A stretch of DNA of 64,000 nucleotides, from the NCBI GenBank assembly GCA_003194525.1, contig NBIV01000210.1:62001-126000 (forward strand). The letters are read 5' to 3'. The number at the start of each line of letters is the position of its first letter. Position 1 is the stretch's first letter. The stretch is from Gracilariopsis chorda (taxonomy: Eukaryota > Rhodophyta > Florideophyceae > Gracilariales > Gracilariaceae). Below the pieces are notes generated by a model. The model saw only the letters and a list, made by a program, of their open reading frames with translations, did not search any database and was not told where the DNA came from. The position numbers were made by a program, and so were the translations under genes. This document shows positions 1 to 64,000 of this stretch, in pieces.

Positions 1-1
1 G

Positions 2-274
2 CGCATTGTACTAGCTGTAAGCCGAAGTAGTGGGTTTCTCAGTATATTCGACTGCGATGAAGGGCGATGTTTGAAGAGTGTATCGATCGGAGACCAAATC
101 GACGACTTGGTTCTTGTAGACGGTCACATCCTAGTTGCGTTAACGCCAGGCCATATTGTGGAATGCCATTTCAAGCGATTCTGTGGTTGTGAAGGACTAT
201 TCGGAGAACGGCAGCAAGCTGCTGAAAATGATTCAACAACATCACCGGCGGAAGCTAGCGCAGAGGCCGGATGA
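2..274 (+). CDS. C-terminal part of a beta-propeller-like protein (partial)
   Basis: The frame is open from the window edge to TGA at 272-274, giving about 90 residues with no start codon inside the window. Alternating short hydrophobic runs separated by Gly/Asp turns (FLSIFDCDEG, then LVLVDGHILVAL) look like strands of a WD40 or other beta-propeller blade. The tail is Ser/Thr/Ala/Glu-rich and looks disordered. The function cannot be named from this fragment; the propeller reading is inference from the strand pattern. Confidence 0.45.
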   Translation, partial: RIVLAVSRSSGFLSIFDCDEGRCLKSVSIGDQIDDLVLVDGHILVALTPGHIVECHFKRFCGCEGLFGERQQAAENDSTTSPAEASAEAG

Positions 275-1787
275 CGTGGTACATTCATTTGTACTGTTCG
301 GCAAGAGGCGTACTATTAGAGTATCACAGAATGTCTAAAAAGAAGAGAAGACGTGGTGCGGAGTAATTTAGACAGGTTTGGGGCTGAGTTTGCGGGATGC
401 GAGTTGTGTTTTGGGTGGATCGAGAGAGAAGTATCGTCGGTACCGACGTTACCCACTTGCAGCATGGTTTTTTTTTTGGAACACAACACAGCTTTTGTAT
501 GACAAGACTTACTTGGACGAAGAGCAGTATGTAATCTTGAGTTTGGAAGAGGTGTAGGTCCGCCGTACAATACAAGTACGTCGTAACTGGACATGCACAT
601 GAAGCACGTGTACTATGATGTGATGTAGAACATTCTCACTGTCTAGAATAAAACAACATGCGGAGTTGTGAATGAGCAGAAGAAAGTGCTCACAACGCCC
701 TGCGTTTAGAAAACAACGGTTAAGTTGTGCGTACCGACATGTTGATGAAAGCGAGCCGTTCGTGAATCGGAGACAGCAGGGCGAGCAAGAACAGCATTAA
801 TCTTCGATCATTAACGGATGATCATCCCTTGTGTGATAACACGTGAACTTACTCCTTGTCTGATGCTAATTCGGGTTTGGGACTGCTCGTATGGGTAGGT
901 AGTGGACTGCGGACCGGTTCGTTGATTGGCCTTGTGCGTAGACGAAAGCGGATTCATACTTTGACGTACGGATGCTAAGAGCCAGGTAGTGCTTGCCTTG
1001 TTGCGAATGCATTTCGGTTTCCCGTGATCATCGAAGAACTGTTCCACCGCACGTGTGTAGACGGTGTTTGGACAAGCTACACTGCGGGATACTGCTTCAA
1101 GCATGAAAGGCCACGGAGCAAGCTGAAGTACTAGGGTGGTGAGTAAGGCTGGAGTGAAGCGAGGCTACTCGGCACAAACCGTTTCAAATTCAATTGTTGA
1201 AGACGCCAAGCGCGCTCAAAGCGAAGTGCAAGCAACAGCTCCGCAGCATGCGCAAGATATCTTCAGATACTGTACATCTGCGATAAGCGCAGCGCCAAGC
1301 GCAACAGCGAGTTGACGAATCGCAACACGCATCGGCTCATCCCTCGCGGCTCGCAAAGTAGCAGCGGCGCGTTACATATGATAACACTCCAACAGCATCT
1401 GACGCTCAGTATGTCTATGAATCGTCCAAAAACGACGCCCCACGCCGCCACCAACAAAGTGTAATGCTGTGCGCGCTGTTGGGCCTTTTTCGGGTGTCGC
1501 ATTGTGTAGCGCACTGTACAGTCGCACTACTTTGCCAATACGCGCGCCGAACCGACTCAAAACACTCCGTACGTCCTGCCGTTGGCCACGCCTCACATAT
1601 CTACTTCGCCTCGTTCATCCTCCCCAACCCCCCTACCCGTCCTCTTCCCAACCGCCACGCCCTTCTCCGCATATTCCTTCCCCTCCCACGGATCCCGCGT
1701 CCTTCCCTCAACCCAAACCTTCAGCTAAGCCCCCCGCTCGTCACCCTCCCCGTACCCAAACGCCACCCACCTCAGAGCGGCGGCGCC
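275..1787. other. Intergenic, no gene seen
   Basis: No convincing coding region. It holds the 3' flank of the partial first gene and the 5' flank of the PIP5K gene. The last 200 bases before the ATG at 1788 are C/T-rich on the plus strand, as in a 5' UTR. The same frame stays open upstream to 1464, but that stretch is low-complexity Pro/Ser/Arg. Confidence 0.5.
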
Positions 1788-3575
1788 ATGGGTGCCGCCA
1801 CTCCACCTGAACCGCCTCCACCCGCGCCCACCTCTGTCTCCTCTCTCCCCACCACGCTCGACCATGTATCCTCCCTCACCATCCCCCCCCTTAAGCACAC
1901 CATTACCACTCCTACCACATCTTCCATAAACTCCTCCCAACAGCCCACCGAACACATGCGTCTCCCGCTGGACCTTTTCGCTCTGGAGCATGCCGCCTCC
2001 ACCCCCCCCACAACACGTCCTCATCCAGAAGATGCCTACTCTCAGCCTCCACATTCCGCCCCTCCCGCCCTGCTCCATCTGCGCACTGCCCGTTCCACTG
2101 CGCACAACCGCCGTCCGAGCGGCGCTGCAGCTATTCCTACGTCCAGCCACTTTTCCAAGCCCATTGAGATGCCACCAGAGGCTGCCAAGGCCTGTCTGGA
2201 GAATGAAGCCGTCCCTGCAAACCGCTCCACGCTCGAGCGTGTGCAGTCTGGAAACATCGACCTGGCCCACATGCTCAGCAGCACCGCTAGCGCCGGCGCA
2301 GCGGGCGGAGGCTCTGGTGGCGGTGCAATGGCTATCAAGAAGCATGTTACTAAATTTCCCCGCATTGGCCATGGCCATCGCAAGAAGGTTAAAGATGGGC
2401 AAGTCGTCTTCAAGGGTCATCGCAACTGGGAGATTGTGCTTTCTATTCAGTTCGGCCTCAAATATACTTCGGAACTGCTTGATGACGCCAGCGATGGAGA
2501 ACCTACTCCTGATGACTATGAGGAAAGTCTGGCTTTTGACTTCAATCCCAACGACGACCGCACCACCTTTGAAGTTAACAAATTTGCAAAGTGGGTTCAC
2601 CCGGCTCCTTATGTCTACAAGCTTGTTCGCCATCGCTTCGGGATTGAAGAAGCCGATTTTCTCGATTCTACTTGCTCTGTATCCCGAGTGCGTGAGCTCC
2701 CTACACCGGGCAGATCGGGTGCTCTCTTCTATATCACAGATGACGAAAAGTACTTCATGAAAACTATCCAGCACGTGGAAGAGAAGATGTTAATCTCCAT
2801 GCTCCCTTCCTACTACGAGCACGTCAGCAAAAACCCACGAACACTGCTCACCAAATATATGGCTCATTTTTCTGTCCAAACGCGTAGAGACCGTCATATC
2901 CGAATGGTCGTTATGGCCTCCATCTTCGATGACAAGGTCTTCATCGATCGCAAGTACGATCTTAAGGGCTCTACATACAAACGATTCGCGACTGCGGAAC
3001 AACTTAAGAGTCAAAATGTAACGTTGAAAGATCAAGACCTCAAAAAGGCCATCTTTTTCAGACCGGAACAGCTTGAAAAGATAATGAAGCAACTTGAAAG
3101 AGATTCGGCATACTTGGAATCCCATCATGTGATGGACTACTCTCTACTGCTTGGACTTTCGCATATGCTTCCGGAGGAGAATCCCTATTTCAGGGAGGAG
3201 TATGGCCCAAGTGAAGAAAACGCTCCGTACTTTGTTGGATATCAAGTTGACGACCAGGGACGCAAGTCTGGCATTCGCGTATGTATGGGAATCATTGACT
3301 TTCTTCAACGTTTTCGCTTCAGAAAACGCGTCGAGTATGGTGCGCGCGTCGTCCAGAGCTGCGCTTGCGCCGCGGCTTCCGTTGCACCGCCACATTTGTA
3401 CAGAGAGCGATTCATGAACTTCTTGCGAGAGAATTTTTTGCCAGATCCGGATCTGGATGTATCAACACTTGAGACCACCGTCAGATTTGCTTCCCCCGTT
3501 ACGAGTGAAAAAGATGACAACCTCGAACGAGATGATGGGGACGATGAAAACGATGAAAGCAATGGCGATTCTTAA
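1788..3575 (+). CDS. PIP5K: Phosphatidylinositol-4-phosphate 5-kinase
   Basis: This 595-aa lipid kinase would phosphorylate PI4P to PI(4,5)P2 at membranes. The start was chosen at 1788 because the ATG sits in a good context (gcgccATGg) and the open frame upstream is low complexity. Residues 1-190 are Pro/Ser/Ala-rich and probably disordered; the PIPK domain fills about 200-560. Visible motifs are the ATP-binding lysine in YFMKTI (K325), DLKGS (391-395), MDYSLLLG (449-456) and the metal-binding IID (502-504). After these comes a basic activation segment (RFRFRKR) ending in the usual YRERFMNF. There are no MORN repeats, unlike many land-plant PIP5Ks, and the tail is acidic. Intronless. Confidence 0.93.
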   Translation: MGAATPPEPPPPAPTSVSSLPTTLDHVSSLTIPPLKHTITTPTTSSINSSQQPTEHMRLPLDLFALEHAASTPPTTRPHPEDAYSQPPHSAPPALLHLRTARSTAHNRRPSGAAAIPTSSHFSKPIEMPPEAAKACLENEAVPANRSTLERVQSGNIDLAHMLSSTASAGAAGGGSGGGAMAIKKHVTKFPRIGHGHRKKVKDGQVVFKGHRNWEIVLSIQFGLKYTSELLDDASDGEPTPDDYEESLAFDFNPNDDRTTFEVNKFAKWVHPAPYVYKLVRHRFGIEEADFLDSTCSVSRVRELPTPGRSGALFYITDDEKYFMKTIQHVEEKMLISMLPSYYEHVSKNPRTLLTKYMAHFSVQTRRDRHIRMVVMASIFDDKVFIDRKYDLKGSTYKRFATAEQLKSQNVTLKDQDLKKAIFFRPEQLEKIMKQLERDSAYLESHHVMDYSLLLGLSHMLPEENPYFREEYGPSEENAPYFVGYQVDDQGRKSGIRVCMGIIDFLQRFRFRKRVEYGARVVQSCACAAASVAPPHLYRERFMNFLRENFLPDPDLDVSTLETTVRFASPVTSEKDDNLERDDGDDENDESNGDS

Positions 3576-3892
3576 CCCCGTTTTGTGACTTTTTCTACCT
3601 TACTGTTAACTATACGTCTACAGAGCTAGCTCATTTGCCTCACGTTGATGGTTTGGAGTGAGCACGGCGACCTTTGTTGTAAAGCATGGGCCTATTGTAT
3701 TTCCCGCTTCGGAAGGTGTTTTGACTACATCGCCCACTATGAGCTTCAGTCATACTTGGGACAGAAAGAAAGAACGGAGTGCATCACATCGCAACATGTA
3801 ACGTATTGGAGTCACATGTCAGTGCTGATTGCCAACTGTTTACTAGTCTAAAAAGGTCAAGTTAGCTTTTGTAGTTTACCTTCGCTACGTAA
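3576..3892. other. 3' flanks of convergent genes
   Basis: This 317-bp space separates the 3' end of PIP5K from the 3' end of the GH35 gene on the other strand. Nothing coding is seen. Confidence 0.5.
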
Positions 3893-6800
3893 TTACTTGG
3901 TTCCACTGAGTGCAAATGTAGTCGTCTTCAGTGCGTACACTTCGCCATTATCATTCAAATTACCGGAGTCCATATCGACAATCCACGGCAAGATGCTTAC
4001 GGATATGTTTGTATCCGTTGATCCATACACTGCAAGAACGATGTTGTTACCCTTGCAGTCCGTGATTAGTCCTTCAGGCACATAAAAGTCTCTCTGAGGC
4101 CCTAACGGTTCTACGTACCGGCCCATAAACAGAGTGTTAACCCACAACATGACTCGTACTTTGGCCCCTGAAAGAACCCTTATACGCAGAGGGAATCGCA
4201 TAGTCCCTCCGAGGATTGAGGCAGCTGGTACTCGGAATGTCCCTCTGTAATACACAACTCCAGCATCGGCCTTGACCTCTATGCTTGGGACAGGAACGAA
4301 TCCGTCCCCGAAACTGGACGTGTTTGCCTCATCCTCTAAAGGAAGGCCGGAGGAGCCGTATGCATCGTCGTAGCGAGTGACATCTGTGCCGCCGATCTCC
4401 CAGCTTATATCTCCTGCTTTTGTAGATCGTGAGAAACGGGCGGAAAGAAGCCCACGCTTGTTTCGAACATCGTTCAACAAAAACGGCGATCTACCCTGAC
4501 CCAGGCTTAGTACGAGAATAATAACTTCATGAAAACCGTCTTGATCCGGTCCACAACTCATAGCAGCGCTCAAATCATGACGTTTTTTGCCTGCTTGTGG
4601 GAGATCAACACCGTGCATTGCGCCTGCCGACATAAAATTGTGCGAGAAGCAAACCTGATCTCCCACGGCTTTCCCATTGCACCATATCACGGCAGAATGA
4701 CGAACGTTTGCAATAATTGCCCCCTTCGTCGATGTTGAGCGGAAACGAATACGATAAGCTATGTGCCCAGATGTCATTAAGTGGTCCAGAGGGTCAATGT
4801 TCTGGTATGCAATTCTCTTCCACACAGTATCATGCATCCAATCAACAGCACGTCTGGTCAAGTTCTCTATCGGGATCTCGAAGCTCTTTGATAGGGGGTC
4901 AACGCCATTCCAACCTTGTGAAAGCGCTGCAGAGATAGAATTGGGTGCAACATGATGCACGGATAGACCAGGGACTAGCTGCGTCGCCTCGGAAATCGCA
5001 CCCTCGAACATTTCCGGGACTCCGGCTGATTTGTGCTGAAGAACGTAAATAGTAGAGCCCTCATCTTGGGGACGTAGACCAACATCTATCTTTGCATCGG
5101 GCATGAACGTTAGGTTACTGACGCCCCAAGCCGCAGCAAAAGAGGAGAGAGTCGAATCACCGGAATAATTATCATTTCCGTTGAGACGGGCTGTGAAAGT
5201 CCTTGAATCCGTTTCTGTGAGACACAACAGACGCAATAACGGTTTGTCAGCATCAGAACCCCCAACTTCACTAATAGTAACAATATGAGTATTATCCATC
5301 GCAAAGGAGAATGAGAAACAAATGCCATTATCTTCCGTACTCGCCTTAACCCCCACCGGGTCACTGCCAGTCGCGAATGAATTCTGTTCAGCCAACGGTA
5401 GTTCTTCCAGTGGAGCGGACAATAGAGAAGTCGCTGCGCCAGGATCTTGATCAGTCACAGAAATCTCCCCGCACACGTTTACCCCTGACTTGCTGCCATT
5501 GTGGATCTTCGCCCATTTAACATCGAGCGCATGCCGCTTTGTCTCGTTCTTATTTACAACATTCAAAACGATTCGGCCGACTTCTGACGGCCTTACCCTC
5601 AGTACCCACATTTCAGATCCCTCAAAAGTCGTCCGACATATAACAGGTACGGTGCAGGCAAATATTGAGAACGTCCGCGTCAGATCATGGAAAAGAGGCG
5701 CTGCAAAGCTCTCGCATTTCTTTAAGCGCACTGGCAAAACAAGATTGTCCACAATGAGATTGAAACGCAGCATTTCCTCATGAAGGTTCCGTACAAACGC
5801 GTAAGAAAACGGCGTGAGGTCATTCTGCAACACGCCCTGCACGTGAGCATCATCTATTCCAACCTGTCGAACTTTCAAGAGCGCACGAGGTACAGTAGCC
5901 TTCACGCGAGCAAGAATCTTGGAACGGCGAGAGGAACTGGTAGTAGGTAACGACTGAGGCAAGCCAACATCGGAAAAACTTCTCGCAAAGAGATTGGCCA
6001 ATCTCATGATGCGACCGCGCCCGCTGAGCAAGCCGAACTCTCGTATGAACGCGGAATAGTCATATGAGGTGTACACCTCAGTATCTCCGATAGTACCGTG
6101 ATTGGTGCCACCGTAAGCGGCATAGTGGTTGACAAAACTGACGCCCTGCGCCATAAGGGAAAACTGAAAAGTGGCGGAGAATTGGTCTCCGAAGAAGTTG
6201 TACACATCGTCATAAGTTCTCATTCTACCCCATTGGTTGATCCAGCCAACCTGGGCCTCTGCCAAAACTGGGGGGCCGTGCGTTGCACTGCCTCCAAACT
6301 TCTCGAACTTCGCCTCCAGGGTGTCCACAGCGGATTCCATCTGGTTCGCAGTGGCCCAGGAAAGTGGCGGGGGTGGGGCATGTCTACTCTGCTTCTCATA
6401 CAAGCAAGAAAGACACTCTTGGTCTGAACCGCCGACACCAGAGCCACCAATTCCACAGCAGTTGAGGCACGCTGATACACCAAAGAGCTCCAGCATGCCC
6501 ACCTGACACGAAGACAGGTCACCAGAGCGGTCTCCAGGAGGGAAAGTAAAGTAAAGATCAAAGCCATAAAGATCAGTACGATAGGCCTTGACGTTAGATC
6601 TGGCGCCAACCCTCTTAAAGCTTCGATAATGGTCTCCATTTGACCACGAGCCAATTGGAGAATCATCATTGTGAAAGAAGGGAACTGTGGAACCTGCTTC
6701 CCTCGCCAGATTACAAAGGAGGCGAATCTCGTCGTCGCACCCTCCACCAAAACCGATTACAGGCATTTCGCGAAGTTCATTCTCTATTTGCATGGCGATG

Positions 6801-7357
6801 ATGCAGCCGTTAGGGTTTGTAGTACGTTCAAATGGAACGAGCATCTTGACAATAGCAGTCATGTATCCAGCACAGTACTCATGCCATTGTTGATCCCATT
6901 TCTTTATCATTCCCAGTGGAGCAAATGTCATATGACGAACTCTGAGGTTTCGATTGGCAATAAGCCATATGGGAAAGCCACCCGCCTGCACCTCAGCACA
7001 AATGTAAGGCCCCGGCGCAACAATTACAAAGAGCTGGAGCTCGACGCAGAGGTTGAGAAGATAAATGATATCGCGATTACCTCGAAAATTGTACACGCCC
7101 TCGCACGGACTATGGTAGCCCCAATGAATGTAAAAGCGGACGGTATTGAATCCCATGCCCTTTATGTCTGCGAGAATTCGACGCCATCGAGTATGGTCGG
7201 GAACGCGAAAGTAATGGAATTCTGCAGAGATGATGGTTACAGGTTTGCCGTTAAGTAGGAGGGCGGTCTTTGTCCAGTCGATGACAGAGGAGAAGCGAGA
7301 CGGTTCAAAAGCGGTTTGCTCATTGGAGCGCAAGTGTAAGGCGGTGGGCAGCGACAT
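3893..7357 (-). CDS. Large GH35 beta-galactosidase with a cysteine-pair insert
   Basis: This 1,154-aa glycoside hydrolase of family GH35 probably removes beta-linked galactose from galactans or glycoconjugates. Near the N-terminus is the barrel core: SAEFHYFR (44-51), GPYICAE (116-122), the acid/base Glu in QIENE (E194) and the likely nucleophile in LAEAQVGW (E367). The long C-terminal half is beta-rich with jelly-roll-like segments. Unusually, residues 297-318 between the two catalytic glutamates carry CxxC (297, 300) and CxxC (315, 318). The frame stays open to an ATG at 7708, but that is only 64 bp from the divergent COX6A start and adds no signal peptide, so the ATG at 7357 is preferred. 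Cellular location is uncertain. Confidence 0.88.
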   Translation of the reverse strand: MSLPTALHLRSNEQTAFEPSRFSSVIDWTKTALLLNGKPVTIISAEFHYFRVPDHTRWRRILADIKGMGFNTVRFYIHWGYHSPCEGVYNFRGNRDIIYLLNLCVELQLFVIVAPGPYICAEVQAGGFPIWLIANRNLRVRHMTFAPLGMIKKWDQQWHEYCAGYMTAIVKMLVPFERTTNPNGCIIAMQIENELREMPVIGFGGGCDDEIRLLCNLAREAGSTVPFFHNDDSPIGSWSNGDHYRSFKRVGARSNVKAYRTDLYGFDLYFTFPPGDRSGDLSSCQVGMLELFGVSACLNCCGIGGSGVGGSDQECLSCLYEKQSRHAPPPPLSWATANQMESAVDTLEAKFEKFGGSATHGPPVLAEAQVGWINQWGRMRTYDDVYNFFGDQFSATFQFSLMAQGVSFVNHYAAYGGTNHGTIGDTEVYTSYDYSAFIREFGLLSGRGRIMRLANLFARSFSDVGLPQSLPTTSSSRRSKILARVKATVPRALLKVRQVGIDDAHVQGVLQNDLTPFSYAFVRNLHEEMLRFNLIVDNLVLPVRLKKCESFAAPLFHDLTRTFSIFACTVPVICRTTFEGSEMWVLRVRPSEVGRIVLNVVNKNETKRHALDVKWAKIHNGSKSGVNVCGEISVTDQDPGAATSLLSAPLEELPLAEQNSFATGSDPVGVKASTEDNGICFSFSFAMDNTHIVTISEVGGSDADKPLLRLLCLTETDSRTFTARLNGNDNYSGDSTLSSFAAAWGVSNLTFMPDAKIDVGLRPQDEGSTIYVLQHKSAGVPEMFEGAISEATQLVPGLSVHHVAPNSISAALSQGWNGVDPLSKSFEIPIENLTRRAVDWMHDTVWKRIAYQNIDPLDHLMTSGHIAYRIRFRSTSTKGAIIANVRHSAVIWCNGKAVGDQVCFSHNFMSAGAMHGVDLPQAGKKRHDLSAAMSCGPDQDGFHEVIILVLSLGQGRSPFLLNDVRNKRGLLSARFSRSTKAGDISWEIGGTDVTRYDDAYGSSGLPLEDEANTSSFGDGFVPVPSIEVKADAGVVYYRGTFRVPAASILGGTMRFPLRIRVLSGAKVRVMLWVNTLFMGRYVEPLGPQRDFYVPEGLITDCKGNNIVLAVYGSTDTNISVSILPWIVDMDSGNLNDNGEVYALKTTTFALSGTK

Positions 7358-7772
7358 GTCCGAGCAGAGGAGGAGAGGGGGGGTGGGGTGGAAACTGAGG
7401 TAGGCGGCACGAAGCGGGTATGATGAGTTCGTGGTGCTCACGGGGAGTGGGGAGGTTGTTTTATGAGCGCATTGCGGAGCACAGGTCGGTGAGGCGGTGG
7501 CGATAACTGACGGCCGAGCTTTGGAGAGGAGGGGCTGGGCCGATGAAGAACAACGCCCCGTGCTGGCGTTGGCAGTGAGTGACTGAGCAAGCGTCAAGAG
7601 CCGCCTCCTTACGCACAGCGCGTACACGCCACGCGTGGCCACGTTTCGCAACGAAACGAAGCAGTGCTCTTGACGCTCGCACCACGCACAGGTCCGTTTC
7701 ATCGCCATTTCATCGCCCCTCCGCGTCGCAAGCAGGTGCCGTCCATCCGCGTAGTACTATCTCTTCACCACA
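7358..7772. promoter_or_regulatory. Shared upstream region of divergent GH35 and COX6A genes
   Basis: About 415 bp lie between the two divergent start codons, so both promoters must be here. I see no clear TATA element. If the upstream GH35 ATG at 7708 is used, the space shrinks to 64 bp. Confidence 0.4.
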
Positions 7773-8320
7773 ATGGCGTTCCGAGCCGCGCCGCGAATTG
7801 TCTCCCGTCGTCTCTCCACGCTAGCCGGGACCATCGACAAGAGCGCCACGAAGGGCCCCAAGTTACCCGCCGGAAACGATCCCTCCGCCGCGCACGGTCC
7901 GGCGCATGCCATCGGTACGTAGCGCGCACGCCGCGCTTGAAGCGCGTATACCGCGATCGCTCAGCGTTCTGACATTGCGCTCGACGCCTGTTCCTTCCGC
8001 GCAGCCGATACCAACAGGTGGCGCATCGTCTCGGTGGTGTTCGCTGTGCCGGTGCTCGGCTACGCCATCCTGCAGTCCATGAACGAGCACCAGCACGTGG
8101 ATGCGCCGCCGGAATACCCGTACCTCAAAATTGCCAGTCGCGTAAGTTGAGCAGCGAAACGGCACGCACATGAAGGAGCGAAAGCGCCAACACTGACTTT
8201 TGAAAACCAATCGAAACGCAAAAACGTGCACAGGTGCCGCGATTCCCCTGGGGAGATGACGACCTCATCGGCACTAGCTACGAGCGACATGCAAAGGCTC
8301 ACGGCGGTGAAGAGCACTAG
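7773..8320 (+). CDS. COX6A: Cytochrome c oxidase subunit 6A (three exons)
   Basis: The exons are 7773-7914, 8005-8141 and 8234-8320, with introns of 90 and 92 bp (gtacgt..gcag and gtaagt..acag). The spliced product is 121 aa. The N-terminus is rich in Arg/Ser/Ala with no acidic residues before position 20, as in a mitochondrial presequence. One membrane span follows (VSVVFAVPVLGYAIL). The C-terminal signature of the family is intact: PPEYPYLKIASR, then VPRFPWGDDD. It is a small inner-membrane subunit of respiratory complex IV. The gene is too short and split to show as one long frame; the model rests on splice signals plus the family signature. Confidence 0.93.
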
Positions 8321-8384
8321 TAGTGTTTGTTTATGTTACGACGTAAAGTTGAACAACAAAACGCTTTAAAAGAAAAAGAACAAC

Positions 8385-9083
8385 TCACAGCAACTTTTTC
8401 TCCGGGTCAGGATTCTCCATGCCCAGATTACACACCAAATTGACGCGACCTTCCGACCTAGACTTTTCCTTAAACAGACACGACTTGAGCAACTGCAAAC
8501 GCGATTCGTTTTCCTCTGCCACTACACTGGTCACTTCACTCACTCCCTCCTCCTTCATCTTCTTGAGACATCCCAACACAAGCTTTCTCCGTACCATATC
8601 GCCGTCCGGCAAATCCGGATGAGCTGCCACCGTGATGAAGTCAGCTTGCTTGACGATATTAGATTCACGCAATACAATTGCAACATCCACCAACGCAGCA
8701 CCCATCACCACATTTCGATATCCTTCGCTTTCCTTCCTTCCCTTGATAGAGGTGTCACACACCACACAACAAGTAGAATCCTCCACGAGAGAAGCCACAA
8801 TAGAGTCCGGTAATCCAGGTCCAATCACATTGCTGATTCCGGCAATGTCCTGTGGAGCGGCTGAACGTAGATTCCACACAAAGTTGCCCTTGATGTCGCG
8901 CGCAAACAGTGGCGCTGACTTCTTCTTTTCCTTTCCGGCCCGTGCGCTCTCTTGCATGACGAGGCGCGCCGGCTTGACGCGACGACCGCCGCGCGCCGGG
9001 CGAACGCGCGTGGTTGGACGCGGCAGAGCCGGACGCGGTTGGAATAGCACCGGTGTAGCGACGAAAGCCTGTGCGGATTGCAT
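8385..9083 (-). CDS. Plastid-targeted GNAT-like acetyltransferase (probable)
   Basis: A 232-aa protein. The first 45 or so residues start MQSAQAFVATP, have an early Phe, are rich in Arg/Pro/Ala and lack acidic residues, as in algal plastid transit peptides. After that come a FVWNLRSAAPQDI strand-helix start, a central FITVAAHPDLPDG strand and turn, a helix with basic residues (VRRKLVLGCLKKM), and a strand plus NESRLQLLKSCLF helix. This order resembles the GNAT fold, in which the last Asn-rich helix packs near acetyl-CoA. The substrate is unknown. The assignment is by fold pattern and is weaker than for the neighbours. The 3' end lies 64 bp from that of convergent COX6A. Confidence 0.5.
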   Translation of the reverse strand: MQSAQAFVATPVLFQPRPALPRPTTRVRPARGGRRVKPARLVMQESARAGKEKKKSAPLFARDIKGNFVWNLRSAAPQDIAGISNVIGPGLPDSIVASLVEDSTCCVVCDTSIKGRKESEGYRNVVMGAALVDVAIVLRESNIVKQADFITVAAHPDLPDGDMVRRKLVLGCLKKMKEEGVSEVTSVVAEENESRLQLLKSCLFKEKSRSEGRVNLVCNLGMENPDPEKKLL

Positions 9084-9557
9084 GGTGCAGCGAGGGAATT
9101 AGCAAAAGGAGGATAAGGAATGATGTTATGGAGAGGGGGATAGTTGCGTTTCGAGCTGAGGGCGAAGGGCAAGCAGCGAGCAATGATCGGCGAAAGGGAG
9201 ATAATAGACGGTACGGCAAGTGGGGGGACGGGACATACGTGCATGGGCAACGTCTCTATCTACAGCGTTGATAATTGTGAATGGAATACACGTATGGTGG
9301 TGCGATCTCCCGTCGATGGCAGCCGGCCGATTGGCAGTGAGCTGCGCGCGCTGGTCGCGCCGATCGAAAAGCGCCAAATTGTCAGCGCACATGTCGCCTG
9401 GCCGCGTGTAAGTCTTTACGCCAACGGCACTGCTCTGGCGGCGCGCACGTTTGTTGAAGCGAAAGCGCGCACGTTTGATGAAGCGAAAGCGCGCACGTTT
9501 GATGAAGCGAAAGCGCGCGTCGGGTGCAGCTTCGGATCGAAACTTGCGATTCGGCCG
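9084..9557. other. Intergenic with a short tandem repeat
   Basis: This space lies between the 5' end of the plastid GNAT-like gene and the 3' end of the DUF1995-like gene, both on the minus strand. It is GC-rich and contains the 24-bp repeat described separately. Confidence 0.5.
9443..9514. repeat. 24-bp tandem repeat, three copies
   Basis: Three adjacent copies lie at 9443-9466, 9467-9490 and 9491-9514. The second and third are identical; the first differs by one base (gttgaag against gatgaag). A further four or five matching bases follow. The array lies 44 bp beyond the stop codon of the DUF1995-like gene, in its likely 3' UTR. Confidence 0.9.
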
Positions 9558-10496
9558 CTATGAGCCGGCGCGAAGACGCAGCGCAGCAAGCACGGCCGCT
9601 ACCAACGCCGCGCTGCCTGCGATGGTACGCAGGAACGCCGCGTCCGCGCCGGCATTCTCCGCGGCGCGCGACCGACTGACGTTTCTCGCGGAGGCGGCGC
9701 TCACCACGCTGGTCAGCTCTTCCACGCTGGGCATCTTGTCGCACCGTTTCACCAGCTCGTAACCGTCCGTCTGCAGCGCGAACACGCTCCACCCTGCGCC
9801 GTAACAAAACAGCAAAGCGCCCTTTTCCACCGCCCGCAGAGTCGGTCTTTTCACCATGAACACGTTTCGAAAGTAGAAAGCGCGTTCAAAACTGTCCTCA
9901 AAGCGCGCCCGACGAGCCGATTCTCGCATCCCCACCGCGGCGCGATCGGCGCTCAAATCAGCGTTCAGTAGCATCCATACGGCTTGCGGGGCGGAAGCCA
10001 CCGCGCCTTCCAGCAGCGGTAGCAACGGATCGCCGCGAGTGGCCACAGGAGCTACAAGCACGTTGGCATGCTCGCTTGGAGTATCTGAAAAGGACCCTGT
10101 GCGAACTCCTTCCGGAAGCGTCACTCCGTCTCGACGGTACTGCGTGGCCGCCGCAGCCGCTGCGCCCGCAGATGGGAACAGCAGAGTACAACTTTGTGCA
10201 CCTCCGATTAAATCGGTGTTGAGCACTGTTTGCAGCGCCACTGTGTTGAGCGTTGCCGACGAATAGGGGTACGTCTCCTCCACGCGTACGTTGAGCCCCG
10301 GTATTATCGCGTCCACACGCACCCGTCGCTGCCCCGCTTGTAGAGCCGCGTTCACTGACTGCGACGCCAGTCGCACCGTCTCGTCCACGCTAGTGGGCGG
10401 CGGGAATGTGGCGCATCCCGTCCATCGCGCTCGTCGCCCCTTCAACCCGCGCACAATCGTGCCGCATTCCACAAACGCAGCCTCACACGCTATCAT
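9558..10496 (-). CDS. DUF1995-like protein with C-terminal membrane anchor
   Basis: This 312-aa protein starts at the first ATG in frame (10496); the frame is open to 10532 but only with non-ATG codons. The segment FPPPTSVDETVRLASQSVNAAL, continuing to RVRVDAIIPGLN, matches the start of the DUF1995 domain found in plastid proteins of plants and algae (the LPA3-like group). RNVFMVKRPTLRAVEKGALLF and a GAGWSVFA strand follow. Near the C-terminus is a hydrophobic Ala/Leu-rich helix (SAALVAAVLAALRL) that could anchor it to a membrane. No clear transit peptide is present, so plastid location is only inferred from the family. The biochemical function is not known. Confidence 0.55.
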   Translation of the reverse strand: MIACEAAFVECGTIVRGLKGRRARWTGCATFPPPTSVDETVRLASQSVNAALQAGQRRVRVDAIIPGLNVRVEETYPYSSATLNTVALQTVLNTDLIGGAQSCTLLFPSAGAAAAAATQYRRDGVTLPEGVRTGSFSDTPSEHANVLVAPVATRGDPLLPLLEGAVASAPQAVWMLLNADLSADRAAVGMRESARRARFEDSFERAFYFRNVFMVKRPTLRAVEKGALLFCYGAGWSVFALQTDGYELVKRCDKMPSVEELTSVVSAASARNVSRSRAAENAGADAAFLRTIAGSAALVAAVLAALRLRAGS

Positions 10497-10965
10497 TGTG
10501 CTGCCCCTCTCCGCCGCCTGCTTGGAGCTCACCCGCGGTCTCCCAAATATCTTCTAGCGCTGTGTCTATCGCTCCACACGTGCTGGCAGCGGTTTGGCTG
10601 CAATTGCAGCAGTGCCACAGGCGGCAGCAGCGCAGTCTGAAGCAATAAAAATGCATAAAACTTCCGTGGCGGCCCCGCGTTCTAGGCTGAGAATCTCAGC
10701 CATATCGTTCCTTGCACTCCACCTACAACATCAACGTCAGGACCCGCCCACCCGTTCGGTACATTGAAGACAAACCCCTCCTCCGCACCCCCAACTCCCG
10801 TCATCCCCCTTCCACTACTACCACCACCACCCTCCACACCCCACAGTAGTTCCACCGCGAGTTCACCCCCACGTCTCGCATTCGTACGCTCAGCGCGCGT
10901 TTACCAGCGCGTACTGCTTTACCCTTCTGCCGAAAGTGCCGACCGTCTTTTCAAGGCGGCGCGCC
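10497..10965. other. Upstream region between divergent genes
   Basis: About 470 bp separate the DUF1995-like gene (minus) from the RING gene (plus). The half nearer the RING gene is C/A-rich (many CCACC and CCTCC runs), typical of 5' leaders here. No other gene is seen. Confidence 0.45.
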
Positions 10966-12147
10966 ATGCCGCCGAGCGCGCCGCGCCGCCGTAGCGGCAT
11001 TTTTCATGTAGAGTCTACTCGCTTGCGCTCCAACGTCGCTGATCAGGTCCAGCGTGACCTGCTTCCCGCCGGTCGCATGCTCTCCGTTTTCCTTGTCCTC
11101 TGTGAGCTCTTCGCCGAGTTTGCCGTCCTGGTATGGTCGCGCGGTCACACCTGCGACCGACCGCTTCGCTTTTGGCTTGCCATTCTCATCATGCTACAGG
11201 TCACCACCGTTCTGCTCAACTGTCTCAACATATGTCAACGACGCGCTGGTATGGAGTCCTTCCGCTTACATCGAAACGGCCTTTCCGCCACTGATATTGA
11301 CATGTATGCAGACACACCGTCCGCTCCCTCAACCTCGTCGCCTGCCTCTAATGACGTCATCGTTCAGGTTATGCATCAGCAGTCTGCCGCCGCCTCCGAA
11401 AACGACCGAATGCCTTTGCTTGATCACGAACTGCAACAGGATCAATCAACGCACATGGTCTTGCAACAGTTGCATCACCAATCGCAACCACAATCCCATC
11501 CCAACCATCCACCTCAGTCTCCTCATTCGTCCACCCCTCCCTCTTCCCAACGCGAGTTTCCGCACTATCAACAGCTCTCTGAATCTTCACGCGCCTTGGT
11601 TTCACCTCAGTTTGTCGACGGCTTCATCCGCCTCGTCAATCTTTGGTACCTAGCTTGGTTTATACTTGGATCTATATGGGTGTCGGACGGAGGTACCTGT
11701 TCAACGGAGGCTCCACATCTCTATCGTCTCATCGTTGCCCTTACTATTATCTACTATGCCCTTCTGTTTCTCCCCCTTGCCTGCTTTTGCCTCATTGTTT
11801 GTTGTCTGCCCTTGTTTATATTGATCTATCGCATCATGTTGCCTTATGCTGAGAGGGAAAGACGTCGTGCTCGTGCCGCTGATCCCGCTCAGGTCCAGAA
11901 TCTTAGTTCTATCACTTTTTCAGCAGAAACCTTTTTGACCCATACAGGCAGTGAGAATCTGGACGATGCCAGTTGTGTAATTTGCCTGTGTGACTATGAG
12001 GATGGAGAAACCGTTAGATTTTTGCCTTGCAAACACCATTTCCACAAGGATTGTGTCGATGTGTGGCTCCGCCTGGACAAAGCATGTTGCCTGTGCAAGC
12101 AGGATATCGATGCTCACAATTCGTCGCCCGCTTCATCTTTAGTCTGA
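10966..12147 (+). CDS. Membrane-bound RING-H2 E3 ubiquitin ligase
   Basis: A 393-aa protein starting at an ATG in good context (gcgccATGc). Two membrane segments lie early (MLSVFLVLCELFAEFAVLVW, then FWLAILIMLQVTTVLLNCL). A long Gln/His/Ser/Pro-rich loop follows, then two or three more spans (LWYLAWFILGSIWV, LIVALTIIYYALLFLPLA, FCLIVCCLPLFILIY). The RING-H2 sits at the cytosolic C-terminus: C337, C340, C355, H357, H360, C363, C374 and C377, with Trp (W367) at the E2-contact position. It should transfer ubiquitin to membrane proteins of the endomembrane system. The layout recalls plant membrane RING proteins with an N-terminal helical bundle. The target is unknown. Confidence 0.88.
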   Translation: MPPSAPRRRSGIFHVESTRLRSNVADQVQRDLLPAGRMLSVFLVLCELFAEFAVLVWSRGHTCDRPLRFWLAILIMLQVTTVLLNCLNICQRRAGMESFRLHRNGLSATDIDMYADTPSAPSTSSPASNDVIVQVMHQQSAAASENDRMPLLDHELQQDQSTHMVLQQLHHQSQPQSHPNHPPQSPHSSTPPSSQREFPHYQQLSESSRALVSPQFVDGFIRLVNLWYLAWFILGSIWVSDGGTCSTEAPHLYRLIVALTIIYYALLFLPLACFCLIVCCLPLFILIYRIMLPYAERERRRARAADPAQVQNLSSITFSAETFLTHTGSENLDDASCVICLCDYEDGETVRFLPCKHHFHKDCVDVWLRLDKACCLCKQDIDAHNSSPASSLV

Positions 12148-12531
12148 TTATACGCCATATTCGTCATATCTTGCATCTAACTGTATCTCTCACTTTTTGC
12201 TGCTGTCGTTGTCAAGTGATTTGGCAGCGAAATCAATATGATAAGCAGTGGCCCAATAGTTAACAGCTGCTATTTAGCAATGAATGCATCTTGATAACTA
12301 AGTATACTTCCGTACTCCTCGCGTTGTACGCTTCGGGGGTATGTATCGAGACTTTGGGCTGGTGGTCATGCTTATTGCTTTGAGAACTAAGGGCTTCAAC
12401 TGTTCGACGTACAAAGTGCTGAGCGAGCACGAACATACCGATCATTGCTCATGTTCCTCGCCTCAAAATTTGTGTTTACTTCCACCTATCTAAAGATGGA
12501 TACCATTTTTCCTTCTCTTGATGTGGCTCAT
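12148..12531. other. 3' flanks of convergent genes
   Basis: This 384-bp AT-richer space lies between the RING gene and the convergent acyltransferase gene. No coding signal. Confidence 0.5.
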
Positions 12532-13650
12532 TCACGTTGATGCGGAAGGATTGTCAGACGCTGACACCGGTGAATCAAGATGAAGTTGCAATCCCTTGCG
12601 TAGCTTTGCTCCACGAGTAATTGCATGGTATTCAAGCTTATCAGTGTAGTTGGAATTTGAGCTCACGAGTTGCTCACGGAACGCAGCTTCGCTTTCTCGT
12701 ACCATCATCGCGTGTACATTATTTGCGAACAACACTGGATCTTTCTTTTCTGCTTCGGAGGGGTAGTATATAGGCAGGCGGTAGTAGCGCACTCTGTTCC
12801 ATGGCTGACTCAGAATACCCATTAAATACGGCCGCGTACGTATAGATTCATATGTTGGGGAGAACCAGGTGTACTCGTAACGAATCAACACAGGCGCTAC
12901 GGGCAAACCTGCCACAAAAGCACCAGTCCGGAAAGCAAGCATGTGTTTCCCATTCGTAGTCGTTCCTTCAGGAAATATAGCCACGGGAGGTATGTCAGAA
13001 GAAGAGCTGTCGACAATGCGCTGACGATCTGAAATAGCTTGTGTAACGCTAATACCGCCGTTATTCAGGCGATCAATGTAGAAAGCGTGTTGTGCTGCCC
13101 CGACGCGACCAACTCCAGGTATTTTCCACACATTTGATTTAGCTACGAAAGCCGGTGCGTATAGGTATGCCAGCAGACATGGATCTGCCAGGCTAGAATG
13201 GTTTGTCAAAATTGTTGCTTTCTGCGCTTTCCTATGGTCGTACTCAGGGTGGTCAGTCCCTTCTACGGTCCAAAAACCAAGTGAGAAAAGGAGTGCTCGA
13301 CCAAGAAACTTCGTCGCAGCTTCGACAAGGGCTCGTCTCCATCTTGGGAGAACAGTTGGTTCAAAATGAGTGAGGGAATGATTCGTAACAACCGGTCCAA
13401 AGAGTCGGACAACGATATAGGAGAGAAAGATCGATATCAATGCCACCGAGAGCCGCAATGGGATAAGGATGATGGCGGAAAACTTGATTAGAAGGTCAAT
13501 TAACAGGGGAGGTTTCGATGAATGTCTTCGAAATGGGTCAAAGGCGGAATGCGAGACCGGTCGAAGAAGGCGTCCATGTTCAGCTATAAACGTCGCATTT
13601 TCTTCTTCATTCGTTGTTTCTGAGTCCTGCATTCTTGTTGGCCTGGTCAT
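12532..13650 (-). CDS. PlsC-type lysophospholipid acyltransferase
   Basis: A 372-aa protein from the first ATG in frame (13650); an ATG at 13632 would remove six residues. A long hydrophobic segment (FSAIILIPLRLSVALISIFL) precedes the catalytic region. The HX4D motif is present as NHSSLADP and the substrate-binding motif as FPEGTTT, both diagnostic of glycerolipid acyltransferases. The order and the RYEYTWFSPTYESI segment resemble the LPCAT/LPEAT group more than LPA acyltransferases. It should re-acylate lysophospholipids in the ER. No EF-hands follow the catalytic domain, unlike LPCAT1/2. Substrate choice cannot be read from sequence. Confidence 0.85.
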   Translation of the reverse strand: MTRPTRMQDSETTNEEENATFIAEHGRLLRPVSHSAFDPFRRHSSKPPLLIDLLIKFSAIILIPLRLSVALISIFLSYIVVRLFGPVVTNHSLTHFEPTVLPRWRRALVEAATKFLGRALLFSLGFWTVEGTDHPEYDHRKAQKATILTNHSSLADPCLLAYLYAPAFVAKSNVWKIPGVGRVGAAQHAFYIDRLNNGGISVTQAISDRQRIVDSSSSDIPPVAIFPEGTTTNGKHMLAFRTGAFVAGLPVAPVLIRYEYTWFSPTYESIRTRPYLMGILSQPWNRVRYYRLPIYYPSEAEKKDPVLFANNVHAMMVRESEAAFREQLVSSNSNYTDKLEYHAITRGAKLRKGLQLHLDSPVSASDNPSAST

Positions 13651-14430
13651 CAGATACTCAAAAAGAACACCAGCAAAGAGGACTGTACAATAACCCACTC
13701 GTGAAGCCTGCGGTGAGTCCTGGAGTCTTATGCCAGACTTTGCGCCAGTAGCAAAGACTTAGGAGTTCAAGAGCTTTTCGTTACAGCGAGAATGAAGGTG
13801 TGAAGACGTCGATGCCACCACCGCACCTTTGCATTCAGTGCATGCATTTTGGTATTCCTTGTTGCAAGCATTTGCAATTCGCCACGAATTTTTGACGTCG
13901 CCCAAAATCCGAGTTGTAAGCTTTCGCGCAGTTGTACAGGATGCCATGTGTGACAGTTTTCTATCATTGAAGGATAGATGAGGATCAGTCGACCAGCCGC
14001 TTGGAAGCGCTCATGGAATCAGGTAGCCTGTAAGTTCTGCCTGTGGAACCGTTGTAGATGAGCTGATGTCACCGTTTGCAGTGGCATGGTTGAGGCCCGT
14101 TCTTTAGGAACATGAACGTGAACGTGAACGTGAACACGCAGAGCTGCGATCGATATTGAGATGGGATGTTGCTTTGAACAGATTCGCTACCGTTTTGAAC
14201 CTGAACAAATGTAATCGGGCGGGCAGAGGTAGAAGAGTACGGGAGGCCTTGTCGGGTTTCTTGAAGTACAGCTCTATGTCCTAAGTCTATGAAGAGTGCA
14301 TTTGTCGTACCAAGTTTGTTGGAACGCGTGTTTCTTAGACGGCTCAAGCTTCGGAAACACCTATTTCCTCAACATACCGTCCTTTTGCGCGTGTTAAGCC
14401 AGCGATTTAATAAATCGTTTGCTGGGTGGG
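13651..14430. other. Intergenic, no gene seen
   Basis: About 780 bp between the acyltransferase start and the 3' end of the mitochondrial carrier gene, both on the minus strand. A short hexamer run (GAACGT repeated about four times) is at about 14113-14136. A 92-codon frame at 14069-14347 on the minus strand has no recognisable features. Confidence 0.4.
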
Positions 14431-15336
14431 TTACAAAATCTTCCTAACTTGTTCCAAAACAAGAAACATTGCCACCGTGTGACCAGCGCATCTAGAGAAA
14501 TATGGTGTAAATCCTTTCCACAACGCTGTCACCCCTTCCAACCTGGAGACTTTCACCATAGCATGCACCAAATTCCGATACGGCATTACTCCATCGACTG
14601 GGCGTTGATTCTGCAAGCGGGTCTTCGCGGAATCGATAGGCAACGTTACCACTGAATAGCAAAACCCAGACGTAGTAGACGCTGCAAAATGTAGCGGCAC
14701 ACCATCTTGCAAAACTCCGATGCCTAATCCGCTAAATACTTCTTTCGCCTGATCATAAGTACCGAGTTGAACGCAATTAACAACCATGCTTCGTGCTACC
14801 GTCGGGGTGGCACCCCTCCACAGGCCTCGAACACCTTCTTCCCTAGCAATCCGCCACAATGCATCGAAAATATTTCGATATCCACGTCTCTTTGATGCTT
14901 CAGCTGCACCATCGCTGTACATACGCACCATCGAAAGCTCTACAGGCGTTGCAATTGCGCTTGCAATACCACCGGCTGCCATACCAATCCCAAACTTGGC
15001 TCCTGTTGATATAGAGCTGCGTTCTTTCATATAAGCGTCTCGAAAAGTTGAGTACAGCCCTAGACGTAGAGTGGTATACGTAACTTGACGTGTTAGAGCA
15101 GCTGATAAACCCGAATACATTGCTTTCACTCCTTCCGTCTTCGATATCATTCTTGCAGCATGTAGAAAGCCTCTGTACGGAGTTTCTGTGGTTCCTTCGC
15201 CAGCGATCTGCATCCTTACCTTGATGACATCGGCAGGATGAATAAGAAGCCATGAGAGAACCCCAGCTGTACCACCACGCACAAAGGGTAGGAGTGGATT
15301 TGTCTTTTGATCCATGCTGCTTTGCCTGGTAGCCAT
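14431..15336 (-). CDS. SLC25A11: Mitochondrial 2-oxoglutarate/malate-type carrier
   Basis: A 301-aa protein, the usual length of the mitochondrial carrier family, with three repeats of about 100 residues. Each repeat starts with a PX[DE]XX[KR]-type motif: HPADVIKVRM, TPVELSMVRM and LPIDSAKTRL. Segments RQVTYTTLRLGLY, RRGYRNIFDALWRIAREEGV and LWKGFTPYFSR place it with the oxoglutarate carriers (SLC25A11/DTC) rather than nucleotide carriers. It would exchange 2-oxoglutarate or other dicarboxylates for malate across the inner mitochondrial membrane. The frame is open further upstream without an ATG, so 15336 is the start; an ATG at 15315 is also possible. Confidence 0.88.
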   Translation of the reverse strand: MATRQSSMDQKTNPLLPFVRGGTAGVLSWLLIHPADVIKVRMQIAGEGTTETPYRGFLHAARMISKTEGVKAMYSGLSAALTRQVTYTTLRLGLYSTFRDAYMKERSSISTGAKFGIGMAAGGIASAIATPVELSMVRMYSDGAAEASKRRGYRNIFDALWRIAREEGVRGLWRGATPTVARSMVVNCVQLGTYDQAKEVFSGLGIGVLQDGVPLHFAASTTSGFCYSVVTLPIDSAKTRLQNQRPVDGVMPYRNLVHAMVKVSRLEGVTALWKGFTPYFSRCAGHTVAMFLVLEQVRKIL

Positions 15337-16964
15337 GCCGGAGTAAGAGACAGCTTTCAAAGCGGAAGCACTTCTCACGTTATTAGGGTAAACGCTTGCC
15401 AGGGTGCGATGTCAGCTCAGACCCTCAGCATGTATGTCGACGGGAATGCTCAAAGCGCACCTTCAGCAATGACATGATCTCCGTGGAAACTGTATGAGGG
15501 CATGTGATACAGTTCAGTCTGTGTTCGTTTTTTAAATCTTGATTCACTGTGCTCGGCTGGGATGCATGCTTATCGTTTTCAGGAAGACAAATAGATCATC
15601 CCCACTCGCCCACTTCATGAAGGGCGCAGCATGGTGTACTCGCCACTCGCGAAGTATAGCATTTTGGTAGAGAGCCTGAGTGGAAAGTTTTTAAGCTATG
15701 TATCTCAGCGCCTGAAAATGTTCGCCGTTCTCTTTCGATAGAACCCTTCTTCTTCTATATTGTGGGTTCAGTATGCCTGATTACGGCATATTGATAGAGG
15801 TTTCTTATAAGAAAACCCTCTCTCTCCCAAGAAAGGCTGGATAGAACCCTGTAACACAGCATAACAATGTTCGTCCACGAGTGATTTCTGCCCAGTAAAG
15901 GCAAGGGAACATATGATTTCTTTCAACAACGACAAAACGGGCTTTTATGTAGCCACTCAAGAGAGGAAAAGTTATACAAGCTTTGCATATGAAATAGAAG
16001 TATGGGTTACTTTTAGACCTGCAATCGAACTGCTGGGAGAAGGCGCTATGGGGAACCGAAGGGGTTTACTTCGTTTGTTATTTCTGTATTGGACTCCATA
16101 GCCTACAGCTTTTTGTCTTCCGCTTCAGATGCTGTAGTAGCGTGGTGTGTGTTATGGGCCCACGCAACTGATTCCGAAATTATTATAGGGTGTAGTTTAA
16201 TACTCAAGCACTGCTCGGTTGTATTCTGTGACACATGCCGAAATAAACCTGAGAGATGCGTGTTCGTAAAAGAGAACGAGAGAGAAGCGTGAGAGGTTTG
16301 GTGGCCACAGAGTTTCTGTTGTGTAGATTGCGCACCCCATACGCAGAAGTAGAATCGTGGGGCACATGCACTGCAATCATCACCTTCTCTACTACTATCT
16401 ACGACAAGTAGACAAACGCTAACTAAATAAGCAGCGAATCTACATGAAGCTCCACTTCATAGACGCTGTGTACTATTTTAAGAGTTCTTATCTGTTTCAC
16501 ATGCTTTCTAGCAGCGAGCAATCTACTGTACAGGGGGAGGGGGAGGAAGAGGCTCACGGTAGTGCAACTTTGAGCAGTGCCTCCCTCTAATTAGTGCCAC
16601 CAAGGAGCACGTTGCACACCTCCACGGAGGGATCTCAAGAGCGGCTGACGCTTCCTCACTTCTAAGGATGTCTAGCCCTCTTCGCTGCTCATTGATTTCA
16701 TGCTACGCAACTGAGAGGACCACTGTGGTAACAATACAAACCAAACTGATCTACAGCGCCAGATGCTTATTACCGTGCTCTTGTATATGAATACGATGCT
16801 TCTCATCAAAGTTTTCGATGCGTCTTTCAATACTGCCCGAATCTTACTAGTTCCCATTGTTGTTGCCGGTACGGATGGCACTACTGCGGATGCTCACCCG
16901 TACCTTCCGAAAGCCCTTACAGAATATTCACAATAGGGGGGAGGAGTTGTTTGACTTCCAAAGT
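15337..16964. other. Intergenic, no gene seen
   Basis: About 1.6 kb of AT-richer DNA between two minus-strand genes. No frame longer than about 70 codons looks coding, and no RNA gene could be recognised. It could hold decayed repeats. Confidence 0.4.
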
Positions 16965-18959
16965 TCAAGAGTATAGCGTCTGCATGACAACATCATCGCG
17001 TTCTGCTTGTGTAATATCAGCAAGCTCCCAACTTCCTTCCCACAATCTCAGGATTCTTTCGTGATACCCGAGAAGCGTAGGGCGGTGACCAACGCTAACG
17101 ATTGTAGCCCCTAATCCTAAAACCAACTCGTACATTGCTTTCTCAATTTGGACGCTTAAGGCGCTTGTGCCTTCATCAATGATTGCCACACCAGTTCCTG
17201 ACAAGAATAATCGCGCAAACTGCAAACGCTGTTGCTCACCAAGACTGAGGACATCACCCCAGTCAGCAACGGCATCTAATCCACCCATTCTTGAGGGCAA
17301 TTCAGAGAGTTCAACGAGATCTAATGCGCGAAGCAAAGCAGCATCCGTGAAATTGGCCGTCTTCACATCTTTGGGGTATACAAGATTGTCACGCAAAGAT
17401 CCAAGCGTGCAGTATGGTTTTTGTGGAAGGAAGAATAGTTCACTATGGTCCGGACATGTAATGATTCCCGATCCATTCGTCCACAAGCCTGCTAGGGCAC
17501 GAAGTAGAGACGATTTTCCATTACCTGAGGGGCCACAAACTAGAAGCCTTTCACCGGGGGTAAGTGTAAAGGACAGATTGTCGATCAGTTTTCGTGGCAT
17601 ATCGTCACCGGGGGTGTAGAGCGTAAGATTTTGAACAGATAGGAATCTGTTTCTTCCAGGGATCTCGTTAAGTACAATGCCACCTCGATGACCACGTCCT
17701 CTTGTGAGGTTCTTCTCAGAATTTGTCCCAAACGTTCGCTGCTCTTCTTCAATGTTGTCCTCAAGCGCTTGTACAAACTGAGCAAGTCGATCAATTCCTG
17801 CTCCAAACTGACTTAGACTATCAAAACGATTGACAACCAGACTGAGATCATCAAGGATATGAGAGAATGCGCTCATACTTTGGGTAACGCTACCCAGTTC
17901 TATAGCTCCAGCGAAGTACCTTGGAGCTACCAAAAAAGCGGGTAAGATACGTACGGCATACTTGTATCCTGTTTGCAAAAAGCCTACTTGGCGTCTCAGG
18001 TCAATGACATCTGACATATTCTCTATGGCGGCTTTTAAACGACGAGTAATCTCAGCATTCTCACGTTTCTCACCGTTGAAGAAAGCAATGCTTTCCGCAT
18101 TCTCTCGCATTCGAATGAGTCCATATCGCAGGTCAGCTTCACGAACAATCTGATTGTAATTAAGTCCGATGAGTCGTTTTCCGAGAACAGCTGTGAGGTA
18201 AGTTCCGGTGGATGCGTACACCAGAAGAACAGCAAACAAATAAGGATAGATAGAGAACAGAATAGTCGAAAAGGAAACAAGGTCAATGGCGGATACAAGA
18301 AGAGTTAGAAATAGTGCCAGAGACTCGGTTGTGAAGGAGTTAAGATCTTGTGCAATGCGCTGATCGGGGTTATCCACAGCTTCAAGCGTGTAAAAGTTGC
18401 GGTTAGAACAGTACTGCTTCAAGACGCGGTTCGTGATCCAGTCCCGCCAGCGAAGGGCGCACTTGTCCCGAAAGTAGTGGTAGTATACTATCACTGGGGT
18501 GAAGGCAAGCAGAACAGCACAGAAGACTTCTGCTTGGTGGTAAAAGAGCTCGGCGTTCTTAGTGTTGAGCGCAGTCCAAAAGTCGCGCGAAACAAAGGAG
18601 AAGAGAACAGAAATACCAGATTGCAGAAAGGTAAGGGCGACAACTGAGGTCAAGTCGCGACGTGCTTGCTTCTCTGCTTTCCAGTACGGTAGAGCCAAGC
18701 GAGAGAAAAGTGAAAATAAACGACCTATTTCACGGCGTTTTCGTTCGGCGTCGGTCTCTTCTGGAAGTCCTGGCTTTCGATTATCTTTTTGTTCGGAGTT
18801 GGGGTCTTGTGCCAAAGAAGACGTGGTAACTCTTCTGTTTGGTCTGAAGGCATTCTGTGGTCGTTTGCTCCTTCGGTCCAAGGATGCTCGGGAAAGGGAT
18901 TGGATAGAATGCAAGGACGGGGTGAACGAAGAAATGAAGGTAACAGACTGGAATCGCAT
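16965..18959 (-). CDS. ABCD-type half transporter, probably plastid (ABCD2-like)
   Basis: A 664-aa half-size ABC transporter. The start ATG at 18959 gives MRFQSVTFISSFTP with a Ser/Arg-rich N-terminus of about 60 residues that could be a transit peptide; the frame upstream lacks an ATG. The membrane domain carries FWTALNTKN and the NPDQRIAQDL motif typical of the ABCD/SbmA branch. The ATPase domain has Walker A GPSGNGKSS (about 476-484), Q-loop FLPQKPY, the signature LSLGEQQRL (about 570) in its ABCD-type form, Walker B VAIIDEGTSAL and the H-loop SVGHRP. Of known relatives, the chloroplast ABCD2 of plants fits better than the peroxisomal fatty-acyl-CoA transporters, which lack such an N-terminus. 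The substrate is unknown. Confidence 0.86.
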   Translation of the reverse strand: MRFQSVTFISSFTPSLHSIQSLSRASLDRRSKRPQNAFRPNRRVTTSSLAQDPNSEQKDNRKPGLPEETDAERKRREIGRLFSLFSRLALPYWKAEKQARRDLTSVVALTFLQSGISVLFSFVSRDFWTALNTKNAELFYHQAEVFCAVLLAFTPVIVYYHYFRDKCALRWRDWITNRVLKQYCSNRNFYTLEAVDNPDQRIAQDLNSFTTESLALFLTLLVSAIDLVSFSTILFSIYPYLFAVLLVYASTGTYLTAVLGKRLIGLNYNQIVREADLRYGLIRMRENAESIAFFNGEKRENAEITRRLKAAIENMSDVIDLRRQVGFLQTGYKYAVRILPAFLVAPRYFAGAIELGSVTQSMSAFSHILDDLSLVVNRFDSLSQFGAGIDRLAQFVQALEDNIEEEQRTFGTNSEKNLTRGRGHRGGIVLNEIPGRNRFLSVQNLTLYTPGDDMPRKLIDNLSFTLTPGERLLVCGPSGNGKSSLLRALAGLWTNGSGIITCPDHSELFFLPQKPYCTLGSLRDNLVYPKDVKTANFTDAALLRALDLVELSELPSRMGGLDAVADWGDVLSLGEQQRLQFARLFLSGTGVAIIDEGTSALSVQIEKAMYELVLGLGATIVSVGHRPTLLGYHERILRLWEGSWELADITQAERDDVVMQTLYS

Positions 18960-19404
18960 TCTGAGATATTCAAGCGCCAGGGATAGAAGGCTAGTTCTCA
19001 CGAACGATAATGGTCGCCAGTGAATATGGGAGAACACGCAATACCCACTATCTTTACACAACGCTGCCCTTCGTCAGCTCTACTAAGTAAAAACGTGAAG
19101 TGGACGCTGAAAAGCATGTGCTTCACTGCAGTGCAAAAATGCATCTCTGCTTCACGTCGCTTCGCAAATTTGCGGCTGTTCATGTAACGTGACGGCCATA
19201 CACCTTGTGTACGTGTGCTCAAACCGCCGCCGCCGTACGCCAAGTGTGCAGGATCGTATGTAGGTGCATTCCACAAAGGCGCAGAAACCCACTCCGCGTT
19301 GGCCTGTTCACCAGCCCTTTTACCAGCACCGCGTCCACCCGCGTAGGCTGCAGACTTCCACATCGCGCGCTCCCTCTGTCGCGAGACGTCGCCCCTAGCT
19401 CACG
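18960..19404. promoter_or_regulatory. Upstream region of divergent ABCD and ADC synthase genes
   Basis: About 445 bp between divergent start codons. The half next to ADC synthase is CG-rich with many CGC steps. No clear core promoter element was seen. Confidence 0.4.
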
Positions 19405-21660
19405 ATGCCACTGCGCCTAGCGCTCATCGACAACTACGATTCGTACACCTACAATCTTGCCCATCTCCTCGCCACAGCCAACGCCGCTCATCCCCCGATC
19501 GTGTTCCGCAGCGACGAATACCCCAGCTTAGCTGATTTGCTCGCTGATCACGGCCAATTCGATGCATTCATCCTCTCTCCGGGTCCCGGTACCCCTGTCA
19601 ATCCTCGCGATTTCCCCCCGCTACAGCGCGAGATTCTCGCGCAGAGCATTCCTACCCTAGCTGTTTGTCTAGGACATCAGGCGCTGTGCTACCTATACGG
19701 CGCCAATGTAATCCACGCTCCGCACGGCCCGAGACATGGTGTCGTGTCGCAAGTGTTAAAGAGTGCCGATGAATGTGCTCTCTTTCGTTCTATTCCCGAT
19801 TCGTTTAAAGTCGTGCGATACCACAGTTTGTGCGTTCAACCGTCTTCGCTTCCAGAATGCATAATTCCAACCCTGTGGACTCGTGACTGTAACACCCCCG
19901 TCCTAATGGCCGTTAGACATGTCAAAAAGCCTTTATTTGGTCTTCAGTTCCACCCGGAGTCCGTCGCCACAGAGCACGGACCCACTATCGCCCAAAACTT
20001 CCTGACCGTGGCCTCTTCGCTTCGTTCCACGCAGCATGTGCCGCGCCCAGTTTCTCATCCGTGCACACAGTGCACCCCTACTTTTCGCACTTTGGTGCGC
20101 AGTGTTCCTCTTTCTGCGTCGCCTCTACTTGTGTTCACAGCTCTTTACGCCGATCAAAAGAACTCTTTTTGGCTTGACAGCAGCACGCATACCGCACCGC
20201 TTTCCCGATGTTCCTCTCCAGAGCCTGACCAAGAGCAGTCAGAGCCACTGGAAACACAGCCAGCCCGCTTTTCGCTCATGGGCGCATGCGATGGTCCGCT
20301 TTCCGAACTAGTGACCTACAACGTATCGAAACGCCAGACGACGGTACGAACGCAACAGGAAACACATAACTACAACATATCCATTTTTGATTACTTAAAG
20401 AAACAGCTTAAAAGAAGATACGCCCATCAAAATCCCGATGTACCCGTAGAGATGAATGGCGGATATGTCGGATTTTTCGGATACGAAACTAAACGCGATG
20501 TTGATGACGTTATACACAACACACATGTATCCTCTCTACCAGATGCGTGGTTCATTTTTGCCGATCGTTTTCTCGTGTTTGACCACTTGCAAGACAGACT
20601 GTTCCTCGTTGCGCTTGCCAGAAATAACTGCCTTCATGATTACCGTCAAGCGAATTCTTGGTTCGAGCACGTTCGATCAATTTTGGATAGCCTAGGCTGT
20701 TGTACATCCTTGTTCGACAAACATCGTCAGGCTTCCGACGTTAGCCGACCTCCGCTGTGTTTTGTTCCTGAGCGAAGTCGCAGCGAGTATCTGTCCGATA
20801 TTCGAAAATCACTTCGTTACATTCATGATGGGGATAGCTATGAGATCTGTCTCACCAACCGATTACGCACCTCTCTGCCACCCGATTGCAAACCAGATCC
20901 TTTGGAATTATATAGCGCTTTGCGTCTGGTTAACCCGTCGCCGTATTCCGCCTTCTTACGATTAGATGCTGACAATGCGGTTTGCTGCAGCTCACCTGAA
21001 CGGTACTTGCATATATCTTCATCTGGTCTAGTTGAGTCAAAGCCTATCAAGGGGACGCTTCCGAGAGGACGGTCGTTCGAAGAAGATGCTCGACTTCGAA
21101 ACCAGCTGAAAGAATCGCCCAAAGATCGTAGCGAGAATCTCATGATCGTCGACCTCGTCAGAAATGACCTCAGCCGTATATGTGAAGTGGGATCCGTCAC
21201 AGTACCCAAGCTGATGCGTGTCGAATCATACGCAACTGTGCATCAACTCGTTAGTACTGTCAGAGGAACACTTGCATCGTCCACCGATGCCATTGACTGC
21301 GTGCGCGGCGCATACCCAATGGGGTCTATGACAGGCGCACCGAAAGTAAGGACGATGGACATTATAGATCGTCTCGAGACCTCTGCGCGGGGAGTATACT
21401 CCGGGAGTATAGGATATCTCAGCGTAAGTGGGGCTGTGGACTTGAATGTTGTCATCAGGACAGCAGTTCTTACTGGCTTCAAGATTGAAGTTGGAGTTGG
21501 CGGTGCTATTGTTGCCATGAGCAATCCGGAAGATGAGTATGACGAAGCAATTTTGAAAGGGTCTGCCATAATGAAAGCAGTGGCCCTCCAAGTCACAGGA
21601 AGCAGTGATGTTATCGTTGTTCACGAACCCGAATGCTGCACGAAACTAGAAACAACATGA
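19405..21660 (+). CDS. ADCS: Aminodeoxychorismate synthase (PabA-PabB fusion)
   Basis: A 751-aa bifunctional enzyme that makes 4-amino-4-deoxychorismate from chorismate and glutamine, the first step towards p-aminobenzoate and folate. Residues 1-210 are a class I glutamine amidotransferase: the DNYDSYTYNL start, the LSPGPGTP loop, the nucleophile C88 in VCLGHQ, and His183/Glu185 in QFHPES. A linker follows. The chorismate-binding PabB part has SPERYL, the PIKGT motif with K549 (the lysine that separates PabB from anthranilate synthase, which has Ala there), ENLMIVDLVRNDL and GSMTGAPK. The fusion is usual in plants, fungi and apicomplexans. There is no transit peptide: translation begins directly at the amidotransferase, so a cytosolic enzyme is suggested, unlike plant plastid ADCS. 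Confidence 0.95.
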   Translation: MPLRLALIDNYDSYTYNLAHLLATANAAHPPIVFRSDEYPSLADLLADHGQFDAFILSPGPGTPVNPRDFPPLQREILAQSIPTLAVCLGHQALCYLYGANVIHAPHGPRHGVVSQVLKSADECALFRSIPDSFKVVRYHSLCVQPSSLPECIIPTLWTRDCNTPVLMAVRHVKKPLFGLQFHPESVATEHGPTIAQNFLTVASSLRSTQHVPRPVSHPCTQCTPTFRTLVRSVPLSASPLLVFTALYADQKNSFWLDSSTHTAPLSRCSSPEPDQEQSEPLETQPARFSLMGACDGPLSELVTYNVSKRQTTVRTQQETHNYNISIFDYLKKQLKRRYAHQNPDVPVEMNGGYVGFFGYETKRDVDDVIHNTHVSSLPDAWFIFADRFLVFDHLQDRLFLVALARNNCLHDYRQANSWFEHVRSILDSLGCCTSLFDKHRQASDVSRPPLCFVPERSRSEYLSDIRKSLRYIHDGDSYEICLTNRLRTSLPPDCKPDPLELYSALRLVNPSPYSAFLRLDADNAVCCSSPERYLHISSSGLVESKPIKGTLPRGRSFEEDARLRNQLKESPKDRSENLMIVDLVRNDLSRICEVGSVTVPKLMRVESYATVHQLVSTVRGTLASSTDAIDCVRGAYPMGSMTGAPKVRTMDIIDRLETSARGVYSGSIGYLSVSGAVDLNVVIRTAVLTGFKIEVGVGGAIVAMSNPEDEYDEAILKGSAIMKAVALQVTGSSDVIVVHEPECCTKLETT

Positions 21661-22193
21661 ACTGGGCTACCCCTGGACTAGCTTGACAAACTGAATTCAT
21701 GGAGGTCTAAAGGAGTCTCATCGAACCTCAGTATGCATGTATAGGGCCCTTAGACATGGCACCAAGTGCCGTTCATTGCGACAATCGCACTTCCTGTTTA
21801 TCTTGCTATTGTCACCTGTTGTTCTCTGTGGCAAGTAACGCGGACAGTTGATACCTTCAGTAGACATCGCTTCGCCGCTTCCGACTCAAGAGGTTTTGTT
21901 GGGTCAACGCCGTGAGTGCTACGATTACCGTCGGTGCATGGCACTCCGACTTGTATTTCTAGGAAGGACGCGAAGTAAGACATCAATTCGACACAGCGGG
22001 GATAGGGCAGTAAGGACTTCCTTTCCAGTCTTTGAGACTTTATGAGGAAACAAGTTTGAATCGTTTTGAGCTGTACAATAAGTTACAGTTAACAATGTGC
22101 ACCCTTGTACTTGTATCTCACATCCAGCTTCAATACCAAGTTGCGAAGCACAAAATGGTCATCATCCTAAACATGCATTTTTACGCTTCTGTG
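21661..22193. other. 3' flanks of convergent genes
   Basis: This 533-bp space lies between ADC synthase and the convergent DONSON gene. Nothing coding is supported. Confidence 0.45.
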
Positions 22194-23690
22194 CTATTCC
22201 ACGGCGCGTGTATATAGGGAGAAGTTGCGAGAACCCGCTGCTGCAACTATTCGAGACAAGACGCGACGTCCTTGAACACGAGTTGACGGTGGCTGATAAC
22301 TATTACCGGATGCGATGTTGTTCAATTGACCAATCAAGTGCTCAGATACGTTTAACATCTCCGACCTGGGTTCCGTCTTGAGCTGAACAGAGTAATCATG
22401 GTCCTGAGTTGCGACGAACGCTTTGCAGATAGCGGTGAGTTGTCTCGGAGTAAGCAAACCATTAACCTTCACCGAGTATCGTAGTCTGGTAGGCCCGCCG
22501 TGCGAATCGATAACGTTTGTTTCGTCTACATCTGTGACTTGCGCCGACATAGCAGTACCTCCTCTGAAGGGTTTATCACATAGCAATATTGGGACATCTG
22601 TAGCATTGGAAATCTTGTGACCGACGGCTAAGGCAAAGTTATAAACGGCTTGAACTGCAAGTACTCCCTCGGCAACCACGCAGGGGTCTGTTTCACCTCC
22701 TGTTCGATCAGAGCCGTGTTCTATCTTGAACGGAACAGCATAGTCTGACAATAATGAACGCAGTCCAGGGGAGCCCTTTGCAAAACATGCACGCAGGGTG
22801 AGCTCGGTTGTGGAATGTGAATGGGTGCCTCTTCGATGATGACTGCGACCGTTTCGAACGGGGCGAGGTTGGTTATGAACAACGGCGTGACTAAATAGAA
22901 GTGCGGTAGACGGAAGAATAACGTAAAAGTGATCAATATGGCCTCGCTTGTAGCCGAAAAACAGGGATTGAAGCGCACTTTGCCACAGGCGTAGACGTTC
23001 CATGGCAACGTGGGTTGCTTCTTGTAGAGCAGAATCTGGTGTTGCTCTGCTGGTCGGGTTGAAGACAGACTGCCATCGTCGTGATATGACCGGGGGTAAT
23101 GTGGTACAGGGGTATCGAAAATGGAGCAAGGCGCGGTAGAATAGCCGTTTTGCGCGTATGAAAGGTTCGGAAGGCGGATGAGAGTGTGCAACGGCGTCAG
23201 TGCCAAGCGGGGGTTTGGTTGGTTCGGCGTCTACGAGCGCATCGACATCGGAAAGCAAGTCGCGGAGGGCTTCGTATTCCTCAGCTTGGCCACGAATTGT
23301 GGTCCAGGCCAAGGACCTTGATGAGATGACGGTGATGGCGGTCTTGATGGAGAGGTCGAGCGGGAGATGTTCGTTAGAGGGTTCCTGGAGGTCTGGTGCG
23401 GAGGGTGGAGCAGGTTGATGCGAATGTGTTGAATTTTGTCTGGATTCGGATGGGAGGTTATCAAGGGTGTTTGCCAGGACGGACCAGGCGTCACTCGGGG
23501 CATTGTCGCCTAGAACTTGCTCTGCGCGCGAGGAGGAGCGGCCTAACAGATCGACGAGGGTGCGAGGACGGGAGTTTTCGTCTTGTGGAGCGGGGCGAGA
23601 GCGCGTTTGTCGAGGGGGTGGAGGCGGTCTTTTCGCGCTGATGGGTTGAGTACGCGGCCGTTTACGAGGGGGTGACATGGTTCCGCACAT
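22194..23690 (-). CDS. DONSON: DONSON/Humpty-dumpty replication protein
   Basis: A 498-aa homologue of DONSON, which helps load and stabilise the CMG helicase at replication forks in the nucleus. The N-terminal 170 residues are basic and Pro/Ser-rich and probably disordered (PPRKRPRTQ could be a nuclear signal). The conserved core is clear: LWQSALQSLFFGYKRGHIDHFYV, then TALLFSHA, ELTLRACFAKGSPGLRSLL, VLAVQAVYNFAL and DKPFRGGTAMSAQV. These match the order of DONSON family blocks (known as 'W..A..SLYF..R....PYFYV' and 'L.SP..FR.A'). The first ATG in frame is 23690; a second at 23678 is equally possible. Confidence 0.85.
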   Translation of the reverse strand: MCGTMSPPRKRPRTQPISAKRPPPPPRQTRSRPAPQDENSRPRTLVDLLGRSSSRAEQVLGDNAPSDAWSVLANTLDNLPSESRQNSTHSHQPAPPSAPDLQEPSNEHLPLDLSIKTAITVISSRSLAWTTIRGQAEEYEALRDLLSDVDALVDAEPTKPPLGTDAVAHSHPPSEPFIRAKRLFYRALLHFRYPCTTLPPVISRRWQSVFNPTSRATPDSALQEATHVAMERLRLWQSALQSLFFGYKRGHIDHFYVILPSTALLFSHAVVHNQPRPVRNGRSHHRRGTHSHSTTELTLRACFAKGSPGLRSLLSDYAVPFKIEHGSDRTGGETDPCVVAEGVLAVQAVYNFALAVGHKISNATDVPILLCDKPFRGGTAMSAQVTDVDETNVIDSHGGPTRLRYSVKVNGLLTPRQLTAICKAFVATQDHDYSVQLKTEPRSEMLNVSEHLIGQLNNIASGNSYQPPSTRVQGRRVLSRIVAAAGSRNFSLYTRAVE

Positions 23691-24286
23691 GGATTTTGTA
23701 GAGCGGGACAGGGGGGCTTGGTTTGGTATTGTCGGATGTGGTGAAATGACGGGCGGGTGAGATGTGTGTTGCAAGTTAGGAAGAGTTGGAAATGAGAAAG
23801 AAAGGTAGCGTTTGTTTGTGGGAGCGGTTATGAATGGAATCTTGTGACATGATCGGGAGGGGTGCGAAGAACGTACCGGCTGGATCGCATCGCGGGCATT
23901 CGAGTTTGCGCGGAGATGTGGCTGCCGATTGAAATGGAGGGGGACAGTAATTTTGGAGAGCTAAAGTTTGCATGATGCGAAATGATACGCCACGCTTTCA
24001 AACGTTCGATTTCAAAAAAAAACACGCACATGACGCCCCGAGTTGGGACGCGGGAGCGACGGCGTGGCACTATTCAGTGCATTAAACAACGTTGGGAAGG
24101 GAGACTGATTTGGGTTGTTGCACCTTTCATACTGCGGTAGCGGTGGCGGTTCACAACTGCATCTGTCTGTCGTGATAACTCGAGGGAGAATGCATTATCT
24201 GCATCAAGCGTATCTAGAACGCTTTGACGATGAGGAGAATTGTAACCCTCTACCATCGCTGAAGGATTAACGGGTTGGCGTGGCTA
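23691..24286. other. DONSON upstream flank to the transposon
   Basis: About 600 bp without a gene. It is half of the original divergent spacer between DONSON and eIF4E, now split by the Tc1 insertion at the TA at 24285-24286. Confidence 0.5.
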
Positions 24287-24317
24287 CAGTGCGCGAAATC
24301 TCTATACGACACCCCCC
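24287..24317 (+). repeat. Left terminal inverted repeat of Tc1-like element
   Basis: Begins CAGTGCGCGAAATCTC and ends in six C. Identical in reverse complement to 25808-25838. Confidence 0.95.
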
Positions 24318-24465
24318 TAAAATGACAACAAAGAGCTTTCTGTAAACATTACAAGCTTGAAACTTTGTCCAGTTCCTCTACATCTGGAATCAAATAAATG
24401 GACACACTTTCAAATAAAACAGGCAAACACAAACTTACTTTACTTTAAAAAGGCTACCTGAGACA

Positions 24466-24484
24466 GCGCAATCCCTATACGACA
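24466..24484 (+). repeat. Inner direct repeat, left end
   Basis: Matches the inner right motif at all but one position and shares its 3' half with the outer repeat. Probably an inner transposase binding site. Confidence 0.8.
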
Positions 24485-24524
24485 GGTGTGCACGTAGCAA
24501 CGTTTCGAACATCAAGGAACAAAT

Positions 24525-25523
24525 CTAGTAGTCTGTTTTCATTCCCTGTCTCTCTAAGACAGTAGCACAACGCTTTGTCATGCTTTTGACAAGATTGTAG
24601 CACGTGACACGATCAATTTTGTCCCATTCTGACAAAATGCATTCTGTAAGCTCAACAACAGTATCAAACTGTTTTGCATTAGCATAAACTCGCCTAGCCA
24701 GAATTCCCCAAAGATTCTCAATCGGATTGAGATCAGGACTACGTGCTGGCCACTCCATAACATCCACATTGTTAGTCTCAAACCAGTCCTTAGTAAACTT
24801 AGAAGTATGAATTGCTGCATTGTCTTGCTGAAAAATCCATCCTGTCCCGCAAACAGTTTGCGAATAAGGTAGCAAATAGTTTTTCAAGGTTTCAACATAC
24901 TTCTTAGAGTCCTGATTGCCAAGTAACACAGCTAGTTTGCTGACACCTTTTTCAGAAAAAGCTCCCCAAACCATCACTCCACCACCACCTTTCTGTCTCT
25001 TCGACATCACCCGTTCTTCCTTCCTCATATCATGCCAGTAGTAAGCAAAACCATCAGGACCATCCAAGTTGAATTTTTTTTCATCGGAAAACACAACACG
25101 GCCCCATTCTCCAAGTGACCACGCATGCCTTTTCCGAGCCCAATTCAAACGGTTTGTTTTGTGAATGTCGGTTAGAGGAGGAGCCTGTTTCACCTTTTTA
25201 TATTTAAGGTGTTCCTCTGCAGAGAGTATCTGTTGGACTCTACGTTTTGATATAGGCAATTGGAGTGCGACTTTTAGCTGGGACGCAGTTTGTTCGCCCT
25301 TCGATGCTTCACGAACCAGCAGTCGTCGAGCTGCTGGGGTTATTTTTCCCTTCTTGTTGGTGGGTTTTTTAGTCCCATATCCTTTGGTATTGTCTAAGTA
25401 CCGCTTGACGACATCTCGGCTACGCTTCACTTCACGTGATATGGCGGAAATTGACCATCCTGTCTTCCTGAATGCTTCAATTTGGCCTTTTTCCTTCTCC
25501 GACAAATAAGTGCCGCGTGGCAT
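24525..25523 (-). CDS. Tc1/mariner transposase (DD34E)
   Basis: A full-length transposase of 332 aa that should cut and paste its element at TA sites. Residues 1-110 form the paired helix-turn-helix DNA-binding region (EKEKGQIEAFRKTGWS, then ISREVKRSRDVVKRYL). The catalytic triad is complete: Asp in VFSDEKKF, Asp in QQDNAAIH and Glu in NPIENLW. The last two are separated by 34 residues, the Tc1 spacing. GGGGVMVWGAF and ARSPDLNPIE are the other family blocks. No stop or frameshift is present, so it may still be active. Confidence 0.95.
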   Translation of the reverse strand: MPRGTYLSEKEKGQIEAFRKTGWSISAISREVKRSRDVVKRYLDNTKGYGTKKPTNKKGKITPAARRLLVREASKGEQTASQLKVALQLPISKRRVQQILSAEEHLKYKKVKQAPPLTDIHKTNRLNWARKRHAWSLGEWGRVVFSDEKKFNLDGPDGFAYYWHDMRKEERVMSKRQKGGGGVMVWGAFSEKGVSKLAVLLGNQDSKKYVETLKNYLLPYSQTVCGTGWIFQQDNAAIHTSKFTKDWFETNNVDVMEWPARSPDLNPIENLWGILARRVYANAKQFDTVVELTECILSEWDKIDRVTCYNLVKSMTKRCATVLERQGMKTDY

Positions 25524-25639
25524 GTTTTTTTTAAAGAAAATGTGGATGGATAGAAAGAAGGAAGTGTGTAGAAAGCAATGGAATGTGTAGAAAGACTACG
25601 CTACTAGTAGCACTACTGCAAGATATATATTCTTTATTA

Positions 25640-25658
25640 TGTCGTATAGGGGTTGCGC
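25640..25658 (-). repeat. Inner direct repeat, right end
   Basis: The reverse complement matches the inner left motif with one difference. It lies 176 bp inside the outer repeat, mirroring the left end. Confidence 0.8.
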
Positions 25659-25807
25659 GGCTTTTGGTAGCCGTTTTGAAATGAAAGGTTGTGTAACAGA
25701 TTGTTTTATTGTTTTTCTATCTCGTTCAGTACTGTTCTATGTAACGAATAGATTAGTAAAAGTTTACACCTCGTGAGACATTACATAAAGCCGTTGCTTT
25801 TAAATCG

Positions 25808-25838
25808 GGGGGGTGTCGTATAGAGATTTCGCGCACTG
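25808..25838 (-). repeat. Right terminal inverted repeat of Tc1-like element
   Basis: Reverse complement of the left terminal repeat, followed by the TA duplication at 25839-25840. One extra G (25807) sits just inside. Confidence 0.95.
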
Positions 25839-26136
25839 TAGCGCCCTGCTTGCTCTGCAGCACATGCGCAATGATGACAGCGCTTGCAGCTCTCAACACA
25901 GTACTGTAGAAATGTGCAAGCGCATTGGCACAAACCTAACAAAAAGTTGAAAAAATAAACAGCCGCTATGTAAGCGCACACCACTGAGCCCGTGACTTCC
26001 AAATCGCCCTTCAAACGTCGTCGACCACTCCACACGGTCTCCGCCGTACAACGCCCCCAGCAAACTGCCCAGCCCGTCTCGTTAAGCGCTTTGCATTTAC
26101 CAACAACACGCCCGCTTTCTTCTAATCTCCAACTAC

Positions 26137-26814
26137 ATGGCCGAAGAACAGACACAAAACGAATCCGTTTCGCATCCACTGCAGTTTAAGTGGACGCTTT
26201 GGCACGACTTTCCCAGTCCGAGGACCAGGAACGCCTCCTACGCAGCAAATCTTCGTCCCATCGCCTCCTTCGACACCGTCGAAGAATTCTGGGCGTAAGT
26301 CATTCCCCAACACAAAACAGAAACGCATCAAGCATGCACAACAAACCACTAACCCGTGTCCAAAACCACACCCCACCCCAACAACAGTATTTTCAACAGT
26401 CTCAAAGAGCCGTCCCACCTGCAATCGCTACACACGTACAATCTGTTCAAATTTGGAATCGAGCCCAAGTGGGAAGATGCCCAAAACAAGGACGGTGGAG
26501 AATGGCGAGTAACATTCACCCCTTCCCAGCATAGTCCGCTAAACGACTGTTGGATAAACACTGTGCTAACCGTAATCGGCGAGGGATTCGGGCCCGAGGA
26601 AAGTGACGATATTGCCGGAGTCGTAATGAATCGCAAACGAGGAAACAATCGCGTTGCTATATGGACCAAGACCGCTGCCGATGAAAAACTGCAAAGGAGT
26701 ATTGGAACACGTTGGCGTGAAACTTCAGGAATTATTGCAGATCAACATTACCTTAGGTTTAAGGATCTTATTGGCACCAACAAGAGACCCAAGCCACATT
26801 ATACCGTTGAATAA
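26137..26814 (+). CDS. EIF4E: Translation initiation factor eIF4E (two exons)
   Basis: The exons are 26137-26294 and 26388-26814, with a 93-bp intron (gtaagt..acag). The spliced product is 194 aa. It binds the mRNA 5' cap and recruits eIF4G. The core is typical: FKWTLWHDFPSP, EEFWAIFN across the splice site, FKFGIEPKWEDAQNKDGGEW with the cap-stacking Trp, WINTVLTVIGE, and NRVAIWTKTA for the phosphate-contact region. The N-terminal extension is short (about 15 residues). The gene is divergent from DONSON, and a Tc1 element now ends about 300 bp upstream of its ATG. Confidence 0.95.
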
Positions 26815-27009
26815 TCTCATTTGTGTATCTTGCTGTTATGCATTTTTCTTTTCTCCGCTTGTACAAATGTTCCTACAACCGCGTCAACGTTGTGCCCTAT
26901 TTTTGTTTTGTTTTGTGCTCATGCGTGGGTTTTGCGTTGTTGATTGTGCAAAAACAAAACAAGTAAACACAGAAAGCAAGTATGTATGTACCTTTGTATG
27001 GCTGCATTG

Positions 27010-27975
27010 CTAGTCCGCGTCATCTGAATCGCCCCATGAATCGTCCGAATCAACGACGCCGATCGGTACGGTAGGATGAGCGTCGGCGTGGTGGTGATCG
27101 TCATCCTCGGCCGGACCGACCACTTTGGTGACAACTTCGCTAGTGGCTTCATGATGCGCACCCTCCTCCTGCGGAGCGGGGTCATCAGGTGTTACAGGTT
27201 GTTGAACAGGCTGTTGTTGAGCTTGGGTTTGAGGCTGTTGTTGAGGCTGTTGCTGGGGTTGTTGTTGTTCTGGCACAGCGGTAGGCAACGCAAGCGGGGG
27301 ACCATGCAAAGCAAGATCAATTCTGTGAGGATTATCGCGTTCCTCTCGTTTGAACTTGAGTTTCAGCTGCCGTCGATTTCGCGATGGAAACTCTCGTTGC
27401 ATGAGCAGAAAGTCGGTGCCGTACTTTTGAAGGCATTGAAAAAAACGGTCGGTTTCGCTTGCAAGCCATTTCGAAGAAGACTTGCGTTTGGAATAGGTGG
27501 CGGATGTAATGTGCTTCGTGTATTCGTGATTCTCAAATGTTGTTACGTTTCCGCTTTCGGCTTCTGCATTGGTTACTGAGCCGGCGCTTATGACTAGTGA
27601 CGCTCTGTCCACTACTATGTTGCCGTTTTCATCGAGGGTTAGCTGGGGGGCCACGACTGCGGCTTGCTCCTCCTGTTGTTGCGGGGACTGTGGCTGTTGT
27701 GGCTGCTGTTGTTGTGGTTGTGTTTGTTGTTGTTGCTGTTGTTGTTGCTGTTGAGAAGAAGGCTGCGACTGGTGTGTACGACGACGCTGACGACGCTCGA
27801 GATTGCGGCGGGCAGTAGAGGGCATGGGCTTTCCATTCTTGCGTTTTCGTATGTTTCGGATGACATCTTTGATAGTAATCTGGCCGCCGTTTGCAAGGCC
27901 GTTTGCATCGGAGTGAGGCAGCGTAGTGGTAGTGGTATCATCGTCATCATCGTCAGACAACGGCTTTTGATTCAT
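27010..27975 (-). CDS. BDP1: TFIIIB subunit B'' (BDP1)
   Basis: A 321-aa protein from the first ATG in frame (27975). The SANT domain reads KWLASETDRFFQCLQKYGTD, then FLLMQREFPSRNRRQLKLKFKREERDNP, which is the TFIIIB B'' type. An N-terminal TIKDVIRNIRKRKNG block matches another conserved B'' segment. Long Gln-rich runs lie on both sides, encoded by CAG/CAA mixtures. The tail is acidic (DSDDSWGDSDDAD). It acts with TBP and BRF in RNA polymerase III initiation. It is much shorter than animal BDP1, nearer the compact core seen in microbial eukaryotes. Confidence 0.9.
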   Translation of the reverse strand: MNQKPLSDDDDDDTTTTTLPHSDANGLANGGQITIKDVIRNIRKRKNGKPMPSTARRNLERRQRRRTHQSQPSSQQQQQQQQQQTQPQQQQPQQPQSPQQQEEQAAVVAPQLTLDENGNIVVDRASLVISAGSVTNAEAESGNVTTFENHEYTKHITSATYSKRKSSSKWLASETDRFFQCLQKYGTDFLLMQREFPSRNRRQLKLKFKREERDNPHRIDLALHGPPLALPTAVPEQQQPQQQPQQQPQTQAQQQPVQQPVTPDDPAPQEEGAHHEATSEVVTKVVGPAEDDDHHHADAHPTVPIGVVDSDDSWGDSDDAD

Positions 27976-28386
27976 GTTGAGCACCTAACGACCAGTCCTG
28001 TGTCATCAGCTGAACGCCGAACCGCAAGCAAGGCGCTCTGCGAAACGCAAGGTTAGGTGACGCCACGCACAGCTCAACTGCCAAAACAAAATTATTGCGC
28101 TGCTGTAAGCATCTATCAGCCAATCATATCGACGTGACGTGGTGGCCTAGCTGTAATGCGCGCGTCGCCGTCGACTACCCGTCCAGTTCACTTGCGCTAC
28201 GCAACTCACCTTGCGCTTCATCGCCCCCACGCCCATCCACGTCCCGATCTTCGCCTCCTGCGAAGCGCAAACCAGTAGCGCCGCGTACGCCCCGCTTACG
28301 TTCGCGTCGTCTCCCCGGGCGATCTACCGCTCTTTCGCTCCGTCCGCTCCTGCCGTCCGCGCTGTCTCCCGCCGCTGCCGAAAAAG
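27976..28386. promoter_or_regulatory. Upstream region of divergent BDP1 and RPL32 genes
   Basis: The two start codons are 518 bp apart. The RPL32 side contains the non-coding first exon ending at 28386. No clear TATA element. Confidence 0.4.
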
Positions 28387-28489
28387 GTGAGTTGTCATCT
28401 TCGTGAAAGCTTTCACATCGAAACACAAAGCGAAACAAAAAGAAGCGTTCTAACCGCGCGATAAACCCTCCCCTTCTTTCTGTTGTCAG
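28387..28489 (+). other. Probable 5' UTR intron of RPL32
   Basis: It begins gtgagt and ends ttgtcag, three bases before the RPL32 start codon, and is 103 bp long. The upstream exon has no matching coding sequence, so the intron most likely lies in the leader, which is common for ribosomal protein genes. Confidence 0.65.
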
Positions 28490-28492
28490 AAA

Positions 28493-28894
28493 ATGGCCAC
28501 GTCTCTCAACACCATCAAGTTGGTGAAGAAGCGTACGCGCAAGTTCAAAAGGCATCAATGCGACACCAAGATCCGCGTTGCGGAGTCATGGCGTCGACCG
28601 AAGGGAATTGATTCTCGTGTTCGTCGTAAGTGGCGTGGAAAAGTTTCCATGCCTAACATTGGGTACGGAACCAACAAGAAGACTCGCCACATGCTACCCA
28701 ACGGCTTTTTCAAATTCGTCGTTCATAACGTTAGTGAGCTGGAGGTACTCATGATGCACAACCGAGTGTTTTGCGCCGAGATTGGTCACGCCGTCTCGGC
28801 TAGAAAGCGTATTGCAATTCTTGATCGTGCCGCCCAATTGGATATCAGGGTTACCAATTCTAACGCTAGAGTCAAGGTTGAAGAGACTGAGTAA
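28493..28894 (+). CDS. RPL32: 60S ribosomal protein L32
   Basis: A 133-aa large-subunit ribosomal protein (eL32), full length for the family. It shows [16 protein letters not shown], then [20 protein letters not shown], the [19 protein letters not shown] core and the C-terminal [16 protein letters not shown]. Uniform basic composition. The coding part is intronless, with a probable intron just upstream of the ATG. Confidence 0.98.
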
Positions 28895-30537
28895 AACGAT
28901 TTGTTGACTTGTGTGAAACGAACAAGCTGTGCGTGTTGTGGAAATAGTGCCGTGTTGAAGGCACATGCCCATTTCCAGGCATGCGTAAAAGCTCTATATT
29001 GTCTCGCTGTCGTTGTGACATTGAAATAGCCTAACATTTTTAGCACACGCCCATCATGTCCATGCGACATGTTCACTTTGAAGCACCCCGTCTTCAACTC
29101 TATCTGTTATGTGCGTTTTCGGACATGTTTTATGACGTCATGTGGAATGAATGCGCGGAAGGGCCGTGGTCATGCCTAGGCTGGCTCCATCATTCAACAT
29201 GCCGGCAGTGGCGTGGAAGCGTTTGCGACATGATTTGTGGGAATTGCTACCGTGGCGTGTTAGCGAGGTGTCTCCACCGTTTGTGCGGCTGCGCTTTGGT
29301 GACTGTTACGTCTTTTGCGCGGCTCGCGCCCGTGGTATGTGTCCGTGGCGCGCGACTACCCGGTTGACAAACTCATGTGTTCCAAATCGTGATGGTACAC
29401 GAGCAGGAAGAAGGTTGCGGGAGAGGTGAGCGATTGCGGGAGGCTTTCTTTTCCCGTTTCAAACGAGAAGCGATGAATGAACGGGGCGAATTCGCGCTGT
29501 CGTTATAACCTGGAAGAGGACTGTATGGCACCTCGAGCATTGTGAACGTGCTTTCCGTAGCGTCTGTTTGTGACGGCGCGATCTGCTTTGTGAGCGTAAG
29601 CTTTTATTGTGTGCTTCTGTTTTGAGTGGGTGGTGGGGGAAGGGTGCTAACGGATGCAGTTTGGCGGTCGAGCACGTTGTTTGTGTTTGGTTGTTGTTGC
29701 GCAGAGCGTGTAGTGTTACGTTGACGGCAGTAGGGTCTATCTATTTGGCGACCGATCACAAAGTAAGCGTGCTTTCGTATCTGTATATGTGCAGGCGTTG
29801 CGTTTGTGTACTTGGGCAAAGGCAAAAGTTGCGCTCGTAGATATACGTGAACAACTGTATTGCTCTTCGTCATCATTTCCAACGCGCGTCTATCTGGATC
29901 TCACAGTCGTCCCCTATGAATAACTCAAGCGCGAATGAAGAGGGAACGCAAACACAGCCACAAACACAAACACGCGTGCGCGCGCGCAGAAAAGTCGATT
30001 GGTCGCGATGGAAAGGAGGGGCGGGGGGGGGGCTTCCTACCGTTCTAGCGCAGCAGCGCAGGGGAGTGACATGGTGGGAGAAAGACGGCGGGGGACCTTG
30101 CGCGGGGGGGAGTCGAAAAGAGGGCGACAGGAATGGAACTACATAACAAAGAGGACCGCCGAAAACGGTACTGCGCACGGGCGAAGAAGCGCAGCGTAAC
30201 AATGCGCAGCGATTTGCTCGCCATGCAAGGAGCAGTGGTGGCACTCCTCCGGCACGGAAAGCAACTCGCGTCCGCCACGTGCGAGCTGTCACTCTTTTTG
30301 CAGTACTCACGTCCACGCGAGCACATTGCCTTTGACTACTGCCCTCCCTGCTTAAATACCCGAAGCTCCTCATCCGCCCCTTCACTTTTTCCCTCTCTTC
30401 TCGCTCTCAACCTCCTTAGCGATCTCTCCCATCAAACCGCCAGCCCCAATCGCCCACCGTCACCCGACCAGTTCAAACACGCACACACATACAGCCAAGT
30501 ATATATTCCAATCACCTAATCCCACCGTCGCATAATC
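28895..30537. other. Intergenic, no gene supported
   Basis: About 1.6 kb. It includes the RPL32 3' flank, then GC-rich DNA with CA/CG simple repeats at about 29945-29990 and G-runs near 30020-30110. The last 200 bp look like a promoter and leader for the next gene: CTTAAATACCC near 30350, then a C/T-rich leader and TATATATTCC near 30500. Frames at 29151-29429 and 29873-30385 lack any recognisable feature. Confidence 0.4.
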
Positions 30538-30753
30538 ATGTTCAAACCGAAGAAGGACTCCGGAAGCAGCAGCGGCAGCCACGCCCACTCATCGAAGAGC
30601 GGAAGCAGCAGCAGCAGCTCAAGCAGCAGCTCCAAGTCCACCTCCTCTTCCAAATCGCATTCGTCTAAGTCAAGACAAAGAAAGCATGACAAGCGCAAGT
30701 CGGACAACAACACCGCCGCCGCCGCGCTAGTAATGAGCTCGCCGTTCTTCTGA
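30538..30753 (+). CDS. Ser/Lys-rich small protein
   Basis: A 71-aa protein not recognised as a family. After MFKPKKDSG it is almost only Ser, Lys and His up to about residue 50 (runs of up to ten Ser), then a basic RQRKHDKRK patch and an Ala-rich end. It looks disordered and could be nuclear or nucleic-acid binding. It is preceded by a plausible core promoter and a C/T-rich leader. The stop codon lies inside a 29-bp tandem repeat, so the C-terminus (SSPFF) is encoded by repeat sequence. Coding status is likely but not proven. Confidence 0.5.
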   Translation: MFKPKKDSGSSSGSHAHSSKSGSSSSSSSSSSKSTSSSKSHSSKSRQRKHDKRKSDNNTAAAALVMSSPFF

Positions 30754-30829
30754 GACAAACCACTCGCTCGCCGCTCTTCTGAGACAACCCACTCGCTCGC
30801 CGTTCTTCTGAGACATACCACTCGCTCGC
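30737..30829. repeat. 29-bp tandem repeat, three copies plus a partial
   Basis: Copies lie at 30737-30765, 30766-30794 and 30795-30823, with six bases of a fourth. They differ by one to three bases. The first copy carries the end and stop codon of the Ser/Lys-rich gene. As 29 is not a multiple of three, gain or loss of a copy ahead of the stop would alter the frame. Confidence 0.9.
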
Positions 30830-30952
30830 CCACCACCACCCTGTACAAGTAACCCTTTGATTTGTACATAGCAAGAAAAAAAAGCTGTTGACCTTTTTCT
30901 ATACTGTACGAAGGCAAAACCAGAAAATAAACACTTCTTTTTAATGTGCACG

Positions 30953-31945
30953 TCAGCGATTAAGCAGCTGCACGTCAAATCCCTGTCTTCCTCGTTGCGA
31001 TGCCACGTTGGCTAATTGCGACTTCTTCCCCGCCGCGCCCTCCGGTTCCGCCAACTCGTACATGGTCGCCAAGTTGAATAAAACGCCCTCATCCAAAACA
31101 TCTTCCCCGCCGTCGAGCACCGCTGTTTCCACAAGACGCACCGCCTCTTCCAGTCGTCCCAGGTGCAACAAGCAAACCGCACCGTTACTAACGGCGGTTT
31201 TGCCGCCTCCACACTCGCTTTGGTAGCGTGCAAGCGCCTCAGCATACTCCCCTTTCACAGCACTCAACAGAGCGTCCAACGTCGCATCTCGCGTTGCAAC
31301 GCTATCAACAACATTTGTGGCACATTCCACATCCCCCACAGCAAGCAACGCACGCGAAAGAGTTTGCAGTGCATGCTGATTGTAATTCTCTCTCACAAGT
31401 TGTAACACAACTTCGACACTGGCTTCCATCTGTCCCACCCTAGCGTGTGCACACGCTGCACACGATAACAAAAGCGCGCGTTGCACGCCTGAAACACGCG
31501 CTGCATGTGCGTGGATAGCGTCCACAGCGCCGGCTTCGCCTCTTCGAATCGCCGCCTCAAGCGCCACAACGTGCAGACAGAACGGCACAAAACTTCCGCA
31601 GCGCGCTTCTGCGTACAACTTTGCATAGCTTTCGTAACGGTATTTGGGGTTGTGTTCGCTGAGGGTTCCCAAGGCGCTGATTTCAGCCGTGGCACGTTCC
31701 AGTTGTCTGGTTTGAAGAAGGGCGAGAATTCTGTACGCGGCTACGTGCAGTTGTTGATGTGGAAGCAGTTTCAAGGAGCCGTCATCTTCGGCCATTCGTA
31801 GCGTGCTTGCATGTTGAAGAACGCTCACCCATTGGTACTTGGCGCTGAGTTGATGTAATAGTTGCAACGCTTCGTTTGCTTGATGGCCACCGTGTTGGTC
31901 TTCGTTGTCGCGGCGCGTTTCGTTGGCTTGGCGCTGGTCAGTCAT
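30953..31945 (-). CDS. TRAPPC12: TRAPPC12-like TPR protein
   Basis: A 330-aa protein from the ATG at 31945. It is built of helical TPR-like repeats. The C-terminal block is diagnostic: NGAVCLLHLGRLEEAVRLVE, then GVLFNLATMYELAEP, GKKSQLANVASQ and QGFDVQLLNR. This follows the end of TRAPPC12 (TTC15), in which an NNAAVCLLYLGK-like helix leads to LFNLTTMYELES. TRAPPC12 belongs to the TRAPP III tethering complex acting in ER-Golgi traffic and autophagy. The protein covers only the TPR half of the animal protein, as in plants and protists. Confidence 0.85.
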   Translation of the reverse strand: MTDQRQANETRRDNEDQHGGHQANEALQLLHQLSAKYQWVSVLQHASTLRMAEDDGSLKLLPHQQLHVAAYRILALLQTRQLERATAEISALGTLSEHNPKYRYESYAKLYAEARCGSFVPFCLHVVALEAAIRRGEAGAVDAIHAHAARVSGVQRALLLSCAACAHARVGQMEASVEVVLQLVRENYNQHALQTLSRALLAVGDVECATNVVDSVATRDATLDALLSAVKGEYAEALARYQSECGGGKTAVSNGAVCLLHLGRLEEAVRLVETAVLDGGEDVLDEGVLFNLATMYELAEPEGAAGKKSQLANVASQRGRQGFDVQLLNR

Positions 31946-32116
31946 GTCGGCGCGCGCTTCACAGCTCTCGATAGGCGGCGCAACAAAAAGGCGATGCGTG
32001 CAACGGAGGCTTTTCTCCACTCGCGAGCGGTGTCCACGTAATGGGGACACGTTGCCACGTACACACGCAGAACAGCTCCCTTTCTTTTTATCACATGATA
32101 TCTACAACGTTGAACT

Positions 32117-32524
32117 CTACTCGTCCTTGTCCTCCGCGAGCCGCTGTTGCGCCACCTTCTCGCTGCGTCTCAGCACGGCCAGCAGCATCAAAAGCGCCAG
32201 AAGAAACGCAGCGGGCGCAGCTTCCTTCGTAATTCTGCCCCCGTCCATACGAAAGTGCGTGTAAATCGCAGCAAGCATAACCGCAATCAACACCGCATTG
32301 GCCGCTCTAAAGAACGGCACCAGCAGCCCTGCAACCACTTCAGTCACACCGATCACGATGCACAGCTGCTCACCATTCATGAACGGTTGTAATCCCAGCG
32401 CGGCTAACCACGCGTCTGATTTGGCGTGCATTTCGGCGTACATGGGATGTCGCTCGTACAGTTTACTCATACCTGCCGCCACGAACGCGAACGTCATCAA
32501 GTATCCCAGCACCTTTGTTATCAT
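32117..32524 (-). CDS. DoxX/TMEM35-like four-span membrane protein
   Basis: A 135-aa protein with four hydrophobic segments: VLGYLMTFAFVAAGMSKL, LCIVIGVTEVVAGLLVPF, AVLIAVMLAAIYTHF and APAAFLLALLMLLAVL. The Ala-Gly-Met-x-Lys-Leu in the first span and the Glu in the second (GVTEVVAG) are the pattern of the DoxX/TMEM35 family. The tail is charged. The role in algae is unknown; animal TMEM35A is a receptor chaperone. Its 3' end lies 172 bp from the TRAPPC12 start on the same strand. Confidence 0.7.
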   Translation of the reverse strand: MITKVLGYLMTFAFVAAGMSKLYERHPMYAEMHAKSDAWLAALGLQPFMNGEQLCIVIGVTEVVAGLLVPFFRAANAVLIAVMLAAIYTHFRMDGGRITKEAAPAAFLLALLMLLAVLRRSEKVAQQRLAEDKDE

Positions 32525-32956
32525 GATTGTTGATCGTGCTGCGTTGTGCGTACTTTCTTTTCGCTTGAGGTCAAGTCCCTTGGTCTTGTAGTAGAAACCT
32601 GTCGCTCGATGGAAGAGGAGCGCGCTGAGAATCGCGTAGAAATGGTGCTGTCTGCGGGAGCGCGCCTTGTTGATTGCTTACGAAACACACGTAAGCCACC
32701 TTTCTCGCCGCGTACGTGGCCACGTCGCGCGTAATAGCATTATACGAACGGTAAGTTACGTCTGTGTCGTACTTGTGATCATGCGCCGTGCGCGGAAGAT
32801 CACACGTATCAGATCGCTTGTCCTTGTGCGCACGTGCACAGCAATGCACAATGCGTTGCACCATCTGCTCAGCAGCCGCCAGCTCGCCGCCTCATCATCT
32901 CGAGCTCGCGCGCCCCCGCCGTCCATCTTGGTGCCCGACCGTCGACCCCATCCGCC

Positions 32957-35900
32957 ATGCCCCTCTCCGACACCACTTTGTTGCGATTGCGCCACGCCCT
33001 TCGCGCCGCCTCAGGCGGCTCCATCATTGCCCTGCTCTCCCTCGCCACAAACATCTCCGCCGGCTGTCTCCCTTCCGTTGTTTTCTTCATCTCCGTCATA
33101 GCAGCCACCCCTGAAAACCTCCAAGGTTTTCAGCTACGCTCTGCATCGCTCACCTTTTTGGGCGCCGTTCTAGGCATCACCGCCTACTCCCTTGTTCATC
33201 TTATTGCATCTACTTCCGCCATTGGAACATTCTTCGCTGCCATTCCTTTCATCGTGTTTTTCTCCGCATTGAGACCCAACCCGCATTTGACTCCACTGCC
33301 GCCTGTTGCAAATGTCTTACTCGGCTTGCTTACCATTTCCCAATTCCCTTCTTCCATCTCCGCCCTTAAACAAGTCGTGCCGGCTGCTCTTATTGATGTC
33401 ACTTTTGCGTACATCGTTGCCAATGTGGTCAATCTCGCATTTGCAGATCGTGCTTCTGATGCCGGCCGCCGAATCGTAGCAAGGGAGCTGCGCAACCTCG
33501 GTGCACATATATCCCGCATAGCCACACAAACTTTTTCGCAGCCCCAACAACACCCACAACACAACTCCTTTCACAGCACTTCCGATCACCTAACCCTCTT
33601 CATGGACCGAGGCCACCGGGACACACTATCTTCGTTACATGAACAACACTACCTCTTCCGCACCAAGCATGCATCGCACGCTTCACACCATCATCTCGAA
33701 CGTACCGAACTCATGCAAGCCGAAGCGCATGCCTCTTTGCACTATCTCAAACAACTTCCGCCCCTCAGTCGTACACGCGTTGAAAACTTTTCAAACCTCG
33801 CAATAGCAGCTCGATTCTTCTCTGCCTCCACTTTCGAACCCTGCTTGATTCGGCCCACAATCTCGCGGTGGCGGAATGCAAGCACTTGGAAGAAACTTGT
33901 CAACGATTTACAAGTGCTTATGTCAAAGGTGGCATCACTTGAATCGGTCGCGATGCAAACCGAGTCCCGTCCGCGATTCTATGCAGAACAGCTTTGTGAG
34001 CTGTTTGGAGAGGCATTCTTCCCGTTGTGGGTGGCGCATTATGCCGCTTGTTCTGCCGCTTGTGCTTCCATGTCTACTGCTATGTATCATGCAACTTGTA
34101 GAGATATGTTTCATTTGGATGACACAGTTCATGATGGTTTCTTGTTGCACCCGAATATAGACCCAAGAAAGTGGAAAAACAGACGGGCAGAGATGTACTC
34201 AGGGTTTTTGATGCGATACCGCCATCGCATGACAGCAGTTGCAGCGCGAGAGATTCACTCCCATGCCAGCGTAGCTGACTTTCGGAACGTGGAAGGGAGG
34301 AGCACTTGGTCCACCAGTGGTCGACAACACCACGGGGGGACGACCCAGCAATATGCTCGACAATCTAGAAGTGTTGAAAAGGATATTACGTCTTCTGACT
34401 CGGAATATGACTCTCTGTTTACTACTCAACAAAAACGCCCAAGTGGCTCCAAGCTAAGTATGGCTCAACGCCAGGCGCTCTCCTTCTTCGGCATCACCTC
34501 TCATGCGCTTTCCGAAGAAATTGGCCATGTGCAACTGTCAATGGTTGAACTCGCCTCGTCCACAGACGCACGGGGCTTGTTTGCCCCGTTTTACTTTGTT
34601 GTAAGTTCCATACCTCTTCTAGTGAAGCGCGTAAAGGACCTTGTCAGAGGAGATGTTCAAGCATGGGAGGTGCGATTTGTTTTTACGCATTCGACCTTAC
34701 TGTTAGTCATTCTTGCCTTAGCGCTGTTCTTGCCTCTCCGCGATACCTTTGAAGCCTCAGAAATCGCGTGGGTGTTCACCTCTGCAGCGCTTGCTGCACA
34801 GTTGAGTGCGGAACCGACACTGTTCATTGGTGCCATTCGGGTGGTTGCCACTGTTACTGGAGGAGTGCTAGCGTTTGGGTTCAATTCGCTCTTAGATGCT
34901 CTAGGAAGAAAAGAGCATGACGAATTGAACTATATTATTGTGCCGTATGTGTTTGTTACAACAGTTGTGTCACTCATGGTACTCCCAACCAAATTTCGCT
35001 ACGCCTCTTTCCTTAACATTGTTACAAATACCGTGCTACTGTTTTGCCCACGAGCAACTGAAGAATGTAACCAGGTTCTCGGGCAACAAACCACACAGTG
35101 CTTTCCAGATTGGCAGTATGCCATCTCCAGAGCAGCAAATGTGAGCATTGGCGTAGTTTTTGCATTAGTGTTTCACTTGCTCTTCTGGCCGAGATTTGCA
35201 AATCAGGTTGCTCTACGCACACTCTCTGAAGCTTTTGTCAACTCCGTGCGCCTACTCGGAAAGTTGCGACGCACATATTTCTCATATGGTTTACAAACTG
35301 CCCGATTAAGGCTTAGAAAGGGTTCCATACGAAGGCCAGTTGTGGCCTCGTCTGTGAAACGGGTAATATTGAACGAGGGTGATCTTTACAGGAGAGATGA
35401 ATCTGTGATGAAGGAAATTCAATGCCGCCTTTCAGACCGTATCTCCTTTGCGGCTCTCACGGTCAAGCTGGAGGCGGGAGTGTGGAAAACAGGGCCTCTG
35501 CGCTTATCTCCTTTGCTTCCGCGGTTGTTAAATGATTTCATAGCCCTGGAGGTCAGCTTGAAAGAAATGGCGAGCTTACTGGGTCGCTGTCCAATCTTTT
35601 CCGGTTCATATGGGCCGTCAGTATACCGCCATTTCATTCGACCACTGTTACCCATCTATGAAACTATTCAGGTTTCCTGTAGCAATCTTGCAGGGCTTGT
35701 CGAAAGAGGGATGGTCGAGAGAAAGGCATCGGAAAGGTACTTGAAGGAACTAGTCTTCGATCTGCACCAAGCAATAACCCATCTGGCGCGCGTAAGAAGT
35801 CAATTACGATCTCGAGCAGCACGTCGTCTTGAACGTTTTGAATTTAGTATGTCCGAGTCAATGCGGCTTAGCGCAGAGCAGTCATTCTTCTTGGAAAGTG

Positions 35901-36169
35901 AAGAACGAAGATTCAGCTGGAGCGAAAGTTTGATCGAACCAGAAAGGCGTCTTGTCACTTCTCCAGAAAGAATATCGACAGACGGAAACAGGATTCTCGG
36001 GAGACATGTACCGAAGGAACTGTGCATAGATGACATCGTTTTGTACAGCGCATTCTGTTTTATAGCCGATGTCTGTCTGAGCGCGTTCGTCCGTATTGCG
36101 GCAGAGTTATTGGTTGATTCGGAGACCAAGATCGAAGAGTTGCGTGGCAAAACGCGGAAGAATGCTTAG
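32957..36169 (+). CDS. Large FUSC-type (ArAE-like) membrane transporter
   Basis: A 1,070-aa protein from the ATG at 32957 (ccgccATGc). There are two blocks of about five to six membrane spans each: one at residues 10-185 and another at about 600-790. They are joined by a long hydrophilic part, and a 270-residue helical C-terminal domain follows. This double layout fits the fusaric-acid-resistance/aromatic acid exporter and aluminium-activated malate transporter superfamily, including fungal BRE4-like proteins. The second block has ALRTLSEAFVNSVRLLGKL straight after the last span, as in FUSC proteins. Likely an anion or aromatic-acid channel or exporter. The substrate is unknown. Intronless. 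Confidence 0.78.
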   Translation: MPLSDTTLLRLRHALRAASGGSIIALLSLATNISAGCLPSVVFFISVIAATPENLQGFQLRSASLTFLGAVLGITAYSLVHLIASTSAIGTFFAAIPFIVFFSALRPNPHLTPLPPVANVLLGLLTISQFPSSISALKQVVPAALIDVTFAYIVANVVNLAFADRASDAGRRIVARELRNLGAHISRIATQTFSQPQQHPQHNSFHSTSDHLTLFMDRGHRDTLSSLHEQHYLFRTKHASHASHHHLERTELMQAEAHASLHYLKQLPPLSRTRVENFSNLAIAARFFSASTFEPCLIRPTISRWRNASTWKKLVNDLQVLMSKVASLESVAMQTESRPRFYAEQLCELFGEAFFPLWVAHYAACSAACASMSTAMYHATCRDMFHLDDTVHDGFLLHPNIDPRKWKNRRAEMYSGFLMRYRHRMTAVAAREIHSHASVADFRNVEGRSTWSTSGRQHHGGTTQQYARQSRSVEKDITSSDSEYDSLFTTQQKRPSGSKLSMAQRQALSFFGITSHALSEEIGHVQLSMVELASSTDARGLFAPFYFVVSSIPLLVKRVKDLVRGDVQAWEVRFVFTHSTLLLVILALALFLPLRDTFEASEIAWVFTSAALAAQLSAEPTLFIGAIRVVATVTGGVLAFGFNSLLDALGRKEHDELNYIIVPYVFVTTVVSLMVLPTKFRYASFLNIVTNTVLLFCPRATEECNQVLGQQTTQCFPDWQYAISRAANVSIGVVFALVFHLLFWPRFANQVALRTLSEAFVNSVRLLGKLRRTYFSYGLQTARLRLRKGSIRRPVVASSVKRVILNEGDLYRRDESVMKEIQCRLSDRISFAALTVKLEAGVWKTGPLRLSPLLPRLLNDFIALEVSLKEMASLLGRCPIFSGSYGPSVYRHFIRPLLPIYETIQVSCSNLAGLVERGMVERKASERYLKELVFDLHQAITHLARVRSQLRSRAARRLERFEFSMSESMRLSAEQSFFLESEERRFSWSESLIEPERRLVTSPERISTDGNRILGRHVPKELCIDDIVLYSAFCFIADVCLSAFVRIAAELLVDSETKIEELRGKTRKNA

Positions 36170-36269
36170 ATTATCTGTATCGCGTCTTTTGTTGTTCTAG
36201 CCATTGGACTATTCGCCTGTACCGGAATGTTGTTTGTATAGCACATTGCGCTTCACCAATCTTCTGGCT

Positions 36270-36707
36270 TCATTCCTCAGCGGTTGGCTCCGGAAACATG
36301 CTAAACATCAGGTCCAACAGAGGATCATTATCCGGTGAGATTTGCCTCTCAGGTCGAACTTCTCTCGTCAAATCTTCGAGAACGTCTTCCTGTGTCAGAG
36401 CAGGTTGACGAACTGTTTTGTATTCCCATCCGGGCTCCAAGGTACAGATGTATGGTTGTGAACATACTTCACTTGGTGGAGGAGGCATGGTCAGCGGCTG
36501 AGGTTCTCGCGCAAAGGATTGCGCATGGCTTTTCTGATTTTGTGATTCCGCTGTATCGCCTGAATCGTCCTTGGTTGGTGTCCGGAAAACGTATGGGGGC
36601 TCCGCGGCAGGTTGGACCGCTGCAGGTGGGTCGGGTGCGGCAGTTCGGTGAGGATGCGTTTTGTCCGGGGAAGCTCGTGGCAAGGAGGGTTTACAGGCAC
36701 GAAACAT
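36270..36707 (-). CDS. Unrecognised Pro/Glu-rich protein
   Basis: A 145-aa frame with an ATG at 36707. The first half is Pro/Ala/Ser-rich. The second half has a short block that looks conserved (CTLEPGWEYKTVRQPALTQEDVLEDL) and an acidic hydrophobic end (DPLLDLMFSMFPEP). It is not recognised as a family. It is convergent to the FUSC gene, 100 bp away. An upstream exon cannot be excluded, since another frame is open just upstream to 36844. Confidence 0.35.
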   Translation of the reverse strand: MFRACKPSLPRASPDKTHPHRTAAPDPPAAVQPAAEPPYVFRTPTKDDSGDTAESQNQKSHAQSFAREPQPLTMPPPPSEVCSQPYICTLEPGWEYKTVRQPALTQEDVLEDLTREVRPERQISPDNDPLLDLMFSMFPEPTAEE

Positions 36708-39700
36708 TGCAACGAAAGCAAATGTGACGCACTTGAGTGAGGAAGTGAGTAGCGGTAAGGACTAACCGGAGCTGGGATTGATGAGCTCGGGGGATGAGGA
36801 TGGTGCGCGCTTGGTGCTACCAATGCGGTGGGCACGCAGGGCAAGAGGACTGCGTCTATGTTAGGAGCTATTGCGCTACGGGCTACAGGCGACGATCCAT
36901 GTCGTACTTATTGTGGCGTGTGACTGGCCAGTTTGAAACTTTTTGAATATGCACCAATCAGCGTTGAGATATTCGCCCGCAAGGCTTTCGGTATTACCTG
37001 TTTGGCGCCAGTGCCTTGACTCGAGTTTTCTGCTTTCCCGCCAATTGTCAAACCAACAATTGGCGTCTACAGCGGGCATTGTGTATATTCCTTGGGCACT
37101 ACCGAGCCGCGAAAGTGCTACCATCCGTAGGTCGTAGGGCCTTGTACTGAGAAGCCTTGAAGAACGAAACTACTTTCAATATACTTTCCTTTCTGCGAAT
37201 GTCTAAGCTTCTTGCTCTCAAATGAAGATATTGCACTCCTCTGTTGTGATTAAACAAAAGCTTTAAATCAGAAGACGCTCGTCCCACCCAGCCCCTATCG
37301 ATTCTCCGTCATCGCACTTATCTTAAAAGACTGAACAATGCGGTTGCACATGGTCCAAATCACAATTTAGAGGCGTACATTTGGCTTCGTGCAGCGTTGC
37401 TTGTAGAACCTCTTTGTCCAAAACGGCGAGCTCCCTTTCTATAACTGTAAGTTATTCCGGTTTTCTCACCGTTGCTCTGCTCCACAAAGACCTGCGACCA
37501 GCACTGAACAGAGACGAAAGCTTATTATGTCCACGTGCAACCTTGTCGCACGTAGCGTATCGCTACTGGCGTTTGCGGTGCACAGAAGCATGTAGAGTCA
37601 AAACAGTAAAACCACGCTGACGCTAATGAGAATCTCACTGGCAGATAACACAAGCTATGAAGGCTACGATATCTTTCTACCTCTAGAGAAAAGGGTTCTC
37701 CCCGTATCTCTGCTTAAACTTTTATACGTTGATGATTCTGGTTGTAGGGAAGGAAAGAATAATAAAAATGAGGAAGGGCTAAAGGATAAAGGTTTATCCT
37801 AATAACCCAAGGGATAGGCTTCTATCGTAGAGCATCAAGATGCCAAGGCAATTGTACTCAAGAGGTATTCGTGAGTGACCATCTTCTTCAAGATTTCGAT
37901 ATCTTCTCCTTCCTCTTCCGCGTACATGCGTGCCAATACGTACCACTTTTGCTCTTCAAAACTCTTCCCTATAGATAGCGCCGGTCAGCAGAACAACAAC
38001 GCAATGACACGACCAAGGTGAAAGACACGAAGCTGCTCATCTACCAAGATCTTTTGAACCAAACAAGAAGCAAAAGATTGAAGGCTAGGCGGAGGCTCTT
38101 TTGGCATTATGTTCAGAAGCTCTCAACGGCTGTGGCGGTAGAATAGATGCTTCAAGTGAAATCAGCGAGGTTCGGGAAGTTTTCTCCGCCGAAAGGAAAA
38201 GGAGAATGGGCATTTAGGAGATAGCTGACTCATGATAAAGAGCTCCTGCTTGACGCCAACCAATATATGATTCCGCTTGGCTGCTTCCTCCATCAAGTGT
38301 TCGTACGCTTTCAGCACTTTCGTATCTGGGAAGATTCCGTAAACCCTCTCCAGAGCGAGGAGACCCCCCCCCCCCCCCCAGTGATGAAATCTTCTCCGTA
38401 CGTGCCGCGATTCAGGAATTGTAACACTGATGCGATATATATTTTGCAATCGTGTGACGAAGCGACTATCGAGTCACATTTCTCCCGTGGTAGACTACAA
38501 CATGGTATGCCACCCCGGTTGTTGAGAAAGCTGTGTATCGCCAATATCGCCAATACACTGCCGATACTATTCTTGCACTCGATAACACGGTTTAGTGTAC
38601 TTTGATACTGCGTTTGTCAGTGCGTCCACTTATTCTTATGGTCTGATAGTTCGAATACTCACGCCCAGCACCAGAGCGTGTAGATAGCGACAACGTGGTC
38701 ATCCATTTTGTCCTAAGGACGAAGAAGGAAGGCGAGCCTTACGGATTATTGGGTTACTCCGTCCTACGATACTGTTTTGTTACTAAACCAATCTTGCAGT
38801 TTTGTCACCTAATTCGAATATCTTCATGGTTGTACCATCCTCTGTACATGCATTATGACAATCATGGAAGCTCCGGCTTATCTATGGAGCAGAAACCCCA
38901 AAAAGAGATCGACTTGCGGGAAGTGAAAACGCATCCGCCTTACTAGCGTAGAGCCAATAAGCGAATTTCCAGAGCCGCTGCTAAGTATAGTAACGCTAGG
39001 AAGAGCGCATACTGCTTTGGCGCAAATATTTACCGCTCACGGCCCAACACTACACCCTGCTTCTACATTTATGCACAACACGAAATGTTTCTGCCCGTTC
39101 TGATGTGGGCTCAACATACTAAATAGTGTAGACCATTTCGTTCTGAGATATCTCCGAAGAGCGGTGCCCCAACGTAGAGAACATCCGCCTCTCCGAGAAA
39201 GGCAAGCTTCTGACGCCGAATCAAGAGTAAGAACATAGCCAGAAAAGTTGTTGGTTTATCTAGAGAGAGAGCGGTTCTATTCAACGTAACCCCTGCCGTA
39301 CTCTTGAGAGTTGAAGCACGAGCTCATATAAACATATACACACATGGGGGCATTGCAAAATTCTTTTCTTCCTCTTCTTTTACTTGAGGGCTAGGTCCCT
39401 AATTACGGCTCCTAGGTCGGGCTCCGTCGGAGCTCCCTCTGATCCTAAGGCAAAGTTCCGGGACGCAGACTCGATCGCCAAATCTGTTTTGTTTTCCATT
39501 AACGAAAGGTCGGCACACCAACTCTTTTAGCAGCGCTTACTGCCACTATTGAGCACAATGGTTGTACCAGGGATATCCCTGTACCTTACTTGCGTTTTGC
39601 ATATGCACTTTTGTCAGAATCAACAGAATGTCTCAGTTGGTATTTGAAGGGGTTCGGTCAGTCAAGGATACTATTAGACAGTGGCCGCGGAAATTCCTTG

Positions 39701-42700
39701 GTTTCCTGCGGAGAGAAAAGTATCTTTAACCAGATATGTTTTACCCTTATGTAGTAGTTAGACATCAAGGGCCCACAGTGAAGAAGAAGAAGGGGTTCGC
39801 ACCTTTGTTTATTAGAAGGAGGGTTTATCTCTAGAGGAGCAATGCTCGGGTGCTACCACGAGGGGTAGATGATGTAAATCCGCCAGCCTATACTGTCAAT
39901 ATATTGGTAAACAAGCTAGGATGAGGTGAGACCCGGGGCCTAAGACGAGGGTCCCGCGTGAAGAGTTAGAGGAAGGTTCCTTAATGGTATTTCACTGGTC
40001 AGTTGCAAGAGTTTCGCCTTCGGCACATGTATCGTGTTCTGGGTTTGTGTGTGTTAGGCTTCTTATCGCTCAGATCGATGTTGGAGTAAACTAGTTCTAA
40101 CTATACGCCACATATCAAGATCTTGATGGAAATTCAGCAAAATGGCCTTCCCATTGTAAATATCCTGCGCTGTAGATGACCTTGTAGATAAGCGAGGGCT
40201 CAACAACGCAAGCTGGAGTGTAGCAGACTCAGGGCGAAGTGGGAATTGAAGGGGATTCACAGGACTCTTTTAAGGTAAAACTCTTGGATGTTTTGTTTGC
40301 TGTGTTTTAGCAGACACGCACTGCAGAGATGCCGGCGAGCGCACCGCGCAGGACACATGCAGTTCCACCCGCCGAGCTGTGCCGACCTTCCGAAAAAGCT
40401 GCAAAAGGATATGAAGTCACGCCGGCCGGGAACGCCGAGTGGAGATGCGATTGGGTCCTATAGGGAAACTTAGCTGTCGAGTAGATAATTAGCTTTCTAC
40501 ATCCTAGAAACGACCCCGGGAGGTCCAAGCGATCGGTCATCTTGCCGGTCGCGGACCTGGGTGGAAAGTCGTGAAAAGGCCCCCGTCTAACTGCACGTAC
40601 GCAGTCGGTCACGAGCCTGTTGTCAGAAGAAGATCCAACAGCCGGTTCCCTGAATTTTTTCCGTCGAAGGAAGAGCTCCGAAGGAGCTTCTGGAGGGGGG
40701 TTTTTCAGGGGTTTCTCAGAGGAATACGCTTGGGTCGGATGATGGTACAAGCTACGCGCCGGTTCTTTTGTCTGAACTCGCCGATGATATGAAGATTGGG
40801 CGAAGGGACGTCGTCAATGGTTTCTATGGCGGCCAACGTGGTACTTGTGAAGCGCCTTGTCGTGGTGTGTCACTTAACCGACGATCTCTAGAGGGTGAAT
40901 GAAGAGGTGCAGAGAAGAAGGCGATAGTCGTCGGAAACGAAACGCTTCAGCGGTTGAAGACACCTACGGGACCTAATACTTTCTTCGTGTCATATGTAGC
41001 CCAGTGAGTGTAGCACGGCTACTGGTTTGTAGTTCGAGGCTACGGTATAGGAGTAAGTATTATAGGTTGTCGGGGTTCTTAGCAAACCCCCGCGCTACGA
41101 GGAATTAATGTATGCGTGTTCGTAAAAAGAGAAAGACTATATACACACACATTGCCCGAGAGCCGTTTTACTCACCTCTTTCGGGACTGCACGTGACCTT
41201 TACTCAAAACTCCTATCAGAATCACTTCAGAGTGCGATTGTGTTTCTCCAACAGGCTTCAATCGCTGCTGTTTCAGCCGATACTGTACTGGGTATTGCAG
41301 ATAAGGGTTAGAAACTCGACAGGCAGCGTACTATGCTTGGAACGACTCATGTTAAGGACTGAACTAAGCAAAGGTCACTTAACGAAAGCAATTCGGGCTT
41401 GCACTGTGGTGGACGGTATCTCTGTCATGTTTCAAATTGAACGAAAGCGACCAAAAAGAATGCTCCAGATGATATTCTCTGGGAAGCTTGGTGGCGAAAT
41501 CTAGCGGGAGAAGGAAAAGAAAGATCAGAGCAGATTGGCACTCCGCTGACTTCAGGTTTCAGAGAAATCGAGGATTTTCCGGAAACTGTATCTGAAGTTC
41601 AAGAAGGTAAGTCATGTGGAAACTTGGTCACCATTTATCGACAGGAGTTGAGAACATGTGCTACTTCTCAACTATAACTAGAGGGTTAAGCACACAGCTA
41701 ACGCTACAAGTAGATCTGGTGCAGTCTACAAATTAATCTGGGAAAAGGAAGGGAAGGGGAGCAAGGGGAGTTAAAGGAAAAAGGGATGAAGGGTTTTAAG
41801 GGATACGGAAAAGGATATGGCTAGAAAAAGGAAGCAAAGTACACTATGACACAAGTTAGCCTAAACAAAAAGAGGCGTTCGTAACCGGTGCATTAACACT
41901 CAACCCAGAGTGCAATGCTTCTGGCCCTTTTCACTTCATGCCGTCTTGAACTGTGCCATAATGCGTCCACATACGGTAGGCTCAACTAGTCTTCTCAGAA
42001 GGGGAGGGGAGCGGAAGGAAAAAGGGGTGCAATGGTCAAGGGTAGACGTTAACGAGACATGGGCAGCAGAGGGAGAAATGGGAGAAGGGGAGGGGGATCA
42101 TACCAAAAAGGAGGCTATTGACAGCATGGGTATGAAAGGAGAAAGAAGAGGAGGAAAAGGAGGGAAGGGATAGAGAGGAGAAAACGGAAGTGATAGCAAA
42201 TGTCCTACTGGACATCTGGTTCAACAGCTTAAACGTCGAGCGGGGAACCAGAGCGTCAGGAGCAGGATGTCGCAAAACTGAGCAAGTTTGACGTGGTTGA
42301 AGAACCACGCCAACACCATTCAAGTATTGTTGAATCCATGTCACCAAAGAGAGTTAACTCGGAAACAACTCTGGCCACGTCCTGACGTCGGTAGGTAAAG
42401 AAAATAAACAGCCCAACATTCCGAAGGACAAAGAAACCTGAAACCCGAAAGACGTCGTTAAGAGGGTTGAAGGAATTAATGAGGAGAGCGCGCTTGTGGG
42501 CAGGAGAGCGATAGAACCGAGAACAAAGGCTTGCAGATACGAGACGGGTTCCGAAGCATGAAACAAATCGCAATCCTTCACATGAAGATTCATCAGCATT
42601 TAGGGTGAACCCAGTGAATTGTTGCGTAGTTACGGAAGCCCCAAAAGTATGTGGCGTTCAGGAACAGACAGGTGCCTCTTGTTAGACACCGACTGAGACC

Positions 42701-42845
42701 CATCCTTTGCGATAGGCTGAGACTGTGGTGGAAGCATAGAGGAGGAGTGAAGAGTAGGGAATATGATAGAGAAGGGGTACACGGGCTGCGATGCGCTTAG
42801 ACCCGCAGGGCAACCAAGAGAGTGCTGAGCAAAGCACGGTGCCAC
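36708..42845. other. Gene-poor block of about 6 kb
   Basis: No gene could be supported. Frames are short and interrupted. It holds a run of 16 C at 38364-38379, strongly purine-rich plus-strand DNA at about 41741-41840 and 42001-42180, and otherwise mixed AT-rich DNA. The minus frame 38162-38449 and plus frame 41112-41504 have no recognisable family. The block is probably decayed repeats between two gene islands. Confidence 0.5.
38364..38379. repeat. Homopolymer run of 16 C
   Basis: Sixteen C in a row on the plus strand. Assembly length at such runs is uncertain. Confidence 0.85.
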
Positions 42846-44498
42846 TTATTGACCCCATCCGGGATTCCCGAATCCGGATGAATTGCCAAAGTTGAAGCCA
42901 CCTTCTGGAGCTTGATTCTGCACTCCGAACCCAAATTGTGATCCAGAGTTATCCGGGACAACTCCTTCAATCTCTTCCTCGTCTTCTGCTTGGAAGAAAA
43001 CTTCCAAGATTCGGATTGCTTTCTCATACACTTCCTGGTTAGAGTGCTGTTGCAAGCCTTCAATTTTATCAAGCCCGCCAATAGCTTCAATGTCACGGGC
43101 ATACTCGTTGAAGTCTGAACCTGAGGTATCCTTCTCCTTTTGACCCACACGAAGAATGTTCTCAAGTCCTTCCAATGCAACTCCGACTATTCGGACGTCA
43201 TGGGCGTTGAGCAAGTTGCACAAAGGCTCAATGGCACCCTGGCTGACAAGATACTTGATCTGTTGCAAGGTTCCTCCAGAAGTGGCGTTCGAGATGGCCC
43301 ATGCAGATTCCTTCTTAATATCGAAGTCAGCGTGGGTGAGAACATTAATGAGCGGAGGAATAATGTTCGCTTCAATAACAGCTTGAATCTGCTCCTTGTT
43401 GCCGGCCGTGATGTTGGAAATTGTCCAACAAGCCTCCTTGCGAATGGACTTCTTAGCGGAGTTGAGCAAGTTGAGAAGACAAGGCAGTGCAGCGCTGTTG
43501 ATTACGAATTGAGTCTGCATGTCATCACCAGTGACAATGTTACCAACGGTGCGGAGCGCTGGCGTCTGCACAGAGACGCTTTGATGAAGCAAAAGCTCTA
43601 CCAGGCGCTTGACAACACCACTCTCGACAACGGCAGTAATCTTATCGTTGCTTCCGTCTGAAAGATAAGAGAGAGCCCAGCAAGCATCAGTAAGAACCTC
43701 TTCATCATCAAAGTACAACACATGGGCCAGAGTGGCCAAGGCAGGGCGAACCATTTCGAAGTCTGGAGCAGGCTTGCCACGGCAAAAGTTAGAGAGCGTC
43801 CAAGTGGCGTTCCTTAACATGGTAACCTTTGAATCACCGCTAAGCTGAGCCAGGAGCGGGTGCAGAGCACCAGCTTCCAGCACAAGATCACGACAAGCCG
43901 CAGAATCACCGGCAATATTTCCAAGTGCCCATACTGCCTGTTCCCTTACGTCATCATAGGGAGAGTTGAGAAGGTAAACGAAGACAGGAACAGCTCCACT
44001 ATCAATTACGACTTTGGTATGTGCTGAGGTTCCGGAGGCAATATTGGTAAGAGACCAAGCGGCTTCGAACTGGAGTTGTGGTTCATTGTTCTGCTTGAGG
44101 AATTGTACGAAGCGCGGGACGACATCCTGTGCAATAACTTCAGCAATTGGTGGGTTCTTCTCTATAGACAGTAGGCGACGAAACTCGAGAGTGGCCTGGA
44201 TCTGATCGGCCGGATCGTCTGAGAAGACACCGGCCACCATGGCAGGGAGACGATGGTGGAACTGAACGGCTAATGGTGTGTTTGAGTCGGTAGTTGAAAT
44301 GGGTTCGGCATCGGCGCTGGATGGATAGGCGGAGGACATGTTGAGACGTTCTCGACGTTTCTTCATGAGATTTTCCTCACGTTTTGCCTTGCGGATGCCC
44401 ACAAGATTGTCCTCACGTTGACGACGCGCTTCATCACGGTCGATGGCTTTTTTGAAGCGGCCCTTGCGCAAGTCCTGTTTAGTGACTCGTTCCGACAT
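42846..44498 (-). CDS. Importin subunit alpha
   Basis: A 550-aa nuclear import adaptor. The start at 44498 gives the classic importin-beta-binding domain ([20 protein letters not shown], then [19 protein letters not shown]). About ten armadillo repeats follow, with the NLS-binding Trp/Asn ladders visible ([80 protein letters not shown]). The C-terminal end is acidic, then Gly/Phe/Asn-rich, the CAS/exportin-2 contact region. It matches the alpha-1 group. Intronless, and the frame upstream of the start is spurious. Confidence 0.97.
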
Positions 44499-45503
44499 GG
44501 TGGGAGAGTGGAACGTAAGAGATAAGAAACGGTTGTGGAAGGGGGTAACGCTGTGAGATGGCGTTGAAAAGAGGCCACAGACGTCAAGTGAGAGAACAAT
44601 AAGCAAGAGATGAAGTAAGAAGAAAGGACAAGAAAGGTGTTGAGAAGAGTAGGATCTGGGCTATGGACAAGGTGGCAAAGTGTGCACAGAAGAAGCAAGA
44701 GCTGCTGAAGAGGGAGGTGAGGCGGAGGATGCAAAAGGCGGACAAGAGCGTGAGGGTGGAAGGCAGCGCTCAACAGGGGCGCTCCTTAGGGGCGGGGTTA
44801 AGGGCAGCTGGTGGGTAGCGGAGAAAGGGTTGGTACGCAGACTGATGCAGCGCTCCGAGGCGCATGTGAAGCGCTGAATGTTACTGCGAAACGAAAGCCT
44901 ATCTGTGCGTGCGCGACGGGGCGGCGACGCGCCGATTTCAACTTTTCACAGTTGCAGCGTGTGCCACACTGTCTCACAACGCGTGTTTGGCAGCGCCACG
45001 TGCCCACGAGTGGCGGTCGCAAGCGCTCAAAACGGGGCTGAATGCACGTTTAGTTCCAGCGGCGGCGATGACGGCACACGCGTCTTGCGTGGCGCCCGTC
45101 TCTCATCGATGCACTTTGCACACCTCGCGAGAGCGCACTCCTTACGTGGACACCCACCCGACCGCTCCTCTCCAGCACGCTGCACGTCCGACAAGCTCCC
45201 AACTTCCACACGTGTGACCTTTGGATGCGTATTCAACGTGTGACCATGCCATTGGTTTGCCACGGCAGTCGTACATTGCCTCACCTGCGGCAGAGCAATT
45301 CATGGCGTTGAACCTCTTCAGCCACTCGCACGCGCTCAATATCTACTTCAACATTAGCCGCACAGCACGCCGCACGCCTCGAACAAGTTATACATCCTTA
45401 TCGGTAAGCGTTTCAGTCATCCACTCGTTCAGAAGACCCACGTCTCTGCCAATTCGCGCTCTCTCGCTATCCTCTTCGATCCAGCACCTACTCATCCACT
45501 GCC
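44499..45503. promoter_or_regulatory. Upstream region of divergent importin alpha and BSD2-like genes
   Basis: About 1 kb between divergent start codons. The importin side is purine-rich on the plus strand; the BSD2-like side is C/T-rich. No gene is supported inside. Confidence 0.4.
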
Positions 45504-46067
45504 ATGGCCCATCTGGCCCCAGCCTCCATCTCTCCAACCGCTCTGCGCCGCTCCCCTGGCACTTCCTGTCCAGCCTTTCTCGCTCCATTTGTCTCCCCGT
45601 CATCTCAGTCCGTGCTTCCTTGCCGCCCCGTCTCCAGATGCCCTCGTCGCCGCCATCTGCTAGTAATGAAACTCGAGAACCCCTCCGGCTCCACCCCCAC
45701 AAACTCCGCTCAAATACACCATTCATGGCGCGTGTACAGTCGCCCCGGAAATCTCTGCGTTGTCTGTGGCGGCAAGGGTGAAACCCGCTGTCTGTACTGC
45801 TACGGGGAAGGCACAGTCCGGATCGGCCCAGAAACTGGTAGGGACACACTAGATTGTCCGCACTGTGCCGGTGCGGGAGTTGAGATTTGCATTCGCTGCG
45901 AAGGAAGTGGCAAGCGTCCCACCACAAGATACGACACCGAAACAAAGCAAATCGTTGCCAATATAACCAACCAACAAGTTAACCAGATGGACCTCCCGTC
46001 AGACCCTAATCAGGACGAACCAGTCCCTGCTGACCCCGAGCCAGCTGCCAATGGCCTTCCCCTGTAA
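45504..46067 (+). CDS. Plastid DnaJ-type zinc-finger protein (BSD2-like)
   Basis: A 187-aa protein without a J domain. Residues 1-55 are rich in Ser/Pro/Arg/Ala and nearly free of acids, as in a plastid transit peptide. Four CxxCxGxG-type motifs then form two zinc sites: CVVCGGKG, CLYCYGEG, CPHCAGAG and CIRCEGSG. This compact unit matches the BSD2/PSA2/LQY1 group of thylakoid or stromal assembly chaperones (BSD2 itself acts in Rubisco assembly). The acidic Asp/Pro tail is not part of the fold. Which of these roles applies cannot be told from sequence. Confidence 0.8.
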   Translation: MAHLAPASISPTALRRSPGTSCPAFLAPFVSPSSQSVLPCRPVSRCPRRRHLLVMKLENPSGSTPTNSAQIHHSWRVYSRPGNLCVVCGGKGETRCLYCYGEGTVRIGPETGRDTLDCPHCAGAGVEICIRCEGSGKRPTTRYDTETKQIVANITNQQVNQMDLPSDPNQDEPVPADPEPAANGLPL

Positions 46068-46909
46068 CTCTTCTTTCGACCTTCTTCAGTTTTGTTCACT
46101 GCGCCTCCACATTGTATTTGCATCATTGCATTTTGGGATCATAACGAAACATGCATTCGGTACCTTAGTGTATATTGACGCGCTCTGCTGTCGACATGCC
46201 TACAAGTCTGTATTGCTCAATGGCGCATTTCCTGTACATTTGATGCGCAGCTATGTGTTAAATCTGCAAACTCGTAACCAAGTCACGACATTCCGCAAAT
46301 CAGTTCAATCTCTAATCCATCTCTTCAAGTACCAATGGTACCACATTCAATTCCGCCGCAATAGCATCACAGAATCGGGCCCCGCCACACCAACCAAATA
46401 ACATATTTTGTATTATAACGCGGACGCGTTCGTCGTCACCAACAGAACACGGTGACGGCGTACAGACGCCAACGCCCATTTGTGCCACCCACTGTTGACC
46501 GATTCGTTGTATTCTGGGATCATGCTGCACCAAGGGAGCGGGCTTGATGATCATTTCAGTGTAGATACAACCTTTCGGGGTGCAGACCGAGTACCAGCAA
46601 TCCAATTATATAGAGATTCGATTAGCCCTTCACTATTAGCAAGAGTCAAGCACACAGAGAATCTACCTCCTCCCTCAAGCCGCGTTATGCCGACGTTCTT
46701 CTGCGAAGCACTAACAGCATCACTTGTGTAAATCGCATACAACAACTATTGATTCAAGGTCATCATATCGTTAAGGGTACACTTTTTGCTACACAATAGC
46801 CCAACACTGCCCAAAAGGTATGACTCAGACGACGAAGCGAAGCGGGATTCTGCACAGCGGATAGCTGCTCAGCTTCCAAAATGCAGGCGGAACGACAAGG
46901 ATGATGGTA
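46068..46909. other. Intergenic with a broken coding-like stretch
   Basis: No intact gene. On the minus strand, 46740 down to 46312 reads like coding sequence in two successive frames without an ATG-led start. It may be a gene fragment. See findings. Confidence 0.4.
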
Positions 46910-47838
46910 TCAAAGGAAGAACCTTCTTCTGTTGATGTCGGTCTTCGTCTGCCATCGGAATTCATGCTCTGCAACATCTGGATGCTGAAACACCCCCTTC
47001 TGCAACGCCCTCAGTTTGAGTGTAAAACGTGGTCCGAGCTCTTGTAATCGAGCTTTATCCCGATTCGCACTGAACACGTAGCGATGAAAACGGAAGAAGA
47101 TGAAATCGCGCTGATTGTGAAAGGTGGCCACCTGACGTCCTATAAAGTTTGGAGCATGACAAAACAAGGAGCCCAACATCCTTGCCACCCGCAAGCCAAG
47201 AGATGTGCTGAACTTGTTAAGAATAACTTCTGGTTTGTGACCAGTGCATCGACCATGGCCAGGGATCTTCTCTGTTGGCACGAACGAGGATATCTTGTAA
47301 ATGGCAGTCGGCCCGGTTGGCAAATGGATATGGGTGAGAGTGGATAAAGCTCTCTTATCCTCCTTTATGACCAACACATCTGTGAAGTTCTTCTCGGCGG
47401 CTTTGGTACAAAACTCGGATATTGATGCATCCAGTCGCTCAAAATAGGTGGCGCCGAGAAAAAACGGGAAGCACTTGTCTAACGAAATCGAGGGAAACGT
47501 TTGTGGGTTTGAGCCCCGTGGTGATAGCGATGGATGGGTTTTTTTTCTCCAGCTAGAACAAGGGTGAATTCGTCGTTGATGGCGAGAGCTTGCTCGCGTG
47601 TGAGCGGTTGACCGGTTTCATCGTCGTATATTCTGGATGATTCTATTGTGCGCGGTTGAGGCTTTTCGGGGGCAGCATCTCCGAGTTGTTCTTCCTCATT
47701 TTGACGTTTTCGACGGCGCTCGGCCTTTTCTTTCTTCTGCTGGCGCTGACGACGGGTGCGCAGTGTGGATTTGACGATCCTGTTCTTTGAGGAGGCTATG
47801 CGCAGCAGGGTATGGTCCGGTTGCTTCTCTTCAGACAT
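46910..47838 (-). pseudogene. RPF1: Ribosome production factor 1, two frameshifts
   Basis: The gene for the Brix-domain 60S biogenesis factor RPF1 is here in three frames. The N-terminal part (47838-47479) has the basic coiled start and APEKPQPRTIESSRIYDDE. A middle part (about 47546-47460) in a second frame supplies the expected AITTGLKPTN strand. The C-terminal part (to 46910) is well conserved: LPTGPTAIYKISS, then RQVATFHNQRDFIFFRFHRY and ELGPRFTLKLRALQKG. The two breaks fall at a run of eight T (47539-47546) and a run of six A (47459-47464, plus strand). Apart from these, no stop or loss of key residues is seen. It could be a recent pseudogene or homopolymer errors in the assembly of a working gene. 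Confidence 0.85.
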
Positions 47839-48366
47839 TGGGACTGCAGCTGAATGAAATGGTTCTGGCGCACGGGAGCGACCGGCGTGGATGTTGGGGA
47901 AGAATGCTGGGTGGGCTTTTCGCTTCGGAGCAGCCGCTTGTTCCCGACGACGGAAGGAAAACCATCATATATAAAACGAATATAGAAAAGTTTGGGGCAT
48001 ATACCGAAAAGTATTGCTATTTATCGTGCAATGAACCTCTGACAAGCGTTGGCGAGTTGGACCAAATGAAGAGAATAAAGCTGACGTTATGCGGTGGCCG
48101 CTCGTGCGCACAGCTGTGCGAACATGACCGAGTGCAGTTGTTCATCAATCGCCAGCCCGTCAATGATCCGCAACGTGGGCGAGTGCCATTGCATGATGCA
48201 ACTTCTGCACGCCGCATCTATCCACACCCCGTATCCATGTCCCAGCTTTCTCGTCGGTTCGCACTTCCACCAGACCCCCGCCACGCCCATTCTTCCCGAC
48301 CGTCTTCCCTTCCTCCCTCCCCCTCCCCCTCTCCCCCCGCGCCCAACAGTTTTTGCTCCCCATACA
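47839..48366. other. Upstream region of divergent RPF1 and hemerythrin-like genes
   Basis: About 530 bp between divergent starts. The right part is C/T-rich leader-like DNA. The hemerythrin-like frame is open further up (in-frame ATG at 48124), but that part is low complexity. Confidence 0.4.
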
Positions 48367-49560
48367 ATGCCGATTCTTTCCCCAACTCCGGCCTTATCCA
48401 CTTTGGCCAGTAACAATCCCGTCAGCCGTCTGCGCGAAGATCGCAATCCATTTCGCCGCTTTGGTCCACTCCGCCCACTCCCTCTGCTTCACGCTGCTCG
48501 CTCTGCCCTTGCTGCGCTTCGTTTCCTTCCCATCTTCACTCCCAGAAAAACGCTTGCTCGCTGGCGTTCGCAACGAGCTCTTCGAGCCGCAGCAAGGGAT
48601 GCAAGTCATGCTGTCAACAAACGTACGACCAAACATGAATTCCGGCTGAATGGGCTCACATGGCATAATCTCTACATCATACAAGACCTACGCCGGATTA
48701 ACATGTTTTTGCGCTACATCCAAACTCGTATGGACAAAGGTGACACCGCTGTATCCCATGCCATTGTCCCTTTGGAAAGGAGTTTCGCATTCCTGGCAGA
48801 CAATGTGTGGAGTGTTTACAACATTTTGGAGCGGGATGTTTTGTTCCCGTGGATAGCTCGGGGAGTTGAGCAACCTGCTGTGTCACGTGCTTTGCATATG
48901 TTTTCTAAGGAAAGGCAGCGCATTGAGAATGCAGCTGACCATGCTCATGAACGTCTTGCACGGCTCGTGTGCGCCACGGGGCATACGCACACATCTGCGG
49001 GTCCGTGCTCCTCGAATTCCACCTTCCGTGCCATTCGCAACAAGAGTTCCAGACGAAGGCACAAGTCGAAGACCCCGACCCGACATGTCAGGGGTGAGCA
49101 GGATGGAAAAGCGCGCAGTGAAAAGGCTGCGCTGAACCTTCGTCATGGATATCAGCCAGAAGAGGGAGCCAATCTTACTTTTTCCACCAGGCCCATAAAC
49201 GCAGACGACGTTAGACAAGCTGTCGTCGATATCACCAAAATCGTTGACGACTGTGAGAATCTGCACGAGACTAAATCCGGATTGCTTTATCCACTTATTG
49301 CTAACACGTTTCCCGAACGAGAACAATCACAACTTACCTTAACTCTGGTCTACTCGATGCGAAGCACGCTTGCCAAGTTCATCATCACCATTTATCACCA
49401 GGCCGTTGAAAAACAGTCTTCCAGATTGCATTGGAATCACTATAAACGAGAGGTTCCTCTGCCGATTCGCGTGTATACATCAGTTTGGAGGGCACGGCTG
49501 TACGATGACTCCCCGCTTGGCTGGTTAAGATCCACCAAACTAAGGGATATTACGAGATAA
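48367..49560 (+). CDS. Hemerythrin-like helical protein (tentative)
   Basis: A 397-aa protein from the ATG at 48367. The first 75 residues are Arg/Pro/Leu-rich and could be an organelle-targeting extension. The helical core has a WHNLYIIQDLRRINMFLRYI start, then YNILERDVLFPWI, and after a basic linker (RRRHKSKTPTR) a second set ending HETKSGLLYPLIANTFPERE. The His near the start of helix 1 and the Glu-x-x-LFPxI pairs recall the HHE/hemerythrin four-helix bundle, which binds a di-iron site. Not all metal ligands could be placed, so iron binding is uncertain. The assignment is by pattern only. Confidence 0.4.
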   Translation: MPILSPTPALSTLASNNPVSRLREDRNPFRRFGPLRPLPLLHAARSALAALRFLPIFTPRKTLARWRSQRALRAAARDASHAVNKRTTKHEFRLNGLTWHNLYIIQDLRRINMFLRYIQTRMDKGDTAVSHAIVPLERSFAFLADNVWSVYNILERDVLFPWIARGVEQPAVSRALHMFSKERQRIENAADHAHERLARLVCATGHTHTSAGPCSSNSTFRAIRNKSSRRRHKSKTPTRHVRGEQDGKARSEKAALNLRHGYQPEEGANLTFSTRPINADDVRQAVVDITKIVDDCENLHETKSGLLYPLIANTFPEREQSQLTLTLVYSMRSTLAKFIITIYHQAVEKQSSRLHWNHYKREVPLPIRVYTSVWRARLYDDSPLGWLRSTKLRDITR

Positions 49561-49711
49561 ATGTCAGTTCGTTGATGAGTGTAATACGGTGGTGGTATTT
49601 TTTCAAGACAAGTTCGTGTGCGGAGTGAGAGCTCTTCGCGCTCATGGAATACTAAGCAATGGTATCGCTTCTGTGCGTGGGAGCAAACACATAACAACTA
49701 AATGCTCATGT

Positions 49712-50230
49712 TCAGAACGTGACTGTTAACTTTCTAGCAACCTCTGGTACGTCCAAAGCCGTTGTAAACTCGTCTCTTGAAATGCGTCCGTCGCCATCAG
49801 TATCAGCGTCTGCAATAACTTTGACAGCCACGTCAGTAAGCGTGCGTTGATCAATGTGATCGCCCACTAGCATTCTCAAAATCTTCTCTAGATCGTCGCT
49901 AGATATGAAGCCGTCTTCGTCTACATCGTATAAGCGAAAGGTAAAGTCAATCTTTGTCGATGGTTGCGCGCCGGAACTGAACGCCCCGATGTTGGTTACA
50001 AACTGTTGAAAATTGACGTTTTCAAACATGGACACGAGTCGGGGATGCAACGGATTCATGGCGAGTTCGGGCACCATGAGTAAGTTCCTGGTATCCAGCG
50101 TACCAGACTGCTTACGGTCCAGCTGTTGAAAGCGTTTGTAGAGACGCTTCACTTCCGACTGCTGCAAATTGGTTTGACGTGAAATCTCCTCGATTTCTTC
50201 AGAGAGTAGAGCAGATGTATTCGCTCCCAT
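49712..50230 (-). CDS. CHP1: Calcineurin B-homologous calcium sensor (CHP1-like)
   Basis: A 172-aa EF-hand protein, the length of calcineurin B and CHP. The start at 50230 gives MGANTS, an N-myristoylation site. The N-terminal LLSEEIEEISRQT, then EVKRLYKRFQQLD, follows CHP1 rather than calcineurin B. The first two EF-hands are degenerate (DRKQSGTLDTRN is the best of them). EF3 (DVDEDGFISSDD) and EF4 (DADTDGDGRISRDE) have full calcium ligands. CHP1 controls Na+/H+ exchangers and membrane traffic in animals. A calcineurin B role is less likely but not excluded. Confidence 0.85.
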   Translation of the reverse strand: MGANTSALLSEEIEEISRQTNLQQSEVKRLYKRFQQLDRKQSGTLDTRNLLMVPELAMNPLHPRLVSMFENVNFQQFVTNIGAFSSGAQPSTKIDFTFRLYDVDEDGFISSDDLEKILRMLVGDHIDQRTLTDVAVKVIADADTDGDGRISRDEFTTALDVPEVARKLTVTF

Positions 50231-51431
50231 GATGACGCGGTAGCAGGCAGGTGTAGTATGAAGTTCGTCTTGTGAGACATGGAACAGGAAGTGAGTGATT
50301 GCTGGTCTCAAGCCGAGCCGATCACGTTCCGATTCGGACGTCCCGAACGCGGCGGAATGAGCAGAGGGATGGAGAGCAGTGGACCAGAAGGATTCCAAAA
50401 AAAAGCAACGTGAGCCGGGAACCGCTTCAAAACCAGAAAATGGTGTCTTGTTTGGCTCTACAGCCTGTTCCGCACAACGCGGCACTGGTGTGAGGGGCGA
50501 AGAAAAGAAAGCTTCTGAGAAGAGTGCACGTTCCACGTATCGAAAGGTTAACGATAACCGGAAGTGGCATTCCGAAAAGCCCTACCTTGCGCTGTTAGAG
50601 GCGCATTTGAAAACTGCGAATTATTGGTAGAAGGGCGGAGAATGGGAGCTCTTTACATAGATGTACCGACAGAAGGCGTTCGGATGTCAACGATGCTTTT
50701 CTCGCGACAAAGCTGCCTTGGGGCATCCGCATTATACGACCGGTATTTATCCTTTACAGCGAGAAAGAAATGGTGGGAACGGATTTTATGTGCACGTGGG
50801 AGGCGGCCCGGGGAGCGCGTTGAGATTGTGAAGGTAGTATGATCGGGGGGGGGGGGCTGCTGGTATGCCACATCCACAATCTTGTGTAGCTTCGCGGAGG
50901 ATTGTATCTATCGGCGACAGGTATCGTTGGCATATATAGATACCAAGGGTGCAAAGGCCGCGGGCAGCTCTAAAACGGCCTAACGCTGCTCTTTTGCCGC
51001 AGCCAAAGGTATCTAACCGTACTGGTTGAGAGTGCAGCTTTATACAAAACTGATGTCGGTGTAGAGCAGTCCGCGACATGTAGCGTTCTAGTGCACCAGG
51101 CAAGGTGCCCTATGGGCCATTGGCAGCGCGGTGCGGGCACTGGCGCAGATTTGAACTCAGTTGCTTTGTTGACGTGATGCAGCGGTGCGCCATGCCAACA
51201 AACGTTACAAGCAAAGACGAGCGCTTTTCAAAAATAGAAAAACCAGCCGCGATGCATGCGCTTTCGCACGAACCATCTTAGGTCTTTTCGCTCGCGTCCA
51301 CCAACTCGAGACGATCATCCCACATATACCCCACGGTATGTGCCTCCACTCGAGCCTTCTCGTGCCCGTCTAGAACCTTTGCGTTTTCTCGACATGACAA
51401 CCATCTCTTTCTAGTCCCCAACTAGGCCACC
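50231..51431. other. Upstream region of divergent CHP1-like and DnaJ-CTD genes
   Basis: About 1.2 kb with no supported gene. It contains a run of 12 G at 50845-50856. The last 150 bp before 51432 are C/T-rich, as in leaders of this genome. Confidence 0.4.
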
Positions 51432-52727
51432 ATGTACATCCCCGACACTGACCGCGACCTCAGGCGCCTCTACGTTCAAGACCGCCCCGTCCAGACTCGG
51501 GAAGAGCTCTTGCACAACTTCTTCGGCTCGGACGGTGTCAGCCGCTTGCGGAGTGGCTTCCGCGTTCAGCCCTCTGGCGGCATCACCAGCGTCGAGTATG
51601 AGAACGACATCGAAGGTGTTGCCGCCTTCTCGCGACACTTCTTCCCCCGCACTTGGAGCACCTCATTTGTCGCCACTGCCACTCTTATATGGAATGAAAA
51701 CGGCCTTCCGCCGCAACCACCCGACCTTGAGGCTACAGTCCACTGCTCACTTGAAGAGCTCTTTCACGGTGCGAAGCGCTGTGTCCAGATTATCCGATGT
51801 GTCACTCGAGAGGACGGAAGCATCGTGCGCGAACCGCTTCAACGTTCGTTGCCGGTCAAGCCCGGCTACCGCGCAGGAACTAGGATAAAGTTCAAAGGCA
51901 TCGGCAATCAGATGACAGCGTGTACCAATGGAGACGTCGTCTTCACCATAGTAGAAAAGAAACATCCCCGCTTCGAAAGGTGCGGCGACAATCTGTACGC
52001 CAAGCAGAGCATAACACTTGCCGATGGTCTTACTAAGGATAAAATCACCTTCATGGGTATCGACGGTTCCCCGCTTGAGATCAACGGTTCTGCAGTTATA
52101 GCAAGACACTTTGCATCCAAGAGCGGTGTTCACGTATGCATTCCGGGCGCTGGTATGCCGTATTTTAGGGACGCCACGCGCAGAGGAGATTTGCATATCA
52201 GCTTCAGCATCGTTTATCCCCCACAAAGCGCTTCTCTCCCAAGTCTTAACCAAGACCAGAATACGCATGCATTTTCTTCACCGTCTAGCATATCCTTGAG
52301 AAGGCTTGCCCGGGAAGCCCATGCCAACTCCTTTGCTCGGCTTAGGCGCATATTACGCTTCTCTCAACGCGATCATATCCTCTCTATGTGGTGTAATATT
52401 TTTGAGCGTCAAATATCGCCGTCTTTGAGAATCGAAGCGCCCCCTGATTCCGAGCCAGAGGAGTGGGGCTCAATGCGATACACTTTTCTTGGTTCAGAAC
52501 GGTCTTTGCGGAGACGGCTTCGTTGCTTCATGACGCCGGATCGGTCGATGCGCGATCAAGAATTCTCCGCGGCACGGGGCCAATCTGAAGAGGAATCATG
52601 CGCACGCTCGCAGTCATCACATTCATCATCTCCTTGGAGACACATTCGCGGATGGCTGAAGAGCATGGTACACATCTTATGGAAAAGAGAGCCTCGTAGA
52701 CCCAATGGAATGTTCAACGCAGACTGA
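51432..52727 (+). CDS. DnaJ C-terminal-domain protein lacking the J domain
   Basis: A 431-aa protein. Residues 95-265 match the two substrate-binding beta-domains of class B DnaJ proteins: LEATVHCSLEELFHGAKRCVQI, then the GYRAGTRIKFKGIGNQ turn, HPRFERCGDNLYAKQSITLADGL and GAGMPYFRDATRRGDLHISFSIVYP. There is no HPD-containing J domain and no zinc finger. Residues 1-95 are not a J domain but keep a GSDG stretch. The C-terminal 160 residues are Arg/Ser-rich and unlike DnaJ. It could bind clients without calling Hsp70. The start ATG is in good context (ccaccATGt). Confidence 0.75.
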   Translation: MYIPDTDRDLRRLYVQDRPVQTREELLHNFFGSDGVSRLRSGFRVQPSGGITSVEYENDIEGVAAFSRHFFPRTWSTSFVATATLIWNENGLPPQPPDLEATVHCSLEELFHGAKRCVQIIRCVTREDGSIVREPLQRSLPVKPGYRAGTRIKFKGIGNQMTACTNGDVVFTIVEKKHPRFERCGDNLYAKQSITLADGLTKDKITFMGIDGSPLEINGSAVIARHFASKSGVHVCIPGAGMPYFRDATRRGDLHISFSIVYPPQSASLPSLNQDQNTHAFSSPSSISLRRLAREAHANSFARLRRILRFSQRDHILSMWCNIFERQISPSLRIEAPPDSEPEEWGSMRYTFLGSERSLRRRLRCFMTPDRSMRDQEFSAARGQSEEESCARSQSSHSSSPWRHIRGWLKSMVHILWKREPRRPNGMFNAD

Positions 52728-53790
52728 ATCGAAACCATCATAGTTATCTTATCTATGAGTGTATTCCTTTTTAAATGGGAGAAATCGAAGAATCGAAGGG
52801 AGTAGCACCTGGTTCGGAACCTTGCCCGTTGACGATTTCTCAAGATGAAATGTGCGTTACCGTATTCGGATGGGGCGTTCTGTGTTTGTTTATTGACACT
52901 CCGAGCCATGGTATTCACATTGTGCAATTACTTTTGTACGGTACAACGCTTTTGGTGATTTGAGAGTGTCGATGAAGTTAGGGATAGCGATATGAAGGAT
53001 GAGGTATTCACGATAAGGAGGTATTGGTGAGTACGCTTAGCGTAGCATCATGGTTGATGGCAGGATATCGACAAGTGTTTGATACGTATTGTATTACATA
53101 CTCTACAAGGGGAAGGCTAACCTATAGCAAGCGCGGTACAAGGTTTGTGCATGAAGGATTCCTGGTTTTCTTGAGTGTATGAATGTCTGATTGAATGATG
53201 TGCACAATCGATGTGGTTTGTAATCAATATTTCGAGAAGTTTGTATCGGACATGACCGACGCGAGAGTACGAGCGTTGCGCTGAGGCACTGATGGATTTG
53301 TGAAGCAGCGTGTTCGCGTTCGTGTACCATATCAATGCCATCTTCTGCTTTATCCTAATCTCGTGAGTGTTTCATTTCCACATTTGCAATAAGAAGTTCC
53401 GTCACTGAGGAGACTTGTCAGTGTGTTGCAAACTCGGCAAGTATCTCGTATGATTACTGATGTGGTTAAGGTTGTTGCAGTGATTAAAGAAGTAAAGTTT
53501 GATACATTACACTTCAGTGCTTTATTCAGTCACGAGCTGAATGAGAGCAGAGACTCCAAACTCCATCGGGAGTGGAATAAACCCCAGGATTTTCGAGATT
53601 CAAAGTGTGGGACATCTTTATGAAGAATAGCTCTGACTCGCAGCTGCAGTGGTCTTTTTAAGGATAGCTCGGTGTAGGCATACCATACATTTCCTTGTAT
53701 AGGCAGATCGCACCTCAAAGGCGTTCACTCACTACGACGGAAACATATGAGATGCAACAGAGCACAGACAAATGTGTGGTCTGCAATCTA
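52728..53790. other. Intergenic, no gene seen
   Basis: About 1 kb of AT-rich DNA from the end of the DnaJ-like gene to the left end of the decayed Tc1 copy. No coding signal. Confidence 0.45.
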
Positions 53791-54760
53791 CACTCACCGA
53801 AATTCAAATAAATCCACCAAACCGCCTGCCTTGCTCGTGAAGAGCAAGGCCGGTGGAGGAGGAATAAGTGCGGTAACATATAGCGACTGGTGTAGTTTAC
53901 TTAACAGAACAGCTAGAGCATGCACCTTAAACTATACAACACACTTGTACACACTTTTGTATGTGAAATATAAAATAAATCCACGAAATTCAATAAATCC
54001 AAAAAGTTCTTCAATGTGTTTTGGCGCCAATTGTTGTCGTATCAGAACAACAAAACGGCTACCACAACAACAAAGCCATGCTAAACAGTTCTTGAACAAG
54101 AACTTTTAAAACAGCGTTACGAGTAATGCCTCGCGGTAAAGCGCTAACTGACAGAGAAAAAGGCATCATTCGAGCCTTACGACATGAACAACTCAGCGAA
54201 CGAGAAATTGCTGATGCTGTCGGTCGATCCAAGGGAGCTGTTTGAAACCTTCTGAAGAACTCCAACAAATCCAAACGCAAATATTTAAGAGCTAACAACC
54301 GTAAGCTTACCAAAAAAAAGAGCGTCGAATCATTCGAAAGGCCCTGACTGGTGAGTTGAGTGCCAATGGCATACGTCGGGACATGCAACTACCAGTCACA
54401 ACCGGTCGTGTTCAGCAAATACTTCACAATTTCCCTCACCTAAAGTACAAGAAAATGATGAATGGTCCATACATGAAGTCTTCACACAAATTTCGAAGAA
54501 TGGAATTTGCCAGAAATTACCTTCAATCAGAAGCTATTGACTGGAAGAATGTTATTTTCACGGATGAAAAAAGTTTACTTTGGATGGACCCGATGGCAAC
54601 TGCATGTATTGGCATGATTTACGAACCGAACCAAGTTGGTTTTCTAAACGCAACATTGGAGGAGGATCTGTAATGGTTTGGGGAGCCATTTCTTACTACG
54701 GTGCTTTGCAGGTAGTGGAACTTGTAGTGCAACGCCCTCAGGGAAGGATTCTTGGTACTT
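53791..54760 (+). mobile_element. Decayed Tc1-like element, 3' truncated
   Basis: The left end probably starts at 53791 after TA (53789-53790): CACTCACCGAAATTCAA resembles the intact element's CAGTGCGCGAAATCTC. Two related direct repeats (53798-53816 and 53984-54001, sharing CGAAATTCAA or CGAAATTCAATAAATCC) lie 186 bp apart, like the IR/DR end of the intact copy. The transposase region follows and stops before the second catalytic Asp. No right end was found. Confidence 0.7.
54126..54760 (+). pseudogene. Tc1/mariner transposase pseudogene
   Basis: It starts MPRGKALTDREKG with the paired helix-turn-helix pattern, then meets TGA at 54240-54242. Frameshifts follow in the A-run near 54310-54317 and near 54590. 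Later blocks are recognisable in other frames: RRDMQLPVTTGRVQQIL, FTDEKSLLW with the first catalytic Asp, and GGGSVMVWGAI. Homology ends near 54755, before the QDNA and NPIE motifs. It belongs to a different Tc1 family from the intact copy at 24.5 kb, judging by the divergent N-terminus and ends. Confidence 0.85.
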
Positions 54761-54929
54761 GAACGCTTTCCCGATATTATCGGTTGTGTAGTTTGTATAT
54801 GAACTACGCCCCACTATGGTGGATATGGACACGTGGGACACGGTTTTGGGTCAGTTGGCGGTTGGCCACAGTAGTGGATGTTGCCACGAAATGTGGAGTA
54901 TTTTAGTTAATATTATTTATTATTTTCAC

Positions 54930-56500
54930 ACCCATTTCTGGGAAGCTAGTACTTAGTGCGACGGCGCACTGCCGTCGCACCAGTAAACCTTCCCCAACAA
55001 GGGACCCCAACCTGGGGAATTGGCTCTAGTTGTTGCCGCTTGCACGCGTACTCTACTCCTCCTTGGAGGGAAACGCCGTAAACCACGGGACATCTAACCC
55101 CCTTGCACATCTAAAGAAGCCCATCCTTGGGAGTACAATTGTTCCAATCATATTGGTGTTTCGCCCTGTATAGGGATATTGTTACCGGCATCGCCGTATC
55201 TGTTCGTCGCTCTCGCGACTCACATCGTCCTCTCTTCCTCCTCTTCGCCCTTCCTTTTCCCCCTTTTTAGGGTAGCACCTCCCGCTATCCGCGGCCCTCG
55301 TGTGCGCATCCGCTCACACACCCCCACTTACGTGGAAACATACCTCTACTGAGGATCACACCCCCGCTCACGCGGATACCGATTCTTCGCCTTCACCTCC
55401 CTGCGCGAGTCGCGACAGGTGTCCCTGGTCTTACAAACTGGCTTCGCCGTGACACCTCTGGGAGGGCTCTACCCAACTGGGTTCACCTCGTGAGAGGAAG
55501 ATCCCGAACGTCTTTCGGTGTTTTTCCCCTTTGGGGCATTGCAACACAAAGTGGTCTCCCGACCTAGAATCGGTTTTTGTTTTCTCTCTTACGAGGTTTG
55601 TTTTTATTTACCGGAAGTTCCGTGATCGTTTCCGGTCGTAACGGTATTTTCTCATGTCGAGAAATCCCTCCGATGCGGAGCCAGTGGTTACGCGTAGTCG
55701 CTCCCGCGACAACGCAGACACATCCGAAGTTCGGTTCGTACCCCGTATCCCTATACGGACAAGTTCCAGCCGTACTGGCGCCGCTTCATCGCGGAATGAT
55801 ACCCCCGACTGGGAACCCCAGAACCTCCTTTTGCCCTCGTTATCACCCCCGCAGGGGAATGCAGCATCGACTCCGGCTGTTGCCGCAGTGCCCCAGGCAC
55901 CCCGGCCTGCTCCCGCTGTCGCGGCTTCGAGCCCCCGTGGAACGGGCGATAACAACCCCCAGGGGACTTCCCTGGAATCCCAGGTCCGCGCTCTGTGGAC
56001 CGCCCATGACACCCTTGTAGGGGAACTAAAATCCCTCCAAGAGGTGGTCTCGGCAACCCCCGTAAAGGAGGTCGCCGAGGAACTCCGTATTTTACGGTCT
56101 GACGTCAACTCCGTGTTGGAGAGTTTGGGACAACCCGCCACCTTCATCGAAGGAGTTGAAGCCCGATTTGATCGGATTGCGTCGGTGTTTTCGGAATGCT
56201 AGTTTGACAATCAAAAGGGAAAGAATTGAAATGGACGGATATCGACTCTTAAAACCCACTTTTGAATGAATCAATTTCCATCAAAATATTTTCACACATT
56301 CAACACTGCTAGTTTTTTGAAAGTATAAACTAGTAAAGCACTTCACATTTCCAAGTTATTTCGGACCAAAAACCGAGTCCGGACTCCGCGAAGTGGAGTC
56401 CAGACTCCACTACTACATACCTTCACATGTGAACGTGAGATTGAAAATCTGACCGGACCACCGGAACTGCCCCTTCAAATAGAAGGATAGGATGCTCAGA
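54930..56500. mobile_element. Hairpin-rich retroelement-like fragment
   Basis: From 54930 the DNA changes style to dense small perfect hairpins, for example a 9-bp stem at 54957-54979, 5-bp stems at 55005-55017 and 55206-55219, and a 6-bp stem at 55743-55758. The same style marks the gag-protease element at 61.5 kb, so this is probably the 5' part of a relative. It carries one ORF (55654-56202). No reverse transcriptase or LTR pair is visible. Confidence 0.55.
55654..56202 (+). CDS. Retroelement-like coiled-coil ORF (gag-like)
   Basis: A 182-aa frame starting MSRNPSDAEPVVTRSRSRD. The first two thirds are Arg/Ser/Pro/Ala-rich. The last third is an amphipathic coiled coil (LESQVRALWTAHDTLVGELK, then EVAEELRILRSDVNSVLESL) ending VEARFDRIASVFSEC. 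A basic, disordered start plus a coiled coil would suit a gag N-terminus or another assembly protein of a retroelement. No zinc knuckle. The assignment is by context and style, not by a family match. Confidence 0.4.
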   Translation: MSRNPSDAEPVVTRSRSRDNADTSEVRFVPRIPIRTSSSRTGAASSRNDTPDWEPQNLLLPSLSPPQGNAASTPAVAAVPQAPRPAPAVAASSPRGTGDNNPQGTSLESQVRALWTAHDTLVGELKSLQEVVSATPVKEVAEELRILRSDVNSVLESLGQPATFIEGVEARFDRIASVFSEC

Positions 56501-56746
56501 TAAATACATATATAGGAAATACATTAGAGTTTACAAAACATGATAGCCCTCGCTATCCTTCACTCGTTGTCAGTGTCTGCGGCCTTGCATAGCATGCACC
56601 AGTCCACGAGCCAGCGCAAAACGCTCGGCATCACCTGCTCCACTTCATCCCCGTGCGCCATAATAATTACGCTCCCGCATTTCGCTCTCCAACAACCCCT
56701 TTGCTCCCCTTTCTCCTTCCAATCCTTCAACTCTCCTTCCCGCACC

Positions 56747-57865
56747 ATGTTCCCCTGTTGCTACCCTCGCTGCTCCTTCCACGGCCGCACCACATACTCT
56801 CTTCAGAGTCACCAACGCAGGTGCCCCCATCGCCTCACCGCCAACAAGCGTTCCTCCTCCACAGCCACCGCTCCAGTTCAGTTCCCTCCCAGGACCAAGA
56901 AGCGAAAATCCGTTCCCAACCTCTCCATCAATTCTCCTCCCCTTCCCTCTCACCGTCCTTCCGACAACGTCCCCCTCGCCGATGATGATCCATATGAACT
57001 TCAACAGGCTTCCCTCTCTCTTCAAACCCAAGACGCTTACCATATCGCAAGCCACGCCATCGGCTCCGTCTCCTCCTCAAACCCCCTTCTCCCGCCCCCT
57101 TCTCGTTCCCCTTCCCCTCTCGCCGACAACCCTCATCTCGAACAACTCGTCCTCTACATCTCCTCCATCGCATCCTCCGTCAGCACCCGCAAAGCAGACG
57201 AGCTCATCTCCATCCTCAACCATCCAGACTTCTCCAAGTCCTCCTTCCAGACCTCCATCTCCTCCGCCAGGCAGTGCCTCGCACTGCAAGAGGACCTCTT
57301 CAAGCAACGCATCAGCTCCAACGGCTTCATCCCTTCCACCATCACAGACAAGCGCAACACCTTCTCCGCAACCCTCTTCCAGAAACGTGCCATCGACGTC
57401 CTCAAGCAACAACTCGCACTCGCACACCTCAACAACACCTTCTTCCAGCCGGTATCTCAATCTTCCTCATCTTCTTCGTCTTCTGGTCACCCGGCTTTCG
57501 CACATCCCATGGCTGCAGCCCTCGGAAAGAAAGTCGTCCCAGCCATCAAACAGGAAATTATGCAGTCCCCCGTCGATGACATCGTCTGGCACACCCCCCA
57601 GGAAACCGGTATCGAATCATTCATCGGCCTCGTCCAGCTCTACTCGGACAAGTCCGCAACCTCCCTGAAAAGCTCCTCCGTCAATTCCTACCCCCTCCAC
57701 GTCACGTTTCTCAACTTCTCCGATGCCCTCCGCCGAAAGTGTATATCCGAAAATCTCACACTCCTCGGATACCTTCCAACCTCCTTCTCCCCGTTTACCG
57801 CCTTCGACGACGGCGGCGACTACGTCCCGAAATCATCCTCCAATCAAAAAATTAGTGTAAAATGA
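56747..57865 (+). pseudogene. Truncated KDZ (Plavaka)-like transposase
   Basis: A 372-aa frame from the ATG at 56747. It begins with a C2H2-type zinc finger (CCYPRCSFHG, then SLQSHQRRCPH) and a Pro/Ser-rich linker. The end reads IESFIGLVQLYSDKSATSLK, then YPLHVTFLNFSDALRRKC and LLGYLPT. This is the pattern of the Plavaka branch of Kyakuja-Dileera-Zisupton transposases (SDKT, then YPVYLTLGN, RRKPS, LLGYLPV). Full transposases continue for hundreds of residues after this block; here a stop follows 33 residues later, inside a 15-bp inverted repeat. It is therefore a 5' fragment. The family call is inference from these motifs. Confidence 0.55.
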
Positions 57866-57952
57866 ACCATGCATCTTCCGCCCATGACCTACTAGGTCGT
57901 ACCGCAGATGTCCGTTCATTCCAGACACTAATTTTAAACTAATTTTTTGATT
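57842..57952. repeat. 15-bp inverted repeat across the KDZ-like stop
   Basis: 57842-57856 (AATCAAAAAATTAGT) is the exact reverse complement of 57938-57952. The left arm contains the final codons of the truncated transposase. Confidence 0.75.
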
Positions 57953-57976
57953 TTCGGAACTGCTGGCCGCCACGTG

Positions 57977-58077
57977 GTGGAGGTCCGTGGACCGGAGTGT
58001 CGTGGCGCTTCATCAGGCGTGGCGCTTCATCAGGCGCCTGATGAAGCGCCACGACACTCCGGTCCACGGACCTCCAC
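57977..58077. repeat. Large palindrome with 43-bp arms
   Basis: Arms 57977-58019 and 58035-58077 are perfect reverse complements separated by 15 bp. A 17-bp direct duplication at the inner end of the left arm makes the centre (58020-58051) a further perfect 32-bp palindrome. It would form a very stable cruciform or RNA hairpin. Confidence 0.95.
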
Positions 58078-58386
58078 CCCCAAAAACAAACTTCGAATAC
58101 CAATGCAAAATCATTACAGGTGCATTGCAGCGCCGCCTAAATGAACTTAATGGTTGTCAGGAAACGTCTTCAATACCATGTATTTCAAAAGTATAGATGC
58201 TCACGTCGCCTGAACCGAGCAGACGTGATCACGAGAGCATCTTACGCGACTGGGTGCCACGACAACTTGATCACGCGAACGCTTCAAGATTGCAGCGTGG
58301 TTCTCGGCCGGAATAAGAGTTCTACGAAGACGAAGAAGCATTGTCCCAGGAAATCCGCTTCGCTGCGAAGGCCTGACATAGAAATG

Positions 58387-58632
58387 CCGACTACGCGAGG
58401 AAAAGCGAAAAGCATGGGCAGCTCCAGAGCTTCCAACCTTTCCACGCCTCCGCCCGCTCAACGCGATGCAAACAGAGAGCTCCATGGTGGGGCGTCTGTC
58501 AATTTGTTTGTGCGAATCGGTAATAGCGATGAAAAGGTGAAGGTTGGCAAAGCACAATTGCGGGGTATGGACGTAGCGGGTGGATCTGGGCCTGGAACAG
58601 GACTCTGCCGATCTGACTTTCTGACATGTTGA
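58387..58632 (+). CDS. Unrecognised small basic protein
   Basis: An 81-aa frame from the ATG at 58387: MPTTRGKAKSMGSSRAS, a Thr/Pro stretch, then a short block VNLFVRIGNSDEKVKVGKAQLRGMD that looks folded (two strands and a helix start). It is not recognised. The block weakly recalls the end of Borealin-type proteins, but this is not firm. The frame is open upstream without obvious coding character. Confidence 0.35.
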   Translation, partial: PTTRGKAKSMGSSRASNLSTPPPAQRDANRELHGGASVNLFVRIGNSDEKVKVGKAQLRGMDVAGGSGPGTGLCRSDFLTC

Positions 58633-59188
58633 ATAGATGTAAATAGAGGGACAGGGTGATGGGAGTGGAAAAGATGACGCCATTTGTGTTGGATGATGTT
58701 TAATAGTGAAGGGATGATGTCTGGAAAGATGAAGCTCTGTTATATTTTATTAAGAGAGGTACAGGTATAAGAAGAAACTTGGTGGGCGGGTATATCGGTG
58801 GGGAGAATAAAGAAAGGTATAGTGGACAAATCATATGAGATATGAATGTAAATGAAAGTGAATATGTAATTATTTATGAGAATTAAAGGAGATTGTAGGG
58901 ATGTGAAGCACGACATTGCTACAGGGAAAGACTGCGGTTCCCAAATGTGTCCATAGTGAAGGTAGTGGTTCCTTTCATATCAGAATGCGGTGTGGGGTGC
59001 AAGCAGTGCTTGATTTATGAAAAGGAGTGTAGACACTGAATGCATTATCGTGTACTGGTTCAAAACACTGCTTCGCGTGTTTGGAATTGGGAGGGTTTAG
59101 CAAGTCGGAGGATGGTACGTTGTGCATATAAGCGAGGAAGAGGTTGGTTCAAGTGGGGAGGAGGTACAATCGTGATCGACATTCAAAC
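58633..59188. other. Intergenic, no gene seen
   Basis: About 555 bp of purine-rich, AT-rich DNA between two plus-strand genes. No RNA gene or repeat recognised. Confidence 0.4.
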
Positions 59189-60385
59189 ATGGCATTCGAG
59201 AACATCCACAAGCACCACGACTACTATTTGCAGTCTTCCGAGAGTGACCGGAGGACTCGTGCGTATCTGAATATCTTTCCGAATGAGACGGTGATTCGGT
59301 TTGACGAAGTACTTGAAATTCGGTATAGTACGGATACGGAGAAGGGTGTTGTGCGAGGGGCGTCAAGGTTGCTCACCGCGGGTGTTTTGGAGGATGTGAC
59401 GGAGATATACGAGGTTCTAGACGAAGTACCGACACATAATTATATCTTAACGAATTCAAATTTTTTGCACGTGCTGTACGGGAGTACTCATTTGATACAA
59501 TATCTGGAGAATGCGCCAAACCTTTCTAGAAGCCCTCGTCATATGTTCAGTTTCAGGGCTTGGTGCGCATATGCGTTTCTGTTTTCATTAGCCATTGGTG
59601 CTCTTTATGGGGTATTGAAACCGCTTTTGATGCATTATGTGGTAGGGGATGTTCGAATGTCTCCGAAGATGTTGATTGTGGTAATTCTGGAGACTGTTTT
59701 GCATTTGTTTATCTTCGATATGGTGTTTGCATTGCATAGAAGGCATTTTGGTTCATTGGCATACGTACCTTTGCGGGACAGCCAGCGAATGGCACGGATT
59801 TCTGTGATTCGAAACAGACTACTTGGATTCACGATGGCAGGTCTTTTGCCGTTGAATGTTTGTATTTTTGTTGGCTATCACTTCTTGGAAGCGCCAATTT
59901 CGATTGGAATGGAACTTAGGACTGGTGCTCTTGCATTTTTCACTGGTGGTTTCATGTTTGGGGGTATGTCGTATGTGGTTGAACGGCTAACGATGTTTTT
60001 TGTGACTAGGGACAGCATTAAGAATGAGAGAGAGCTCCCATATGTGCAGAGAGGTAGTGTTGGGCTGATTTTGGATGTGTGCAGGACCGTATACGGTGGT
60101 TTGAATAAGGTGCTTGGGTTTAGAGATGGTGTGGCTACTATGAGGCTCTATATCGGAAGGGTGTTCCCTGTTGTGTTTACCTACTTGATTTTCACGTTCC
60201 TGAGCGATACTTCTTTGCACAAGGTAAGGGGACTCGCGCCTGTAGTGGAGAATACTATCTTTTTCGTGCTGCTTCTTTTGGGTATGGCTGTGGATATGGA
60301 CTTGGAGTACCATTTTCGAAGGTATGTTGCGAATCTAGGAGAGCACTGTAGGCCTGTTGGTTCTCGTTTTGAACCATTTCTTTAG
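59189..60385 (+). CDS. Unrecognised multi-span membrane protein
   Basis: A 398-aa protein from the ATG at 59189 (MAFENIHKHHDYYLQ). Residues 1-120 are hydrophilic. About seven hydrophobic segments follow, including AWCAYAFLFSLAIGALYGVL, MLIVVILETVLHLFIFDMVF, FTMAGLLPLNVCIFVGYHFL, LRTGALAFFTGGFMFGG, VFPVVFTYLIFTFL and TIFFVLLLLGMAVDM. No family could be named. Codon use is G/T-rich, like the next gene and unlike the C-rich genes in the left half, which may mean a different chromosomal context or origin. Confidence 0.65.
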   Translation: MAFENIHKHHDYYLQSSESDRRTRAYLNIFPNETVIRFDEVLEIRYSTDTEKGVVRGASRLLTAGVLEDVTEIYEVLDEVPTHNYILTNSNFLHVLYGSTHLIQYLENAPNLSRSPRHMFSFRAWCAYAFLFSLAIGALYGVLKPLLMHYVVGDVRMSPKMLIVVILETVLHLFIFDMVFALHRRHFGSLAYVPLRDSQRMARISVIRNRLLGFTMAGLLPLNVCIFVGYHFLEAPISIGMELRTGALAFFTGGFMFGGMSYVVERLTMFFVTRDSIKNERELPYVQRGSVGLILDVCRTVYGGLNKVLGFRDGVATMRLYIGRVFPVVFTYLIFTFLSDTSLHKVRGLAPVVENTIFFVLLLLGMAVDMDLEYHFRRYVANLGEHCRPVGSRFEPFL

Positions 60386-60627
60386 ACACGTTCGTAGTTC
60401 TACCTGTACATACCTAAGTTAGTGTGATAGAGTTGTAAACTGAAGGAAGTGTTAAACTAATGTCGTTCTAAATTTTTCGTTTCAGATTATTGGTGGGACA
60501 CGACTCGGTGGGAAATGGCGCGAAAACGGGCGAGTGAAAAAATGCGGTTGGATAAGTACCTGGGGAGTGCTCGCTTGGTGGTTGGGTTAGGAACGGGAGC
60601 GCCGTTGTGGTGGGGCGTGTAGTAGCC

Positions 60628-61386
60628 ATGTCTAGCGAAGACGTGAATGATGAGGAGCTACTGGCGTTGTTGGATAAAGCGGAGAAGAGGGAGGTCCCCG
60701 AGACGCCTCCAAGGACGAAGAAGGAGGAGGAAGGGAAGGGTGATGGTGAAGAGGGCAAGGGAAGGAACGTTGTTGGGTTCGGGGAGCTTGGGGTTGGGAC
60801 GATGATGGGAGGGGATGGGGGGGAGGGAAGTGAGGGCGAGGGAAGTCGAGGAGGACGGGGAGGAGGAGGAGGTGGGGCGGGGCGAATGAGTCGGTTTTAC
60901 CGCGATGTGAAGAAACTGGTGAGGAGCGTGGGCGGAGGGCTTAAGGAGCGTTTGGATGAGTGTATCGAGGAGGTTGTGGTGGAGATGGGGGGGATGGTGC
61001 TGAGTTCTTCAGAGGAAGGGGTGCCTATGGGTGCTGTGGCTGAGCTGCATAGGAGGGCAAGGGAGGCTGGGTTGTGGGCGGAAATGCATGTCGATGGGGT
61101 TGTGGCGTGTGTGGGTGAGGAGCTGAGGAGACTGTGGAAGGAGAACGAGGAGATGCGTAGACGGGTTTTGGTGTTGGAGAAGCAACTTTTACTGGTTGGT
61201 AGGGCTGTGCATCTAATCGAGGAAATGCAGAAGAAGGTGTGTGATGCGGAAGGGAGAGCTGTTGTCGGGGAAGGCACTCCTGTTACTCCCGGTCGACGGG
61301 CTGTAAGGAAGAGGTTGGAGGAGAAGGACGACGAAGGAATAGAAGGTGAGAGTCGGTTGAAGAGGAGGCGTGGAATGAGAGGATAA
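60628..61386 (+). CDS. Unrecognised acidic, Gly-rich coiled-coil protein
   Basis: A 252-aa frame from the ATG at 60628 (gccATGt). The start (MSSEDVNDEELLALLDKAEK) is an acidic helix, then a Lys/Glu/Gly-rich low-complexity part. From about residue 85 on it is helical (RFYRDVKKLVRSVGGGLKER), with a heptad stretch ENEEMRRRVLVLEKQLLLVG near 175-195. The basic end (LKRRRGMRG) could be a nuclear signal. No family is recognised. It is strongly G-rich on the coding strand. Confidence 0.5.
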   Translation: MSSEDVNDEELLALLDKAEKREVPETPPRTKKEEEGKGDGEEGKGRNVVGFGELGVGTMMGGDGGEGSEGEGSRGGRGGGGGGAGRMSRFYRDVKKLVRSVGGGLKERLDECIEEVVVEMGGMVLSSSEEGVPMGAVAELHRRAREAGLWAEMHVDGVVACVGEELRRLWKENEEMRRRVLVLEKQLLLVGRAVHLIEEMQKKVCDAEGRAVVGEGTPVTPGRRAVRKRLEEKDDEGIEGESRLKRRRGMRG

Positions 61387-61865
61387 GGAGAAGAAGGATG
61401 GTAAGGATGGTAAGGGAGGTTTTATGTTTGGTGTTCAAGAGTGTGGGTGCCACCCAGTGAGGCTGAGAGAACAGTTGGGCTCCAAACTTTGACAATTTGA
61501 AGTTTGAAATCCACGAGATGGAAATATGTAAGTTAATTTGGGTTGCATGGGGGTGGGGCCGCTGGCCGCTACGCGGCCAGCGCCATTTCGAGCCCTCTAA
61601 CTAGCGTTTAGTGAGCAAAGAACTTGCTCTAAACTTGAAACTAGCGAAGTGCGGTACTAGGGACGGATGACAATAGAAAATATGAAAGAGTGATTTCCGA
61701 AAAATTTTTTTTTTTGCTTGCCAACCACCACGAACTAGCAGAATCTAGCGTTTTCGTAGTTTTTTTGAGTGATTGCCTAACAAACTTGCGATCTAGCACC
61801 CTTATCTAGCATTCCGAGAACACCGACGTGGTGCCCGCCTGGAGACGCTGGAGCAGTTCGTCCTC
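61387..61865. other. 5' flank of the retrotransposon gag
   Basis: It contains a 10-bp stem hairpin (61560-61582), a second hairpin around GAGCAA/TTGCTC (61614-61630), an 11-T run near 61706-61716, and six CTAGC motifs (61601, 61641, 61735, 61745, 61793, 61806). TGGTGCCCGCCTGG near 61832 could be a primer-binding site because it begins TGG, but no tRNA match was identified. LTR borders could not be set. Confidence 0.4.
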
Positions 61866-63479
61866 ATGGACAAACCATCCCCGGATGATCCGGTAAACGG
61901 GGCATCGCACAACGACCAGCTTGCTGGGAAGAAGAAACGCCGTCATCGACGGAAACACCACCGAAAATATTCGGACTCCGATTGTTCGACATCGTCGGAA
62001 TCATCCCGAAACCATTCGGTTAGCTCGAGCTCCTCGGACTCCGACTCGGAGGACGAGAAGCGAGGCTACTCCTCCCGCTCGAAGCGGTCATCGGCCACTG
62101 AAGGTGTGGTCCGAACCCGCCAGAAGGGGAGAAGACACCCTGGTCTCCCGGAATTGAAACCGACAAACCCGGATTACCGGAAGCTTTTATCATACCGGTA
62201 CTACCGGCTCGAAGACTCGTCACTTGGACGTACGCCCCGTGGTACGGGAAAGGTGCGAGAATGCATTAAGCGAATGCAGCTCTCGCTCCGCAACCAGTAT
62301 TTTACTGGAGAGGACCCAGTCCTAGTACTGGATTTCCTATCCCGCTTTGTAGCGGAGGCCGATATCCTCGGTATGAATGAGGGACAAGCCTATTTGGCTT
62401 TACCGTATTTCTTACGGGGAGTGGCGGAGGACCAATACACCTCTGTCAGAGGATCTTCTCGCGCCTCCGAGGGAGGAGTTACTTGCTGGCCGGAGGCTGT
62501 GCAGTATCTTCTGCGCTCCTACGCCACCAACACCGCTATTCAGCAGGCTATCCTCGCTTTGCGAGATACACGCCAGCGCGCTGGAGAGACCGAGACCGAT
62601 TACTCGGTGCGCCTTAACAAGGCTTTCCACAGATGTGGTAACGTATACCCCGCTGGGGAGCGCAGTACCATGTTCATTGATGGTCTTGACCCGGCAATCC
62701 GGAGTTTAGTTACCCGTTATCGGGAGGACAATCGGAGGATCACCTACCTCGAGCTGGTCCAACACGCCCGAGCGGAAGGGGATGCACTTCGTGCAAGAAC
62801 TCCGAACAATCGGTCTGAATCCGCCAAGGCGTTGTTGCTGGAAAGCGAAGCTTCCTCTCTCCCGCTCACCGCGGATGGGAACCCTGGACAGGGATTTGAT
62901 ACCGTGCATTTAGTGCAGGGGGATGGTGTGTCGATACCCACCAGTGATTTGCCGTCAACGACGGAGATGACCCGTGATACGGGAACGGAAGATCCCTTTT
63001 TGTACAGTGGTAACAGTCGGGTTCAACCCCAACGACTCCCGTTTTCAAACGGTCAATCCCGTTATCAACGGCCTGGATGGACTGACACCCGCCCTGTGGT
63101 TCGCTTCTCCGATACTCGGAATAATATTCCGCGTGTCGCGGTAGTGGCTCTAATTTGCCACCTGTGCTATGCCCATGGCCATACCTCTCCTCAGTGTATT
63201 TGTTCACTGAAGGATATGGCCAAGGTGGTGGCAAATTATGAGGCCCTCACTCCAGAGGAGAAACGTTCCGTCCCGACGGCTTCCTACCTCCGTGCTAAAA
63301 CGGACTTTTCCCACGCCCTACCACAGACCCCGCGTGCGCGGCAAGCTTCATACACCCCGATTCGGGAGATCACGCAACCATCCGTTGCAACCCCCGCTTA
63401 TGCGGATAGAAACCCCCGTCAACAGGATGAAGCACTCGTTGTCGAGGAAACCAACCCACCGCCGAAGGCGGAAAACTAA
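61866..63479 (+). CDS. Retrotransposon gag protein
   Basis: A 537-aa structural protein. Residues 1-75 are basic then Ser/Asp-rich (KKKRRHRRKHHRK, then a Ser/Asp run). The capsid-like helical domain follows at about 110-320: YFTGEDPVLVLDFLSRFVAE, then AYLALPYFLRGVAEDQY, the ETETDYSVRLNKAFHRC block and MFIDGLDPAIRSLV, as in retrotransposon gag families. Near the C-terminus, CHLCYAHGHTSPQC (about 436-449) is a zinc-knuckle-like CX2CX4HX5C. The stop TAA at 63477 is preceded by a perfect hairpin (63459-63471). The frame is uninterrupted. Confidence 0.85.
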   Translation: MDKPSPDDPVNGASHNDQLAGKKKRRHRRKHHRKYSDSDCSTSSESSRNHSVSSSSSDSDSEDEKRGYSSRSKRSSATEGVVRTRQKGRRHPGLPELKPTNPDYRKLLSYRYYRLEDSSLGRTPRGTGKVRECIKRMQLSLRNQYFTGEDPVLVLDFLSRFVAEADILGMNEGQAYLALPYFLRGVAEDQYTSVRGSSRASEGGVTCWPEAVQYLLRSYATNTAIQQAILALRDTRQRAGETETDYSVRLNKAFHRCGNVYPAGERSTMFIDGLDPAIRSLVTRYREDNRRITYLELVQHARAEGDALRARTPNNRSESAKALLLESEASSLPLTADGNPGQGFDTVHLVQGDGVSIPTSDLPSTTEMTRDTGTEDPFLYSGNSRVQPQRLPFSNGQSRYQRPGWTDTRPVVRFSDTRNNIPRVAVVALICHLCYAHGHTSPQCICSLKDMAKVVANYEALTPEEKRSVPTASYLRAKTDFSHALPQTPRARQASYTPIREITQPSVATPAYADRNPRQQDEALVVEETNPPPKAEN

Positions 63480-64000
63480 CTGAGGGAGTCTCCCCTTTGG
63501 GAGAGGCGTCCTCAAGAACGAGGCTGCTGGCGCCCGAGGCGTCCTCGCCTCGCTCCCCGGTGAAAGTCCTCTCGAGGAAAGACACCGCTGACGCGGACTC
63601 TGCGCACCCCGGTGTGTTGCGTCGCCCGTGGATACGGAGTAAAAATCCCCGGATTCCCGGTAGAGTCTTGGTCTTGGCCAAACGCAATTATAAGGTCTAT
63701 GCCGACCTTGGCCTTGACCCCCAGTTTATGGTGAGGTTTCTCACCGTCCTGGATACAGGTGCAGGCCCCAACTTTGTTGTGGAATCATTGTTACCCCCGC
63801 TTGTACGGTCGCGTATCCGCTCTGACGCGGTCCCCGACATTTCGGATGCGAACAACAATCCGTTACAAACGGTGGGCACAGTAGACCTCGTCGTGAGACT
63901 TGGTACCTCTGTGGTGAAGTTGGATTTCATCGTTTGCCGTTCATTGGCAGCACCAGTCATACTGGGATGTGATTACTGCGACAGATTTGTCGACGCAATC
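63431..64000 (+). CDS. Retrotransposon aspartic protease (partial, runs off the window)
   Basis: An open frame in the -1 phase relative to gag, beginning after a stop at 63428-63430 and overlapping the last 49 bases of gag. The catalytic motif LDTGAG is at 63749-63766, and the ILGCD motif of the second protease half is near 63959. The frame is open to the last base. There is no ATG near its start, so expression by -1 frameshifting at the gag end is likely but not shown. Confidence 0.8.

What the first reader, a model, noticed from the sequence alone, without database searches (positions are those of the whole stretch)
61550..64000. A retrotransposon written in mini-hairpins
Across gag and protease I marked more than 35 perfect stem-loops with 4-6 bp stems and 2-6 nt loops, usually starting CC and ending GG. 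Examples: 61881-61893 (CCGGA-TGA-TCCGG), 61916-61927, 61940-61952, 61961-61974, 62236-62248, 62342-62355, 62403-62417, 62440-62452, 62952-62964, 62971-62983, 63039-63052, 63059-63071, 63129-63141, 63459-63471, 63536-63551, 63730-63745 and 63860-63872. At equal base frequencies a 5-bp stem with one of three loop sizes should arise about six times in 2 kb; I see roughly three times that. Stems start in all three codon phases, so this is not a protein repeat. It may serve RNA packaging, protection, silencing escape or a DNA-level process. I know of no described element with this property.
Basis: seen in the sequence. Interest (0 to 1): 0.82.

Follow-up and report, generated by a model that had tools for sequence, protein, structure and literature searches.

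The report
Retrotransposon packed with tiny selected hairpins
A young jumping element in a red-alga genome carries about 180 tiny perfect hairpins along its whole length, far more than chance and apparently kept by selection, which suggests an undescribed hairpin-reading step in its life cycle.

Summary
In 61869-64000, stems of 5 bp or more with 2-6 nt loops number 49 against 9.8 in dinucleotide shuffles (0 of 200 reach it); in gag, 39 against 9.1 with protein and codon usage fixed. The owner is a young chromodomain Ty3/gypsy LTR element of a Gracilariaceae-type red alga; the excess spans the element, LTRs included.

The core is a grammar: 5'-CC, 2-3 paired bases, 3-4 nt loop, 2-3 paired bases, GG-3'. 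Copy L031 has 181 against 9.4 expected; the mirror GG...CC class is at 11/8.1; window 1-54000 is at 18/19.3. One mismatch, G.U included, removes most of the excess. CC-hairpin stems diverge little in several (not all) comparisons, while loops diverge freely. Neighbours closer than 4 nt are nearly absent (1 against 14.3). Related families show other grammars.

Best reading: weak, distributed selection for hairpins read by a protein, most likely Gag.

The parts
54723..55548 (+). 5' LTR of the window copy (begins TGTAGTGCAACG, ends CACA)
   Evidence: BLASTN to the LTRs of L031 and L004; start found at 54723
55552..55564 (+). primer-binding-site-like TGGTCTCCCGACC just after the LTR (read by eye; no tRNA was matched)
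   Evidence: sequence printed
55642..56179 (+). first part of gag, cut by the inserted element
   Evidence: open frame; same reading as gag of L031; BLASTN ends at 56179
61829..63479 (+). rest of gag, with zinc knuckle CHLCYAHGHTSPQC
   Evidence: BLASTN resumes at 61829; frame; knuckle pattern in L031; relatives P0009 and P0014 match PF03732
63431..64000 (+). start of pol in another frame (protease-like DTGA, recalled motif), runs off the window
   Evidence: open frame; downstream RT, RNase H, integrase and chromodomain in L031
54771..56175. 27 non-overlapping CC...GG hairpins of 11-16 nt (listed by coordinate)
61881..63965. 37 non-overlapping CC...GG hairpins (listed by coordinate); 30 lie in gag 61869-63476 against 2.4 in synonymous-codon shuffles (maximum 6 in 200)
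   Evidence: 36 against 2.0 by four geometries

Best explanation
A family of chromodomain Ty3/gypsy retrotransposons keeps about 180 compact hairpins along its ~9.6 kb: 5'-CC, 2-3 more Watson-Crick pairs of any sequence, a 3-4 nt loop of any sequence, GG-3' (11-14 nt). Shown: the excess, its sharp geometry and base grammar, its absence from window 1-54000, low divergence of CC-hairpin stems but not of loops in several comparisons, and near absence of neighbours closer than 4 nt. Inferred: weak selection spread over many sites holds them because an element-specific factor reads them, with a footprint wider than the hairpin. The likeliest reader is the element's own Gag (basic region plus zinc knuckle), using them as many dispersed binding sites to coat, compact and choose its own genome for packaging or reverse transcription. 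Families with another grammar would then have a reader with another preference.
For: CC hairpins 181 against 9.4 in L031 while GG...CC are 11 against 8.1; 5+3: CC 59 against 0.9, GG 0 against 0.9, so it is not stability alone, and inner pairs are not GC-enriched (0.59 against 0.66 in shuffles). Lengths of 15-18 nt fall to 4, 3, 2, 2 against 1.2-1.3. Between copies L004 and L007, 81 of 86 CC hairpins are unchanged against 51 of 68 others. From J to A in gag, CC stems differ at 17 of 187 letters, loops at 30 of 67, other hairpin stems at 56 of 209. Gaps of 0-3 nt: 1 against 14.3; 4-11 nt: 44 against 28.9. Grammar differs by family: A, J, I and LTR D use CC (13-21 fold), B and E use G..G arms with 4-nt loops (17 against 1.26; 10 against 0.67). 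A, I and J share both the CC grammar and a near-identical zinc knuckle. Synonymous choice carries it: 44 CC hairpins in gag of L031 against 3.4.
Against: No binding data exist. G.U inside the stem is no better than A.C (5/1.6 and 5/1.8), unusual for an RNA-only structure. Loops show no strand bias in A, B or C. Compensatory change is rare (0-2 changed-yet-perfect CC hairpins per comparison) and pair retention is not clearly above control. Some conservation tests fail: L007 to L004 against other hairpin stems p 0.11, A to J p 0.34, I to A p 0.26; in the window's 5' piece 24 of 33 CC hairpins of L004 are unchanged against 15 of 21 others; copies within family C keep hairpins little better than random. 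Overall spacing is not significantly more even than random (CV 0.90 against 0.99 +- 0.07), and the gap bins were chosen after looking. The gag of B and E could not be read.
Confidence: 0.42

Rival explanations
1. The hairpins act in single-stranded DNA: they fold in the cDNA during reverse transcription or integration and are read there by an element or host factor, or keep the strand from misfolding.
For: Strict Watson-Crick pairing: single G.U and single A.C are equally poor; no strand bias in loops; both LTRs are included.
Against: No described retroelement step reads such hairpins (recalled); the same data fit a protein on RNA that needs a regular helix.
Confidence: 0.22
2. Silencing escape: small RNAs from either strand, and their targets, fold on themselves, so Argonaute guides work poorly. 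Both strands must fold, hence no G.U.
For: The genome has two near-complete Piwi domains among 46 matches and two long frames (1754 and 1762 aa) with paired RNase III domains, i.e. Dicer-like. 36% of 21-nt windows of A hold a complete hairpin against 12% in 10 kb of host DNA; windows with RNA folding energy of -3 or lower are 0.52/0.58 (sense/antisense) against 0.26/0.31 in one shuffle.
Against: Does not predict CC over GG, indifference to inner GC, the avoidance of close neighbours or different grammars by family. Most 21-nt windows still lack a hairpin. RNA-dependent RNA polymerase search did not complete.
Confidence: 0.14
3. Genome-wide RNA folding for stability or protection, like genome-scale ordered RNA structure of some RNA viruses, without a specific reader.
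For: Whole-length distribution and turnover of most hairpins between families.
Against: Loops of 7-8 nt on 5-bp stems are not enriched (7/8 and 12/8); GG...CC of equal stacking is not enriched; inner GC is not favoured; G.U is not accepted.
Confidence: 0.08
4. Mutation bias: template switching by reverse transcriptase turns near-palindromes into perfect ones.
For: Perfect Watson-Crick arms; the element passes through reverse transcription.
Against: Between L004 and L007 hairpins of 5 bp or more total 98 and 97, with 81 shared against 60.3 +- 4.7 under random placement; copy-specific ones (17 and 16) mostly differ by one or a few point changes. Stem changes are rarer than elsewhere, which a birth bias alone does not give. 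Variants found in one of 26 copies hit stems at the site fraction (0.361, sites 0.366), shared ones less (0.232).
Confidence: 0.07
5. Composition, codon or alignment artefact.
For: The element is GC-richer (0.50-0.64 per 500 nt) than much of the window.
Against: Dinucleotide, codon-order and synonymous-codon shuffles all fail to reproduce it; window 1-54000 sits at expectation, with 7+3 (8/2) and 6+5 (19/9) the only cells clearly above it.
Confidence: 0.01

Closest known systems
Ty3/gypsy LTR retrotransposons with an integrase chromodomain (chromoviruses)
   Same: LTRs, gag, pol with RT, RNase H, integrase zinc-binding and core domains, chromodomain
   Different: None of the papers listed was recognisable as describing a hairpin-rich member (listings only)
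Dispersed packaging signals of small RNA viruses (MS2, satellite tobacco necrosis virus, parechovirus; search listing and abstract starts only)
   Same: Many short stem-loops over the whole genome, each a weak site; possible protein reader
   Different: There the recognition motif is typically in the loop (for example RGAG in hepatitis B virus, abstract start); here the loop is free and the stem base CC/GG is fixed. Parechovirus is described with 60 sites; here about 180, G.U-intolerant, in a retroelement including its LTRs. Protein contact is untested here
Genome-scale ordered RNA structure of RNA viruses (recalled; one search gave listings only)
   Same: Structure spread over the whole genome with turnover of individual stems
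   Different: That is a folding-energy property which allows G.U and long stems (recalled); here only compact CC...GG hairpins are strongly enriched

Membership tests
Ty3/gypsy LTR retrotransposon, chromodomain lineage | Two LTRs, TG...CA ends | tested here: met
   L004/L031 LTRs 98.4% alike over an 823-nt alignment; ends TGTAG...CACA read
Ty3/gypsy LTR retrotransposon, chromodomain lineage | pol order RT - RNase H - integrase, then chromodomain | tested here: met
   PF00078, PF17917/PF17919, PF17921/PF00665, PF00385 in this order in L031
Ty3/gypsy LTR retrotransposon, chromodomain lineage | gag with capsid-type domain | tested here: inconclusive
   No Pfam family in the element's own gag at E 0.01; relatives P0009 and P0014 (47% and 44% identical) match PF03732
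Dispersed packaging signals | Many stem-loops above chance across the genome | tested here: met
   181 CC hairpins against 9.4 in L031
Dispersed packaging signals | Shared recognition motif in the loop | tested here: not met
   Loops of family A are near free in sequence; the constant part is the stem base
Dispersed packaging signals | Contact with the particle protein | not testable with these tools
   No binding or particle data
Conserved structural RNA element | Compensatory changes above control between relatives | tested here: inconclusive
   P(Watson-Crick given both sides changed) 0.27-0.57 against 0.33-0.38 in controls, above control in 8 of 12 directed comparisons, small numbers, no test applied; changed-yet-perfect hairpins are few
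Conserved structural RNA element | Match to a described RNA family | tested here: not met
   0 Rfam matches at gathering score in window 54000-64000

The most novel reading that the evidence does not exclude
These elements carry a genome-wide hairpin code: the nucleic acid is under weak selection at hundreds of places to form tiny hairpins with a lineage-specific grammar (CC...GG base in A, J, I and the LTR D; G..G arms with 4-nt loops in B and E), read as a spaced array by an element-encoded protein on RNA or on single-stranded cDNA. Grammar and reader co-diverge, so each family marks its own genome as self all along its length rather than at one packaging site.
Probability: 0.35. Interest if true: 0.95.

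Novelty: new variant of a known kind. Interest (0 to 1): 0.85.

Why it matters
How a retroelement tells its own genome from cellular nucleic acid is usually ascribed to one local packaging signal (recalled). Here selection appears to act on about 180 sites per element, with a grammar that differs between related families of one genome. That makes it directly testable whether a Gag-like protein reads a dispersed hairpin code, and whether such a code can steer codon choice in a mobile element.

Tried and rejected
Strand evidence from flanks: A follows the 5+3 hairpin in 48 of 86 cases, but A follows 51% of GG dinucleotides not followed by G anyway, so I dropped it as evidence for RNA.

Quasi-palindrome repair by reverse transcriptase: the natural neutral explanation; disfavoured as main cause. 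No paper of the library holds both 'retrotransposon' and 'quasipalindrome'.

A fixed structural RNA: not supported; no Rfam match.

Relatives in viral contigs: one scan gave 2 distant loci, with 36 against 28.1 +- 5.0 and 38 against 30.4 +- 5.8 hairpins, i.e. no clear excess.

RNA-dependent RNA polymerase of the host: not answered four times, so unknown.

Dropped rows: the row L004 vs L001 compares partly unrelated DNA (906 differences) and is not used. In one search family A copies carry some unrelated flank; I use it only for the equality of G.U and A.C. In one search the gag polymorphism count is superseded, where 60-column blocks less than 80% like L004 were masked. In one search half of the copies were not turned round, so its counts are not used. 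In one search loci of minus-strand hits were read in contig orientation, which swaps G.U and A.C there; neither was enriched.

Full report
WHAT IS THERE. In the genomic copy L031 the order is LTR, gag (728 aa), pol with RT, RNase H, integrase and chromodomain, a G-rich tract and the 3' LTR; the pol frame of that copy holds two stops. The two LTRs are 98.4% alike over an 823-nt alignment. In its own genome (91.3 Mb, 1,081 contigs) a gag search scored 81 places: the window's own and 80 at 96-97% protein identity; 2,624 candidates were seen, so copies are a lower bound. The window copy runs 54723-56179 and 61829-64000 and is split by another inserted element. The host is a red alga: the window's importin alpha is 97% identical to an unnamed protein and 86% to Agarophyton chilense; of the gag relatives that bear an organism name, seven are from Agarophyton chilense and one, matching over only 14%, from Gracilariopsis chorda. 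No call names the species.

THE OBSERVATION. All 17 listed hairpins exist. For stems of 5 bp or more with loops of 2-6 nt, 61869-64000 holds 49 against 9.8 in shuffles, and gag 39 against 9.1 with protein and codon usage kept. Apart from the element's two parts, the two-kb windows of the 64 kb lie between z -2.3 and 2.2. In three genomic copies all 60 steps of 500 nt lie above expectation, 4-15 against 1.4-3.4, LTRs included.

THE GRAMMAR. The excess is compact. In family A, hairpins whose stem cannot be extended outward number 79 against 8 for 5+3 (5 bp stem, 3 nt loop) and 111 against 30 for 4+4, but 103 against 118 for 3+3, 7 against 8 for 5+7 and 12 against 8 for 5+8. It is nearly confined to stems that begin CC and end GG: 5+3, CC 59 against 0.9 and GG 0 against 0.9; 4+4, CC 82 against 3.5 and GG 3 against 3.4. 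Inner pairs and loops are nearly free, and inner pairs are not GC-enriched (0.59 against 0.66). Among CC...GG 13-mers the fully paired class is 59 against 1.2, whereas one inner G.U gives 5 against 1.6, one A.C 5 against 1.8 and one other mismatch 12 against 7.0 (summed over three positions). Over four geometries CC hairpins number 181 against 9.4 in L031, 36 against 2.0 in 61829-64000, and 18 against 19.3 in window 1-54000; other hairpins of A are also raised, 106 against 57.9. Of 179 non-overlapping CC hairpins, neighbours with gaps of 0-3 nt are almost absent (1 against 14.3), gaps of 4-11 nt (44 against 28.9) and 24-31 nt (24 against 17.8) are favoured, and 16-23 nt are avoided (12 against 21.5): a loose register of roughly 20 nt. 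These bins were chosen after looking, and overall evenness is not significant (CV 0.90 against 0.99 +- 0.07).

OTHER FAMILIES. Thirty integrase loci of the same genome were scored (the search scored 150 of 3,346 candidates and gave 30 loci). Eight, of families B and C, are strongly hairpin-rich (stems of 4 bp or more 109-133 against 44-49). The other 22 are weaker (stems of 5 bp or more 1.5-2.4 fold). Two further gag families, I and J, are rich (28 against 9.4 and 34 against 8.4). A, J, I and the LTR-like stretch D share the CC class (13-21 fold). B and E favour 4+4 hairpins with G at both ends of the 5' arm (17 against 1.26; 10 against 0.67), and C favours CC in the middle of the arm (16 against 1.17). 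F has no CC hairpin (0 against 1.8), H no excess (3 against 2.9), G a little (9 against 2.9). One copy stands for each family in these counts.

SELECTION OR MUTATION. Between copies L004 and L007 (200 differences in 4,588 nt), hairpins of 5 bp or more number 98 and 97, with 81 shared; random placement of the same changes leaves 60.3 +- 4.7. L004 against L013, L016 and L017, and family B, point the same way (93, 92, 94 against 82-84; 35 against 30.7 +- 2.3); four pairs in family C do so only weakly (41-42 against 38.8-39.7) and L004 against L005 has too few differences. The differences are uneven: 62 of 200 fall in one 300-nt stretch, which random placement ignores. By class, 81 of 86 CC hairpins of L004 are unchanged in L007 against 51 of 68 others; from L007 it is 82 of 91 against 51 of 62. 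CC-stem letters of L004 differ less than other hairpin stems (p 0.0044) and than CC/GG letters outside hairpins (p 0.004); from L007 p is 0.11 and 7.7e-6. From J to A in gag, CC stems differ at 5/79 outer and 12/108 inner letters, loops at 30/67, other hairpin stems at 56/209 and remaining sites at 385/1057. From A to J, CC stems do not differ from other hairpin stems (p 0.34), as expected if A gained CC hairpins after the split, though they do from other CC/GG letters (p 0.00073); I to A is not significant (p 0.26, 0.42); pol C to A gives p 0.00068 and 0.071. The window copy itself is mixed: its 3' piece keeps 35 of 38 CC hairpins of L004 (others 27 of 30), its 5' piece 24 of 33 (others 15 of 21). 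Synonymous differences in gag of L004/L007 are 0.107 per site in stems, 0.170 in loops and 0.153 outside, untested. In 26 copies (L007 left out), variants found once fall in stems at the site fraction (0.361, sites 0.366) while variants shared by two or more copies are fewer there (0.232, p 0.007; once against shared p 0.028). With L007 kept, shared variants are still low (0.245, p 0.011) but once-against-shared is not significant (p 0.18); for stems of 5 bp or more there is no such contrast. Together this favours selection on the transmitted lineage over biased mutation, with several weak spots. Read as mutation-selection balance, the logarithm of the enrichment, about 1-4 per hairpin, would mean weak selection spread over many sites (inference).

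COMPENSATION. Between families most hairpins are not in the same place, and pairs changed on both sides stay Watson-Crick in 0.27-0.57 of cases against 0.33-0.38 in control pairs. Single cases exist, such as one LTR hairpin whose arms changed together between A and D. I do not claim covariation.

MECHANISM. CC over GG at the same stacking energy, indifference to inner GC, the length limit and the avoidance of close neighbours point to a reader with a footprint rather than to folding energy. Differences between families point to an element-encoded reader, and Gag is the natural candidate; A, I and J share a near-identical zinc knuckle as well as the CC grammar. The rejection of G.U and the lack of strand bias in loops leave RNA or single-stranded DNA open, or a need for both strands to fold. 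The host has near-complete Piwi domains and Dicer-like frames, so silencing escape stays possible, but it does not explain the grammar.

COMPARISON. It works most like the dispersed packaging signals of small RNA viruses (search listing and abstract starts). It does not meet their loop-motif feature and protein contact is untested, so I do not file it as a member. Searches of the paper library by words found no described hairpin-rich retrotransposon (listings only, no paper was opened, and most subscription papers are missing from that library). I therefore rate it a new variant of a known kind, with a categorically new reading kept in the section on the most novel reading.

Noticed in passing
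window 56180-61828: A 5.65 kb insertion in gag with inverted ends (about 23 bp, CGTCGGTGTTYTCGGAATGCTAG, read by eye) and a 2-bp TG duplication. Its 398-aa frame (59189-60382) has one relative in the protein search (89%, unnamed) and no Pfam match; a second frame tested (60625-61383) has none either.
   Followed up: partly
own genome, contigs C483, C648, C777, C944 and others: Degenerate Piwi-domain fragments on both strands, repeated about every 8,008 bp on some contigs: arrays of broken Argonaute pieces in inverted arrangement.
   Followed up: no
window 24525-25523 (-) and 54305-54673 (+): Tc1/mariner-like transposase frames (by eye from the translations; not searched).
   Followed up: no
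L004 against L007, alignment 900-1200: 62 of 200 differences fall in one 300-nt stretch at the start of gag, as if one copy had recombined with another lineage.
   Followed up: no
L042 (family E): A more distant Ty3-like element whose only clearly enriched geometry is 4+4 (36 against 11), a second possible hairpin grammar.
   Followed up: partly
own genome, family I gag: About 70 copies match the Agarophyton protein P0001 in two pieces with a short overlap; many carry in-frame stops, so the family looks older than A.
   Followed up: no
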